Source of the DNA: Emticicia sp. BO119
Lineage (GTDB): Bacteria; Bacteroidota; Bacteroidia; Cytophagales; Spirosomataceae
NCBI RefSeq assembly: GCF_013912375.1
Contig: NZ_JACETV010000016.1
Span: 1,530-57,136 of the forward strand
Length of the DNA: 55,607 nucleotides
Direction of reading: 5' to 3'
Under the pieces are notes generated by a model. It did not search any database. It was given only the letters and a program-made list of their open reading frames with translations, and was not told the origin of the DNA. Shown here piece after piece: positions 1-55,607 of the stretch; the stretch's first letter is position 1, and each line of letters starts with the position of its first letter. The position numbers and the translations under genes are program-made.

Positions 1-1519
1 ACAGCCACAGGTTGTAGTGGTTCAGTAACCTGGAGCAATGGTTCAACAGGTACAAGTATTACAGCAAGTACTGCCGGAACATACACTGCAACCTGTACAA
101 CACCTTGTGGAACCAGTGGCGTATCGAATGCGGTAGTTATCACAACAGGAGGTTCGCCAAGTGCACCAACAATAGCAGGCAACAAAACAAGCTTGTGTGG
201 TAGTGAAACAGCAATTCTGACAGCCACAGGTTGTAGTGGTTCAGTAACCTGGAGCAATGGTTCAACAGGTACAAGTATTACAGCAAGTACTGCCGGAACA
301 TACACTGCAACCTGTACAACACCTTGTGGAACCAGTGGCGTATCAAATGCAGTGGTTATTACAACAGGAGGTTCGCCAAGTGCACCAACAATAGCAAGCA
401 ACAAAACAAGCTTGTGTGGTAGTGAAACAGCAATTCTGACAGCCACAGGTTGTAGTGGTTCAGTAACCTGGAGCAATGGTTCAACAGGTACAAATATCAC
501 AGTAAGCACAGCGGGAACATATACTGCAACCTGTAGCAATAGTTGTGGAACCAGTGGTGTATCAAATGCAGTGGTTATTACAACAGGAGGTTCGCCAAGT
601 GCACCAGTAATTGCTACTAACAAACCAAGCTTATGTGGTAATGAAACAACTGAAATCACAGCGACCGGTTGTGGTGGTACGGTAATGTGGAGCAATGGTG
701 CGACAGGAATGAGCATTACAGTTGGTACTGCCGGAACATACACTGCAACCTGTACAACAACTTGTGGAACCAGTGGGGTATCAAATGCAGTAATTATTAC
801 AACGGGAGGTAATCCTACCCCACCTATAGTGGCAACTGATAAGCCAAGCTTATGTGGTAGTGAAACAGCAATTCTGACAGCCACAGGTTGTAGCGGAACT
901 GTAACCTGGACTGGCGGTCAAACTGGTACGAGTCTTACTGTAAATGCAGCAGGTACCTATACAGCAACCTGTACTAACCTTTGTGGTGTAAGTGGGGCTT
1001 CAACGCCAATAGTCATTACAACAGGCGGAACACCTGGCGCACCAATAGTAGTAAGCAATAAAATAAGCATTTGTGGTGCAGAAACTGCTACACTTACAGC
1101 AACAGGTTGTGGTGGGGTAATAACCTGGAGCAACGGCTCAACTGGGTCAAATATCACAATTGGTACAGCTGGTACATATAGTGCTATCTGTACTACAGCT
1201 TGCGGAACCAGTGGTTCATCAATTGTAATCACAATTACGCAAGGTTCTACACCTACTGCGCCAATCATAGCTGCTAACAAGACAAGTATATGTCCGAGTG
1301 AAACGGCAATTCTGACTGCAAGCGGTTGCAACGGAACAATTGTATGGACAGGCGGCAATACAGGAACAATGTTGACGGTAAGCACAGCCGGAACTTATTC
1401 AGCCACTTGTATGAACGGTTGCGGAACCAGCGGTGCATCGAACAGCATTGTTATCACATCTAAAACAGATTGCGGTACATGTAATGCGGTAGCCCCTATC
1501 ATATCAGCGAACAAAACCA
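1..1519 (+). repeat. 219-bp tandem coding repeats
   Basis: Unit starts, measured at the g of the 'agcttgtgtgg'-like motif, fall at 191, 410, 629, 848, 1067 and 1286, exactly 219 bp (73 codons) apart. A partial unit precedes them (1-190), and the last unit is 234 bp because of a short linker. The first two units are almost identical in DNA: bases 1-124 match 220-343 without a difference. Later units diverge. This points to recent unequal exchange at the left edge of the array, and copy number probably varies between strains (inference). Confidence 0.93.
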
Positions 1520-4077
1520 GCATCTGCAAACCTGAAAATGTAACATTAACAGCCACAGGATGCAGCACAGGGGTGGTTATCTGGTCAACAGGTCAGACAG
1601 GAAGTTCAATAACTGTGAAACCAACAGCTACGTCTATTTACACAGCGGTTTGTAAAGAATCGAACTTATGTAGCAGTGCTTTATCAAATGCTATACAGGT
1701 GAAAGTAACCAACGTTAAACTACCAAGTTTGGTTTGTTTGACTGACTTTGTTTGCGGTGGTGAATCAGTAACGATTAAGGCCAGCGGTTGTGAAGGTATA
1801 GTAGTTTGGTCGACAGGTGCAACGGGTGAAACCCTTACATTGATTCCTGACAGCACAGTGAAATATACAGCTAAATGTAAAGTAGGCGATTGTGAAAGCG
1901 GTGTAACCGAACCGGTAATGATACCATTTGGTGCTCCGAACAAACCATTCATCCATTGCAAGAAACAGATATGTCCAGGCGAAAGCACTACTATTACCGC
2001 TACAGGATGTACAGGCTTGGTGGTGTGGTCTACAGGAGCAACAGGAGCCGTATTGACTGTAACACCAACACAGGAGTTCACTACGTACTGGGCTAAATGT
2101 CAATCATTAAGCGGTAAATGTGAAAGTCCACGTTCAAACGAAATAACCGTAACAGTTGGCAAAGCGGCAACAGCACCGACAGTAATTGCCGAAATCAAGA
2201 ATGTGTGTCCGTTTAACACGGCTGACTTAAACACTGCCATTCTGACTGATATTACCACAGTAGGAGGTCAGTTCGAATTCCATACGGCCAATTCAACAGA
2301 CTCTCCTTTAATTACTAATCCGGGAGCTGTAGGTGCAGGTACATACTACGTATTTGAGCGTACATCAGCGGGCTGCTACTCTGCAGGATCGGTAATTAAA
2401 GTAGTAATCACTACTTGTGACGGTGGAGTGACACCGGGCACACCAATTGTAGACCTGGCAATCAGCAAGAAGGCTTCAGCAGATAAAGTAGCAATGGATC
2501 AGGAAGTCGAGTATAAAGTATTAGTGAAAAACGTAGGTACGCTCAAAGCAACAGGTATAGAAGTAAGAGACATCTTACCATATAAACTGAGCTTTATCTC
2601 GGCAAGTGTGAATGCTACTTATACCAATGGAATTGTTAACCTCAAACTGGATAGCTTATTGGCTGGTGATAGTGTATCATTCACTTACAAAACAAGAGTA
2701 GTTGCTGGTGGAAAGATTGTAAATAAAGCTGAATTAGCCAAAGTAAATGAAGTAGACAATACCACTACCAATAACGTAAGTGAATATACCATCAATGATC
2801 CAGCTCAGGAAGAAACCTTGTTAGGTATGAGCAAGGTATCAGGTGAGCCTTTATTAGTGAGTGGAAAAACTTACACCATACCATTTACTATCTATGTAAA
2901 AAACATGGGTAATTCAGATGTAACGGGTGTACAGGTAGTTGACGATTTAGAGAAGGCCTTTGGCAGCGGTGCGAAGATTCTGAACGATACTGTGAAGATA
3001 GTAGCAGATTCAGGCTTGGTAGTGAATCCGAATTATACGGGTCGTGGCTTGCACAAAAATATGTTGATTGACTCATTGAGCAGTATTAAGAAAGGTAAAA
3101 CTTCGGCTCTGAGATTCAACGTAAAAGTTGATCTTTCTGAAGCAACAGCAGATAAGTTCTATAACAAAGCGGAACTCAATGTAAATGGCCAGAAGAAAGA
3201 AGAATCAACAGACGGTGTAAATCCTGACCCTGATAATGATGGCGATCCGACTAACAACAATGATCCAACTCCAATTGAAGTAGAGGTTGATATTAATCCG
3301 ACCGAACCGGCCATTGGTGTCGCTTTAGCAATTGTTGACTCAACAAAATTAGATGAAACAAGTTATTCAGTAACCTACTTAGCTTTAGTGAAAAATGTTG
3401 GAAGTTCTAAACTGACTAATGTGCAGGTATCTGATAGCTTGAGCAAGACATTCGCAGATAGCGTAAGTTACGTAATGGTGGGTAAACCAACAGTAGGATT
3501 GAACTCTACTTTAAAACTGAACCCTGCATTCGATGGCAAAGAAGATGCTAATCTATTAATAGCAGATACAACAAGCCAGTTGGCAGTAAGTAAAATGGAT
3601 TCAATATTCTATACCGTGAAAGTGTACCATAATGGTCATGAAGGGCCTTACGAAAACTATGCGTATGCAAAAGCTATCGGAAGTGGAAAGCTGGTATCTG
3701 ACAAGTCAAATTCAGGTATGGAAGTGAAACCTAATCAGACTTCACCAACTGTATTGAGATTACCACTTGATGCTGGAGGAGTAGTGATAATTCCTGAAGG
3801 ATTCTCTCCGAATGAAGACGGGGTGAACGACTACTTCAAGGTCACTGTTCCAGATGGTGCCAAAATTGTATCGGGTAGTATCTTCAATCGTTGGGGGCAT
3901 TTAGTCTTCAAGGATAAAGACAATACATTGGCAGGAAAAGGTTGGGATGGAACCTCAAACCAGGGTATCAGATTTGGTAGTGAAGGTTTACCAGACGGAA
4001 CGTACTTCTATGCGATTGATTATGAACTTGGTGGTAAAAAAGTACACAAAGTAGGTTATATTACACTTGCGAGATAA
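1..4077 (+). CDS. Giant repetitive surface adhesin, 3' part (T9SS type B sorting domain)
   Basis: The reading frame is open from base 1, so the N-terminus lies outside the window; 1358 codons are visible. In order: seven Cys-rich Ig-like modules, most of them exactly 73 residues (to about 1519); three related, more diverged modules (about 1520-2160); a further Cys module (to about 2440); three DUF11-like stalk repeats (about 2454-2790, 2815-3290, 3306-3750); and a gliding-motility/CHU_C type B T9SS sorting domain (3784-4074) with PEGFSPNEDGVNDYF and FNRWGHLVF. Known for the family: such proteins are exported by T9SS and displayed on the cell surface for adhesion or gliding. Each module has about four conserved cysteines, so disulfides are likely (inference). 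A hairpin terminator follows. It is a paralogue-like counterpart of the adhesin at the right end of the window. The ligand cannot be told from sequence. Confidence 0.9.
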   Translation, partial: TATGCSGSVTWSNGSTGTSITASTAGTYTATCTTPCGTSGVSNAVVITTGGSPSAPTIAGNKTSLCGSETAILTATGCSGSVTWSNGSTGTSITASTAGTYTATCTTPCGTSGVSNAVVITTGGSPSAPTIASNKTSLCGSETAILTATGCSGSVTWSNGSTGTNITVSTAGTYTATCSNSCGTSGVSNAVVITTGGSPSAPVIATNKPSLCGNETTEITATGCGGTVMWSNGATGMSITVGTAGTYTATCTTTCGTSGVSNAVIITTGGNPTPPIVATDKPSLCGSETAILTATGCSGTVTWTGGQTGTSLTVNAAGTYTATCTNLCGVSGASTPIVITTGGTPGAPIVVSNKISICGAETATLTATGCGGVITWSNGSTGSNITIGTAGTYSAICTTACGTSGSSIVITITQGSTPTAPIIAANKTSICPSETAILTASGCNGTIVWTGGNTGTMLTVSTAGTYSATCMNGCGTSGASNSIVITSKTDCGTCNAVAPIISANKTSICKPENVTLTATGCSTGVVIWSTGQTGSSITVKPTATSIYTAVCKESNLCSSALSNAIQVKVTNVKLPSLVCLTDFVCGGESVTIKASGCEGIVVWSTGATGETLTLIPDSTVKYTAKCKVGDCESGVTEPVMIPFGAPNKPFIHCKKQICPGESTTITATGCTGLVVWSTGATGAVLTVTPTQEFTTYWAKCQSLSGKCESPRSNEITVTVGKAATAPTVIAEIKNVCPFNTADLNTAILTDITTVGGQFEFHTANSTDSPLITNPGAVGAGTYYVFERTSAGCYSAGSVIKVVITTCDGGVTPGTPIVDLAISKKASADKVAMDQEVEYKVLVKNVGTLKATGIEVRDILPYKLSFISASVNATYTNGIVNLKLDSLLAGDSVSFTYKTRVVAGGKIVNKAELAKVNEVDNTTTNNVSEYTINDPAQEETLLGMSKVSGEPLLVSGKTYTIPFTIYVKNMGNSDVTGVQVVDDLEKAFGSGAKILNDTVKIVADSGLVVNPNYTGRGLHKNMLIDSLSSIKKGKTSALRFNVKVDLSEATADKFYNKAELNVNGQKKEESTDGVNPDPDNDGDPTNNNDPTPIEVEVDINPTEPAIGVALAIVDSTKLDETSYSVTYLALVKNVGSSKLTNVQVSDSLSKTFADSVSYVMVGKPTVGLNSTLKLNPAFDGKEDANLLIADTTSQLAVSKMDSIFYTVKVYHNGHEGPYENYAYAKAIGSGKLVSDKSNSGMEVKPNQTSPTVLRLPLDAGGVVIIPEGFSPNEDGVNDYFKVTVPDGAKIVSGSIFNRWGHLVFKDKDNTLAGKGWDGTSNQGIRFGSEGLPDGTYFYAIDYELGGKKVHKVGYITLAR

Positions 4078-4104
4078 ACCATAACCCCCAATTTACAGTA
4101 AACT

Positions 4105-4147
4105 GTGCCATCTTTCAAGACGATTCAATTCTAATGAGAGATGGCAC
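4105..4147 (+). terminator. Hairpin terminator of the left adhesin
   Basis: A 12-bp stem (GTGCCATCTTTC pairing with GAGAGATGGCAC, one G-U pair) encloses a 19-nt loop and is followed by a T-rich stretch. It lies 28 bp after the adhesin stop codon and before the next gene. Confidence 0.7.
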
Positions 4148-4229
4148 TTTCTTTAACAGGCTGATTTTGCCCTGGCACATAACCCGCGATAACACCTTAA
4201 ATGCTATTGAGAACCTATAACAAATCACT

Positions 4230-7200
4230 ATGAAAAAAATCTACTCCTTTAAAAAGGTAGTAAGCCTTTTTATTTTTCTGTTTTTATCATATATATCCTG
4301 CGCACAATTGCCGTCTGGTTTTAACGACCAGCTTTTTTTAGGAGGATGGAATCAGGTAGTCGGATTTACTTTTGATGCTAATGGTCGTATGTTTGTGTGG
4401 GAAAAAGCCGGAAAAGTTTGGATAGTAGAAAATGGTGTAAAGAAAAGCCAGCCATTTATTGATATTTCGCCGGAAGTAGGTGACTGGAGAGATTTCGGCA
4501 TGGTAGGATTTGCCTTAGACCCCAACTTTATTTCAAACGGAAACGTATATCTGTTATATGTAGTTGACCGGCACCATTTATTAAAATTCGGTACATCGCA
4601 GTATAGTGCAAGTACTAACGAGTATTATAACGCCACTATTGGACGTATCACACGTTATACTGCTACCGCCGGTTCAAATTTTTCTCAGATTGACTATAAT
4701 TCAAGGAAAGTCTTGTTAGGTGAAACCAAATCTACAGGTATGCCGGTTCTACATGAATCTCACGGAGTCGGTCAAATAGTTTTTGGTACAGATGGCACAC
4801 TCCTGGCAAGTCTGGGTGATGGAGCCAGTTATGCTTCAGCCGATCAGGGCTCTGCAGGAGAGACTTATTGGCAGACAGCCCTGAACGATGGGATTATCAC
4901 ACCTCAGGAAAACGTAGGAGCTTATAGATGCCAGATGCTAAATTCATTAAGCGGTAAAATCATAAGAATCGACCCGAATACAGGTGATGGAATCCCTTCG
5001 AATCCCTATTGGAACCCAAATAATCCACGTTCAGCGCAATCAAGGGTGTGGGCAGTGGGATTAAGAAACCCCTATCGTTTTACTATTAAGACAGGGACAG
5101 GAAGCCCCGATAGAAACGATGGTAATCCAGGTACATTTTTTATAGGTGATGTGGGTTGGAATACGAAAGAGGAACTTAATATCCTTACAAATAAAGGACA
5201 AAATTTCGGTTGGCCTTCCTATGAAGGAATGGAAGCACAAGGGGCTTATAATAATAATACCTATAAACCAGCAACCTACGACAGACCTAAATTAGACTGG
5301 CGAAATGGAAGTAATGCAAGAGGGTATATTAATGGGGTAGTTTCTAATGTGGGTAGTTCTTTATTATCAGGTTCTTCTTTTGGCGGAAACGCCTCAACCG
5401 GAGGTGTATGGTATACAGGTTCAAGTTTCCCTGCTGAATATAAAAATACCTATTTCCATGCCGACTATGGTGGCGGCTGGATAAGAAACATTAGTTTTGA
5501 TGAAAATCTTAATCCAGAAAAAGTGAAAAACTTTGTTCCGGATGGTAGCGGCTCTATTGTATTTGTTGGTCAACAACCCTTTCAGGATGCTTTATTATAT
5601 GTCAAATATCCGGGTGAAATAAGACGTATTACCTATACACAATCAGGCAATAAATTCCCTACTGCCATTGCATCGTCTGATAAAACTTTCGGAACTTCGC
5701 CATTAACAATACAATTTACAGGAGATCAGTCTTATGATCCGGAAAACGGCAATTTAAGCTACCTGTGGGAATTTGGTGATGGGAGTATCAGTACCTTGGC
5801 AAATCCTCAAAAAATATTTAATACTTCGGGTAATACTGCTTATAATGTAAAGCTGACAGTTACTGACAATGGAGGGGCAAAAAATTCGGCTTCTATTTTA
5901 ATATCGCCGAATAATACACCACCGATTATAAACGCAAGTACTTTAAACGAGATTAATACCTTTCAGGTAAGTGGCAAAACCTATCTGACATTAGATTGCT
6001 CTGCTTCTGATAAAGAAACATCTGATTCTCAATTAAATTATAGCTGGCAAGTGGCTTTATTTCATAATGAGCACAATCACCCCGAACCGCCAATTAATCA
6101 GAAGACAACCTCAGCCGTTATTTCTCCAGTAGGTTGTGACGGAGCTACCTATTGGTATCGGATTACCTTAACCGTTCAGGATACTCAAGGTTTAACTGCA
6201 ACATTGAGTAAAGATATTTATCCCAATTGCGGGGCTGCACAGCAATCTATTACTTTCAATAGCCTTGCCAATAAACTTAATACAGATACACCTTTTGCCA
6301 TCAGTGCAGTTTCTACTTCAACCCTGCCTATATCTTATTATGTATTGAGCGGTCCTGCCACAGTAGTTGGAAATGTTGTTATCCTAAGTGGCCTTCCGGG
6401 TACTGTTACTGTTGCTGCCACCCAACCGGGGAATACTGATTTTGCTCCGGCAAGGCCGGTCTTTCAGTCTTTTGCTGTAACAAAAAAAGTGGATACTCCA
6501 ACTAACCCTCCGGTGCAGAATGGAGACGGAAATGGGTTAGCCGCCACCTATTTTGATAATATAGACTTAACTAATCCCAAAGTAGCCCGGATTGATTCTA
6601 AAATTGATTTTAACTGGGCAACAGGTTCACCGGCTACAGGGATAGCTAATGACACTTATTCGGCAAGGTGGATAGGTGAAATATTAGCTAAATATACCGA
6701 AACTTATACGTTGAGTGTCTCGGCCGATGATGGAATCAGAGTATGGATTAATAACCAGCTTGTATTAGACAGATGGGTTGACCAGTCATTTACCACTTAT
6801 AATTTTATGGTAAATTTGGTAGCAGGTCAAAAAGTACCTGTTAAGGTTGAATATTATGAAAATGGAGGAGATGCCGCGGTAAAATTAGAATGGGCAAGTG
6901 TGAGCCAGGTAAAAGAAGTAATACCGCAAAGCCAGTTATTTGGGGTAGTTGTACCTATTGCACCAACTACACCGCCTGACGGAAACGGGAATGGTCTGGC
7001 AGCTACTTATTATGATAATGCTAACCTCACTACTCCTAAGCTAACCCGTTTAGATAATAAAATTGATTTCAATTGGGGTTCTGGTTCACCCGACCCATCC
7101 ATAGGAAATGAGACTTATTCTGTTAGATGGCAAGGTCAGATCTTACCAAGATACTCAGAACAATATACCTTTAGCATCACCTCTGATGACGGAGTGAAAG

Positions 7201-8174
7201 TATGGATTAATAATCAGTTGAAAGTGAATAAATGGGTTGCTCAGTCTTCTGTAACCAATACCTTCACGATAGACTTAACAGCAGGGCAGAAGACCTCTAT
7301 TTTGATAGAATATTATGAGAATACAGGCAATGCCATGATAAAATTAGAGTGGGCAAGTACAAGCCAGGTAAAGGAAATAATACCGCAAAGCCAGTTATTT
7401 GGTATAGAACCCGACCCTATAGTCGGCACTGGCTTAACTGGTAGTTATTATAATAACAGAGACCTTACAAGCCTGAAGCTTACCAGAATAGACAAGACCA
7501 TCAACTTTAACTGGGGAAATGGTTCTCCTGCTTCGAGTATTTCAAACGACACCTATTCAGTTCGTTGGGAAGGATTCTTATTACCCCGTACTACGCAGGT
7601 TTATAATATTATGATGACAGGCGATGACGGAATAAAAGTTTGGATAGATAACCGATTGATTATTAATAAATGGATTGACCAGTCGCCGACTACTCATTCT
7701 TATGCTATCTTATTGTCTGGTGGTGTAAAAGTGCCTGTCAGGATTGAATATTATGAGAATACAGGCGGGGCTGTTGCCAGGTTAGAATGGTCTGGCCCGA
7801 GTCAATCTCGAGAAGTGATACCTCAAAGTCAATTGTTCCCTAAAACAGGAACTTCAGGTATTATTAATAACTCTGAAGTGCCTGAAATAATAGGCAATTT
7901 CATTAGTATGAAATCAGAAGAAAATGATATTTTACTTTTTCCTAACCCTGCTGGTGAAAGTGTAACTATTCAGTTAAACAAATTGGCAAATCGTGCTGTA
8001 AAGCTACAAATGATTGATGAAAGAGGATCTATATTACATCAGGAATCATTCAGTAATAAAACTGAGATTGACTTGTCTCTCAAAAGTTATCATGGCGGGC
8101 TTTATTTTATTATTATAGAAGACGAAACCCAAGAGGTAGGGAAATCAGTCAAAAAACTGATAATTCAGCACTAA
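4230..8174 (+). CDS. Secreted glucose/sorbosone dehydrogenase-like protein with PKD and three PA14 domains, type A T9SS signal
   Basis: 1314 aa. The signal peptide ends near SYISCAQ. A GSDH-type (PQQ-dependent sugar dehydrogenase) six-bladed propeller spans about residues 30-470, with HESHGVGQIVFGTDGT, LASLGDGAS, VWAVGLRNPYRF and GQNFGWPSYEG. A PKD domain follows (about 485-555; YLWEFGDGS). Three similar PA14 domains start near residues 765, 918 and 1067, each ending in a KLEWASxSQ/EVIPQSQLF-like segment. The C-terminus (from about 1231; LFPNPAGESVTIQL) is a type A T9SS sorting domain. Family knowledge: oxidises sugars or aldoses at the cell surface; PA14 often binds glycans. Substrate and PQQ dependence are not proven by the sequence. 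It is monocistronic in appearance, between the left adhesin and the PorE-like gene. Confidence 0.88.
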   Translation: MKKIYSFKKVVSLFIFLFLSYISCAQLPSGFNDQLFLGGWNQVVGFTFDANGRMFVWEKAGKVWIVENGVKKSQPFIDISPEVGDWRDFGMVGFALDPNFISNGNVYLLYVVDRHHLLKFGTSQYSASTNEYYNATIGRITRYTATAGSNFSQIDYNSRKVLLGETKSTGMPVLHESHGVGQIVFGTDGTLLASLGDGASYASADQGSAGETYWQTALNDGIITPQENVGAYRCQMLNSLSGKIIRIDPNTGDGIPSNPYWNPNNPRSAQSRVWAVGLRNPYRFTIKTGTGSPDRNDGNPGTFFIGDVGWNTKEELNILTNKGQNFGWPSYEGMEAQGAYNNNTYKPATYDRPKLDWRNGSNARGYINGVVSNVGSSLLSGSSFGGNASTGGVWYTGSSFPAEYKNTYFHADYGGGWIRNISFDENLNPEKVKNFVPDGSGSIVFVGQQPFQDALLYVKYPGEIRRITYTQSGNKFPTAIASSDKTFGTSPLTIQFTGDQSYDPENGNLSYLWEFGDGSISTLANPQKIFNTSGNTAYNVKLTVTDNGGAKNSASILISPNNTPPIINASTLNEINTFQVSGKTYLTLDCSASDKETSDSQLNYSWQVALFHNEHNHPEPPINQKTTSAVISPVGCDGATYWYRITLTVQDTQGLTATLSKDIYPNCGAAQQSITFNSLANKLNTDTPFAISAVSTSTLPISYYVLSGPATVVGNVVILSGLPGTVTVAATQPGNTDFAPARPVFQSFAVTKKVDTPTNPPVQNGDGNGLAATYFDNIDLTNPKVARIDSKIDFNWATGSPATGIANDTYSARWIGEILAKYTETYTLSVSADDGIRVWINNQLVLDRWVDQSFTTYNFMVNLVAGQKVPVKVEYYENGGDAAVKLEWASVSQVKEVIPQSQLFGVVVPIAPTTPPDGNGNGLAATYYDNANLTTPKLTRLDNKIDFNWGSGSPDPSIGNETYSVRWQGQILPRYSEQYTFSITSDDGVKVWINNQLKVNKWVAQSSVTNTFTIDLTAGQKTSILIEYYENTGNAMIKLEWASTSQVKEIIPQSQLFGIEPDPIVGTGLTGSYYNNRDLTSLKLTRIDKTINFNWGNGSPASSISNDTYSVRWEGFLLPRTTQVYNIMMTGDDGIKVWIDNRLIINKWIDQSPTTHSYAILLSGGVKVPVRIEYYENTGGAVARLEWSGPSQSREVIPQSQLFPKTGTSGIINNSEVPEIIGNFISMKSEENDILLFPNPAGESVTIQLNKLANRAVKLQMIDERGSILHQESFSNKTEIDLSLKSYHGGLYFIIIEDETQEVGKSVKKLIIQH

Positions 8175-8314
8175 CATATAAAAAATATACCTATATTATA
8201 GAAATGTTCCTAAATTTAGACACCTGAATAAATAAAGTGTGGACAAAATAAACTTGCCAAAGGCATGATTTTTGCATTTGATTACGTTTAATAAGAAAGC
8301 AGTACTACCTTGCA

Positions 8315-10864
8315 ATGCTATTGAGAAAATTGATAATTTTTACCTTTTTTGCTACTTCTGCTTTTGTCGTTTATGCTCAAAGTACTTCTAAAGCGCTCCA
8401 GAAAGCCGATGCGCAGTATGAATCTTTGGCATACGCAAAAGCAATAGAGTTGTATGAGACTGCTTTGAAAAAACCGAAAGGTTTAACAGAAGAAGAAACT
8501 TTAAAAGCAAAAATACAGTTGGCGTTAGCTTACCGACAGGTTAAAGATTTTGTTAATGCCGAAAGAGTTTTCAGAGAGGTCTTAAGTACTAATCCGGTTT
8601 TGAAAGGTGAAGATGTGAAAGCCTACAGGCATTTTGCACAGGTACTAACCAGCAATGGTAAATATGATGAGGCTAACCAATACTGGCAGAAATTCAATGA
8701 GTTACAGGAACAGGATAAACGAGGTGAGGAGTTTATCAAATTGAATAGCAATCGTGGGGCATTGGAACGAAATGCAGGTAGTTATCGCATAGAATATGTA
8801 GGTATTAATTCGAGTAGTGCTGATTTCAGCCCAATTTATTATAAAAAGGGGCTGGTCTTTGTATCCGGCCGTACCGGTAATGCTACTATCAAAAGAGTTT
8901 TTAACTGGGATGCATCCTCTTTCCTTGACTTATTTTACTTAGAAGACCTGAAAGTATTAAATACCGAACCCTCGGCATCTGCTATTGGTACAAGCTCCTC
9001 TTCTACTGCAAAAACTCCAAACACCTCAAAAAGATTGGGTGATGATTATTATACCCCCCCCACATCAAACGATAGTAAAACGGTTGGCAGGAAAGGCAGT
9101 GATTACGTACCAGGTAGCAAAGACCTCGATTATGAAGAAGAACCAAGTATTCCTACACAGAAATTCAGCAAAACACTTAATTCAAAATATCACGAGGGGC
9201 CGTGTACGTTTTTCCATGATGGTTCAAAAATTATCTTTACCCGTAATAACCAAAGTACGAACGGAGGGATTTTTGGACAGAAAAAAAATACAGGTATCAC
9301 ACGCTTAAAGCTATATATGGCTTTCTATGAAGATAACGAATGGAAAAAAGTACGGGAATTACCTTTTAATAGTAATGATTTTTCTTGCGGACATCCCACC
9401 ATCACAATTGATGATAAAATCCTGTACTTTGTTTCTGATATGCCCGGAGGTTATGGTGGAACTGATGTATGGATGACAAGATATAGTAATGGTGAGTGGA
9501 CTAAGCCCGAAAACTTAGGCGCAAGTGTGAATACGCGTGGTAACGAGATGTTTCCATACGTAGATGAAAGAGGCAATCTGTATTTTTCGTCAGATGGCCA
9601 CCCTGGGCTCGGCGATTTAGATATATTTTTCATGCCTATGAATACAGCCACAGGTTTACCTTCTGGGAAACCAAGAAACTTAGGCGCCCCTCTCAACTCA
9701 AACAAAGATGATTTTGGAATTATTACAGACAGTGAACGCCAGTCAGGATTCATAAGCAGTAATCGTAAAAGGGGGGGCAATGATGATGACATATATAAAT
9801 TTACACGCTTAGGAACCATATATGGTTGTAGGGAAGTAATTGTTAATATATTTGATGCAGAAAGTAAAAAGCCCTTTGACCGTATCAGATTTGAATACGA
9901 AACCAAGGGAGAAGCCAACTCTAAAGAAAGTGCCATTACCAATAATTCAGGCACTATCAAGTTGTGTCTGCGAGCCGATAATGACTTTAATTTTATAGTT
10001 AAACAAAATGGTTATCAGCAATCTGTTATAAGTTTTTCAAATAGAGATGCCTCGGATTACGAAGCATCAAAACTGGATATTTATCTGAAACGTGAAGTGG
10101 TAGTGGCCGATAATACAAAAAAGAAACCCGCTGAAACTAAGCCTGCTCCAAATGAAATCCTGTTATCAAAAGGAAGTAAAAATAATATATCAACTATATT
10201 CAGAGGAGTAGTAACAGCCGGAAGAGACAGCACGCCTATAGCAGGGGTTTTGATTCGTTTCATTAATCAGTGTACTAATCAGGTACAGGAGATGATTACC
10301 GGAGCAGATGGGTCTTATGAATTTAAAAGAGATTTGAACTGTGATTATCTGTTAGAAGCTGTCAAAGAAAATTTTGGAAGAAGTTTTGAGATGGTTGAGA
10401 AAATTGCAGAAAAAAGAAGTATTGCTAATATTTTTAAGAAAAAAGCAGTTAAAGCTAACGTTGGTTCTTTATTTGATACCAAACTTTATAAGGTTGGTGA
10501 TGTAGTGCAGTTAGATAATATTTATTATGATTCTGAAAGCTATAAAATCAGGGGAGAGGCAATTAGAGAGTTGGATAAACTCGTGAACACCATGCAGAAG
10601 AACCCTAATATGATAATAGAAATACGCTCTCATACAGATACAAGAGGAAATGCTCAGGATAATTTAGCCCTCTCACAGTTACGGGCTAATGAGGTAGTGA
10701 ATTTTTTAGCAAGAAAAGGAATAGCTAAAGCAAGAATGAGAGGAGTAGGAATGGGAGAAAAAGAGCCGGTTAACGAATGTGGTGATGGTGTTCAATGCAC
10801 GGAAGCAGAGCATCAGAGAAATCGCAGGACTGAATTTAAAATTCTTTCCATTGAGCGTAAATAA
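8315..10864 (+). CDS. PorE-like outer-membrane/peptidoglycan linker (TPR, propeller, CRD, OmpA)
   Basis: 849 aa with signal peptide (MLLRKLIIFTFF...VYAQ). In order: TPR repeats (about 25-145); a PD40/WD40-like propeller (about 155-500; YFVSDMPGGYGGTDVWM, LYFSSDGHPGLGDLDIFF); two carboxypeptidase-regulatory-like folds (about 505-600 and 630-705); and an OmpA_C domain (about 725-849) with EIRSHTDTRGNAQDN and RRTEFKI. This order is that of PorE, which ties the T9SS to peptidoglycan; several paralogues of the type usually exist per genome, so the exact orthology is uncertain. A low-complexity Ser/Thr/Asp-rich stretch (about residues 215-290) interrupts the propeller and carries a C8 tract (9054-9061); a G7 tract lies at 9771-9777. 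Both are in frame here. Confidence 0.85.
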   Translation: MLLRKLIIFTFFATSAFVVYAQSTSKALQKADAQYESLAYAKAIELYETALKKPKGLTEEETLKAKIQLALAYRQVKDFVNAERVFREVLSTNPVLKGEDVKAYRHFAQVLTSNGKYDEANQYWQKFNELQEQDKRGEEFIKLNSNRGALERNAGSYRIEYVGINSSSADFSPIYYKKGLVFVSGRTGNATIKRVFNWDASSFLDLFYLEDLKVLNTEPSASAIGTSSSSTAKTPNTSKRLGDDYYTPPTSNDSKTVGRKGSDYVPGSKDLDYEEEPSIPTQKFSKTLNSKYHEGPCTFFHDGSKIIFTRNNQSTNGGIFGQKKNTGITRLKLYMAFYEDNEWKKVRELPFNSNDFSCGHPTITIDDKILYFVSDMPGGYGGTDVWMTRYSNGEWTKPENLGASVNTRGNEMFPYVDERGNLYFSSDGHPGLGDLDIFFMPMNTATGLPSGKPRNLGAPLNSNKDDFGIITDSERQSGFISSNRKRGGNDDDIYKFTRLGTIYGCREVIVNIFDAESKKPFDRIRFEYETKGEANSKESAITNNSGTIKLCLRADNDFNFIVKQNGYQQSVISFSNRDASDYEASKLDIYLKREVVVADNTKKKPAETKPAPNEILLSKGSKNNISTIFRGVVTAGRDSTPIAGVLIRFINQCTNQVQEMITGADGSYEFKRDLNCDYLLEAVKENFGRSFEMVEKIAEKRSIANIFKKKAVKANVGSLFDTKLYKVGDVVQLDNIYYDSESYKIRGEAIRELDKLVNTMQKNPNMIIEIRSHTDTRGNAQDNLALSQLRANEVVNFLARKGIAKARMRGVGMGEKEPVNECGDGVQCTEAEHQRNRRTEFKILSIERK

Positions 10865-10944
10865 TTGTGACTCAAATTTTTGGAATTAAGAGCCAGAGAA
10901 GTAAAATTTGTAGAATTTCTCCATATAAACAATCACTATTCCGT

Positions 10945-10952
10945 TACCTTTG
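10945..10952 (+). promoter_or_regulatory. Bacteroidota -7 box upstream of the RluA gene
   Basis: TACCTTTG matches the TAnnTTTG consensus and lies 43 bp before the ATG of the pseudouridine synthase. I could not place a convincing -33 box at the usual spacing. Confidence 0.5.
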
Positions 10953-10994
10953 CTTCATAAATTACACAGAATGTGCTTTTGAGAATGAATTGAT

Positions 10995-11915
10995 ATGAGG
11001 AATTTTAAAAATGATAATTATCCGCAGAAAGGTACTAATAAAACAGCCGAGACGAAATTTGTAGTAAAGGAAGAAACAGAGCTATTGGTATTTCTGCTTA
11101 AGAACATCAATAAAAGCCGCAACGATGTAAAAGTATTACTTAGGGATAGACACATTTTTATAGATGGCCGTACGGTTAGCCAGTTCAATCATATTCTCAA
11201 ACCAGAACAGGTTGTTGAAGTAAGCTGGAAAAAAGCACCAGAAGAACAAAGACAAAAAGGATTATCGATTGTTTTCGAAGATCAGTATCTGGTTGTCATT
11301 GAAAAGCAAGAAGGTGTTTTATCTATAGCGACTGAAAAACAAAAAGACAACAATGCTTATAGTACCTTAAGTGCCTATGTAAAAAGGCAGAATCCCGGTA
11401 ACCGTATTTTTATTGTGCATAGATTGGACCGGGAAACCTCTGGTTTAATGATCTTTGCCAAGAGTGAAAAAATACAAAAACTTTTGCAGGAGTCTTGGAA
11501 TGAAACAATAGAAGAACGTACCTACTTAGCAGTAACTGAGGGATCGGTTGAAAAAGATAAAGGAATGATAACCTCTTACCTTGTCGAAAACCGGGCTTTA
11601 GTTGTTTATTCCAGCCAGAACCCTGACATAGGTCAAAAAGCTATTACACATTATGAAGTATTAAGACGCAGTAATAAATATTCATTAGTGAAATTTAATT
11701 TGGAAACAGGTCGTAAAAATCAGATACGCGTACACGCCAAAGATCTAAAACATCCGATTGTAGGCGATGCCAAATATGGTGCTACTGGCAATCCGATTAA
11801 CCGTTTAGGATTACACGCCTGGGTTCTTTCGTTTAAACATCCCATCACTAAAGAAAATCTGCGTTTTGAGACAAAAGTACCCGCTAAGTTTATGAAATTA
11901 TTCGATTTCTTCTAA
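10995..11915 (+). CDS. RluA-family pseudouridine synthase
   Basis: 306 aa. An N-terminal S4-like RNA-binding region (about 30-75; VKVLLRDRHIFIDGRTVSQ) is followed by the PseudoU_synth_2 catalytic domain with the signature IVHRLDRETSGL, whose first Asp is the family's nucleophile, and the later motif LETGRKNQIRVHAKDLKHPIVGD. It should convert specific uridines of rRNA or tRNA to pseudouridine in the cytoplasm; which position cannot be told, as RluA, RluC and RluD types look alike. The ATG at 10995 has a good upstream -7 box. Its 3' end overlaps the convergent DUF4286 gene by 18 bp with no terminator between them. Confidence 0.92.
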   Translation: MRNFKNDNYPQKGTNKTAETKFVVKEETELLVFLLKNINKSRNDVKVLLRDRHIFIDGRTVSQFNHILKPEQVVEVSWKKAPEEQRQKGLSIVFEDQYLVVIEKQEGVLSIATEKQKDNNAYSTLSAYVKRQNPGNRIFIVHRLDRETSGLMIFAKSEKIQKLLQESWNETIEERTYLAVTEGSVEKDKGMITSYLVENRALVVYSSQNPDIGQKAITHYEVLRRSNKYSLVKFNLETGRKNQIRVHAKDLKHPIVGDAKYGATGNPINRLGLHAWVLSFKHPITKENLRFETKVPAKFMKLFDFF

Positions 11916-12203
11916 TAGAGAACTGAACTGAACAAATTTGCCTCTGAAAAGCATATTATGGCGGTCTAAAATTTGTTCTTTATGATGAAGTTCAAAGTTC
12001 AGAAAATCTTCCATATTCTTGAAATGGAATTGGAAAGAGTACGTATTACCACTATTTTCAATTTCTGTCAAAAGTTTTAAGACAGATGATTTATATGGTA
12101 GTTTGGTTTGCATTACTGCTGGTACAAAATTAGTCTTCATCCATTTAAGCCACTGCTGATGAATATGAGTTTCAATATTAAAAGTGATATTAAAAAGAAG
12201 CAT
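11898..12203 (-). CDS. DUF4286 family protein
   Basis: 101 aa. Matches the small DUF4286 family of Bacteroidota: IHQQWLKWMKTNFVPAVM near the N-terminus, an aromatic-rich middle (TYSFQFHF) and the ending FRGKFVQFSSLLEE. The fold resembles a small alpha/beta (ferredoxin-like) protein; no function is established. No signal peptide or membrane segment, so cytoplasmic. Convergent with, and overlapping by 18 bp, the RluA-type gene. Confidence 0.82.
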   Translation of the reverse strand: MLLFNITFNIETHIHQQWLKWMKTNFVPAVMQTKLPYKSSVLKLLTEIENSGNTYSFQFHFKNMEDFLNFELHHKEQILDRHNMLFRGKFVQFSSLLEEIE

Positions 12204-12343
12204 CGGGTCTGATTTTTAAATAAAAGGTTTGCAAATTTCGGAAAGAAATTTGGTCTTATTCTTACAGAGTTTGATTTTTCTTTGCGTTCTTTGTAGTGAG
12301 AACCCTATTGATTGATTTTATTTCCATCATATTCTTTTAAAAA

Positions 12344-14821
12344 ATGTTTAAAAAGTTTATCCCTACTATTCTTGCTATTGTTGGTTTTGTTGTGATTAGT
12401 TTTTTGTATGCCTCACCACTATTGCAAGGAAAACGCCTTGGACTACACGATATTCAGATGGCTTCAGCTGCCGCAAAGGAATTAAACGATTTTCATAAAC
12501 AAACAGGTGATTGGGGGTGGTGGACAAACTCTATGTTTGGTGGTATGCCCAGTTTTATGATAGTAGGGGGGTATCCGAATAGTTGGTCGAGTTGGTTGGG
12601 GGCTACTTTATTAGATATTTTTCCCGTTCCGGCTAATATATTTATTGCCTTAATGATAGGGTTTTATGTATTGATGAGGGTGCTGAATGTAAACCGATGG
12701 TTAAGTTTTTTCGGCTCGGTTGCCTATGCCTTTAGTTCAAGCGGCTTACTCTTTTTAGAAGCAGGACACATATCAAAACTAATAGCTTTAGCTTTTGCAC
12801 CGGGGGTATTAGCAGGTTTTATTGCTGTTTTCAGAGGCCGATACTGGCTTGGCATTGCGCTTACAACCTTGTTTATGGGCCTGGAGATTTATGCCAATCA
12901 CCCTCAGATTACCTATTATCTCTTTTTCCTTTTAGGGTTTTATGTCATTTTTGAAAGCTATCTGCATGTCAAAAAAGGGAACTTTTCAGGCCTCCTTAAG
13001 TCGTATGTCATCATTTTGGTTTGTCTGGCTATAGGCGTTGGTACACGTGGAATGTATCTGTGGAATACCCTGGTATATACCAAAGAAACTACCCGGGGCA
13101 AATCTGAATTAACGCTGGGTAATATAAACCGTTCATCTGATGGTTTAGACAGAGATTATGCCTTTGGACAAAATTATGCTTTCAGTAAATTAGAAACACT
13201 CACCTTTTTAGCTCCAAATTTTGTGGGAGGATCTTCAAATGGTAATCTTGGCACAAATTCAGAAACCTATAAAATGATGGTTGGTAAAGGCATAGATGCA
13301 GGCACGGCGCTTAACTTTAGCTCTAATCTTCCATTGTATTTTGGTCCACAAGGTTATACATCAGGTGCATTTTATTCTGGAATCCTTGTTTTATTCTTCT
13401 TTCTATTGTCTTTATTTATTGTAAAAGACGGCTTAAAGTATGTATTGCTTGCTACATCTGTTATTTATCTGTTCATAGCCTGGGGTAGTTATTTCAGTGG
13501 CTTTAACTATTTTATGTTCGACTACTTCCCTTATTTCAATAAATTCAGAGATAGTAAAATGATCCTTACATTATTACATCTATGTCTGGTATTAGGGGCA
13601 ATGTTAGGCATCAAACAGATAATAGATAATAACCTGAGTTTCAAAGACTTGAAAAAACCATTGTTATATACACTGGGAGGTGTGTTAGGCATAATAATAA
13701 TCGGATATTTTATAATTGATTATCGCTCACCCAATGATGATGATTTTGTAAAGAGTATCGCTCAGGCCAACGGACAAGATTTTGCCAATTCATTATTAGC
13801 TTCTATTATTACCGACCGTCAGTCAGCAGTTATGAGTGATATTCTACGGTCATTATTTCTGGTAGCAGCTGCAGCGAGTCTGGTATGGGCATTTACAACA
13901 CAGAAAATTAAAACCAATGTGTTTATCATTGTATTGGGAGTACTCACAATCTTAGATTTGATTTTAGTTGATAAACGCTATCTCAATAATTCCGACTTTC
14001 AACCAAAATCAGCAATTGTCAGTCAATCTTACACGCCTTCGCCAGCTGATGAGCAGATTTTACAGGATAAAGACCCTGATTTCAGAGTTATTGATCTCGC
14101 AACAAACCAGAGTTTCTGGTCCGATGCCCGCATTTCGTATTTCCATAAATCGATAGGGGGGTATCATGGAGCTAAGCTGAAACGTATGCAGGAACTATAC
14201 GAGAACGCCATGATAAAAGAGGGTAAATTAAATATGCCGATTCTGAATATGCTGAATACTAAATATTTCATAACTGCCGGACAAAACGGCGAGCCTGTGG
14301 CTCAAAGAAACCCTGATGCCTTAGGGAATGCCTGGTTTGTAAACGAAATAAAAGAAGTAAAAAATGCAGATGAAGAACTGAAATCGGTAAATAATTTTAA
14401 TCCTCGCACAGTAGTATTAGTTGATGAAAGATATAAAAGTTACCTGAATGGAAAATCTCTCAAACAAGATACTTCGGCTACTATTAAACTGACAGAGTAT
14501 AAACCTAATGCCTTGACCTATGAGTCAAATTCGGCATCGAATCAGGTAGCTGTTTTCTCAGAAGTATATTACAGAGGTAATGAAGATTGGAAATCGTACG
14601 TAGACGGTCAGGAAACACCGCATTTCAGAGCCGATTATGTATTAAGAGCTATGGTTGTTCCGGCAGGAAAACACAAAATCGAGTTTAAATTCCAGCCAAA
14701 ATCAGTAGTAGTCGGTACAAAAATCGACCTTTTTTCATCTATTGCCTTTGTTTTATTGGTTATTGGTGGTTTAGTAATGGAATTCAGAAAAAGTAAGTTT
14801 GAAGATAAGCCTGACGCTTAG
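12344..14821 (+). CDS. YfhO-like multi-spanning membrane protein
   Basis: 825 aa with roughly a dozen hydrophobic segments spread over residues 5-540 and one more at the C-terminus (about 790-815), and a soluble domain between them (about 555-785). The motif YFPYFNKFRDSKMI and the C-terminal stretch EDWKSYVDGQETPHFRADYVLRAMVVPAGKHKI are typical of YfhO proteins. Members are GT-C-like and have been linked to lipid-linked sugar transfer to cell-surface polymers; the substrate here is unknown. First gene of a same-strand run with a glycosyltransferase and a methyltransferase 60 bp downstream, which supports a role in surface glycans (inference). Confidence 0.8.
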   Translation: MFKKFIPTILAIVGFVVISFLYASPLLQGKRLGLHDIQMASAAAKELNDFHKQTGDWGWWTNSMFGGMPSFMIVGGYPNSWSSWLGATLLDIFPVPANIFIALMIGFYVLMRVLNVNRWLSFFGSVAYAFSSSGLLFLEAGHISKLIALAFAPGVLAGFIAVFRGRYWLGIALTTLFMGLEIYANHPQITYYLFFLLGFYVIFESYLHVKKGNFSGLLKSYVIILVCLAIGVGTRGMYLWNTLVYTKETTRGKSELTLGNINRSSDGLDRDYAFGQNYAFSKLETLTFLAPNFVGGSSNGNLGTNSETYKMMVGKGIDAGTALNFSSNLPLYFGPQGYTSGAFYSGILVLFFFLLSLFIVKDGLKYVLLATSVIYLFIAWGSYFSGFNYFMFDYFPYFNKFRDSKMILTLLHLCLVLGAMLGIKQIIDNNLSFKDLKKPLLYTLGGVLGIIIIGYFIIDYRSPNDDDFVKSIAQANGQDFANSLLASIITDRQSAVMSDILRSLFLVAAAASLVWAFTTQKIKTNVFIIVLGVLTILDLILVDKRYLNNSDFQPKSAIVSQSYTPSPADEQILQDKDPDFRVIDLATNQSFWSDARISYFHKSIGGYHGAKLKRMQELYENAMIKEGKLNMPILNMLNTKYFITAGQNGEPVAQRNPDALGNAWFVNEIKEVKNADEELKSVNNFNPRTVVLVDERYKSYLNGKSLKQDTSATIKLTEYKPNALTYESNSASNQVAVFSEVYYRGNEDWKSYVDGQETPHFRADYVLRAMVVPAGKHKIEFKFQPKSVVVGTKIDLFSSIAFVLLVIGGLVMEFRKSKFEDKPDA

Positions 14822-14880
14822 TTTAAAAGGCAATGAGGAGAATAAAAAACTAAAGAATTGTTTGATTTAATTAATGAATT

Positions 14881-15873
14881 ATGCCTGTTGTTTCAGTTTT
14901 AATGCCTGTCTATAATGCAGAAAGGTATCTTAAAGAAGCGATCAATAGCATTTTGAATCAGACATTTAAAGATTTTGAATTAGTTATCTTAAATGATGCT
15001 TCCGGCGATTCAAGCAAAGATATAATCCTGTCTTTTAAAGACACCCGTATAAAATATATAGAAAATGAGCAGAATAAAGGACTTTCATTTTCAAGAAATC
15101 GATTGTTAAGTGAAGCCAGAGCAGATTATATAGCATGGCTTGATGCAGATGATATAGCATATCCGACAAGACTCGAAGAAGAACACCGATTTCTGAAAGA
15201 ACACACCAGCTTTGCAATGGTAGCAAGCTGGGCAAGATTAATAGACGCAGAAGACAGGCCGACAGGTAATTTTATTAAATCTTATATTCCCAACGAATAC
15301 CTTTCTGCCTTATTGCTATTTGTGAATTACTTTGTGCAGTCGAGTGTATTATTGAAAAAAAGCTGTTTGCCGGAAGTCCATTATCGACCAGAGTTCCCAC
15401 CAACAGAAGATTATGACCTATGGGTGAGAATAGCCGCCAATTATCCGGTAGCCATTCTATCTAAAACACTGGTTGATTATCGTATTCATACAGCCAACAT
15501 TAGCTCTGTACAACAGCAGAAGTCAGAAAAAGCTGTAAAACTGAATCATCAGATACAGTTAGAAAATTTAGGAATATTACCAAGTGACGAAGAAGTAAAC
15601 TTACACTACAATATTGCTTTCAGAAAAGCAGAAAGTTTAGTGTTTCTGCAGCAAACCGCCAATTGGCTGCAACGCATTAGCAATCAGAACAAAATCAGTA
15701 AAAGATTTGATACCAAAGCCTTACATTATATTCTTGCCCATCGTTGGATAAAAGTATGTACAAGTAACAAATCATTAGGTATAAAGGCTTTGGGCATTTA
15801 CTTTAAAAGTAAGTTCGCAGAAATAAATTTTCGGAATGTGTTTTTGATAATTAAATACTTAGTAAATAAATAA
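14881..15873 (+). CDS. Family 2 glycosyltransferase
   Basis: 330 aa. A GT-A domain spans about residues 1-215: VSVLMPVYNAERYLKEAI at the N-terminus, FELVILNDASGDSS, and YIAWLDADDIAYPTRL carrying the DxD-type metal/nucleotide-sugar motif (DADD). PPTEDYDLWVRIA is the acceptor-side motif. No transmembrane segment, so it probably acts at the inner face of the inner membrane, adding a sugar to a lipid-linked or polymer acceptor. Its stop codon abuts the ATG of the FkbM gene, so the two are very probably co-translated. Confidence 0.93.
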   Translation: MPVVSVLMPVYNAERYLKEAINSILNQTFKDFELVILNDASGDSSKDIILSFKDTRIKYIENEQNKGLSFSRNRLLSEARADYIAWLDADDIAYPTRLEEEHRFLKEHTSFAMVASWARLIDAEDRPTGNFIKSYIPNEYLSALLLFVNYFVQSSVLLKKSCLPEVHYRPEFPPTEDYDLWVRIAANYPVAILSKTLVDYRIHTANISSVQQQKSEKAVKLNHQIQLENLGILPSDEEVNLHYNIAFRKAESLVFLQQTANWLQRISNQNKISKRFDTKALHYILAHRWIKVCTSNKSLGIKALGIYFKSKFAEINFRNVFLIIKYLVNK

Positions 15874-16686
15874 ATGAATATTTTTATTGAATTGTGGAGG
15901 GCAGTGCTAAAGTCATTACAATTGCCTTTATCAGTCTCCCAGAAATTCCAATTAATTTTTGTGTTAACCAAATTAGCTTTTTTAAAGATAGTTGCTAAAA
16001 ATCAAACACCTGCAAGAGTTAAAATTTTTGGTTTCGAGATTGTTAATTATAACTATCGTCTATTAGACTATTTAATAAAAGAGGTTTTTGTAGGTTATGA
16101 ATATAAGTTCTCTGCTAAGACATCAGCACCAGTTATTTTTGATTGTGGGGCAAATATTGGAATGGCAACTATTTTCTTTAAATGGCTTTATCCTGAAGCA
16201 ATTATTTATGCTTTTGAACCACAAACCAAAACATTTGAGTTTTTGCAACAAAATATTAAGAATAACAATTTATCAAATGTACACAGTTTTAATCTGGCAT
16301 TATCTGATGAAGAAGGAACTATAAGTTTTTATGAAAGCGACAGTCAGAATTTAATGGGAAGTATTTTGGAAGATAGGGTAGTAGGAATGAAAATAGAGGT
16401 TCAAACTAAAAGATTATCAGATTTTATTACTCAGAAAATTGACTTGATGAAAATTGACGTTGAAGGGGCAGAAAACCTGATAATTAAAGATTTAGTAGAA
16501 AATAGGCTATTAAATAAAGAAAAAGTCGATCAGATTATTATGGAGTATCATCACAAGATACCTAAACAGAAGTCATCAATGGGTGCTTTTTTAAAACCAT
16601 TTGAGGACAATAATTTTGAGTACCAGATTAGAACTGATTTTCATCAATTAGATACATTTCAGGATATGTTGATTCATTTTTTTTAG
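15874..16686 (+). CDS. FkbM family methyltransferase
   Basis: 270 aa. A Rossmann-type SAM-dependent methyltransferase domain (about 85-240) with motif I VIFDCGANIGMATIFF, the acidic turn AFEPQTKTFEFL and the family signature LMKIDVEGAENLI. FkbM-type enzymes commonly O-methylate sugars in surface polysaccharides; that would fit the adjoining glycosyltransferase and YfhO genes, but the target is inferred. The start codon follows the previous stop directly (TAA-ATG). Somewhat more AT-rich than its neighbours, as is common for surface-glycan genes. Confidence 0.9.
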   Translation: MNIFIELWRAVLKSLQLPLSVSQKFQLIFVLTKLAFLKIVAKNQTPARVKIFGFEIVNYNYRLLDYLIKEVFVGYEYKFSAKTSAPVIFDCGANIGMATIFFKWLYPEAIIYAFEPQTKTFEFLQQNIKNNNLSNVHSFNLALSDEEGTISFYESDSQNLMGSILEDRVVGMKIEVQTKRLSDFITQKIDLMKIDVEGAENLIIKDLVENRLLNKEKVDQIIMEYHHKIPKQKSSMGAFLKPFEDNNFEYQIRTDFHQLDTFQDMLIHFF

Positions 16687-16716
16687 TGACTATTTTATAA
16701 CTTAATTAAAATTTTT

Positions 16717-17967
16717 ATGAAGAACAACTTTACGCTTTTGGCTCTTTTATTAATCCCTTTTTTTTGTTTTGCTCAGATACCTTATACTATTAGTCCATTG
16801 CCTGCAGGGGGAACTCATGTTGCTACAAAAAAAATAAGCCTTAATACTGATAAAATCCTTAATAAAATATATATTGAGGATAATACAATTGGAGGCGATA
16901 CTCCAGATTCACGTATCTTTGCTGAGTTTAAAAATACAAATACTCAGGGGACAGTAAGTCAAAGATTTAGCTTGGCTGATGATGGCTATTTAGAAATTGG
17001 ATATTTTGGCTCTCAATACGGACAAGGTACCCCTTTACAGACAATGTACGCAAATTTTAGCACTATCCAGGCCAGAGGAGGGAGCAAGGGTCTGATTTTA
17101 AGGGCTGATTCGCCTTTTGGAAATTCTACAGATGGGGTAATTAAGTTTATGAACGGATACAGTCCATATGGAGTTAATGAAAGAATGCGTATCGAGCAGA
17201 ATGGAAATGTCGGTATTGCTACTGAAACACCACAGGCAAAATTGAATGTTGGAGGAGGAAACGTTCAGTTAGATAATGGCGATGTTTATGTAAAAGATTT
17301 CACAAAAGGTATTATTCTTAAATCACCTAATAATGTTTGTTGGAGAGTTACTATTGACAATGACGGGAATTTTGTGAAAACTGCTATACTCTGTCCGAAC
17401 ACGGGGATTTTAACTTTACAACCAGATGCAAGCTCGAGCAAGGAAGCTACTATCAGTTCGATTATACCTGATGAAAACAGAAGTGCTAATATATTAGATA
17501 TAGGGGGTGTCGCACAAACTAATAGTGGAACACCAAATATCACGCGAACACTACTTGATTTTAATTTATCAACTTTACCACAAGGAACGGCGATAGATAG
17601 TGCAAGGTTATATTTATATGGTAATCCAAATACTACTATCGGTTCCAATATTTCGCCCAATCAATTGGATATATATAGAATTGTTAGTAATTGGCAGCAA
17701 AATACAGTTACCTGGAATATTCAGCCGTCAATTGACTTAAATACAAAATCTTCTCTCCCTTCATCATCAGGAGGAGATTATTCAAGTTATATAGTAGACG
17801 TTACGGCTTTAGTTCAGAATTATGTAAACGATAAAAATAATAGCTTTGGGTTTATGCTGAAATTATTTAATGAATCACCTTACAGAAGACTGATTTTTGC
17901 ATCTTCTAAAGTTGTAGATACGCAATTACATCCTAAATTGGTGATTTATTACAGACCTCAAAATTAG
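16717..17967 (+). CDS. Secreted DNRLRE (CBM96-like) domain protein
   Basis: 416 aa with a signal peptide (MKNNFTLLALLLIPFFCFAQ). The first half resembles the tail-fibre-like region of many Bacteroidota surface proteins (VNERMRIEQNGNVGIATETPQAKLNVGG). The second half (from about 225) is a DNRLRE domain: ATISSIIPDENRSANILDIG, TRTLLDFNLSTLPQGTAIDSARLYLYG, WQQNTVTWNIQP and a C-terminal HPKLVIYY. DNRLRE/CBM96 domains bind polysaccharides in some proteins and cap long surface proteins in others. No T9SS sorting domain is visible at the C-terminus, so its final location is unclear. Last gene of the glycan-like run; a strong terminator follows. Confidence 0.82.
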   Translation: MKNNFTLLALLLIPFFCFAQIPYTISPLPAGGTHVATKKISLNTDKILNKIYIEDNTIGGDTPDSRIFAEFKNTNTQGTVSQRFSLADDGYLEIGYFGSQYGQGTPLQTMYANFSTIQARGGSKGLILRADSPFGNSTDGVIKFMNGYSPYGVNERMRIEQNGNVGIATETPQAKLNVGGGNVQLDNGDVYVKDFTKGIILKSPNNVCWRVTIDNDGNFVKTAILCPNTGILTLQPDASSSKEATISSIIPDENRSANILDIGGVAQTNSGTPNITRTLLDFNLSTLPQGTAIDSARLYLYGNPNTTIGSNISPNQLDIYRIVSNWQQNTVTWNIQPSIDLNTKSSLPSSSGGDYSSYIVDVTALVQNYVNDKNNSFGFMLKLFNESPYRRLIFASSKVVDTQLHPKLVIYYRPQN

Positions 17968-17996
17968 CATAACAAGCTTGATGTATTTCTGAGTGG

Positions 17997-18050
17997 CTCA
18001 AGTCTACAAAAAAAGCCAAGTGAAGACTTGGCTTTTTTTGTAGACTTGAG
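17997..18050. terminator. Bidirectional terminator, perfect 24-bp stem
   Basis: Arms 17997-18020 and 18027-18050 are perfect reverse complements around the 6-nt loop TGAAGA. An internal A7/T7 tract sits within the stem, so both strands have a GC core (GCCAAG/CTTGGC) followed by a U run. It lies between two convergent genes and can serve both. Confidence 0.93.
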
Positions 18051-18058
18051 TTTAAATT

Positions 18059-18883
18059 TTATATACCCAATACAAAAATATCTGATGTTGGGGTGGCACT
18101 TCCACCTTTCTTTTCAAGTGTTACTGCAAAGGCTTTAGGCAGCGGTACTTTTTTTAGTTGCTGGGTATTATTAATAATATCAAATACTCCGGCATCTAAA
18201 GGTTTGTCATTTACAATAGCCCATAACTGATATTGCATTCCAGCAGGAGGTGCAGGTAAATTACCACGAACCAGATAAACCGTGTTTGTCTTCATATCTA
18301 AGGCAAGCATAACCGTTGAGTTCGGAGATACCTTTTGTCCCATCAGCTTAAATGTTTTCACTTCCGGGCTCATCAACAAATTCACCTCACTCGGCTTCAT
18401 CATGCCATCATTATTCTTAACTTCTTTTTGTAGTAATATATTCTCGTTGATAGCCGCAGTTAAACTCTCCTTGCTTTCATTCCAGCGAGTCAATACGTAA
18501 ATATTTGCTAAAACGCTGCCTAATAATGCTAAAGAAGCAGCAATCCTGATATAACTACTAAAAAATCCACTTGGTTTTACAACCATTGGTGCTATCTCTT
18601 CTCCACTATCAAAATCTACAACTTTTGTTTCTTTTACAGCAACTTCATTATTATTTGTATCAGCAACAAGTACGTTCCAGATTTGATTTTTCAAATGAGC
18701 AGGAGGGTGTTTGGCATGGTCAAAGGCATAGCTTTCTAAAGCGTCTTCAATTGCTCGAAGCTCCGCCTTTAATTGTGGGTATTTTAAAGACATTTGCTCT
18801 ACCTCAACTGCCTCCTCTGGAGTAGTTGAGCCAAGCACGTAGCTTTCTAAAATACCGGACGCTATGTATGAATTAATATCCAT
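18059..18883 (-). CDS. RskA-like anti-sigma factor
   Basis: 274 aa. N-terminal cytoplasmic region (about 1-85) of the anti-sigma type (YVLGSTTPEEAVEVEQM), one transmembrane helix (about 110-130; IAASLALLGSVLANIYVL), then a periplasmic anti-sigma-K domain with the signature MQYQLWAIVNDKPLDAGVF. No HxxxCxxC zinc motif is present. It should hold the sigma factor encoded 79 bp upstream at the membrane and release it on an envelope signal. Same strand and order as in known sigK/rskA-type pairs. What signal it senses is unknown. Confidence 0.9.
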   Translation of the reverse strand: MDINSYIASGILESYVLGSTTPEEAVEVEQMSLKYPQLKAELRAIEDALESYAFDHAKHPPAHLKNQIWNVLVADTNNNEVAVKETKVVDFDSGEEIAPMVVKPSGFFSSYIRIAASLALLGSVLANIYVLTRWNESKESLTAAINENILLQKEVKNNDGMMKPSEVNLLMSPEVKTFKLMGQKVSPNSTVMLALDMKTNTVYLVRGNLPAPPAGMQYQLWAIVNDKPLDAGVFDIINNTQQLKKVPLPKAFAVTLEKKGGSATPTSDIFVLGI

Positions 18884-18962
18884 TTTTATTTACAGCTTGA
18901 TTACGTTATTAATAAATCAGGTTAATGTAACAAGCATATGTTTTTTAGTTTTCTGGTAGTAT

Positions 18963-19541
18963 TTAAAAAATATTCATTAACAAAAGTACCAATGTCTGAA
19001 GTAAAGTACGCAGGGTGTTTACTGCGGCTTTAATCCTTGTTTTGACTGTACCTAAAGGTATGCCGTATTCCTCAGCCACCTCTGCCTGGGTATAGCCCTG
19101 GTAATAAATCAAATCTATTAACTGTTTGTATTCAGGTTTTAATCTATCTACTACTCTATGCAGCCCTATTCCATCTACTTCCTGTGCGGTTTGGTATTCA
19201 GAATCAATCTGATACACAACCTTATCTTCCATAGATACATTCAGAGATGTATCTCTAAAATCCACCGACCGGACTTTATCTATTGCCAGATTTCGGGCAA
19301 TATTCATCATCCATGTGAAAATGCTTCCCTTAGAGGCGTCATAATTACCAATGTTTTTCCATATCTTCAAAAACGTATCCTGAAGTAAATCATTGGCATC
19401 ATCATCCTGCTGTATAATCTTATTAAGTACACCATAGAGCGCACTTGAATAATTATTATACAGAATAGTAAAGCCCCGCTGGTCTTTGTCTTTCAACAAA
19501 GCCACTAATTCTTCTTCTGATATGCTAATACGACGTGCCAA
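18963..19541 (-). CDS. ECF RNA polymerase sigma factor (SigK-like)
   Basis: 192 aa. Region 2 (about 22-95) contains DDANDLLQDTFLKIWKNI and TWMMNIARNLAIDKVRS; region 4 (about 125-185) contains the helix-turn-helix YTQAEVAEEYGIPLGTVKTRIKAA split by a 30-residue linker from region 2. It directs RNA polymerase to a small regulon, here presumably of envelope genes. Followed on the same strand by its RskA-like anti-sigma gene. A near-consensus -7 box (CATCTTTG on the minus strand, 19587-19580) lies about 40 bp upstream of the ATG, but without a clear -33 box. Confidence 0.93.
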   Translation of the reverse strand: MARRISISEEELVALLKDKDQRGFTILYNNYSSALYGVLNKIIQQDDDANDLLQDTFLKIWKNIGNYDASKGSIFTWMMNIARNLAIDKVRSVDFRDTSLNVSMEDKVVYQIDSEYQTAQEVDGIGLHRVVDRLKPEYKQLIDLIYYQGYTQAEVAEEYGIPLGTVKTRIKAAVNTLRTLLQTLVLLLMNIF

Positions 19542-19738
19542 ACGATTCCTGTTTTCGGGGCTAAATTAGTAAGTTTTTCCAAAGATGTTATTTATCTTAG
19601 ATCTTTCCAAAAAAAACAATACATTTTAATCAGATTTGCAGGTGATTTATTTAAGCCCAAACGTTTTATCTTTTTGCACTTCTGGTTGTATTTACGGAAT
19701 ATCCTCAGTTTTGGATTTATTTTATTAAATAATAGCCG

Positions 19739-19746
19739 TACCTTTG
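19739..19746 (+). promoter_or_regulatory. Bacteroidota -7 box upstream of agmatine deiminase
   Basis: TACCTTTG, a perfect TAnnTTTG match, 70 bp before the GTG start of the deiminase, in the divergent spacer with the sigma-factor gene. A TTG lies 25 bp further upstream, longer than the usual spacing. Confidence 0.5.
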
Positions 19747-19815
19747 CATTTCTTTAGATTTTTCTAATAATATCGAAAGATAATTGACCAATTGAAAACC
19801 AAAAAAAATTAAGTA

Positions 19816-20862
19816 GTGGTTACAACACCCAAACAACAAGGCTTTTTCTTCCCTGCTGAATGGCATCCACACCGTGCAACCTGGTTAAGTTTTCCTCAAA
19901 GTTCTGATTCGTGGGATTATGGTGAGCGTTTGGAGCGGATATATCCCTCTTATATGGCTTTTATCAAAGCCATTGCTGAAAGCGAAAAAGTTTGTATTAA
20001 TGCAAAAGACAAACAGCAAAAATCTTTGATTATCAACCTTCTTGACCAATATAAGATAAATCATAGTCAGATCGAAATACCTATACATACTACTAATGAT
20101 TCATGGTGTAGAGATCATGGTCCGGCTTTTCTGATAAATCCTGAAACCAGGCAGAAAATGATCGTGGAGTGGGGTTACAATGCTTGGGGCGGAAAATATC
20201 CACCTTATGGAGATGATGACGAAATACCCATAAAAATAGCTAATTATTTAGGCTTGCCTTATGTAGTACCAGGTATTATTATGGAAGGCGGATCAGTAGA
20301 ATTTAATGGCAAAGGTACTGTATTGACCAGTAAATCATGTTTATTGAATCTGAATAGAAACCCACATCTGAATCAGCAACATATTGAACAGTACCTTTAT
20401 GATTACTATGGAGTTGATCAGGTGCTCTGGGTAACAGATGGGATCGTAGGCGATGATACAGACGGGCATATTGATGATACAACTCGTTTTGTAAATGAAG
20501 ATACAGTGCTAACTGTAATTGAACATGACAAGACCGATGATAACTACCATCCGCTGAAGCAAAATCTGGCTGATTTAACCAGGATGCGCCTGCTAAATGG
20601 TAAACAATTAAATATCAAAGAATTACCCATGCCTGAAGCAGTATATGATAGTGGTATTCGCCTGCCGGCATCCTATGCTAATTTCCTGATTACAAATGGG
20701 GCCGTAATTGTACCAACCTATAATTGCGATAAAGATGATACTGCTTTAGATATTATACAGGGGTGTTTTCCGGATAGGAAAATAATTGGCATAGACGCCA
20801 CCGAAATTATCTGGGGACTCGGTAGTTTTCATTGTTTATCGCAACAAGAACCTATTGTTTAA
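19816..20862 (+). CDS. aguA: Agmatine deiminase
   Basis: 348 aa, PAD_porph family. Hydrolyses agmatine to N-carbamoylputrescine and ammonia on the arginine-decarboxylase route to putrescine. Landmarks: WHPHRATWLSFP at the N-terminus, NDSWCRDHGPAFL, IMEGGSVEFNGKGTVLTSK, VGDDTDGHIDDTTRFV with the catalytic His, and GLGSFHCLSQQEP near the C-terminus with the catalytic Cys. Full length for the family. The start is the GTG at 19816; no in-frame ATG exists before the first conserved block. The small gene downstream begins 10 bp after its stop and is probably co-transcribed. No carbamoylputrescine hydrolase (aguB) lies beside it in this window. Confidence 0.94.
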   Translation: MVTTPKQQGFFFPAEWHPHRATWLSFPQSSDSWDYGERLERIYPSYMAFIKAIAESEKVCINAKDKQQKSLIINLLDQYKINHSQIEIPIHTTNDSWCRDHGPAFLINPETRQKMIVEWGYNAWGGKYPPYGDDDEIPIKIANYLGLPYVVPGIIMEGGSVEFNGKGTVLTSKSCLLNLNRNPHLNQQHIEQYLYDYYGVDQVLWVTDGIVGDDTDGHIDDTTRFVNEDTVLTVIEHDKTDDNYHPLKQNLADLTRMRLLNGKQLNIKELPMPEAVYDSGIRLPASYANFLITNGAVIVPTYNCDKDDTALDIIQGCFPDRKIIGIDATEIIWGLGSFHCLSQQEPIV

Positions 20863-20872
20863 GGTTGTATAA

Positions 20873-21226
20873 ATGTTAAATTTTCATAAAAAAATATTCA
20901 GGTCATTTAGTAACTCAGCCAACGGAGAAGTAGGAGAGGAGACACTGTTTTACTACTCGCAAACCGGGAATGTCGTATGGGCAGAATACGCTGGTGGAGT
21001 TATAGTAAAGGGCTTTCTGATAGCTAAAATGTTGGATAATAATGTTTTAGATATGCGCTATGAACATATTAACCAGGCAGGAGAATTAATGACAGGAAAG
21101 TGTCATTCTACTCCTGAAGTATTGCCGGATGGCCGCATACGTCTATATGAAAAATGGCAATGGACAAGCGGAGATTTATCATCAGGAGAGTCAATTGTGG
21201 AAGAAATAATCAGCAAAACTTCGTAA
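20873..21226 (+). CDS. Conserved small cytoplasmic protein of unknown function
   Basis: 117 aa. Proteins of this kind (GEETLFYYSQTGNVVWAEYAGG, VIVKGFLIAKM, GRIRLYEKWQWTSGD) are frequent in Bacteroidota and are often labelled 'N-acetylglutamate synthase' in databases; I see no GNAT acetyltransferase motif, so that name should not be trusted. Predicted to be all-beta, barrel-like, without signal peptide. It starts 10 bp after agmatine deiminase. Confidence 0.75.
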   Translation: MLNFHKKIFRSFSNSANGEVGEETLFYYSQTGNVVWAEYAGGVIVKGFLIAKMLDNNVLDMRYEHINQAGELMTGKCHSTPEVLPDGRIRLYEKWQWTSGDLSSGESIVEEIISKTS

Positions 21227-21406
21227 AAAGCAGATTTTTCTCTTATTTTTGATTCTTCGTTTTTTTGATACCTGAAAAACCATGGTTTTTGACAGGTGAA
21301 TAACCCAAACAAAATTAATATTCATCACAATAATTTTTAAACGCATAGAGTTTAGTTATTGTAGCAAAATGGCATTGCCATGAAGATGATTGAAAGGTGT
21401 ATTGTT

Positions 21407-23791
21407 ATGAAGCGATTTTACAAGGTATTTCCATATTATATATTATTAATCTTTTCTCAGATTGCCTGTCAGGTCTTAAAGAAACCATCATCATCTGAAA
21501 GAGCAGTAAAAGAAGGAACCAACACCACGGGTGCAGCGGCACCTGCGCCTCAAGCCACTCAGGTAAGTGCTGTAATCATTGAACCGGTAGGTCTGACAGT
21601 AGGAACAAATGAAGTGAAAGTGTCAGAATTGAAGCAGGAGATTGAGAAGATAAAAGTATATGATTCTGTATCAGTAGAGAAAGCCTTGGAACAGGTGATT
21701 CAGGATCAGAGAATGGTAGCTGAAGCCAGAAAGAGAGGATATGATAATTCGGAGGAATATAAAGAAGAACTGCAAACTTACAACAGCATTTTAGCAGAGG
21801 CTTATCTGACAGATAGTGTTACTATTAAATATCTTCTGAAAGAGACATACGACTGGCTATTACAAGAGGTAAGGGCTGCTCATATTATGTACCAGTTACA
21901 TGAATTTGCTAATCCGGCAGATACAGCTGCTATTTACAATAAATTAATTGATATTCGTAGAAGAGCTGTAGAAGGAGAAGATTTCGGAGTATTGGCGCAG
22001 CAATTTTCACAAGATAAAAAAACAAGCACTAAAGGAGGTGAATTAGGCTGGTTCAGTGCCTTACAATTGGTATATCCTTTAGAAAAAGCAGCATTTAACG
22101 TAGCTGTCGGACAGGTCTCTATGCCAGTCAGAACAAAAGCTGGGTATCATTTAGTTAAAGTGTTAGAGCGTCGGCCAAATAGCGGTAAGGTATGGGTACA
22201 ACATATTCTAAAGGTTGTTCCGCCTAATACAAACGATTCGTTAAACAGAGCAAAGTCTCAGATAGATTCTATTTATACAGCCTTAACCAAAGGGGCTGTA
22301 TTTGAAGTCTTATGCGAACAATACTCTGATGATTACCGAACAAAAAATAATAAAGGCTACCTGCCTGTATTCGGGATTGGCACACGAGAAGAAACCGCTT
22401 TTGAGCAAGCGGCTTTTGCATTGAAAGTAGGTGAGTTTTCAAAACCTGTCCGTACCTCAGCAGGCTGGCATATCATTAGATTAGCCAAGAAAATTCCACT
22501 TGAATCTTATGAAGATATATTGCCAAAACTGAAAGAAAAAGTAGTGACAGATTCGAGGGGGGAACTGGTAAAAGAGAATGCCATGAGCCGCATGAAAAAA
22601 GATATGCAGTTTGTTGAGTATCCTGATATTGTGAAAAAAGCTATTGAATCTGCCGATACAAATCTGATAAAAAAGAAATGGGGATATACGCTGAACGGCC
22701 CTATAACCAATAGCACTATCTTTTCTATTAGAAATAATGAGATCAAAACAAAAGCCTTCTTTGACTATGTGATGGAAAGGCAATTGGTAGAACGGGTACC
22801 AACCGGATATTCGGCGGTGGTCTGGATGCGTAGTTTTTATAAAAGATTCGTTGATAAAAATGTAAAAGAATATGCCGAAGCACATTTAACTGAAATCAAT
22901 TCCGATTTCAGGCAATTAATGCAGGAGTATTCAACAAGCTTTCTGAAAATGCAATTGATGAACGATATGGTTTTTGAGAAGTCGGTTGCAGATACTTCAG
23001 GGCAAAGAGCATATTATGAAAAAAATAAGGCAAACTACCGGATGCCTGAAAGAATAATGGGAAGCCTGATAGTTGCAAAAGATGCTAAAACATTAGGGCA
23101 GGTAAGAGATATTTTTAAGAAAGGAATGCCATATCCGCTCAACAGCACTATGCGGACACCTTTGTATTATGATAAGTATGCAAGTGATTTAACACCAGAA
23201 CACAAAAAGGTTCTGGCAACTTTACTCGAGATTATGCGTACTAATAAAGGTTATATTGTTGAGATTGGTGGCCACGCCGACCAGAACGAAAATACGAATA
23301 ACTCAGCAGAGCGGATCGAAAAAGTAAAGAGTTTTCTGACAGCTAACGGTTTGCCGATAGAGAGAATAATTGAAAATGATTATGCTAAAACCAAACGTGC
23401 CGATCGGTTTGACTGGACTAAAAACCAGAGAGTAACTTTTGTATTTTATAGTAACTCTAAGAAGGATGTTGAAAAACGATTCAACCGTAAAGAAGCCAAT
23501 AGCGTAGATATAGAAGACGGTTATTTCAAAAGAGGAGACAATAAATATGTTGACGCATTTAAATGGGAAACAGGAAGCCAGTCTATAATAAAAGATGGAA
23601 AATACATTGAGTTGATTGTTGAAAGACTTGAACCAGCTCGTTATAAAACACTCCGGGAAGCACGTGGTCAGGTATTGGCTGATTATCAGAAACAACTGGA
23701 AAAACAATTGCATCAGGAATTGGAAGTCAGATATCCGGTTAAAATTAATAAAGAAGAAATAGATAAAGCCTTAGAGGCTGGGAAACAATAA
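21407..23791 (+). CDS. Parvulin-type peptidylprolyl isomerase with two PpiC domains and an inserted OmpA-like domain
   Basis: 794 aa from the ATG at 21407 (the upstream ATG at 21380 would put nine extra residues before the signal sequence MKRFYKVFPYYILLIFSQIAC, a possible lipoprotein signal). An N-terminal SurA-like helical region is followed by two PpiC/parvulin domains (about 155-258, GGELGWFSALQLVYPLEKA; and 262-365, GVGEFSKPVRTSAGWHII-like). Residues about 585-682 form an OmpA_C-like domain (EIGGHADQNENTNNSAERIE, NQRVTFVF) set inside the C-terminal chaperone region, which resumes after it (VEDG...TLREARGQVLADYQKQL). Role: folding or escorting outer-membrane or secreted proteins, possibly tethered to peptidoglycan (inference). 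First of a three-gene unit with a second SurA-like protein and MoxR. Confidence 0.88.
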   Translation: MKRFYKVFPYYILLIFSQIACQVLKKPSSSERAVKEGTNTTGAAAPAPQATQVSAVIIEPVGLTVGTNEVKVSELKQEIEKIKVYDSVSVEKALEQVIQDQRMVAEARKRGYDNSEEYKEELQTYNSILAEAYLTDSVTIKYLLKETYDWLLQEVRAAHIMYQLHEFANPADTAAIYNKLIDIRRRAVEGEDFGVLAQQFSQDKKTSTKGGELGWFSALQLVYPLEKAAFNVAVGQVSMPVRTKAGYHLVKVLERRPNSGKVWVQHILKVVPPNTNDSLNRAKSQIDSIYTALTKGAVFEVLCEQYSDDYRTKNNKGYLPVFGIGTREETAFEQAAFALKVGEFSKPVRTSAGWHIIRLAKKIPLESYEDILPKLKEKVVTDSRGELVKENAMSRMKKDMQFVEYPDIVKKAIESADTNLIKKKWGYTLNGPITNSTIFSIRNNEIKTKAFFDYVMERQLVERVPTGYSAVVWMRSFYKRFVDKNVKEYAEAHLTEINSDFRQLMQEYSTSFLKMQLMNDMVFEKSVADTSGQRAYYEKNKANYRMPERIMGSLIVAKDAKTLGQVRDIFKKGMPYPLNSTMRTPLYYDKYASDLTPEHKKVLATLLEIMRTNKGYIVEIGGHADQNENTNNSAERIEKVKSFLTANGLPIERIIENDYAKTKRADRFDWTKNQRVTFVFYSNSKKDVEKRFNRKEANSVDIEDGYFKRGDNKYVDAFKWETGSQSIIKDGKYIELIVERLEPARYKTLREARGQVLADYQKQLEKQLHQELEVRYPVKINKEEIDKALEAGKQ

Positions 23792-23826
23792 ATTTAAAAA
23801 ACAGAATCAAGTACACTACCAATTAT

Positions 23827-25167
23827 ATGCTAAAGAAATTAATTTTATTTGTTTGTCTGCCAATATTGGCATTTTCACAAGAGCCCACTAAACCTATTAA
23901 TATTGACAGGATTATTGCGAAAGTAGACAATTATATCGTACTACGCTCAGAGGTAGAACAGTGGTATTTGCGCTCAGTTCAGCAACAACAGCCCATTACC
24001 AAATGTCAGGCATTAGAGAGTTTGGTAGTAAATAAGCTATTAGTGGCAAAAGCTGAAATAGACTCGGTAATTGTAGAAGATAAGACTGTTGACGACCAGC
24101 TAACTGCCCGTATGCAGCAGATGGTGCAACTGTATGGCAATGAAAAAAACATTGTTGAGCAGTTTGGTAAATCTTTAGAAACTCTGAAAAGCGAGGTTCG
24201 TTCGCAGGTAAAAGAGCAATTAACTGCCCAGAAGATGCAGGGAGAGATTACCAAAAATCTGAAAGTTACACCAAACGAAGTAAAGAAGTTCTTCAATCAG
24301 ATACCTAAAGACAGTATTCCTGAAATACCAGCAGAAGTACAAATCGGACATATCGTGCGGTTTGCCAAAGTAACAAAAGCACAAAAAGACGAATTATCAG
24401 AGCGTTTGCTCGATTATAAAAAACGGATATTAGCTGGGGAAAAGTTTGAAGATTTAGCCAAAGAATATTCAGAAGACCCGGGTTCGCGCCAGTATGGTGG
24501 TGATTTAGGCTGGTCAAAAAGAGGGCAGATGGTGCCTCAGTTTGAGGCCGCAGCCATGAAACTGAAACCTAATGAAATGACCGATGTAGTAGAATCTGAT
24601 TTTGGACTACACTTGATTCAGACACTTGAAATCCGTGGACAGGAATACCACGCCAGACATATCCTGTTACGCCCTGATTATAATCGTTTAGATGTAACTG
24701 AGCCTACCAGATTTTTAGATAGCCTTCGTAAAGAAATAGTGCGTGACAGTATAAAATTTGAAAAAGCTGCTAAAGATTTTTCAGACGATAAACAGACGCA
24801 AGACGCAGGTGGAATGTTGTCTGATCCACAGACCGGGGCTTCTAAATTGCCTTTAGATCAATCAATGGATCCAACCCTTTACTTCACTATTGACAGTATG
24901 AAAGTTGGCACGATTACTGCACCCATGCCGTACAGAAGTGAAGACGGTAAAACAGGCGCAAGAATCATTTACTTTAAGGCAAAATACGCTCCTCATATTG
25001 CTAATCTGAAAGACGATTTCGAAAAGATAAAAGAATTTGCCATGATGGAAAAACGAAGCAAAGAGATAGAATCATGGTTTAAAAAAGCGATAGCTGATGT
25101 TTATATAAAAATTGACCCTGAGTATGAATCCTGTAATATCTTCGGACAGATACGAACCGATAATTAA
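23827..25167 (+). CDS. SurA-like periplasmic peptidylprolyl isomerase
   Basis: 446 aa with a signal peptide (MLKKLILFVCLPILAFSQ). A SurA N-terminal chaperone region (about 20-160; INIDRIIAKVDNYIVLRSEVEQW) is followed by two parvulin domains: about 173-274 (IGHIVRFAK, EDPGSRQYGGDLGWSKRGQM, FGLHLIQTLE) and 275-395 (ARHILLRPDYN, more diverged). SurA escorts outer-membrane proteins through the periplasm to the BAM complex. It lies 35 bp after the related two-PpiC gene and 41 bp before MoxR, an apparent operon. Confidence 0.92.
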   Translation: MLKKLILFVCLPILAFSQEPTKPINIDRIIAKVDNYIVLRSEVEQWYLRSVQQQQPITKCQALESLVVNKLLVAKAEIDSVIVEDKTVDDQLTARMQQMVQLYGNEKNIVEQFGKSLETLKSEVRSQVKEQLTAQKMQGEITKNLKVTPNEVKKFFNQIPKDSIPEIPAEVQIGHIVRFAKVTKAQKDELSERLLDYKKRILAGEKFEDLAKEYSEDPGSRQYGGDLGWSKRGQMVPQFEAAAMKLKPNEMTDVVESDFGLHLIQTLEIRGQEYHARHILLRPDYNRLDVTEPTRFLDSLRKEIVRDSIKFEKAAKDFSDDKQTQDAGGMLSDPQTGASKLPLDQSMDPTLYFTIDSMKVGTITAPMPYRSEDGKTGARIIYFKAKYAPHIANLKDDFEKIKEFAMMEKRSKEIESWFKKAIADVYIKIDPEYESCNIFGQIRTDN

Positions 25168-25208
25168 CAGCCATTCATCCGTAAACAATTCACCCATACC
25201 ATACATTA

Positions 25209-26180
25209 ATGAGCAAAGTTCAATTTAATTCAGACGTAGAAGCAGCAGATGCCCTTAAAGTTGCCTATAACAATTTAAGAAATGAAATCGGACAAGTGAT
25301 CGTTGGGCAAGATGATACAGTTCGTTTATTACTCACAGCTATTTTCTGTCAGGGACACTGTTTATTAGTAGGGGTGCCAGGGTTGGCAAAAACGCTATTG
25401 ATTCAGACAATTGCTTCGGCTTTAGACTTAGACTTTAATCGTATTCAGTTTACACCCGACCTGATGCCTTCTGATATTTTAGGGTCAGAAACACTGGATA
25501 ACGAACGTAATTTCAGATTTATAAAAGGACCAGTATTTGCCAATATTATTTTGGCGGATGAGATTAATCGTACACCCCCTAAAACACAATCAGCACTTTT
25601 AGAGGCTATGCAGGAATATGCCGTAACAGTAGCTGGTCAAAAACATAATATAGGTCGCCCTTTCTTTGTATTGGCTACACAAAACCCAATCGAACAGGAA
25701 GGAACATATCCACTTCCTGAAGCCCAGCTTGACCGTTTTATGTTTATGGTTAATCTGGACTATCCGTCTTACAGACAAGAACTGGATATAGTAAAGAATA
25801 CAACCTCTGATATTAAAAAAGTAGTAAGTAAAATATTGACTGGCGACCAGATTCTTTACTTCCAGCATTTGGTACGTCGTGTTCCGGTGGCTGATAACGT
25901 AGTAGAATATGCAGTAAGCCTGGTACATAAAACTCGCCCGAATACAGAAATGGCTTCGGTAGATACCAATAAATATTTAGAGTGGGGTGCTGGTCCTCGT
26001 GCGTCTCAAAACCTGATTTTGGGAGCTAAATGTAATGCCTTGATTAATGGTAAATACTCACCTGATATTGAAGATGTAAAAGCAGTAGCAGTGTCTGTAT
26101 TACGCCATCGTTTAGTAAGAAACTTCAAGGCAGAAGCAGAACACGTTTCGGTTGAAGAGATTATTAAGCGAATGCTATAA
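25209..26180 (+). CDS. MoxR family AAA+ ATPase
   Basis: 323 aa. AAA_3 domain with Walker A LVGVPGLAKTLL (with Ala in place of the usual Gly), Walker B ILADEINRTPPKTQSALLEAMQE and the sensor region FFVLATQNPIEQEGTYPLPEAQLDRF; a C-terminal AAA lid follows (GPRASQNLILGAK). MoxR proteins act as chaperones for metal insertion or complex assembly, usually with DUF58 and von Willebrand A partners. Here no such partner follows: a terminator comes directly after, and the upstream genes are two periplasmic chaperones. Confidence 0.94.
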   Translation: MSKVQFNSDVEAADALKVAYNNLRNEIGQVIVGQDDTVRLLLTAIFCQGHCLLVGVPGLAKTLLIQTIASALDLDFNRIQFTPDLMPSDILGSETLDNERNFRFIKGPVFANIILADEINRTPPKTQSALLEAMQEYAVTVAGQKHNIGRPFFVLATQNPIEQEGTYPLPEAQLDRFMFMVNLDYPSYRQELDIVKNTTSDIKKVVSKILTGDQILYFQHLVRRVPVADNVVEYAVSLVHKTRPNTEMASVDTNKYLEWGAGPRASQNLILGAKCNALINGKYSPDIEDVKAVAVSVLRHRLVRNFKAEAEHVSVEEIIKRML

Positions 26181-26203
26181 AAAATAAAAAGGAATAGTAA
26201 TTG

Positions 26204-26232
26204 AAGGGAGATGTTTTAGCATCTCCTTTTTT
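26204..26232. terminator. Terminator after the MoxR gene
   Basis: Stem GGAGATG/CATCTCC (26207-26213 with 26220-26226), extended by a G-U and two A-U pairs, loop of 6 nt, then a T run on the plus strand. It could also stop the small minus-strand gene downstream. Confidence 0.85.
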
Positions 26233-26277
26233 GTTGTATTGTCTTATTGAAGATTTTTTAATTATTTTTATAAGTTC

Positions 26278-26466
26278 CTATACCTCTGTTAGAGGAATTA
26301 TCATCTTGTGTGCGTGCTGCACCAGCAATCTGTTATTCGCCATTCGGGCTTGTAACACTTTTCTGGTCTGATTGAGCTTTCCTTCTTTACCGATTTTGTT
26401 ATGGAGACTTTTAGTACCAGAGTTTTGCCTCGGCTTGTTCTCAACATCACCTTTAATGTATATCAC
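26278..26466 (-). CDS. Small basic protein, unrecognised
   Basis: 62 aa from a GTG start. Lys/Arg-rich middle (SLHNKIGKEGKLNQTRKVLQ) and a more hydrophobic end (HKMIIPLTEV); no signal peptide or membrane helix. I do not recognise a family. Its terminator neighbours and lack of an overlapping gene make it plausible, but there is no clear ribosome binding site and length alone is weak support. Confidence 0.35.
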   Translation of the reverse strand: MIYIKGDVENKPRQNSGTKSLHNKIGKEGKLNQTRKVLQARMANNRLLVQHAHKMIIPLTEV

Positions 26467-26503
26467 CTTTTGCTTTTTTTAAACTTTTATTAATTAAAAA
26501 AAC

Positions 26504-26542
26504 AAACAGGCCTTTTCAAATTGTCTTCGAGAAGGCCTGTTT
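26504..26542 (-). terminator. Terminator of the Q/N-rich gene
   Basis: A 14-bp stem with one G-U pair (arms 26504-26517 and 26529-26542, core AGGCCT), loop 11 nt, followed on the minus strand by a run of seven T. It lies 50 bp after the stop codon of the minus-strand gene. Confidence 0.85.
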
Positions 26543-26592
26543 ACCTATATTATTAAAATTTCCGCTGGAAATGCTATTTCCAACACGAAGAC

Positions 26593-26946
26593 CTAAACCT
26601 CATTTATCTCGGGTTTATCTGTTTGAGGTTCAATCTCTGGTTTATCATAACGATTATCCCCATTTTGTTTATTTCTGTCTTGGTCTTGTCTTGATGAGCC
26701 ATTAGCATCATATTCTTGTCCTTGTTGACCTTGGCTTGAACTATTTTGCTGCCCTTGTTGAGGCATATTTCTATTGCCTCCTTGTTGGCTTGTATTTTGT
26801 TGGCCTTGATTCCAGTTCTCTTGTCCTTGTTGACCTTGGTTGCTATTGCTTTGTTGTCCTTGTTGAGGGGTATTTCTATTACCACCTTGTTGTGTCGACG
26901 TGTTTCTATCTTCGTCTCTTCTCTGTGTGTCTTTTTGATTTTCCAT
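26593..26946 (-). CDS. Gln/Asn-rich low-complexity hydrophilic protein
   Basis: 117 aa; 29 Gln and 17 Asn, about 40 percent together, with many Gly and Ser and no hydrophobic core, so it should be intrinsically disordered. It contains two copies of a unit of about 36 residues (core QQGGNRNxPQQGQQ, then QGQQGQE), visible also in the DNA as a CTTGTTG-rich direct repeat. The ends are charged (KDTQRRDEDR; DKPEIEPQTDKPEINEV). No signal peptide. It has its own terminator. Function unknown; alternatives are a stress or hydration-type protein or a condensate-forming protein. Other frames over this stretch are also open because of the repeats, but this one has the ATG and terminator in place. Confidence 0.7.
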   Translation of the reverse strand: MENQKDTQRRDEDRNTSTQQGGNRNTPQQGQQSNSNQGQQGQENWNQGQQNTSQQGGNRNMPQQGQQNSSSQGQQGQEYDANGSSRQDQDRNKQNGDNRYDKPEIEPQTDKPEINEV

Positions 26947-27190
26947 GACGTTGTGAGTTTTAATTTGTTACTCCTTATCTAAAAAAACAAAAAACCTATG
27001 CCAGTTAAATTCTAAATGTTTTATCGGTTATGTTGAGACAAATCTACCCCTTCAATAAACTTCACGTCTATGTTATTACCCATTGTTGCCTGATTGGCGA
27101 CTAAGGCATTCTGATTTTAGTGGTCTTCATTTTTTGACAAATAAAGTTCTACACGAATTAGACTAAAATATTTAAAATGACGGATGCTAA

Positions 27191-27232
27191 AGAAAATGCC
27201 TGTATTACACTTTGGCAACACAGGCATTTTCT
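27191..27232 (-). terminator. Terminator of the receptor/GLPGLI operon
   Basis: Perfect 13-bp stem (27191-27203 with 27220-27232, core AATGCCTGT/ACAGGCATT), 16-nt loop, T-rich on both sides; it begins just after the GLPGLI stop codon on the minus strand. Confidence 0.85.
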
Positions 27233-27240
27233 ACCTATTT

Positions 27241-27999
27241 CTAATATCTGATTGCCCAATAGGGGTTCCGGTAAGATTTGATGCTGTCTTTAATATGTTT
27301 TACTATAAGCTGGTCATAATCAGCATCTTTGATTTTCTTGCCTTTTAGCTTAGGGAGAGTCAGTTCCTTGCCCTCCAGTTTTTTAAACTCAACTTTGGTC
27401 GCTGTAATCACTACATCACCATCATTAATTTCCAATTCCAGAATCATACCTGGTAGTCCGTAATATCTTTCAGGCCCTGCAGAAACAGGAATATCGCCAG
27501 TAAACCATGCCGTTACTTTCTGATGCTTAACAGTGTCTTCTGTAACCGCTTTCATACATATATAACCTGCCACGTCTTTAATCTGGTTGAGAACTTTCCA
27601 GTTAGGAGCTCTAAGCGAATCTTCAACAACATAAGTTTTTCCCAACATTTCAATAATCTCTATTTTCTTCTCTTGTTCGTAGTTTCGGTAGATGAAATAG
27701 TCTTCCGTCCGAGAAGACCACCCATACTCGCTTGTTTCTTCCAGATTAGTAAGGAGGCTTTCGTTGGCATTGAAAAACATTTTGGTTTTAGATTTCCAGC
27801 CCTGGTCATTTTTACCCCAAGTTTGTTTTACACGGTCTTTTTCTTCGTTCGACAGATAAGTTAACTGCCCAATAATCTTCGACCAGAACTCCTGACGCTC
27901 ATACACTACCATGCCCTCAGTTTTTTGGGAGAAACCTGACAGGGGAGAAATAACTGCAAAAAAGAGCAAACCGATTACGTATTTTGATATAGCTTTCAT
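27241..27999 (-). CDS. GLPGLI family protein
   Basis: 252 aa with a signal peptide (SPLSGFSQ cleavage region). The family signature appears as YYGLPGMILELE, after the typical block WFTGDIPVSAGPERYYGLPG. Start-to-end this matches the GLPGLI family, secreted beta-rich proteins of Bacteroidota whose function is not established. It lies 29 bp downstream of an outer-membrane receptor gene; this pairing is recurrent in the phylum and suggests a joint role in uptake or sensing. Confidence 0.93.
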   Translation of the reverse strand: MKAISKYVIGLLFFAVISPLSGFSQKTEGMVVYERQEFWSKIIGQLTYLSNEEKDRVKQTWGKNDQGWKSKTKMFFNANESLLTNLEETSEYGWSSRTEDYFIYRNYEQEKKIEIIEMLGKTYVVEDSLRAPNWKVLNQIKDVAGYICMKAVTEDTVKHQKVTAWFTGDIPVSAGPERYYGLPGMILELEINDGDVVITATKVEFKKLEGKELTLPKLKGKKIKDADYDQLIVKHIKDSIKSYRNPYWAIRY

Positions 28000-28028
28000 T
28001 TGTATGTGTTTTAGTGATATTAAATAGC

Positions 28029-30848
28029 TTAGTACCAGCCCTGACGACGCATTTTGGCACTTACACCTCTCATGTTGTAGGTAAAACTCAACATAAAATA
28101 CCTCGAAAGGGTCTGTGTCTGTTCTGTTGAAACGAAGTTCTGATAAGCATATTGGTTAATACCAATGTTTTTCTTTAATAAATCATACCCCGACAGACGA
28201 ATCTCCGCTTTTTTAGCTTTACCTAATATCTTATAAACAGATGCATACAGGATAGGAACGTGCTGATTAAAACCAAAACGCTCGTTTTTAGAGATTCTGT
28301 AATTCAGATTTGAACTGAAATAAATACCTGCTGGCATAGCGATGTTCATTTCTGCACCTAAATTATGGTTAAATATCTGTTGATTCTGTGTTGTATTAAT
28401 AGAATATCTGGTATTAGTGATACCGAAATTACCATTTGCGTATAATGTAAACTTATCGCTCGGTGTTAAATCAACACGGAAGCCGAAGTTATAATTATTG
28501 TTTCTTGTTGTATTTAATACATTGTTAATGTAAATCAGGTTTTTTGAAATGTTGGTTCCCACATTTAAGTTTAAAGTACTTTTAGTTTTTTTCAAGGGGA
28601 AACCAAAGCCTAAATACGAACCCATGTTTTGTCCACCCGAAATATTGGTAGGTTTCGCAGTAGTAACCAACGTAACAGGGTCAACGGTCTGATTATAAAT
28701 TACCTGATTGATATTATAGCCATAGTTCAGGTTGAAGAACATATTAGTGAAACTACCCGGATTGAACATATTATATCCTATAAATGCTCTGTGGGTGCTC
28801 ATTGGTAACAAATTAGGATTGCCTGTACGGATATACAAAGTATTGCTGTTGTCAATAATAGGTTGTAAATCTTTAATAGCCGGCTCAGCAACTTCTTTAC
28901 TATAATCGGCCCAGATATAACGATTGTTTTTAAGATCAATATTAACAGAAGAGGCAGGGATTAACGCAAATATATCTCTGTTGATTTTTTGAAAATCAGC
29001 GGCATTTTTACTACGTGCAAAGTTTCCGTCAAAATGAAAATGTTGAGCGGCTAAACCAAATGAAATATTCACACCTTTATAATTATATCTCACATTAGTT
29101 CCGAAACGATTATACATAAAATCATTGTTGTAATAATTGCTTAGCGAGTCAATTCTGATGCCATCAGTTGTTTGTACATTTCTGTCAACAGCATCACTGC
29201 GCAAGCTGAAATTATAGAATGTTTCAGAAAAGAATTTCTTAGACAACGGTTCTACAAAAAGCAAACTCGATTTAACCAGATTACGAGGGCTATTCGTAAA
29301 GTTAATCTGATTGATATTTGCTGGTATTGAGCCAACTGGTACACCAAATAATTCATTGACTGAATTTTGACGCGCCTCACCATCTGAAATATTATAATTA
29401 TAAGTTAAACTTGCGGCAAAATTCCTTCCCTTTTTCTTGAATTTATGACGATATAAACCAATTAATGCAATTGCAGTTGAATTAAACTCGTTGAAGTTAT
29501 TAATGGTAGTCTGGTTTGATTTCGAAGCGCTACCATTTCTATAAATTTCCTGCAAACTATTAAATTTGGTTGTTCCATTACCCGTCCTTCCGTTTCCTAT
29601 TAATACTAAAGTATTCAACGAGTCTATTTTTTTCTCAAAACGTAAACTTACACGATGGTTACGGCTGATACGATTCTGATAGCTGTCTTCAAGTGTCTTG
29701 AACGAATTGTTATTAGAAAGAAAGTTCTCTCTCTGCGATTTTTTGGAAACTAACTGCTGAGTCTGATTGAAATAATAATTTGAACTAAATTTCGTGTTTT
29801 TGGTATCGTAGTTATAGTTGGCACCTCCAGCGTAATTTTCAGAAAATCCCTGAAAATTACGGCCACCTACCGGAATAGTAATACTCTCTTCCGTATCATT
29901 GTCATAGAAGAACCTTACACCGCTGCTGAAACCAAAATCTGCTTCATCTCCCCAGTTATTAGCTTGGCTGCCTCTGAAATCCTGAAAATCATCTCGGGAG
30001 ATACCTGTCTGATTGATATTATTCCCTAAGCCAAGCACAGAAAACTGCTGTTTAGAGTCAAATTTGTTATAATTACCTTTTAACTCTGCTCTTTCTTCAG
30101 TACCAATAGCGGCAGTAATCTTGCCAAATCCACCTTTTTTAAAATCATCTTTCAGCTCAAGGTTCACGGTCTTCTCTTTTTTTCCGTCATCTACCCCTGT
30201 AGCTTTGGCTTGTTCTGATTTATCATTGAAAATCTGAACCTTTGTAATTGCTTCAGCGGGTAGATTTTTTGTAGCAGCTTTAGGGTCACTACCAAAAAAG
30301 CTTTTACCGTCTACAGTTACTTTCTTGACATCTTGTCCTTGGGCTTTAATATTTCCATCCTGATCAATCTGTACACCAGGCAGCTTTCGTAGCAGGTCTT
30401 CAACTGATGATCCCGGGGGGACTTTAAATGAGGCCGCGTTATATTCTATAGTATCACCTTTAATATTTAACGGAGCGCGAGCCGTTTTTACAACCACTTC
30501 CATCAATTCTTTGGCAATGGGTTTTAATTTCAGTTGTCCTAAGTCGTTTACTGCTCCGTCAACAGGCGTTACATCAGTCTGGAACGGAATGTAACCTACA
30601 AAGGAGATTTTCAGGATGTAGTTTGCTTTTTTTACATTTTTAAATTCAAATACGCCATTTTCATCTGTCCGACCAAAGTTCACTAAAGTTGAATCTTTGG
30701 GTTGTAATAGCATAACAGTAGCAAATGGCATAACAGTATTACCTGAATCAATAGCGATGCCTTTGATTGTGAATTTAGTTGGGCTTTGGGCAAACAAAAG
30801 TGCAGCCGAGTGCATAAGCACAGCAAGTAGAAGTAAGCGCTTTTTCAT
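28029..30848 (-). CDS. TonB-receptor-like outer-membrane beta-barrel protein
   Basis: 939 aa with a signal peptide (MHSAALLFAQ). A carboxypeptidase-regulatory-like domain (about 27-110; FEFKNVKKANYILKISFVGY) is followed by a plug domain (about 130-225; VEDLLRKLPGVQIDQDGNIK, VTVDGKSFFG, ITKVQIFNDKSEQ), then a barrel of the outer-membrane beta-barrel family 3 type to the C-terminus. Such proteins take up ligands via TonB or act as receptors; the substrate is unknown, and there is no SusD partner, so a glycan SusCD system is unlikely. First gene of a two-gene unit with GLPGLI. Confidence 0.92.
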   Translation of the reverse strand: MKKRLLLLAVLMHSAALLFAQSPTKFTIKGIAIDSGNTVMPFATVMLLQPKDSTLVNFGRTDENGVFEFKNVKKANYILKISFVGYIPFQTDVTPVDGAVNDLGQLKLKPIAKELMEVVVKTARAPLNIKGDTIEYNAASFKVPPGSSVEDLLRKLPGVQIDQDGNIKAQGQDVKKVTVDGKSFFGSDPKAATKNLPAEAITKVQIFNDKSEQAKATGVDDGKKEKTVNLELKDDFKKGGFGKITAAIGTEERAELKGNYNKFDSKQQFSVLGLGNNINQTGISRDDFQDFRGSQANNWGDEADFGFSSGVRFFYDNDTEESITIPVGGRNFQGFSENYAGGANYNYDTKNTKFSSNYYFNQTQQLVSKKSQRENFLSNNNSFKTLEDSYQNRISRNHRVSLRFEKKIDSLNTLVLIGNGRTGNGTTKFNSLQEIYRNGSASKSNQTTINNFNEFNSTAIALIGLYRHKFKKKGRNFAASLTYNYNISDGEARQNSVNELFGVPVGSIPANINQINFTNSPRNLVKSSLLFVEPLSKKFFSETFYNFSLRSDAVDRNVQTTDGIRIDSLSNYYNNDFMYNRFGTNVRYNYKGVNISFGLAAQHFHFDGNFARSKNAADFQKINRDIFALIPASSVNIDLKNNRYIWADYSKEVAEPAIKDLQPIIDNSNTLYIRTGNPNLLPMSTHRAFIGYNMFNPGSFTNMFFNLNYGYNINQVIYNQTVDPVTLVTTAKPTNISGGQNMGSYLGFGFPLKKTKSTLNLNVGTNISKNLIYINNVLNTTRNNNYNFGFRVDLTPSDKFTLYANGNFGITNTRYSINTTQNQQIFNHNLGAEMNIAMPAGIYFSSNLNYRISKNERFGFNQHVPILYASVYKILGKAKKAEIRLSGYDLLKKNIGINQYAYQNFVSTEQTQTLSRYFMLSFTYNMRGVSAKMRRQGWY

Positions 30849-31194
30849 AAAATGGTTTAGTAAAGTAATGTCGTTGCGTCTAAATAACTAATTGTTTAGT
30901 TAATACTGATGCGAAGATAGAAATATTTTTTTTTGCGAATGTAAATTTTAAGTTTTTTTAACTATTATTTTTTTTTACGGAATTTTTTACAAATATTTAC
31001 ATATAGTTTATGTCACATGCTTCAGTAGCCGATACTGAAAAATCCACCGGCTCATTCATCGTTTTCCTTCTTATTTTTCATAAAAAATTGTACTTTTTCG
31101 TGAATCGTTAACAATAATCTGCCTATTTTTACCGTTTTTTTGGACTTAGGCATTGTATTTGTCTAATTTTGTAACAGAACCAAATCAATATATA
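30849..31194. other. Divergent intergenic region
   Basis: 346 bp without a gene, very AT-rich, between the outer-membrane receptor and the NlpC/P60 gene. It holds the NlpC/P60 promoter at its right side. On the left, a near-consensus -7 (TATCTTCG on the minus strand, 30919-30912) may serve the receptor. I see nothing else in it. Confidence 0.6.
31139..31171 (+). promoter_or_regulatory. Promoter of the NlpC/P60 gene
   Basis: TTTG (31139-31142), 21-bp spacer, TAATTTTG (31164-31171): a full Bacteroidota -33/-7 pair. The ATG follows 24 bp later at 31195, so the 5' leader is short. Confidence 0.7.
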
Positions 31195-31722
31195 ATGTTA
31201 AAAAAATATGTATTGGGTTCGTTGTTAGTCGTTACATCAATGGTCTCTAAGGCCACTGACCTTCCAAAATCACTCACAACTTCACCGAACGAGGTAAGCG
31301 ATAAAAATAATTCAAAATTAACCGACGACCTACAACGATTCGCCCGAAAACTTATTGGTATCCGCTATTTATGGAGCGGCAAAACACTCAAAGGATTTGA
31401 TTGTTCCGGTTTAGTAAACTACGTATTTGCTAAATTTGGCATGAAACTAAGCCACCGTAGTATAGACCTTTTTAAACTGGGTTACCAGACAACACCTGAA
31501 GAAGCACAACCTGGAGATTTGATATTCTTTAAAATCAATGCTAACAGAAAAGATGAAGTATCTCATGTTGGCATTGTGTTGGAGTCTGATAAAAATGGTT
31601 TAAAGTTTATTCATTCAGCCTGCAAAACAGGAGTAAGTATCAGCTATCTGAAAGAAAAATATTATGCTTCACGCTTCGCAGGTATCCGTCGCGTAATCGA
31701 TAGCCTGACAGATAGTAAATAG
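31195..31722 (+). CDS. NlpC/P60 family peptidoglycan hydrolase
   Basis: 175 aa. The start at 31195 gives a signal sequence (MLKKYVLGSLLVVTSMVSKA); a longer start at 31153 would lie inside the promoter's -7 box and is rejected. The NlpC/P60 domain (about 50-165) has the catalytic Cys in FDCSGLVNYVF, the His in DEVSHVGIVL and the third polar residue in FIHSACKTG. It should cleave cell-wall peptides in the periplasm. Single-gene unit with promoter and terminator. Confidence 0.93.
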   Translation: MLKKYVLGSLLVVTSMVSKATDLPKSLTTSPNEVSDKNNSKLTDDLQRFARKLIGIRYLWSGKTLKGFDCSGLVNYVFAKFGMKLSHRSIDLFKLGYQTTPEEAQPGDLIFFKINANRKDEVSHVGIVLESDKNGLKFIHSACKTGVSISYLKEKYYASRFAGIRRVIDSLTDSK

Positions 31723-31763
31723 AATTTTTACCGAATATTAATTTAAGAAATTCTCATTTGTCC

Positions 31764-31803
31764 AAATAAAGAGCTGCTTTATATATAAAGCAGCTCTTTA
31801 TTT
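31764..31803 (+). terminator. Terminator, perfect 40-bp palindrome
   Basis: Arms 31764-31783 and 31784-31803 are exact reverse complements (GC core GAGCTGC/GCAGCTC), with the T run at the 3' end; 42 bp after the NlpC/P60 stop. Confidence 0.9.
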
Positions 31804-31867
31804 TTATAAACAATATGATTTATTAGAAGTTGTTGGAAAGGTAAAATATCGCTTATATAGGTGTTTT

Positions 31868-31956
31868 TATAGATAAATTTTCCAACCGAAAATTTATTTA
31901 AAGATAATTTTGAGTGTCAATCATAGTATTATAGATATATTTTCAATCGAAATTTT
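31868..31956 (+). repeat. Two-copy dyad repeat upstream of the metK promoter
   Basis: 31868-31895 and 31930-31956 are imperfect copies of a TATAGATAwATTTT-CAA-CGAAA element, 62 bp apart. The first contains a perfect inverted repeat AAATTTTC-CAACC-GAAAATTT; the second keeps the core TTTC-AATC-GAAA and lies directly against the -33 box. This layout suits a repressor or activator site; no regulator can be named. Confidence 0.4.
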
Positions 31957-31986
31957 GCATTTGTTTTGCTAAATGTCGTACATTTG
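31954..31986 (+). promoter_or_regulatory. metK promoter
   Basis: TTTG (31954-31957), 21-bp spacer, TACATTTG (31979-31986), the same geometry as the NlpC/P60 promoter. Transcription would start near 31992, giving a leader of about 170 nt before metK. Confidence 0.7.
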
Positions 31987-31990
31987 TAGA

Positions 31991-32100
31991 TGTATCAAGA
32001 AATTCCCGTTTGCGGAAATCCAACCGAGTCGAAACACTACGGTGGTAAAGAGATGCGGGCAGTGAGCACTCAGATGCTTGTTTGTCAAAAAAGTTTCTTT
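31991..32100 (+). promoter_or_regulatory. Structured metK 5' leader, candidate SAM-sensing RNA
   Basis: Directly after the promoter the leader is less AT-rich and rich in short pairings. It starts with TATCAAGA, has a hairpin TTCCCGTTTGCGGAA, then CCAACC (32020-32025) pairing with GGTGG (32041-32045) around an inner AGT/ACT pair, followed by TAAAG. The pieces ATCAAGA, CAACC...GGTG and TAA occur in the same order in SAM-I-type riboswitches, but the P2 pseudoknot motif (GAGGGA) is not evident, so this could be a diverged member of the SAM clan or a different class. It precedes the gene that makes SAM. A minus-strand reading frame across it has no other support. Confidence 0.5.
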
Positions 32101-32165
32101 TCCCCTTCTGCACAGAGTTTTTAGCATACACTTTTAGCAAATCATTTAAAAACTAAATAAGATTT

Positions 32166-33458
32166 ATGGCGTACCTATTTACTTCCGAATCGGTATCGGA
32201 AGGTCACCCAGACAAAGTTGCTGACCAAATTTCTGACGCTCTTATTGATAATTTTTTAGCGTTTGATCCTACTTCTAAAGTTGCTTGCGAAACCCTCGTA
32301 ACAACAGGTCAGGTAGTTTTGGCAGGTGAAGTAAAAACTAAAACTTACCTTGATGTTCAATCTATTGCCCGTGACGTAATCTCAAAAATTGGTTATACCA
32401 AATCAGAGTATATGTTTGAGGCAAATTCTTGTGGTATCTTGTCGGCTATCCACGAACAATCAGATGATATTAACCGTGGTGTTGACCGCACTGCCAACGA
32501 AACGAATTTTGAAGAAAAAGCTGATGCTCAGGGAGCTGGTGATCAGGGAATGATGTTTGGTTATGCTACCCGCGAAACCGACAACTATATGCCTTTGGCT
32601 TTAGATTTAGCTCACAAAATCTTACAAGAACTTTCAACTATTCGTCGAGAAAACAAACGCATCAAATATCTCCGCCCTGATGCCAAGTCTCAAGTAACGA
32701 TTGAATACACAGATAATAATAAGCCTGTCAGAATAGATACGATTGTTGTGTCAACACAACACGATGATTTCGGAACTGATGAAGATATGTTGGCTACAAT
32801 CCGTAGAGACATTATCAATTATGTAATCCCTCGTGTAAAAGCAAAGTTGAAACCATCGTTGCGTAAATTATTCAATGATCAGATTACCTATTATATTAAC
32901 CCGACAGGGAAATTTGTAATTGGCGGCCCACATGGCGATACTGGTTTAACCGGTCGTAAAATCATTGTAGATACTTATGGCGGTAAAGGAGCACATGGTG
33001 GTGGAGCCTTCTCTGGTAAAGACCCATCTAAAGTTGACCGTTCTGCGGCTTATGCCACTCGCCATATTGCTAAGAACCTTGTAGCTGCGGGTGTATGCGA
33101 TGAAGTGTTAGTACAGGTATCTTATGCTATTGGTGTAGCAAAACCTTGTGGCATTTTTGTAAATACTTATGGTACTGCTAAAGTAAAGGGTGAAAACGGT
33201 AAAAAAATGTCAGACGGAGAGATTGCAAAAATTGTAGAGCAAGTATTTGATATGCGCCCTTATGCAATTGAACAACGTTTGAAATTGCGTAATCCTATGT
33301 ATTCAGAAACAGCAGCTTACGGACACATGGGTCGTGAATCGGAATGGGTCAGAAAAGTATTCAAAGGCCCAGAAGGTGAAAAAACAGTTGATGTAGAGTT
33401 ATTTACATGGGAGAAATTAGATTATGTAGATAAAGTAAAAGAAGGTTTCGGAATCTGA
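32166..33458 (+). CDS. metK: S-adenosylmethionine synthetase
   Basis: 430 aa, full length. Makes SAM from methionine and ATP. Family signatures are all present: [15 protein letters not shown] (N-terminal), [12 protein letters not shown] (ATP/Met site), [11 protein letters not shown], and [19 protein letters not shown] (P-loop-like and metal site). The ATG at 32166 follows a promoter and structured leader, suggesting feedback on transcript or translation. Cytoplasmic homotetramer in the family. Strong terminator downstream. Confidence 0.98.
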
Positions 33459-33471
33459 ATTTTACAATAAT

Positions 33472-33519
33472 TTTATATCAAAAAAGGAGAACATTAGTTC
33501 TCCTTTTTTGATATAAAAT
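33472..33519 (+). terminator. metK terminator, perfect 22-bp stem
   Basis: Arms 33472-33493 and 33498-33519 match exactly around the loop ATTA; GC core GGAGAAC/GTTCTCC followed by T6 inside the stem. Confidence 0.92.
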
Positions 33520-33585
33520 TTGAAAATATAAAACAAATTGAATTTTCAGTATTATTTGAAAATAAAAATAAAATTTTCTTAGGGG

Positions 33586-33632
33586 TGTAACAACAAAAAA
33601 GGTGCATTAGATGCACCTTTTTTGTTGTTACA
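33586..33632 (-). terminator. Terminator of the PBP1/TPR gene, perfect 22-bp stem
   Basis: Arms 33586-33607 and 33611-33632 match exactly around a 3-nt loop; core GGTGCAT/ATGCACC with T6/A6. It sits just beyond the minus-strand gene's stop and is separate from the metK hairpin 66 bp away. Confidence 0.9.
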
Positions 33633-33648
33633 ATTGTATTTTGTTATT

Positions 33649-35325
33649 TTACCTTGAAACTTCAATAAATCTTCCATCCTGATATTTAATGATAGGTACA
33701 ATCTTGTTTTCATTCGAACGATTGGTATAATCAAAGCCATCAAGCGTATAACCTTGAGTATATTCAATAGAATCTAAATTATTACGAAATTTATTTCTAC
33801 CAGATTTCAGCATTCTGCCATAAAATAGTACCATATCATAGCCCCAATAACTATAATAAGAGGGGGCGATGTTCTGACTGTTGATATAGGCACTTCTGAA
33901 ATTCTTCACCTCTTCCTTTTCTCTGTCCATATAATCTAACTGAATCAGATATAAATCTCTGTTAAAAATATTGAGAGAAGAACCCTCAAAATCAAAAGCT
34001 GATGAAGCAGCTATAATAGGACAGGTAACTCGTTTTTTGTCCAATCCACTGATAATCTTTGGTCCTAAGTTCTGCTCACTTCCGGTTATAAAAATATGGT
34101 CTGGTTTGCGTTTGGCATCAATATCATCTGTATTGTTGAATCTCCTGATAGTCAGTATATTTAGCCCTTTTTCTAAAGCTTTATCACGATAGATATAGGC
34201 AAAAGTAGAATCTTTTCGTGTATTGCCATAATAGATACTTACCGAACGAACCGCTTTTTCGTTAACCATATATTCAACGGCTTTAGCGGCTTGAGTTTCA
34301 AAAGAAGGAGATGCCAGAAATGTGTTTTTATCAGTGCTAACCAATTGCAGATTATTTGATAAAGGGTGCACCTGTATGGCATCATAAGATTTCACAAAAT
34401 TATGAGCAACTTTGTTAACCTCTGGATAAAGTGGACCTATGATTAAATCTACTTTATCAAAGCCGCGGTTATTTATTACCTCATTCGTATGCTTTACATC
34501 ACGCTCTATATCAAAAGCATATAAATTGGCATCAATTTGTTCAGAGGCTAATTTCTCCTGTGCCAGTTTCATTCCTGCATATAAATCATAGATATACTGG
34601 TTTGCACGATTGGTTCTGGTAGGGTCAAACTCAAATAAACGAAAAGGTAGCATAACAGCTATATTAATAGCATTATCATCATCTTTTCTCGATTTTCTCG
34701 AAGGTTTTTTATTTGAATCTCCTCCTAAATTAAACTGATTGGTTAACTGGTCTGATAGTTCTAAATCTTCTCTCGAAGCGTTTTTGCTGTTTTGAATATG
34801 GTCAACAATCAATTGTGCAATAACCGGATTATCTGGAGAGGTCTTATAGAGTTGCTTTAAATGGCTCAGTTCTTTAATTTTGCTCAGATACAGATACTCC
34901 ATATTCTCAATTTCGGGTCGCCACATTTTTGAAGTAATACGATTGAGCGATTGCAACGCTTCTTCTGGTTTATTTTCTGCAAAAGCAACATTGGCGTATA
35001 GATACGTTGCATCTTCCATTTTCCTCCAGTCCGGAAAACGCTCAAACAACTGTCTCAGAATAGTACGGGCATCATAAAACTTGTTTAGCTTGAAAGCAGC
35101 TAAGGCATAGTAATAATGAGCATAGGGGGCAATCGTATTTTCGTATTTTTTATTAGTGAGTGGCAGAAGGATTTCCCTTGCTTCAAAATATTTTTGGTCA
35201 GCATATAATTGTACAGCTTTTTTATATCGTAACAAATAATCATTATCGCTAAGACCAGCTTGCTGTTGGGCTATCGAAGTATATGATAGGAATAAAAAAA
35301 TGAAAATATTTTTTGTTCTTCTCAT
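33649..35325 (-). CDS. TPR plus periplasmic-binding-protein type 1 fold protein (LpoA-like architecture)
   Basis: 558 aa from the ATG at 35325, which gives the signal peptide MRRTKNIFIFLFLSYTSIAQ; an upstream in-frame start would add 21 residues of non-signal sequence. TPR-type helices (about 30-190; HYYYALAAFKLNKFYDART) precede a PBP1-like domain (about 220-540; INIAVMLPFRL, VDLIIGPLYPEVNKVAHNF, YYGNTRKDSTFAYIYRDKA). This order resembles LpoA, the periplasmic activator of a peptidoglycan synthase, and amino-acid ABC receptors; no ABC permease is near. Downstream of yidC on the same strand. Confidence 0.75.
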   Translation of the reverse strand: MRRTKNIFIFLFLSYTSIAQQQAGLSDNDYLLRYKKAVQLYADQKYFEAREILLPLTNKKYENTIAPYAHYYYALAAFKLNKFYDARTILRQLFERFPDWRKMEDATYLYANVAFAENKPEEALQSLNRITSKMWRPEIENMEYLYLSKIKELSHLKQLYKTSPDNPVIAQLIVDHIQNSKNASREDLELSDQLTNQFNLGGDSNKKPSRKSRKDDDNAINIAVMLPFRLFEFDPTRTNRANQYIYDLYAGMKLAQEKLASEQIDANLYAFDIERDVKHTNEVINNRGFDKVDLIIGPLYPEVNKVAHNFVKSYDAIQVHPLSNNLQLVSTDKNTFLASPSFETQAAKAVEYMVNEKAVRSVSIYYGNTRKDSTFAYIYRDKALEKGLNILTIRRFNNTDDIDAKRKPDHIFITGSEQNLGPKIISGLDKKRVTCPIIAASSAFDFEGSSLNIFNRDLYLIQLDYMDREKEEVKNFRSAYINSQNIAPSYYSYWGYDMVLFYGRMLKSGRNKFRNNLDSIEYTQGYTLDGFDYTNRSNENKIVPIIKYQDGRFIEVSR

Positions 35326-35351
35326 AGGTTGAATCAAGGGATTTATATGAA

Positions 35352-35385
35352 TTGCGTGTGAGGGCAAAAGATACCCCACACGCAA
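35352..35385 (-). terminator. Hairpin between yidC and the next gene
   Basis: TTGCGTGTG pairs with CACACGCAA, extended by GGG/CCC past one bulged A. On the minus strand the T run is weak, so it may be an attenuating or processing hairpin instead of a full terminator. Confidence 0.45.
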
Positions 35386-35391
35386 CAAAAA

Positions 35392-37272
35392 TTATTTTTT
35401 CTTATTCGGTTGTTGTTTCTTTTTCAGATCTTCCTGTTGTCTGCGGCTCTCTTCTGCCATTTTTACTTGGTTTTCCATAAATTGAGCAAACTTACCTTTT
35501 TTAGCAGCCTGAGGGTTAGCCTGATATTTTATCTTGTTGTTCATCAGAATACCCCGGATTTTTTCTTCATCAACGAAACGACGCACTATTTGTTGTTGCA
35601 GAATAGTGATAACGTTTGAGACAAGGTAATAAAAACTCAACGCAGCAGGAAAACTATTCAGAACAAAGAAGAAAACTATCGGGAACACATAGCTTAACTT
35701 CTTCATGTCAACAGGGCCAGGCTGATCTGGCGTAATCTGATTATTATAATAAGTAAAAGCCAGACTCGACAAAGTCATTAATACCACAAATAAACTGATA
35801 TGATTACCCACAATCGGAAGACTTGTCGCCCAGCTAATGGGGTAATCGTACGTTGAAAGGTCAGAAGCCCACAAAAAGTTTTTCTGACGGAACATAATCA
35901 TATTCGGAAACAGGAAGAATACAGACATCAGAATTGGCATCTGCAACAGCATTGGCACACAACCACTTAAAGGATTAACACCTACTTGCTGATAGAGCTT
36001 CATTTGCTCTTGTTGCATCTTTACCTGGTCATCACCTACTTTTGCACGAATCTCGCTTAATTCAGGTGCTAAAATCCGCATTTTTGCCGAACTTATATAA
36101 GATCTGTAAATCAATGGTGTAAGCACCAGTTTAATAACTAATACCACTACTATTATTAATAGACCATAATTGCTTATCAGGTTTTCGGCTAAATTAAATA
36201 AAGGAACAAAAATGTAGCGATTGATAGGTTTTACAAAATCGTAACCTAAATACACATTTCTATGGAAACCTGTTGCTACTGTTTTAACCAGATTATAATC
36301 GTTCGGCCCGAAATAGAAACGATAATTACCTTTACCTGTTTTCAGGTCAGCTATAGGTAAACTTGCCTCTACTTCGGCTATTTTTACAATATTTGCGTCT
36401 GTTTCGGGAGTAGTTAGTTTAAACTTGGGTGCGGCCATTGCCTGGTTCTTAGCTACAAAACCAGTAATGAAGTATTTTTGTTTAAAAGAAAACCATTGAA
36501 TAGGGTCAACCAGACTTATTTCATCATTACCTATTTTATTAGAGCCTATATCATCAAAATCATCTTCTTTAGCATCCCAATAATTAATCTGAGCCGCTTT
36601 ACGGTTTTCATTAACATCATGCTCAAGCACTTTAAGATTATCCTGCCAATATAAACGTGCAGGCTGATTTTGAACAACTGCATCTAAGCCTACCAGATTA
36701 ACATCATAATCTACAATATAACCTGTGCCTTTAATGGTATATACCTGCTCTACATACTGATTATCAGCCAGAACAGATTTGAATACCAGTTTAGTAGAAT
36801 CGCCTTCTTTTAATACAACTGATTGATTGGTTGATGTATAAAAGAGTTTTTTTAAATCAACCTTCCCTTTATTGGTCTGAACCTCAAGATTGATGGTTGA
36901 GGTTTTGTTATCAAAAAGCGTTAAGGGCTTTTTGTTACCTGATTTGAAGTCGTCGTAGGTTGAGTAATTTTTTAGCGTAACTTCTTTGATATTTCCACCC
37001 TGAGTGCTGAATACAAATTTGGCATCTTTATTTTCGATTACTATATCCTGTGGCGTTCCGATAGCCGCTGAAGCGAAATCGCCGAATGCAGCCTTAATTG
37101 CAGTAGTATCTGTAACCTGAGTATTTTTTGGCGCTACTTTTGTTGCCTCTGCCGGAACGGCCGGTTTTTGCTCTTGAGGGGGAGTTGAAGGCATAAAATA
37201 CATATATCCTGCCCACATTGCCAACAACAATACAATACCAATTATCTGGTTTTTGTCTATTAATTTTTCCAT
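35392..37272 (-). CDS. yidC: Membrane protein insertase YidC
   Basis: 626 aa from the ATG at 37272 (MEKLIDKNQIIGIVLLLAMW, the first membrane helix); a longer frame adds 13 residues without merit. A large periplasmic domain (about 60-345) is followed by the conserved insertase core: YGLLIIVVVLVIKLVLTPL with the hydrophilic-groove region, VNPLSGCVPMLLQMPI, and PVDMKKLSYVFPIVFFFVLN. A basic Lys/Gln-rich tail ends the protein. Inserts inner-membrane proteins with or without SecYEG. Lies downstream of pyrG, an order frequent in Bacteroidota. Confidence 0.97.
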   Translation of the reverse strand: MEKLIDKNQIIGIVLLLAMWAGYMYFMPSTPPQEQKPAVPAEATKVAPKNTQVTDTTAIKAAFGDFASAAIGTPQDIVIENKDAKFVFSTQGGNIKEVTLKNYSTYDDFKSGNKKPLTLFDNKTSTINLEVQTNKGKVDLKKLFYTSTNQSVVLKEGDSTKLVFKSVLADNQYVEQVYTIKGTGYIVDYDVNLVGLDAVVQNQPARLYWQDNLKVLEHDVNENRKAAQINYWDAKEDDFDDIGSNKIGNDEISLVDPIQWFSFKQKYFITGFVAKNQAMAAPKFKLTTPETDANIVKIAEVEASLPIADLKTGKGNYRFYFGPNDYNLVKTVATGFHRNVYLGYDFVKPINRYIFVPLFNLAENLISNYGLLIIVVVLVIKLVLTPLIYRSYISSAKMRILAPELSEIRAKVGDDQVKMQQEQMKLYQQVGVNPLSGCVPMLLQMPILMSVFFLFPNMIMFRQKNFLWASDLSTYDYPISWATSLPIVGNHISLFVVLMTLSSLAFTYYNNQITPDQPGPVDMKKLSYVFPIVFFFVLNSFPAALSFYYLVSNVITILQQQIVRRFVDEEKIRGILMNNKIKYQANPQAAKKGKFAQFMENQVKMAEESRRQQEDLKKKQQPNKKK

Positions 37273-37408
37273 TAAAAATTTATAATTCGTAAAAAATACA
37301 CTTTGCAACATTCAAATTGCCTTACAAAAGTCGCAAAGATTCATAATAATTCCTAATTATTAGGCTTTCTCTAAGAGCTTGCTGTTCAAAGATTTACCAA
37401 CTTCTCGC

Positions 37409-39058
37409 TTAGCTTAAAACTAATTTCTTACTTGATGCATATTCTATGGCAGCTTTCACGAAATGAACAAAAAGTGGGTGTGGGTTCATTACTGTACTTT
37501 TTAATTCCGGATGAAACTGCACACCGATAAAATACGGATGGTTTGGCAATTCTACTATCTCTACCAACCCGCTGTCAGGATTAATACCTGAAATAATCAT
37601 TCCTGCCGCCTCATAATTTTTCAGATACTTGTTATTAAACTCCCAGCGATGGCGATGACGCTCACTAATATTGGCTTTCCCGTAGATTTTTCTGGCTAAG
37701 GTCTTGTCTTTTACCTTACAAGCATAAGCTCCCAGGCGCATAGTACCTCCTTTATCAGTTACATTTTTTTGCTCTTCCATTAAATCAATCACCGGGAATT
37801 GTGTTTCCGGTGCCATTTCGGTTGAATGAGCTTCGGGCATTCCAATTACATTTCTGGCAAATTCAATACACGCCATCTGCATACCAAGGCAAATACCAAA
37901 AAACGGAATATTGTTTTCTCTTACATAACGCACGGCAGCAATTTTACCTTCAATTCCTCTTTCACCAAAGCCAGGAGCAACTAATACGCCATCTAAACCA
38001 TCAAATTTTTCAGCAATGTTTTCAGGTGTCAGACTTTCAGAGTGAATCCATTCAATTACCACTTTACATTCATTAGCAGCTCCTGCATGAATAAACGACT
38101 CTGCAATTGATTTATAGGCATCTTTCAACTCTACGTATTTACCAATTAAGCCAATACGCACTTCTTCAACCGGATTCTTATATCTACCCAGAAAACCCTT
38201 CCACGCATCCATATCAGCGTCCTGATCATTGTAAATATCAAGCATATACAATACCCTCTGGTCGAGCTTTTCTTTCTGCATCAACAAAGGCACATCATAA
38301 ATCGTTTCAGCATCCATTGCCTCAATCACAGAATTTTGCTCAACATTACAGAAAAGTGCTATTTTTCTACGAATATCATTTGGAAGCGGATGCTCCGTGC
38401 GACACACAATGATGTCAGGTTGCACACCTGATTCCTGCAACATTTTAACTGAGTGCTGTGTTGGCTTGGTTTTTAATTCTCCTGCTGACTGTAAATAAGG
38501 TACGAGGGTCAGATGAATAACAAGTAGGTTATCTGCTCCCAAATCCCATTTCAACTGGCGTACAGCCTCTACGTAAGGAAGTGATTCAATATCGCCAACA
38601 CAACCGCCTAACTCGGTAATAATAATGTCAAAATTGCCTGTTTCTCCTAATTGAAGAATGTTTCTTTTGATTTCATCGGTAATATGAGGGATTACCTGAA
38701 CAGTTTTGCCTAAATAATTACCTCTCCGCTCTTTCATAATTACATTATAATAGATGCGTCCGGTAGTTACATTGTTGGCTTGTGAAGTAGGAACATTTAA
38801 GAAACGCTCATAGTGGCCCAAATCAAGGTCAGTTTCAGCACCATCGTCCGTTACATAGCATTCACCATGCTCATAAGGATTCAGTGTACCTGGGTCCACA
38901 TTGATGTAGGGATCAAACTTTTGAATAGTTACGGATAAGCCTCTTGATTGGAGGAGTTTGGCTAAAGAAGAGGCAATGATGCCTTTTCCAAGTGATGAAG
39001 TTACGCCGCCCGTAACGAAAATATACTTCGGATTTCGGGGTTGCCCGTTCATTGACAT
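37409..39058 (-). CDS. pyrG: CTP synthase
   Basis: 549 aa, full length. The synthetase domain begins with [23 protein letters not shown] (P-loop) and includes [19 protein letters not shown]; the glutaminase domain has the nucleophile Cys in [11 protein letters not shown] and the His-Glu of [10 protein letters not shown]. Converts UTP to CTP with glutamine as nitrogen donor. A perfect -7 box lies about 30 bp upstream. Confidence 0.98.
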
Positions 39059-39087
39059 GTTGTCTAAATATCTTTGATTACGGGATA

Positions 39088-39095
39088 CAAAGGTA
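39088..39095 (-). promoter_or_regulatory. Bacteroidota -7 box of pyrG
   Basis: On the minus strand this reads TACCTTTG, identical to the boxes before the RluA and agmatine deiminase genes. A weak TTTTAG lies about 24 bp upstream as a possible -33. Confidence 0.55.
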
Positions 39096-39206
39096 CGAGT
39101 TTTTGTCGAACTCTTTCGGCTAAAATTTGATAACTTTTTAAATTTTGTTCTAAAGTATTGACTATCAGATGTTTGTTCTTCCTGTTAAACTATGTCAATA
39201 ATTTTC

Positions 39207-40028
39207 TCACTTCGGACAATTATAAGAAAAACTCTCCTGATAGTTTTCGTCTTTCCCGCTATATCTTCGTGTAACTTTGGTTTTAACAGGAAATTTCTCA
39301 TCGTTATACTCATATTGGTAAGTGTAATTTACTTCTCCATTTGATGAATAAATTTTAGCTAAAGTTACGTTGTTTTTATTGACAAAATAGGTCGTGTTTT
39401 CAGCACCCAAGCTGGCTGAGTAAATAATAAAATAAAGCATAATATTAGAATGAGACACACCCAGATAAGGTGAATTTTTATCATCAAAACTAAGGTTTTC
39501 TAAAAGAGTTTTCGATTTACCTTCCTTCATAATACTAATTTTTGTCACATTCCCGGCTTTATCATAAGTTATTGTCGATTCAATAATATCATCGAAAACT
39601 GGCAATGATAAATTGATTCGTTCCACCTGTTTCTGTGTATTTACAAATACACTACTTTTAAACTCAAAGGACTTTCCGGCACTGTCTTTGCCGACAAAGG
39701 TAATGAGTGAGAGACCACCTTTCGCATCGTATTGAAAACTGATATAATAGCTTTTATCATTAGAGCGTTCAGCCTTTACAGGTAAGCCATTTTCGTAAGT
39801 AATCTTATCAAAATCAGAAAAGCCTTCTAAAGTAGTCAGAAGTTTTTGAGTGTCATAACTAAGATTGTAAACAACACCATGCCCATGATTGGCATTTTTT
39901 AGTAAACATAATTCTACTTTTGGTGGAGTTGTTTCTCCGACTTTAATTAAAATTTCCCCGTCGTCTATGCAGGATGACACCAACAAAATAAAAAGTAATA
40001 AAATAGATATCGATTTATAAGTGGGCAT
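39207..40028 (-). CDS. Lipoprotein of unknown function
   Basis: 273 aa from the ATG at 40028, which yields the lipoprotein signal MPTYKSISILLLFILLVSSC. The remainder is beta-rich with repeating YxYDxxG-like segments (ITYENGLPVKAE, FQYDAKGGLSLI, ITYDKAGNVTKIS, YQYEYNDEKFPVKTK), as in Bacteroidota lipoproteins with RHS/YD-like or DUF4595-like folds. No enzyme motif. Alone on its strand, between pyrG and a divergent gene. Confidence 0.75.
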   Translation of the reverse strand: MPTYKSISILLLFILLVSSCIDDGEILIKVGETTPPKVELCLLKNANHGHGVVYNLSYDTQKLLTTLEGFSDFDKITYENGLPVKAERSNDKSYYISFQYDAKGGLSLITFVGKDSAGKSFEFKSSVFVNTQKQVERINLSLPVFDDIIESTITYDKAGNVTKISIMKEGKSKTLLENLSFDDKNSPYLGVSHSNIMLYFIIYSASLGAENTTYFVNKNNVTLAKIYSSNGEVNYTYQYEYNDEKFPVKTKVTRRYSGKDENYQESFSYNCPK

Positions 40029-40214
40029 GCGTAAATAATTGTAATAAACAGGAATAATTAATGCAAATATCATGCTTGTTTTCCTGATGATGAAAATTTA
40101 ATAAGTCGGGTAAAAATTCGACGTAAAATTAACGATAAAATTAACCAGACAAGTTAAACGTATAACAAACTATTCTTTCTGGCAAGACGTTTATATAAGC
40201 ACAAGTGTTGCAAA

Positions 40215-41177
40215 ATGACAAATCAACTGGCAAAGTATCGAATGATAGGTGACCTAAAGGCCGATGCTGTCATACAGCAATTGGTAATGCAAATGGGTAC
40301 GGGCTTTCTGCGTACCATAATGCCGTTTTTAGCAGATTTTAAGAATCTTGATTTTTCTGATCAACCTCAATCAATACAAGAATTTCTTGCACAGAACTCT
40401 TCATTACCAGATTTTTTTAATAAAAAAGAACTTATTCGCACTACAGATTTTTATCGGCAGAATCAGCAAACTATCGGACTAATCTTAGGGCTTTATGCTT
40501 TGCCCTACTGTTACTTAGGTGCAGATGGCGCCAGAGTGTTATATCTATCTGAAAGAATACGAAAAGACACTTATAACCGTCTGATCGAAACAGGCAATTT
40601 CCTGAAGGCCGTGATGAATTATGATAACTGGACAAGCAACAGAATATTTGCAGTTTGTATTAAGATAAGGCTAATGCATGCCGCTATCAGATATTTTACT
40701 TTACAGAATTCTAAATGGAATATGACCTGGGGACACCCGATAAATCAGGAGGATATGTTAGGCACTAATATGGCGTTTTCCCTGATAGTATTAAGAGGTA
40801 TGCGAAAGTTTGGCTATAGTATTGATAGTAGCTACGAGCGTGCATACCTACACACCTGGAATATCATTGGCTTCTTATTAGGGATTGATAAGTCTGTATT
40901 ACCTGCCAACGAACAGGAAGCCATTAAACTGGAACGGCTGATTGCTACCAGGCAATTCAGACAATCGACAGAAAGCCAGGAACTGACCGCTTCACTGATG
41001 CAAGCTATCCGAGGTATAAGTCCCAGTGCTTGGACAGCCGATTTATTGCGGGCTCAGTCAAGATTTTTGTTAGGGAAAAAATATGCAGAAATGCTCGGCG
41101 TAAAAGAAACAAATATCTCTGATACTTTGTTGAAAGTTTATAACACTACTTCTGTTGTATTGTCAAGATTCTTCTGA
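40215..41177 (+). CDS. Oxygenase MpaB family (DUF2236) protein
   Basis: 320 aa. The DUF2236 core shows IRLMHAAIRYFTL with the candidate haem-ligand His, then WGHPINQEDMLGTNMAFSLIVLRGMRKFG and YLHTWNIIGFLLGI. The family includes latex-clearing protein (Lcp) and MpaB, b-haem oxygenases; substrate here unknown. No signal peptide. The next genes on the strand are a TetR regulator (31 bp on) and an ABC1-type kinase, likely one unit. Confidence 0.85.
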   Translation: MTNQLAKYRMIGDLKADAVIQQLVMQMGTGFLRTIMPFLADFKNLDFSDQPQSIQEFLAQNSSLPDFFNKKELIRTTDFYRQNQQTIGLILGLYALPYCYLGADGARVLYLSERIRKDTYNRLIETGNFLKAVMNYDNWTSNRIFAVCIKIRLMHAAIRYFTLQNSKWNMTWGHPINQEDMLGTNMAFSLIVLRGMRKFGYSIDSSYERAYLHTWNIIGFLLGIDKSVLPANEQEAIKLERLIATRQFRQSTESQELTASLMQAIRGISPSAWTADLLRAQSRFLLGKKYAEMLGVKETNISDTLLKVYNTTSVVLSRFF

Positions 41178-41207
41178 AACTAAACGAGAAACTTCAATTT
41201 AAAATCA

Positions 41208-41852
41208 ATGACTAACGATAAAATCAAACACGCCTATATTGAGCATATTTTAGATAAAGGTACACAACCGGAATCAATTTATGCTTTTTGTAAGAAACTA
41301 AAAATCAAGGAGTCTGCTTTTTACGAAGAATACACTTCCTTTCCACAGATAGAAAGCCAAATATGGAAAGACTTTTTTTTAGATACGATTACCTCAGCAC
41401 AAAATGAAGAAGTCTATGCTGCTTATACAGTTCGTGAGAAAGTACTGGCCTTTTTTTATACTTGGGTTGAAGTGCTGAAACAAAACAGAAGTTTTATACT
41501 GAAATCTTATGAGAGTTTTCAGAAACCTGTTTATGTTAAGCGTAACATACAATTAACTGATTTTAAAATAGCCTTCCACGATTATATAAATGAATTGGTG
41601 CTTGAAGCCCGTGAGACTAAAGAAATAGAGCAACGCCCGATTCCTCAGATAACTCAGCGGTATCCGGATTTATTCTGGGCTAAAACCTTGTTCATCCTGG
41701 ACTTCTGGATCAATGATACCAGTAAAACATTTGAAAAAACAGATACTATGATTGAAAAATCGGTCAATACTGCTTTTGATTTATTAGGCCGCTCCCCTTT
41801 AGATTCATTATTCGATTTAGGCAAATTTTTATTTCAGAATAGAAAAGTCTGA
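41208..41852 (+). CDS. TetR family regulator
   Basis: 214 aa. N-terminal helix-turn-helix (about 15-50; PESIYAFCKKLKIKESAFYEEY) and an all-helical C-terminal ligand-binding domain (FFYTWVEVLKQNRSFILKSYE) as seen in TetR-like proteins of Bacteroidota. Probably controls its own unit, sitting between the MpaB-like and ABC1 genes. The HTH is weak, so a non-DNA-binding role is not excluded. Confidence 0.78.
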   Translation: MTNDKIKHAYIEHILDKGTQPESIYAFCKKLKIKESAFYEEYTSFPQIESQIWKDFFLDTITSAQNEEVYAAYTVREKVLAFFYTWVEVLKQNRSFILKSYESFQKPVYVKRNIQLTDFKIAFHDYINELVLEARETKEIEQRPIPQITQRYPDLFWAKTLFILDFWINDTSKTFEKTDTMIEKSVNTAFDLLGRSPLDSLFDLGKFLFQNRKV

Positions 41853-41892
41853 ACTACGCTATTTCGGCTTAGCTCAAGACAATAATTAACTT

Positions 41893-43227
41893 ATGAACTC
41901 ACAAGACAAAATACCAACCTCCAAGGTTGCCAGAGCCACACAGTTTGTAAAAGCAGGAGTGAAAGTAGGAGGGAATTATATAAAGCACTACAGCAAAAAG
42001 ATATTAGACCCATCATTAAGCAAAGAAGAGTTACACAAAGATAATGCTGCAGACGTGTATGAGACATTAAGCAGCCTGAAAGGCAGTGCCTTGAAAGTAG
42101 CACAAATGATGAGTATGGACAAGAACCTCCTGCCAAGAGCCTACACTGATAAATTTGCTATGTCTCAGTACTCGGCGCCACCGTTATCTTCACCTTTAGT
42201 TATCAAAACTTTCAGGCAGTATTTTGGAAAATCTCCGGCTGAAATGTTTGATAAATTTGATTTAAAAGCTGAAAACGCAGCATCTATCGGACAGGTGCAT
42301 GTGGCCTATAAAAATAGTAAAAAATTGGCTGTTAAAATACAGTATCCGGGTGTAGCTGAAAGCATTAGCTCTGACCTGAAAATGGCCCGTCCTTTGGCAG
42401 TACAATTGTTGAAACTGAACGATGCAGAAATTGACAGGTATTTTAAGGAAGTAGAAGAGCGTTTATTGGAGGAATCTAACTACGATTTAGAATTGAAACG
42501 CTCAATCGAAATCACAAATGCCTGCGAGCATATCCCACATTTGTTTTTTTCGAAATATTATCCTGAGTTCTCATCTAACAGAATTCTGACTATGGACTGG
42601 ATAGAAGGAATGCATCTGAAAGAATTTTTAGAGACTAATCCCTCACAGGAGATCCGTAACCAGATTGGTCAGGCACTGTGGGATTTCTATGACTACCAAA
42701 TGCACACGCTTCGTAAAGTACATGCAGACCCTCATCCGGGTAATTTCCTGATGACACCCGATGGTAAGTTAGGAATATTAGATTTTGGTTGTATCAAAGT
42801 AATACCTGACGATTATTATCAGAATTACTTTGCTTTGATGAACCCGGATACGCTGAACGATGAAAAGAGGATGCAGAAGATTTTCTGGGATCTGGATTTC
42901 TTGCTCAAAGAAGATTCACCTAAAGAGCAGGCTTTGTTTTCAGATATTTTTAAGCAGATGATTCGTCTGTTAGGCCGTCCTTTCGATTCTCATACATTTG
43001 ATTTTGGCACTACAGGTTACGTTGATGAAATTTATCAGTTTTTAGATTTTATCTCCAAAATGCCTGAACTCAAAAATGGTAATTCGGCACGTGGTTCCCA
43101 GCATGGGTTATATGTGAACCGTACCTATTTCGGTCTTTATACCATTTTAAATGATTTAAAGGCCAATATCCTTACTACCAAGCCAGATTGGGTAACGCCA
43201 AAGCATTTAAAAGAGGCATTTGTATAA
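41893..43227 (+). CDS. ABC1/AarF/UbiB family atypical kinase
   Basis: 444 aa. Characteristic motifs: ALKVAQMMSMDKNLLP (N-terminal regulatory helix), AASIGQVHVAYKNSKKLAVKIQYPG, RKVHADPHPGNFLMTPDGK (catalytic loop) and LGILDFGCIKVIP (DFG metal site). UbiB/COQ8 relatives assist isoprenoid-lipid (quinone) synthesis as ATPases. In the same strand run as the MpaB-like and TetR genes, suggesting a shared lipid or isoprenoid function (inference). Terminator follows. Confidence 0.92.
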   Translation: MNSQDKIPTSKVARATQFVKAGVKVGGNYIKHYSKKILDPSLSKEELHKDNAADVYETLSSLKGSALKVAQMMSMDKNLLPRAYTDKFAMSQYSAPPLSSPLVIKTFRQYFGKSPAEMFDKFDLKAENAASIGQVHVAYKNSKKLAVKIQYPGVAESISSDLKMARPLAVQLLKLNDAEIDRYFKEVEERLLEESNYDLELKRSIEITNACEHIPHLFFSKYYPEFSSNRILTMDWIEGMHLKEFLETNPSQEIRNQIGQALWDFYDYQMHTLRKVHADPHPGNFLMTPDGKLGILDFGCIKVIPDDYYQNYFALMNPDTLNDEKRMQKIFWDLDFLLKEDSPKEQALFSDIFKQMIRLLGRPFDSHTFDFGTTGYVDEIYQFLDFISKMPELKNGNSARGSQHGLYVNRTYFGLYTILNDLKANILTTKPDWVTPKHLKEAFV

Positions 43228-43252
43228 ATACCACTTTTTCTACTACATTTGG

Positions 43253-43292
43253 AACGCTTATAGAGTTCTTATAACTTTATAAGCGTTTTTAT
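43253..43292 (+). terminator. Terminator of the MpaB/TetR/ABC1 unit
   Basis: A 15-bp stem with one G-U pair (AACGCTTATAGAGTT with AACTTTATAAGCGTT), 5-nt loop, then TTTTATTT. Confidence 0.88.
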
Positions 43293-43341
43293 TTGCATAG
43301 ATTGTAACCTATTATTATTCAATTAGTAAATTGTTGATTCA

Positions 43342-44874
43342 ATGAAAAAACTTCTCCTTCTCCTTTCTATTACCTTACTTTTAGCGGCTTGTCGCACAGC
43401 AAAAGTAGGCAAACCCAGTCAAGACGAAGTCGCTGTTACCTTTTTACATCTGAACGATGTCTATGAAATATCTCCGTTAGACAACGGTAAAATAGGAGGT
43501 ATGGCTCGGGTTGCAACAGTTCGTCAGCAATTGCTAAAAGAAAATCCGAATACTATTACAGTGCTTTCGGGCGATTTTTTAAGCCCATCAGTAACAGGAA
43601 CTCTACGCTATGAGGGTAAAGGAATCAAAGGCCGACAAATGGTTGATGTAATGAACGCTGTGGGTATTGATTGGGTCTGCTTTGGTAACCACGAGTTTGA
43701 TTTAGACGAAAAAGATTTACAGGAACGCATCAATGAATCGAAATTCGAATGGTTGAATACCAATGCTATGGAGAAAATCAACGGCAATTTAGTGCCTTTT
43801 GGTAAGATAGTAAATGGTACAAAAGTCCCTTTCCCAAAAATACAGATTTTTTCTTTTAAAACCCCTAAAGGCGAAGAGGTAAAAATAGGTATGTTTGGCA
43901 TTGTGTTACCCTCAAACCCGAAAGAGTATGTCTGGTATGACGATTTTTTTGAGTCGGCTAAAAAAGCCTATGAGACTTTAAAACCTCAATGTGATTTTGT
44001 TGTGGGTCTTACGCACATCAATAAAGTAGATGACATTACATTAGCTGGTATGTTGCCGGAAGTAAAACTTATTATGGGTGGGCACGACCATGAAAATATG
44101 AAAGAAAAAATAGGCAATGTGATTATGGCCAAGGCCGATGCCAATGCTAAAACAGCCTATATTCATAGAATTGTCTATAACAAAGCTAACAGTAAGATCA
44201 CCATTGAGTCAGAATTACGAAAAATAGATAACACAATACCTGACAATACTGAAGCGGCTCTTGTAGTAAAAAAATGGGAAGATATTGCAGATGCCAGTTT
44301 TAAAGCCATTGGTATTGATAAAAATGAAGTCATTACTGATCTGAAAGAACCTTTGGACGGACATGAGGCAACTGTTAGAAACCAACAGTGTGCAATGGGA
44401 AATATGATAGCCAAAGCTATGACATTGGCTACACCTGATGCTACCGATTGTGCTTTTTTCAATGGCGGGTCTATCAGAATAGATGATATTGTATCAGGTA
44501 AAATGACACAGTTAGACGTTTTGAGAGTTTTACCTTTTGGTGGAAAATTAATAGAAGTAAAAATGCGTGGACGATTATTGGAAAGAATTCTGGAAACAGG
44601 ATTTCAAAACAAAGGAAGCGGAGGATACCTGCAATGGGATAAGATTAGCTATGAAGCAACAAAAAAAGAATGGAGGATTAATGGCAAACAGCTTGATGTA
44701 AATCAGGAGTATAACGTAGTAACAAGTGATTTTCTTTTGACTGGTAAAGAACGTAATCTTGATTTTTTTGTAAAAACAAACCCTGACATAATTTCCGTAA
44801 CTGATTCTTTCCCGGAAAGTGATGTACGAAACGACATCAGAAAAGCAGTTATTGCTTATCTGAAAAAAAACTAA
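43342..44874 (+). CDS. 5'-nucleotidase/metallophosphatase lipoprotein
   Basis: 510 aa with a lipoprotein signal (LLLSITLLLAAC). Metallophosphatase domain: VTFLHLNDVYEISPL (His replaced by Tyr/Val context against the usual NDxHG), LSGDFLSPS, CFGNHEFDLDEKDL, GLTHINKVDD and IMGGHDHEN. The 5'-nucleotidase C-terminal domain follows (QCAMGNMIAKAM, FFNGGSIRIDDI, VLPFGGKLIEVKMRG). Hydrolyses nucleotides or other phosphoesters in the periplasm or at the cell surface. Stands alone, with 76 bp to the next gene. Confidence 0.92.
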   Translation: MKKLLLLLSITLLLAACRTAKVGKPSQDEVAVTFLHLNDVYEISPLDNGKIGGMARVATVRQQLLKENPNTITVLSGDFLSPSVTGTLRYEGKGIKGRQMVDVMNAVGIDWVCFGNHEFDLDEKDLQERINESKFEWLNTNAMEKINGNLVPFGKIVNGTKVPFPKIQIFSFKTPKGEEVKIGMFGIVLPSNPKEYVWYDDFFESAKKAYETLKPQCDFVVGLTHINKVDDITLAGMLPEVKLIMGGHDHENMKEKIGNVIMAKADANAKTAYIHRIVYNKANSKITIESELRKIDNTIPDNTEAALVVKKWEDIADASFKAIGIDKNEVITDLKEPLDGHEATVRNQQCAMGNMIAKAMTLATPDATDCAFFNGGSIRIDDIVSGKMTQLDVLRVLPFGGKLIEVKMRGRLLERILETGFQNKGSGGYLQWDKISYEATKKEWRINGKQLDVNQEYNVVTSDFLLTGKERNLDFFVKTNPDIISVTDSFPESDVRNDIRKAVIAYLKKN

Positions 44875-44950
44875 ATGATTTCCAACCATTCGGGGGCGAT
44901 TGTTGTCATAGTAAGGATGAAGCTTATTAAACGCTTATACCCACATTTCT

Positions 44951-45469
44951 ATGAAAAAACTGTACTTTCTGACAATAATCGCCCTTTTGAATAGCTGCAT
45001 CTCTGACAATGAGAAAACAGCTGATGTAAAGGTGATGGGTTATCGCCCCATTTATACCGATTATGCAAGTATTCGTAAAATAGAACTGCAAAAATCAAGA
45101 GGGCTTTCGCGTCCTGGTAAAATCTATACTAAGGGTAAATATCTCTATATTAATGAATTAGGCGAGGGTATCCATATCTTTGATAATTCAGACAAAACTA
45201 ATCCTAAGCCTGTTGCCTTTCTGGCGATTCCTGTCAATAAAGACATTTCTATCAAGAACAATATTCTCTATGCTGATAATGGCGATGACCTGATAACTAT
45301 TGATATTTCTGACCCGAATAGTGTAAAAGTTTTGAAACGTATCGAGAAGGCCTTCCCTTATCCAAGCTATCCCAACGAGAGAGGTAAGTTTGAATGTGCT
45401 GACCCCAATAAAGGGTATGTAAAGGCATGGGAATATGTTGAACTAACCAACCCTAAATGTTTTAGATAA
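44951..45469 (+). CDS. LVIVD-repeat lipoprotein, first of a pair
   Basis: 172 aa with lipoprotein signal (FLTIIALLNSC). Three LVIVD-like strands: GKIYTKGKYLYINELGEGIHIFDNSDKTN, then VAFLAIPVN and LITIDISDPNSVKVL (beta-propeller blades), ending AWEYVELTNPKCFR. Too short for a closed propeller on its own. The next gene starts 3 bp after its stop and supplies the remaining blades, so the two may build one fold. Starts a four-gene unit that ends in porQ. Confidence 0.8.
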   Translation: MKKLYFLTIIALLNSCISDNEKTADVKVMGYRPIYTDYASIRKIELQKSRGLSRPGKIYTKGKYLYINELGEGIHIFDNSDKTNPKPVAFLAIPVNKDISIKNNILYADNGDDLITIDISDPNSVKVLKRIEKAFPYPSYPNERGKFECADPNKGYVKAWEYVELTNPKCFR

Positions 45470-45472
45470 ACC

Positions 45473-46225
45473 ATGAAAGCACTAAAAAAACTCATAAGTT
45501 GCTTAGCCGTAATGACATTTATATATGCTTGTAAAGGAGATAGCGTTGCCACTGATAGCACTTCAAATATTGGTAGAGGAGGCTCTATGGCTCGCTTTAC
45601 TATTGCCAAAGACTATTTGTATATTGTAGATAATCAATCACTAAAGGTTTTCAGAATTACTGAGCCTGAAAACCCTATTTCTGTTAAGAGAGTGCCGCTG
45701 AACACGGTAGTAGAGACCATTTTTCCTTTTGAGGGGCATCTGTTAGTAGGTACACAAACCGGAATGTTTATCTTTAGTATCAGCGACCCTGAAAATCCCT
45801 CAAGGATTTCTACTTATTCTCATGTAGTATCATGCGACCCCGTCGTGGCAGACGGAAACTATGCTTATGTAACACTTCGTAGCGGAACTAATTGTAACCG
45901 GGGTATAAACGCTTTAGATGTAGTAGATATAAGAGATATGACTAACCCTCAACTATTAAAAAGCTATCCAATGCAAAATCCACACGGCTTAGGAGTAGAT
46001 GGTAATCTTTTGTTCGTAACCGAAGGAAATCACGGGTTGAAAGTATTCGACAAAACTAATCCTAACGACTTGAAGCTAATCAAAACCTTTCAGGATTTTA
46101 CAGCTTTCGATGTGATCCCTGAGTCCGATGTATTAATTATTACCGGAAAACAGGGTATTTATCAATATAGCTACAACGCACAAAATGAATTGAAACTATT
46201 AAGTAAAATTCCCATTGAATCATGA
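45473..46225 (+). CDS. LVIVD-repeat lipoprotein, second of a pair
   Basis: 250 aa with a lipoprotein-type signal (LAVMTFIYAC). LVIVD blades: GGSMARFTIAKDYLYIVDN, LKVFRITEPENPISV, MFIFSISDPENPSRI, ALDVVDIRDMTNPQLL, LKVFDKTNPNDLKLI. Beta-propeller, probably surface-exposed, function unknown. Overlaps the following gene by 4 bp (ATGA), so translation is coupled. Confidence 0.88.
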   Translation: MKALKKLISCLAVMTFIYACKGDSVATDSTSNIGRGGSMARFTIAKDYLYIVDNQSLKVFRITEPENPISVKRVPLNTVVETIFPFEGHLLVGTQTGMFIFSISDPENPSRISTYSHVVSCDPVVADGNYAYVTLRSGTNCNRGINALDVVDIRDMTNPQLLKSYPMQNPHGLGVDGNLLFVTEGNHGLKVFDKTNPNDLKLIKTFQDFTAFDVIPESDVLIITGKQGIYQYSYNAQNELKLLSKIPIES

Positions 46226-46938
46226 GATATACCACAATGATTTTACTTTTCGTTTTAGAATTTGCCAAACAATCAGTGGCACAGGATACAATTCAGAAAA
46301 ACCACCTTGCATTAAAAATAGCCCCCTTAGCTATTTTAGATATTGATAACACTTTTCAGTTTGCCGTAGAGCATAGATTAAAAGGAAACAGATGGACTTT
46401 ATCTGAAGAATTGGGATACGGCACGGCTGCCGCCAATTTCTGGGCAAATTCTTTTAATAGTTCGGGCAGTAAGTTAAGAGAAAACATCCGCGCAAAAATA
46501 GAGGCCAGAAAATACAGAAATGCTTTTTATGGCAGATATGTCGCATATGAGTTATTTTACAAGCAAATTAATGACAGAACTAATCGTGGTATAGGTCGTG
46601 AGTGTGAGACCGGATTGTGCAATTATTATGAAATGGTCAATTATCCGATTAACAAGCACGTAGTAGGCATTAGTGCAAAAATCGGATATCAGGTAAGAAT
46701 TCGTAATGAATTGAAAAAAAATACCAACTTTGTATTTGATTTTTACGTAGGGGCAGGGCTAAGGCGAATCATGATAAATCATCATGATCCTGACGAATCC
46801 TTACAAGACAACGGATTGAATAATTTTTTATATTTTAATGATGGTTTTTTCAGTAACTCAGGGCTTGGATACGGAGACAAAAATTATAATATACCCCACC
46901 TGGCATTGGGTCTTAAAATTGGCTATCTTATTTTCTAA
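46222..46938 (+). CDS. Outer-membrane protein, DUF3575-like
   Basis: 238 aa. Signal peptide (LFVLEFAKQSVAQ), then alternating strands typical of a small beta-barrel: LALKIAPLAILDIDNTFQFAVEH, GISAKIGYQVRI, FDFYVGAGLRRI and the C-terminal LALGLKIGYLIF ending in an aromatic, the usual BAM signal. Contains a short Cys pair (ECETGLCNYY). Starts inside the previous gene's stop; its 3' end overlaps porQ by 20 bp. Confidence 0.8.
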   Translation: MRYTTMILLFVLEFAKQSVAQDTIQKNHLALKIAPLAILDIDNTFQFAVEHRLKGNRWTLSEELGYGTAAANFWANSFNSSGSKLRENIRAKIEARKYRNAFYGRYVAYELFYKQINDRTNRGIGRECETGLCNYYEMVNYPINKHVVGISAKIGYQVRIRNELKKNTNFVFDFYVGAGLRRIMINHHDPDESLQDNGLNNFLYFNDGFFSNSGLGYGDKNYNIPHLALGLKIGYLIF

Positions 46939-47959
46939 ATCAATTATTATAACCTTTTTCTTGCTGGCTTTTTGCTCTTTCCGCATTCAAACCTTCTCAC
47001 AAAATAGCTTTTCATTCCTGACATTGCCTAATAATGCACACCTGAACGCATTGGGTGGAATAAATGCCTCTCTTTTTGATAAAGATATTAATCTGCATAC
47101 CATCAATCCTGCTTTATTAGATTCATCTCAACGTGGGCAACTGGGTATAAATTATTCACCCTATCTGGCTCAAAGTAATTTCTTTACACTCAATTATGCG
47201 CCAATATTTAAGAATGCCACTGGAAAAAGTCAATGGGGCATTAGTTTGCAAAATTTGAACTACGGTAACTTTCAGGGAACTGATGCCGTTGGTAACCCGA
47301 CAGGTGAGTTTTCGGCCAATGATTTTTCATTAGGAGTTACCCATTCCAGACAAATCAGCAATATCTCATTTGGTATTACAGCCAAATTAGTCGGGTCAGT
47401 TTTGGAGTCATATAATTCAATAGCAATATTAACCGACTGGGGTGGTACGTTCAGGCATCCAAACTATGACTTAAACTTGGGTATTGTGGCCAGAAATATA
47501 GGTTTTGTAGTGAAAAGTTATGGAAATATTAAGCCTGATATTCCTTTTGATTTACAAATTGGAGCCTCTTTCAAACCGGCTCATATGCCAGTAAGATTCT
47601 CAGTTACGGCACATCATTTATATGTTTTTGATATTGCTTATAACGACCCTGCTTTCAACTATACCTTTGATAATCAAGGAAATAAAGTGCCAGAAAAAAC
47701 CTCAGTGGCCGACAAAATATTTCGTCATCTGGTAATTGGTACCGAGATTCTGATTCATAAAAATTTTCATCTGTTAGCTGGTTATAACCACCTTCGTCGT
47801 CAGGAACTCACCATAAATTCATTAGGTGGTGCAGGCGGATTCTCTTTTGGTGCTAACCTCCGTCTCAAGCAATTTGGCTTTTCGCTTTCACGCTCTGTAC
47901 TTACTACGGGTAAAGGTTATTTTACATTTAGTGCCCTCTGGAATTTACTTAAGAAATAA
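46919..47959 (+). CDS. porQ: T9SS component PorQ
   Basis: 346 aa from a TTG at 46919. This start gives a signal peptide (MAILFSKSIIITFFLLAFC...FSQ) and a 20-bp overlap with the upstream gene; the ATG at 46838 would overlap by 101 bp and place 27 extra residues before the signal. The mature part starts with FSFLTLPNNAHLNALGGINASL and continues with HTINPALLD, WGISLQNLNYGNFQGTDAVGNPTGEF and a barrel-like end (SRSVLTTGKGYFTFSALWNL). PorQ is an outer-membrane part of the attachment complex with PorU, PorV and PorZ, which trims the sorting domain of T9SS cargo and links it to lipopolysaccharide. Directly upstream of the giant adhesin. Confidence 0.85.
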   Translation: MAILFSKSIIITFFLLAFCSFRIQTFSQNSFSFLTLPNNAHLNALGGINASLFDKDINLHTINPALLDSSQRGQLGINYSPYLAQSNFFTLNYAPIFKNATGKSQWGISLQNLNYGNFQGTDAVGNPTGEFSANDFSLGVTHSRQISNISFGITAKLVGSVLESYNSIAILTDWGGTFRHPNYDLNLGIVARNIGFVVKSYGNIKPDIPFDLQIGASFKPAHMPVRFSVTAHHLYVFDIAYNDPAFNYTFDNQGNKVPEKTSVADKIFRHLVIGTEILIHKNFHLLAGYNHLRRQELTINSLGGAGGFSFGANLRLKQFGFSLSRSVLTTGKGYFTFSALWNLLKK

Positions 47960-48249
47960 GAGTTATCTACGCACAGATACATGGGAACCAGAGCAATTCT
48001 ATGTTAAATTTCTATCAATTTTTTTTTGTTTTTCTTGCAATTTTTAATTATTTATTTTCCTCGTTTTTCTTCAGGAGTCTTAATTTTTTGTGCTTGATTA
48101 TCAGGTAGTTATAGTTTTTTATGTATCCGCTCGATAATTTTTTTTGTCGATGGCATGGCATTTGCTTAATAAGGATATTAGAGGCAAACCTGAACATTTT
48201 TTGATAAGCCTTTCAATATACCCAACTCAAACAGCAGATAATAAATTAG

Positions 48250-51200
48250 GTGTCCATTGTAATAGAAAATAACTATTGCTCTCCTAAATTCATTGATTTA
48301 AAGAGAAGCCTCTTTTGGCAGACTTATGCTAATCATAAGTGTGCCATAGGTTTAAGCGTCTGTCTCTTTTTAAGTCTTTTTTCTTCTGCTTTTTCTCAGA
48401 ATACCATTGCATCACAATCAAGCCAGAACATTATTTCAGCTGTTGCAGATAGTAACCAGGGTCTTTCAGATCAGAATAATGCTATACTTGCATTAAGCAA
48501 TACTACGGGAAATGAGGTGAAAATCTACACCGAGGGTGAAAAATTCTTTAATAGAAACCTATCAGCCACTTTTGAAAAACCGTCTGCATTTGTATCAGGC
48601 GACGTAGTAGCCTGTAGTAATGTTACCTCTGCAGGTTATATCAGTACAAGTGATAACCAGACGATACAGATATTTTGTGCGACTTCCTACAATCCAAGCT
48701 CATTTAATAATTATGCTTCTGCATCAGGAGGTAGCGGTACACTATACTACCAATGGCAGTATAGTACAGATAATTATAACTGGACTGATATTTCAGGGGC
48801 AGTTTACAGCACTTATAATCCTTCTACGCTTTCTACACTGACTTATTTTCGTCGTTTAGCAAGAAGATATGAATGTACTACTTGGCTTGCATCAAATACA
48901 TTAATAATTGCTGTAAACATGCTACCAAGTGTATCTTTATCAAAGACAGACCCAACTTGTGGTTTAAGTAATGGAACTATTACAGCAACAGGAAGCGGGG
49001 GGATAATTGGTTTAGGAGCAATTACCTATCAGAAGTGGAATAGTATAAGTGGTACAACTGTCGCAAACCTCACAAGCAACTATAATTATCCGAATAACCC
49101 ATCAAGCACAACTACATTAACTGAGATGGAGGCTGATGTTGACCAGGCAGATAATTTTGGCGCACGCATGATTGGGTATATTACACCGACCATTACCGGC
49201 ACTTATTATTTCTGGATATCTTCTGATGATAATGGCGAATTATGGTTAAGTTCAAATGAGAGTGCTTCCAATAAAACAAAAATTGCCTATCATACCAGCT
49301 ATACGGGCTCTCGGGAATGGAACAAGTTTTCTACGCAAAAATCAGCAGCAATTAGCCTGGTGGCAGGAGAAATTTATTATATAGAAGCTATATACAAAGA
49401 AGGAGGAGGGGGTGATAATTTAGCAATCGGATGGGCAAAACCGGGGGAGTCAACGACTTCCCCTTCTGAGGTTATACCGATTGATGCCATCAGACCTTAT
49501 CAAACCTCATCAGTCACTACCCCTACTTATCAGTATTCAATAGATGGTACAAATTTTCAAACCAGCAATGTATTCTCCGGTTTGGCAGCAGGTACCTATA
49601 CTATTACCATTAAAGATGTATATGGCTGTACAGCAACAAGCTCAGTTACTTTATCAGGTACTACCCTAAGTGTAACAGCAAACAGCAATAATCCTCTGTG
49701 TGTAGGGCAAACGCTTAACCTGACAGGGTCAGCAAGCCCTACTGCAAGTACTTATAAATGGACAGGTCCGGGAGGTTTTACCTCAACTTCCCAGAACCCA
49801 AACAGAACCAATGCTACTACCGCCATGAGTGGTACATACACTTTAGCTGCTACATTTTCTGGTTGTACTGCCACGGTTACAGCAACTACTGCTGTAACGG
49901 TATCAACACTTCCTTCAACCCCGGGTACTATTGGTGCCACTCGTTGTGGTACGGGCACAGTAACACTATCAGCAAGTGGTTGTGCCGGAACATACAGATG
50001 GTATAATGTTTCTAATGGAGGTTCTTCTTTAGGTACGGGTAGTAATTTCACAACTCCGGGCATTTCAAGTACAACTACCTATTATGTAGAATGTAATGTT
50101 AGTTCATGCACAAGCAGCCGGGCATCCGCTATAGCTACAGTAAATGCAAACCCAAGCCCAACTGCTACCGGAGATACAGAATGTGAAGGCTCAACCATTA
50201 TTTTAGGCTCAACAGGTGGTACTTCTTATACCTGGGTCGGGCCGAATAGTTTTACTTCTAATTTGCAAAACCCGACTATAGCCAATGGTACAACCAATAT
50301 GTCAGGTGTGTACACGGTTACGGTAACAAATGCCGCAGGTTGTACAGAGACAGCCACAGCAAGTGTATTAGTAACAGCCATTCCATCTGCTCCCACAGGT
50401 TCGGATGTAGTTCGTTGCGGAACAGGCACAGTTACCCTGACAGCATCAGGCTGTAGTTCAGGAACCTACACGTGGTTTGCCAATGCAACCACCTCCACAA
50501 GTTTAGCTACAGGAACAACTTATACTACACCAGGCATTTCCTCAACAACGACTTACTATGTAAGCTGTACTGTAAATGGTTGTGTAAGCCCTGGTAGAGG
50601 CGCGATAAATGCAATTGTTACGTCACCTCCGTCTGCACCGGACGTTGTTAATGGTTCACGTTGCGGAACAGGTTCTGTCGCACTTTCTGCCAGTGGCTGT
50701 TCAGGAACTTATGCCTGGTACACCGCGACAACAGGAGGTTCATCAATTGGCTCAGGAAGTACCTTTAACACACCGGGTATTTCAAGCACAACTACTTATT
50801 ATGTAGAATGTAACTTCGGGTGTTTAAGTAGTAGGTCGGCAGTTACTGCAACAATAAATGCTATTCCCGCTGCTACAGCCACCGGAGATACAGAATGCGA
50901 GGGCACCACTGTTGTATTAGCTTCAAGTGGTGGCGCATCATATTTATGGTCTGGTCCCAATGGATTTACTTCTAATTTACAAAACCCGACTATAGCTAAC
51001 AGTACAACTAATATGTCTGGCCTATATACCGTAACTGTAACCAGTGCCGCAGGTTGTACAGCTACTGCCACAGCAAGTGTATTAGTAAAGCCAATTCCGG
51101 GTGCGCCAGGTGGTAATGATGTAGCACGTTGTGGCACAGGAACAGTAACACTTACAGCTACAGGTTGCAGCGGTACCTATACATGGTATGCAAATGCTAC

Positions 51201-54200
51201 TACTTCAACAAGCCTGGCAACAGGAGCGACATATACCACACCAAGTATCTCAACTACCACAATGTATTATGTGAGTTGTACTTTGAATGGTTGTGTTAGC
51301 ACTACAAGGGGTTCAATGAATGCCATCGTTACCACACCTCCTTCAGCGCCGACCACGGTTGATAACTCCAGATGTGGCACAGGAACAGTAACACTATCGG
51401 CAAGTGGATGTGCCGGAACATACAGCTGGTATGCAGCAGCGACAGGTGGTTCGGCATTGGGCTCTGGTAGTACCTTTACTACGCCAGGTATTTCAAGTAC
51501 AACTACTTATTATGTCGAATGTAATTTCGGTTGTGTTAGTACCAGAGCCGCAGCAATAGCTACAATTAATGCATTACCTTCAATTACTACTACAGGAGAT
51601 ACCGAATGTGAAGGCTCTACTATTGTTTTAGGTGCTTCAGGTGGTGTATCCTATAGCTGGACAGGCCCAAACAGCTTTACTTCTACTCTTCAAAACCCGA
51701 CTATTCCTAACAGTACAACATCAATGTCGGGAATATATACAGTAACGGTAACTAATGCAGCGGGTTGCACAGCCACAGCTACAGCCAGCGTATTAGTTAA
51801 ACCAATTCCAGGTGCACCAGCTGGTAATGACAATAGTCGCTGCGGTACCGGAACTGTCACGATATCGGCCACAGGCTGTAGTGGAGGTACTTATACCTGG
51901 TATGCAGCTGCTTCCGGCGGCTCAAGTTTGGGAACAGGGTCAAGCTATACTACCCCAAGTATTTCAAGCACTACCACTTACTATGTGAGTTGTACTGTAA
52001 ACGGTTGTACAAGTACAACCAGAGGATCGGCTGATGCAACTATCAAGCCTATTCCATCAGCACCAACAACAAGCCCTGTAAGCCGGTGTGGTACAGGTTC
52101 TGTTACTATTTCAGCCGATAATTGTGCTGGAACGGTCAACTGGTATGCTGCTGCATCCGGCGGTTCAAGTTTAGGAACAGGCAACTATACAACACCAAGT
52201 CTAACAGCCCCTTCTACCACTACATATTATGCAGCTTGTACCGTAAATGGTTGTGTAAGCACAAGCCGTACTGCTTTAACCGTAACTGTTCTGACCCCAC
52301 CAACAGCAAGTGCATCTAATACAGGTACTCATTGTTTGGGAACAACCTTTAAATTGATAGGAGGGGGGAATGGAGAAAGTTTTTCATGGAGTGGTCCTAA
52401 TGGCTTTAGTAGTAGTGAGCAATCTCCGTTAGTAAACAGTGCTACATCAGCAATGGCGGGTGTTTATACATTAACTGTTACTGCTTCTAATGGCTGTACG
52501 GCCACAGCTACCACAAACATGGTTATTAATAGCAGCTGTACATCAGTATGTACTACACCTATTGCAGTTCAGCCAACTAATCCGTCCTCATGTTCTGGAA
52601 CAGATGGTTATATTTTTGTAACCGAGTATTCTGCAGGCCCTTACTACGAAAACAGTATAGACGGTGTTACATGGTACAATTCAGAGAAGACTTATTCAAG
52701 CCTTGGGGTTGGTTATTATACAATATTTATCAGAGATAAAACCTCAAAAATAGTCTGTAGAACTATTTCGGCGGTTCTTACCTCTTCTACCAGCTCTTAC
52801 TTTACAGGTGCTACTACCACCTCTGCCACCTCATGTTCTGCAACAGATGGTAAAATTGTTCTGCAGGGTGTTTTAGGAACAGATGATGTTTCGTGGATTT
52901 CTTCAACAAGCCGTACCTATGTGAAAGTTTCAACACTTTCTCCAAGTAATACGATTTCAAATTTAGCGCAAGGTACTTATTATGTGATAGTATCAAGAGG
53001 AGGTAATCCGCTTTGTTATAGCGAAAGAAGGGTAACCGTAGGAAATAGCGGAACTCCTTGCCCTACAGGTCTTTGTACAATTTCAAAAAATACAAATCTT
53101 TTCCCTGGTGGTGATTTTGGTTCAGGCAGTTCTGTTACAGGACCTTCTTTGTCACCGGGTGAGACGCAGTATAGTTATGCACCTATGAACTGTGATTCTC
53201 CGAATGACGGTAACTATACTATTACAAACACAACGGATTGTAATGGTTCAGCATCAGGAGGAAAAATATTTACAACCTGGGATATTCTCACCCAAGACCA
53301 TACTACAGGTGATTCCAACGGTTATATGATGATTGTCAATGCTTCATATAATCCGGATATTGTAATTGAGAGAACTGTAACAAATCTATGCCCCAATACA
53401 AGATATGAGTATAGCTTGTGGATATATAACCTTTGTCCTGCAGCTGATGCAGCAGGTTGTACCATAAAACCTAATTTGACTTTTCTCGTTGACGGGGTTG
53501 GTAAATATACAACTGGTGACATAACAGGAACCACCTGGCAACAGGTCGGCTTTACTTTTACTACGGGTAATTCAACGACGTCAACATTCAGTATCAGAAA
53601 TAACGCAACGGGTGGACAAGGTAATGACTGGGCTATTGACGACATCGCTATTATTCAGTGTCTGCCAGCGATTACCCAAAGTGCTAATATCACTAAGTGT
53701 ATTGGTACAACCGGACAAACCATTTCAGCAACAGTAACCGATGGTAGTACCCAATACACCTACTATAAATGGCAGCAAAGTACTGATGGTGGAACCACCT
53801 GGACCGATTTGACAAGCGGTACTTCAACTACATTTACCTCAGGTGCTTATACAGTTTCTTATACATTGCCAACTATCACAGCGGCAATGAATGGTAGAAA
53901 ATACAAAATTGTAGTAGGTACTTCTTTGTCTAATTTAGCTAATTCTGACTGCTCTTACGATGGTACAGAAACAACATTGACTGTTCCGGTAATCATTGTT
54001 ACACCTTCTGCTAATCAGACGATTTGTACAGGTAGCAGCGCAACAATTACGGCAAGTGCTTCTGGAGGAACAAGCCCTTATACTTATTCGTGGAGTAACG
54101 GTTTAGGTAGTGGGACTTCAAAAACTGTCAGTCCTACTTCTACAACAGTTTATACCATAACCGTTACCGATGCAAATGGTTGTACAGCTACAGCTACAAC

Positions 54201-55607
54201 ACAGGTAACAGTAAATAGTCTTCCGTCGGCTCCAACAGCCGTGAATGGAAGCAGATGTGGTACAGGTACAGTAAATTTGGCAACCACAGGTTGTAGCGGT
54301 ACCGTAACCTGGTATGCTTCTTCAACAGCCACTTCAAGCCTTGCTACAGGAACCAACTACACTACACCGAGCATCAGTACTAACACTACTTATTATGTAA
54401 CCTGTACAGTAAATGGTTGTGTAAGTGGCTCACGTACAGCAGTAACTGCTACAGTAAATACAATTCCTACCGCAACTGCCACAGGAGATGTAGCGTGTGC
54501 TGGTAGTACTATCAATTTATCGGCAAGTGGAGGAAGTACCTATAGCTGGGTTGGTCCTGCAAGTTTTAGTTCTACACTACAGAATCCAACCAGACCTAAT
54601 GCCACTACCACTATGAGTGGAGTTTACACAGTAACTGTCACATCTGCGCAAGCTTGTACTGCTACCGCTACGGCTACTGTAACAGTTAACCCAACACCAA
54701 CGCCAGGTATTTCGGGTAATACCAATATTTGTATAGGACAGTCAACAACCTTAACTGCAAATGGAGGAGAAAGTTATCTGTGGAGTACAGGAGAGACTAC
54801 AACAAGTATTAATGTTAGCCCGTCTACCTCTACAGTTTATACGGTAACAGCCTATACTACCAATAGTAGTTATACTAATTTAGTAACTGATCAGGCGATT
54901 TTTAATGCAGCAAATTTTAATTATATCAACTCTTCGGCTTCTTACGCTGGTCCACAGAATTTATTTGATGCAGTTGATAATACAGGAGTTAACACTTTTC
55001 ATGCAACAAGAATAACTAATGGTCAGGATTGGGGAATAGGCTATGCATTAGGTGGAGACTATCTGATTACTTCATTAAGTCTTGATGGAAGAAACGATTG
55101 TTGTACAGACAGAGCCAAAGGTGGGGTGATGCAGATATGGAAAAATGGCTCAATGGTTTATCAGAGTAGCATTGTCAGTGGCTCCGGTAACGGTGTAATT
55201 AGTACCAGCCCTGTACCAAATGTAATAGGAGACGAAATACGATATATTTTCTTAAATGGAGCCAATACAACCAGCGGAGAAACCACACTTAATTTTGCGG
55301 AATGGATTGTTGGAGGTGCAAAAGTATGCTCAGCTAACACTCAGGTAACAGTAACTGTAAATCCTATACCTACGATAACAGCGGGTTCAAACACCCCTGT
55401 CTGTGTAGGTCAGACTTTGAACTTAACTTCATCAGGAGGCACAAGTTACTCATGGGCAGGGCCGAATGGTTATACCTCAACAACTCAGAATCCAAATATC
55501 AGCAATGTAACCAGTGCGGCAACAGGTATATACACAGTAACTGTAACGAATGCCAGTGGTTGTAGTGCCACAGCGACCACCTCAGTAGTGATTAATGCCT
55601 TACCAAC
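48250..55607 (+). CDS. Giant SprB-like adhesin, 5' part, with nested PA14 and F-type-lectin-like domains
   Basis: More than 2452 codons; the 3' end lies outside the window. The only start between the in-frame TAG at 48247 and the signal sequence (IGLSVCLFLSLFSSAFSQ) is GTG at 48250, with an N-extension of about 30 residues. Order: N-terminal region; SprB repeat split by a PA14 domain (PA14 about 49021-49500); twelve Ig-like modules of types A and B in A-B-B order (about 49678-52550); two SprB-like repeats (to about 53040); a jelly-roll, carbohydrate-binding-like domain (about 53086-53660; NDWAIDDIAIIQC); further Ig modules; an Ig module split by an F-type-lectin-like domain (about 54865-55330); and another A module at the edge. 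T9SS-exported stalk with glycan-binding units is the likely role. Stop codons are absent throughout frame 1. Confidence 0.9.
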   Translation, partial: MSIVIENNYCSPKFIDLKRSLFWQTYANHKCAIGLSVCLFLSLFSSAFSQNTIASQSSQNIISAVADSNQGLSDQNNAILALSNTTGNEVKIYTEGEKFFNRNLSATFEKPSAFVSGDVVACSNVTSAGYISTSDNQTIQIFCATSYNPSSFNNYASASGGSGTLYYQWQYSTDNYNWTDISGAVYSTYNPSTLSTLTYFRRLARRYECTTWLASNTLIIAVNMLPSVSLSKTDPTCGLSNGTITATGSGGIIGLGAITYQKWNSISGTTVANLTSNYNYPNNPSSTTTLTEMEADVDQADNFGARMIGYITPTITGTYYFWISSDDNGELWLSSNESASNKTKIAYHTSYTGSREWNKFSTQKSAAISLVAGEIYYIEAIYKEGGGGDNLAIGWAKPGESTTSPSEVIPIDAIRPYQTSSVTTPTYQYSIDGTNFQTSNVFSGLAAGTYTITIKDVYGCTATSSVTLSGTTLSVTANSNNPLCVGQTLNLTGSASPTASTYKWTGPGGFTSTSQNPNRTNATTAMSGTYTLAATFSGCTATVTATTAVTVSTLPSTPGTIGATRCGTGTVTLSASGCAGTYRWYNVSNGGSSLGTGSNFTTPGISSTTTYYVECNVSSCTSSRASAIATVNANPSPTATGDTECEGSTIILGSTGGTSYTWVGPNSFTSNLQNPTIANGTTNMSGVYTVTVTNAAGCTETATASVLVTAIPSAPTGSDVVRCGTGTVTLTASGCSSGTYTWFANATTSTSLATGTTYTTPGISSTTTYYVSCTVNGCVSPGRGAINAIVTSPPSAPDVVNGSRCGTGSVALSASGCSGTYAWYTATTGGSSIGSGSTFNTPGISSTTTYYVECNFGCLSSRSAVTATINAIPAATATGDTECEGTTVVLASSGGASYLWSGPNGFTSNLQNPTIANSTTNMSGLYTVTVTSAAGCTATATASVLVKPIPGAPGGNDVARCGTGTVTLTATGCSGTYTWYANATTSTSLATGATYTTPSISTTTMYYVSCTLNGCVSTTRGSMNAIVTTPPSAPTTVDNSRCGTGTVTLSASGCAGTYSWYAAATGGSALGSGSTFTTPGISSTTTYYVECNFGCVSTRAAAIATINALPSITTTGDTECEGSTIVLGASGGVSYSWTGPNSFTSTLQNPTIPNSTTSMSGIYTVTVTNAAGCTATATASVLVKPIPGAPAGNDNSRCGTGTVTISATGCSGGTYTWYAAASGGSSLGTGSSYTTPSISSTTTYYVSCTVNGCTSTTRGSADATIKPIPSAPTTSPVSRCGTGSVTISADNCAGTVNWYAAASGGSSLGTGNYTTPSLTAPSTTTYYAACTVNGCVSTSRTALTVTVLTPPTASASNTGTHCLGTTFKLIGGGNGESFSWSGPNGFSSSEQSPLVNSATSAMAGVYTLTVTASNGCTATATTNMVINSSCTSVCTTPIAVQPTNPSSCSGTDGYIFVTEYSAGPYYENSIDGVTWYNSEKTYSSLGVGYYTIFIRDKTSKIVCRTISAVLTSSTSSYFTGATTTSATSCSATDGKIVLQGVLGTDDVSWISSTSRTYVKVSTLSPSNTISNLAQGTYYVIVSRGGNPLCYSERRVTVGNSGTPCPTGLCTISKNTNLFPGGDFGSGSSVTGPSLSPGETQYSYAPMNCDSPNDGNYTITNTTDCNGSASGGKIFTTWDILTQDHTTGDSNGYMMIVNASYNPDIVIERTVTNLCPNTRYEYSLWIYNLCPAADAAGCTIKPNLTFLVDGVGKYTTGDITGTTWQQVGFTFTTGNSTTSTFSIRNNATGGQGNDWAIDDIAIIQCLPAITQSANITKCIGTTGQTISATVTDGSTQYTYYKWQQSTDGGTTWTDLTSGTSTTFTSGAYTVSYTLPTITAAMNGRKYKIVVGTSLSNLANSDCSYDGTETTLTVPVIIVTPSANQTICTGSSATITASASGGTSPYTYSWSNGLGSGTSKTVSPTSTTVYTITVTDANGCTATATTQVTVNSLPSAPTAVNGSRCGTGTVNLATTGCSGTVTWYASSTATSSLATGTNYTTPSISTNTTYYVTCTVNGCVSGSRTAVTATVNTIPTATATGDVACAGSTINLSASGGSTYSWVGPASFSSTLQNPTRPNATTTMSGVYTVTVTSAQACTATATATVTVNPTPTPGISGNTNICIGQSTTLTANGGESYLWSTGETTTSINVSPSTSTVYTVTAYTTNSSYTNLVTDQAIFNAANFNYINSSASYAGPQNLFDAVDNTGVNTFHATRITNGQDWGIGYALGGDYLITSLSLDGRNDCCTDRAKGGVMQIWKNGSMVYQSSIVSGSGNGVISTSPVPNVIGDEIRYIFLNGANTTSGETTLNFAEWIVGGAKVCSANTQVTVTVNPIPTITAGSNTPVCVGQTLNLTSSGGTSYSWAGPNGYTSTTQNPNISNVTSAATGIYTVTVTNASGCSATATTSVVINALP
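49678..52550 (+). repeat. A-B-B super-repeats of Ig-like modules
   Basis: Type A modules (xGDTECEG...GPNxFTSxLQNPT...SGxYTVTVTNAAGC) start near 50170, 50884, 51595 and about 52318, 711-723 bp apart. Between them lie two type B modules (RCGTGTVTLSASGC...TTTYYVECNFGC). The first A-B pair (from 49678) lacks the second B. Copies are highly similar, so the array probably grew by duplication of the three-module block. Confidence 0.85.

Follow-up and report, generated by a model that had tools for sequence, protein, structure and literature searches.

The closest described relatives of the locus examined here are split-domain adhesins and F-type lectins. In the RTX adhesin AhLap of Aeromonas hydrophila (PMC12077191), a fucose-binding domain projects from a split Ig-like module; this CBM, which has a PA14-type topology, binds Lewis B and Lewis Y and is blocked by free fucose, and in PA14-type modules a calcium ion helps to hold the sugar. 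AhLap and also MpIBP are giant repetitive adhesins in which a split Ig-like module buds a glycan-binding domain, a plan matched by the present locus, where glycan binding is putative; AhLap, however, has a PA14-like insert and a type I secretion signal, whereas the adhesin described below has an F-type-like insert, belongs to the Bacteroidota and lies beside a gene for PorQ. The initial annotation regarded a fucose-binding domain within a stalk module as an unusual design, a view that cannot be kept, since such a domain on a split Ig module is already known and tested in the RTX adhesin. The open-licence literature searched yielded no description of a stalk module with an F-type-like domain inserted in it; the F-type prevalence survey of Bishnoi et al., cited in PMC5712786, might list one.

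F-type lectins (eel agglutinin AAA, 1k12; striped bass FBP32, 3cqo; and bacterial members) share with the domain described here the signature R-x-D-C-C-x-x-R, a Glu in the last strand and sequence resemblance over about 60-90 residues. In eel lectin, fucose is contacted by His52, two Arg residues and the two contiguous Cys residues, and Glu147 is a cation ligand; the spacing of the family His is printed as HX24, although the numbering of His52 and Arg79 leaves 26 residues between them (PMC5712786). The present domain differs in being nested, in having 29 rather than 26 residues between its His and the first Arg, and in the absence of the DG cation motif from the copy at this locus.

The window (the whole stretch of 55,607 nucleotides of Emticicia sp. 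BO119 DNA that was analysed) comes from a 6.57-Mb genome and ends where its contig ends, and an adhesin-like ORF on the forward strand runs past both. We call this ORF an adhesin from its repeat architecture (13 Ig_7 stretches, one PA14 and Ig_2 by Pfam); its binding role is putative. The features discussed are as follows.

46838..47959, + strand: PorQ, a type IX secretion protein, gene directly upstream of the adhesin (NCBIfam NF033711)
48250..55605, + strand: large repetitive adhesin-like ORF, 2452 aa, 3' end open at the contig end
48919..49011, + strand: SprB repeat split by PA14, N-terminal portion (SprB positions 3-25 of 37, E 3.6e-4, 20.5 bits)
49114..49467, + strand: PA14 domain of the adhesin, apparently nested (Pfam)
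49519..49668, + strand: remainder of the PA14-split repeat (TPTYQYSIDG...GTYTITIKDVYGC; by eye only)
54700..54861, + strand: split Ig-like module, N-terminal portion up to VYTVTAYT (local module profile; Pfam Ig_7)
54862..55332, + strand: nested F-type-lectin-like domain, about 155 residues (157 aa as searched)
55000..55011, + strand: H-A-T-R, candidate third basic residue (His or Arg) of the site
55090..55113, + strand: R-N-D-C-C-T-D-R, F-type signature including the two adjacent Cys residues
55300..55302, + strand: Glu of LNFAEW, aligned to the last-strand Glu (LAEV) of bacterial F-type domains
55324..55371, + strand: split Ig-like module, final strand (VCSANTQVTVTVNPIP; module profile positions 50-67, E 0.33; by eye)

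Comparison of the five Emticicia copies shows, at the level of sequence, that the domain emerges from an interrupted Ig-like module in the manner of split-domain adhesins with a putative ligand-binding insert. A profile built from 21 distinct uninterrupted modules, collected by pattern from the adhesins of five genomes, was run against the five nested stretches unjoined, the E-values being those of a search of five sequences. A first module piece was recovered in every stretch (E 1.3e-8, 1.4e-8, 2.1e-8, 1.8e-6 and 3e-6), ending at model positions 52-54 except in genome G007, where it spans positions 1-60; in the window it covers positions 2-54 (E 2.1e-8), and Pfam Ig_7 matches the same piece over positions 4-59 of 84 (E 0.036, below its cut-off). 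A second piece follows the domain in all five, starting at model positions 50-52 and ending at 65-67, with E-values of 0.0038, 0.022, 0.063 and 0.084 in the four relatives and 0.33 in the window. All five stretches also give a stray match in between, within the domain (E 0.28 to 1.5); in the window this match (0.28) is on a par with the second piece. Because the second-piece score is weak, we assign the returning half from its position, constant in all five, and from its likeness by eye to neighbouring modules (CSANTQVTVTVN compared with CTATATTQVTVN); the final residues of the 157-aa stretch as searched already belong to it. Insertion occurs at the identical module position in all five copies, between the last two strands of the module, which on our reading of an Ig-like sandwich would be the F-G loop. 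With two profile pieces flanking the domain in each genome, the initial description of an Ig module that is interrupted and then resumes is upheld, as are the peptides and spacing quoted in it (FDAVDNTGVNTFHATR at 54964-55011, RNDCCTDR at 55090-55113, His at 55000-55002). Its placement of the domain at the tip of the adhesin is contradicted by a relative (G003) whose adhesin is a whole frame of 5512 residues on a 268,828-base contig: the signature lies at residue 2713 and about half of the residues come after the domain, which is thus mid-fibre in that protein. The N-terminal part of the G003 adhesin is by eye unlike that of the window adhesin, which is itself truncated.

The identity of the domain was approached through several sequence comparisons. 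The suggested check against the F5/8-type C profile gave a match that falls short of the threshold: the window domain scores 24.7 bits against Pfam F5_F8_type_C (PF00754; cut-off 28.2), and the other four copies score 29.1 (L007, above the cut-off), 22.8, 22.0 and 15.8, so that one of the five is above the cut-off. A phmmer search of 177,635 distinct PDB sequences returned two matches at E<=10, FBP32 (E 0.031) and eel lectin (E 0.032). The profile of five sequences returned seven, with eel lectin first (E 0.0072), FBP32 third (E 0.051) and five mistletoe-type B chains (E 0.032-0.12, profile positions 79-143), which are treated as chance matches because we take their fold to be different from the F-type; taken alone, the E-values of this profile search are weak. 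As a yardstick, the F-type domain of another genome of the class (G086) matches FBP32 at E 9.7e-28 and has six PDB matches, down to E 3.5e-13, each of them an F-type lectin or a protein called fucolectin or platelet aggregation factor; by sequence, the window domain is far more distant from F-type lectins than the G086 domain. For hhalign, ten F-type-related matches to the G086 domain were divided into one alignment of six (A5) and another of three (A4), with L029 left out; DCC is present in three of the six. In single comparisons between shallow alignments, the window family matched the six bacterial F-type-related domains at E 4.6e-7 (probability 92.6) and five ordinary F5/8C domains encoded by the same genome at E 0.18 (probability 0.3), and it matched three domains from another genus in the class at E 3.1e-4 (probability 39.6); the five own-genome domains matched the F-type set at E 8.8e-5, as expected within one superfamily. 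The domain is closer, at moderate E-values, to F-type members than to other discoidin-type domains. With F-type lectins as its nearest PDB and hhalign matches and R-x-D-C-C-x-x-R in all five copies, the nested domain is best described, consistent with the initial annotation, as a divergent F-type-lectin-like domain that is putatively sugar-binding.

The candidate sugar site departs from the F-type pattern in part. The signature is invariant among the Emticicia copies (RNDCCTDR, RNDCCTER or RNDCCSSR) and present in a Persicobacter relative, giving the F-type pattern R-x-D-x4-(R/K) with an adjacent Cys pair that is predicted to form a disulfide; the initial assignment of RNDCCTDR to RxDx4R with a Cys pair stands. 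The accompanying proposal for the upstream His was correct in its count of 29 residues, but identification of this residue with the binding His of the family is not supported, as it misses the His52 column of eel lectin in both alignments: HMMER places it opposite His47, with a gap at His52, and MAFFT places it one column before His52, with the Arg of H-A-x-R two columns after. The F-type His at a set distance before the Arg is thus absent, and both the His and the Arg of H-A-x-R are invariant in the six aligned sequences (five Emticicia, one Persicobacter). Either a longer loop may bring this His (His47 of the domain) into the pocket, or its role may be taken by Arg50. In place of the h2DGx cation motif, the window copy has D-N in the HMMER register, as do all five copies, and D-A in the MAFFT register, in which D-G occurs in two of the five (L007 and L008) and D-A, D-D or D-N in the rest. 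All five Emticicia copies retain a Glu in the last strand, where Persicobacter has His; the Glu of LNFAEW may be equivalent to Glu147 of eel lectin, the printed alignment of which stops short of that residue.

The domain was found in five of 11 genomes of the same genus, the window's own included, and in none of 47 other relatives (five of 58 overall). In a sample of the phylum, one genome of 395 matched at E<=0.001, the source genome itself; in a sample of the class, a profile search at E<=0.01 matched two of 395, the second match being the F-type domain of G086 (E 0.008). Identity to the four relatives is 63-87%, and dN/dS for three pairs including the window copy is 0.040, 0.054 and 0.101, values that are unreliable owing to saturation (dS >1.3) and derive from four of the five copies; selection on the domain appears to be purifying. 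A plasmid collection yielded one match to the window domain, viral contigs yielded no relatives to protein, profile or DNA-pattern queries, and a phage collection yielded no match to the G086 F-type domain at E<=0.001. Four matches of 12-16 bits are located elsewhere in Emticicia genomes.

Our preferred explanation, which we consider probable, is that a divergent F-type-like domain of the discoidin superfamily is socketed in the last loop of a split Ig-like stalk module and binds a terminal sugar; L-fucose, or another sugar whose axial hydroxyl is similar, would be the most likely ligand. The host module would fold from its two halves and serve as a socket from which the domain projects to the side of the fibre; domain termini opposite the pocket would suit insertion in a loop. 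The loops with Arg77, Arg84, the Cys-Cys pair and either His47 or Arg50 would then face outward and bind the sugar. At the cell surface, the adhesin would reach out from the cell with its split modules presenting sugar-binding domains, the ligand probably being terminal fucose or a similar sugar on an algal, plant, fungal or bacterial polysaccharide. The conservation of H-A-x-R in all six sequences, with the family His position left empty, would also fit a glycan-binding domain of the discoidin superfamily with a drifted site, one that uses H-A-x-R instead of the fucose triad to recognize another sugar (for example of galactose type, or an exopolysaccharide unit), and departures from the motif may indeed signify other specificities or loss of binding (PMC5712786). 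The R-x-D-C-C-x-x-R core, which contacts fucose in eel lectin according to the same text, is nevertheless invariant, and we rate a drifted specificity as rather unlikely, with an appreciable minority chance.

The domain might instead be a structural spacer that has no ligand and stiffens or branches the stalk, its Cys pair lying outside any binding site. The residues invariant among the five Emticicia copies are scattered across the entire domain rather than at the signature alone, and AlphaFold2 models are of low confidence because sequence depth is lacking: with three sequences in each alignment (the window copy and those of two loci with 87% identity to it across the domain), pLDDT is 34.4 for the whole split module and 37.3 for the domain alone, and a PDB fold search with the latter model returned nothing below E 1; neither the models nor the fold search is used as evidence on the fold. 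Against a spacer stands the nearest relative found outside Emticicia, in Persicobacter sp. JZB09 (CP012861), in which both H-A-x-R and R-x-D-C-C-x-x-R persist at 32% identity over 137 columns. This copy forms the C-terminus of a subtilase-family protein, a place that could suit a carbohydrate-binding module but not a stalk spacer; it thus shares both motifs with the window domain but ends a peptidase instead of being nested in a stalk. Searched against the PDB at E<=10, it gave no F-type match, and it has no Pfam match below 0.1. We judge a spacer to be improbable. Fusion of two genes by misassembly or recombination could be suspected from the end of the contig, 275 bases downstream and inside the module array, but the same arrangement in four other genomes, including the 5512-residue frame, leaves it practically no credence; as those four assemblies agree, an assembly artefact was ruled out.

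The socketed F-type-like domain favoured here appears to have counterparts among other nested domains of Bacteroidota adhesins. The PA14 domain of the window adhesin (54.0 bits over 49009-49518, against a cut-off of 24) follows an SprB match of 31 residues, and in G003 an SprB match breaks at nearly the same point (positions 3-26, E 4.1e-4); the returning half of the PA14-split repeat has no SprB match. In G003, two CBM_4_9 domains above the cut-off (48.9 and 28.8 bits; cut-off 25.9) interrupt Ig-like modules by eye, the piece following the first having no Pfam match; a third insert has no significant match and is followed by Ig_2 from position 28 to the end (E 4.1e-5, below the cut-off). Adhesin-like proteins of three genomes of one other genus in the same class (L026, L027 and L028) carry an F-type-like domain with FWHS...NR(T/S)DCC that, like the window domain, is nested in a stalk repeat; their host repeat, however, is SprB, matched over positions 2-26 of 37 before the domain (E 3.2e-5, 0.0018 and 0.0086), whereas that of the window is Ig-like, and L026 has 27 residues between His and Arg with its His in the His52 column, as opposed to 29 and a His outside that column in the window. 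The returning halves after these three domains have no SprB match, and all five SprB scores before nested domains are below the Pfam cut-off of 28. L029, left out of the alignments, is a fourth match from that other genus. Because a pattern for whole SprB-type repeats found none, the returning SprB halves were judged by eye. The nestings are presumably of independent origin because their hosts and loops differ, a basis that involves no tree, and the occurrence of the same nested plan more than once in Bacteroidota seems to be new.

A broader proposition, for which we see an even prospect, is that in giant Bacteroidota adhesins the Ig and SprB repeats serve as general sockets for unrelated carbohydrate-binding jelly rolls (F-type-like, PA14 and CBM_4_9), the plan of RTX split-domain adhesins having been reached independently in a second phylum. 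A single fibre would then bear several outward-facing sugar-binding domains, with the F-type-like lectin as one cargo and the receiving loop differing between repeats. If so, a stalk repeat that stops and resumes offers a route to ligand-binding domains in Bacteroidota adhesins, which hide among thousands of repeat residues and may score below profile cut-offs, as here. Such a divergent subfamily of F-type-like domains, in which a basic residue is shifted, would also help to establish which residue fixes fucose.

Export of the adhesin through the type IX system may be expected because of its repeat types and the neighbouring PorQ gene (NF033711, 342.1 bits over 46850-47956; cut-off 220). The two adhesin relatives with a visible C-terminus have neither an NCBIfam match at E<=1 nor a Pfam sorting-tail match, and the match of the window ORF to Por_Secre_tail (E 0.68) is not meaningful as the ORF is truncated. 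The genome also encodes three Alpha_L_fucos (PF01120) genes above the cut-off, which prove nothing but are compatible with the use of fucose.

Within the window adhesin a SprB repeat apparently hosts a nested PA14 domain, and the 5512-residue adhesin of a same-genus genome (L010) carries two CBM_4_9 domains together with a third insert, 'LVTNGDF':

window 48919-49668: PA14 domain and the SprB repeat around it, window adhesin
L010:14568-17081 (-): adhesin with CBM_4_9 domains

By eye, each of the three L010 inserts has a piece of one Ig-like module on either side.

Outside Emticicia, a SprB repeat encloses an F-type-like domain (FWHS...DCC) in adhesin-like proteins from three genomes of one other genus of the same class; the nearest non-Emticicia relative found of the nested F-type-lectin-like domain is the C-terminal end of a subtilase-family protein of Persicobacter sp. 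JZB09:

L026:1279-1923 (+): adhesin-like protein, F-type-like domain in SprB repeat
L027:1378-2025 (-): the same arrangement
L028:858-1493 (-): the same arrangement
L015:4579-6351 (+): subtilase-family protein, Persicobacter plasmid

The best Pfam match to a further, 192-residue domain of the window adhesin ('LFPGGDFGSGSS...AIDDIAI') is MAM, at an E-value of 0.049; two relatives share the region 52549-53682 at 86% identity, and four further genomes of the genus have partial matches to it (34-48%):

window 53092-53667: 192-residue domain

Secretion-tail models gave no match to the last 300 residues of the L010 adhesin or of another related adhesin (L011); these two visible C-termini share the tail CPxGYCEPxxxVKxK:

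L010:2430-2474 (-): adhesin C-terminal tail
L011:3510-3554 (-): adhesin C-terminal tail

Elsewhere in the window are encoded:

4230-8171: one protein with GSDH, PKD, three PA14 stretches and a Por secretion tail
44951-46225: two adjoining short ORFs

The first short ORF contains an LVIVD repeat match, and the second resembles it by eye.
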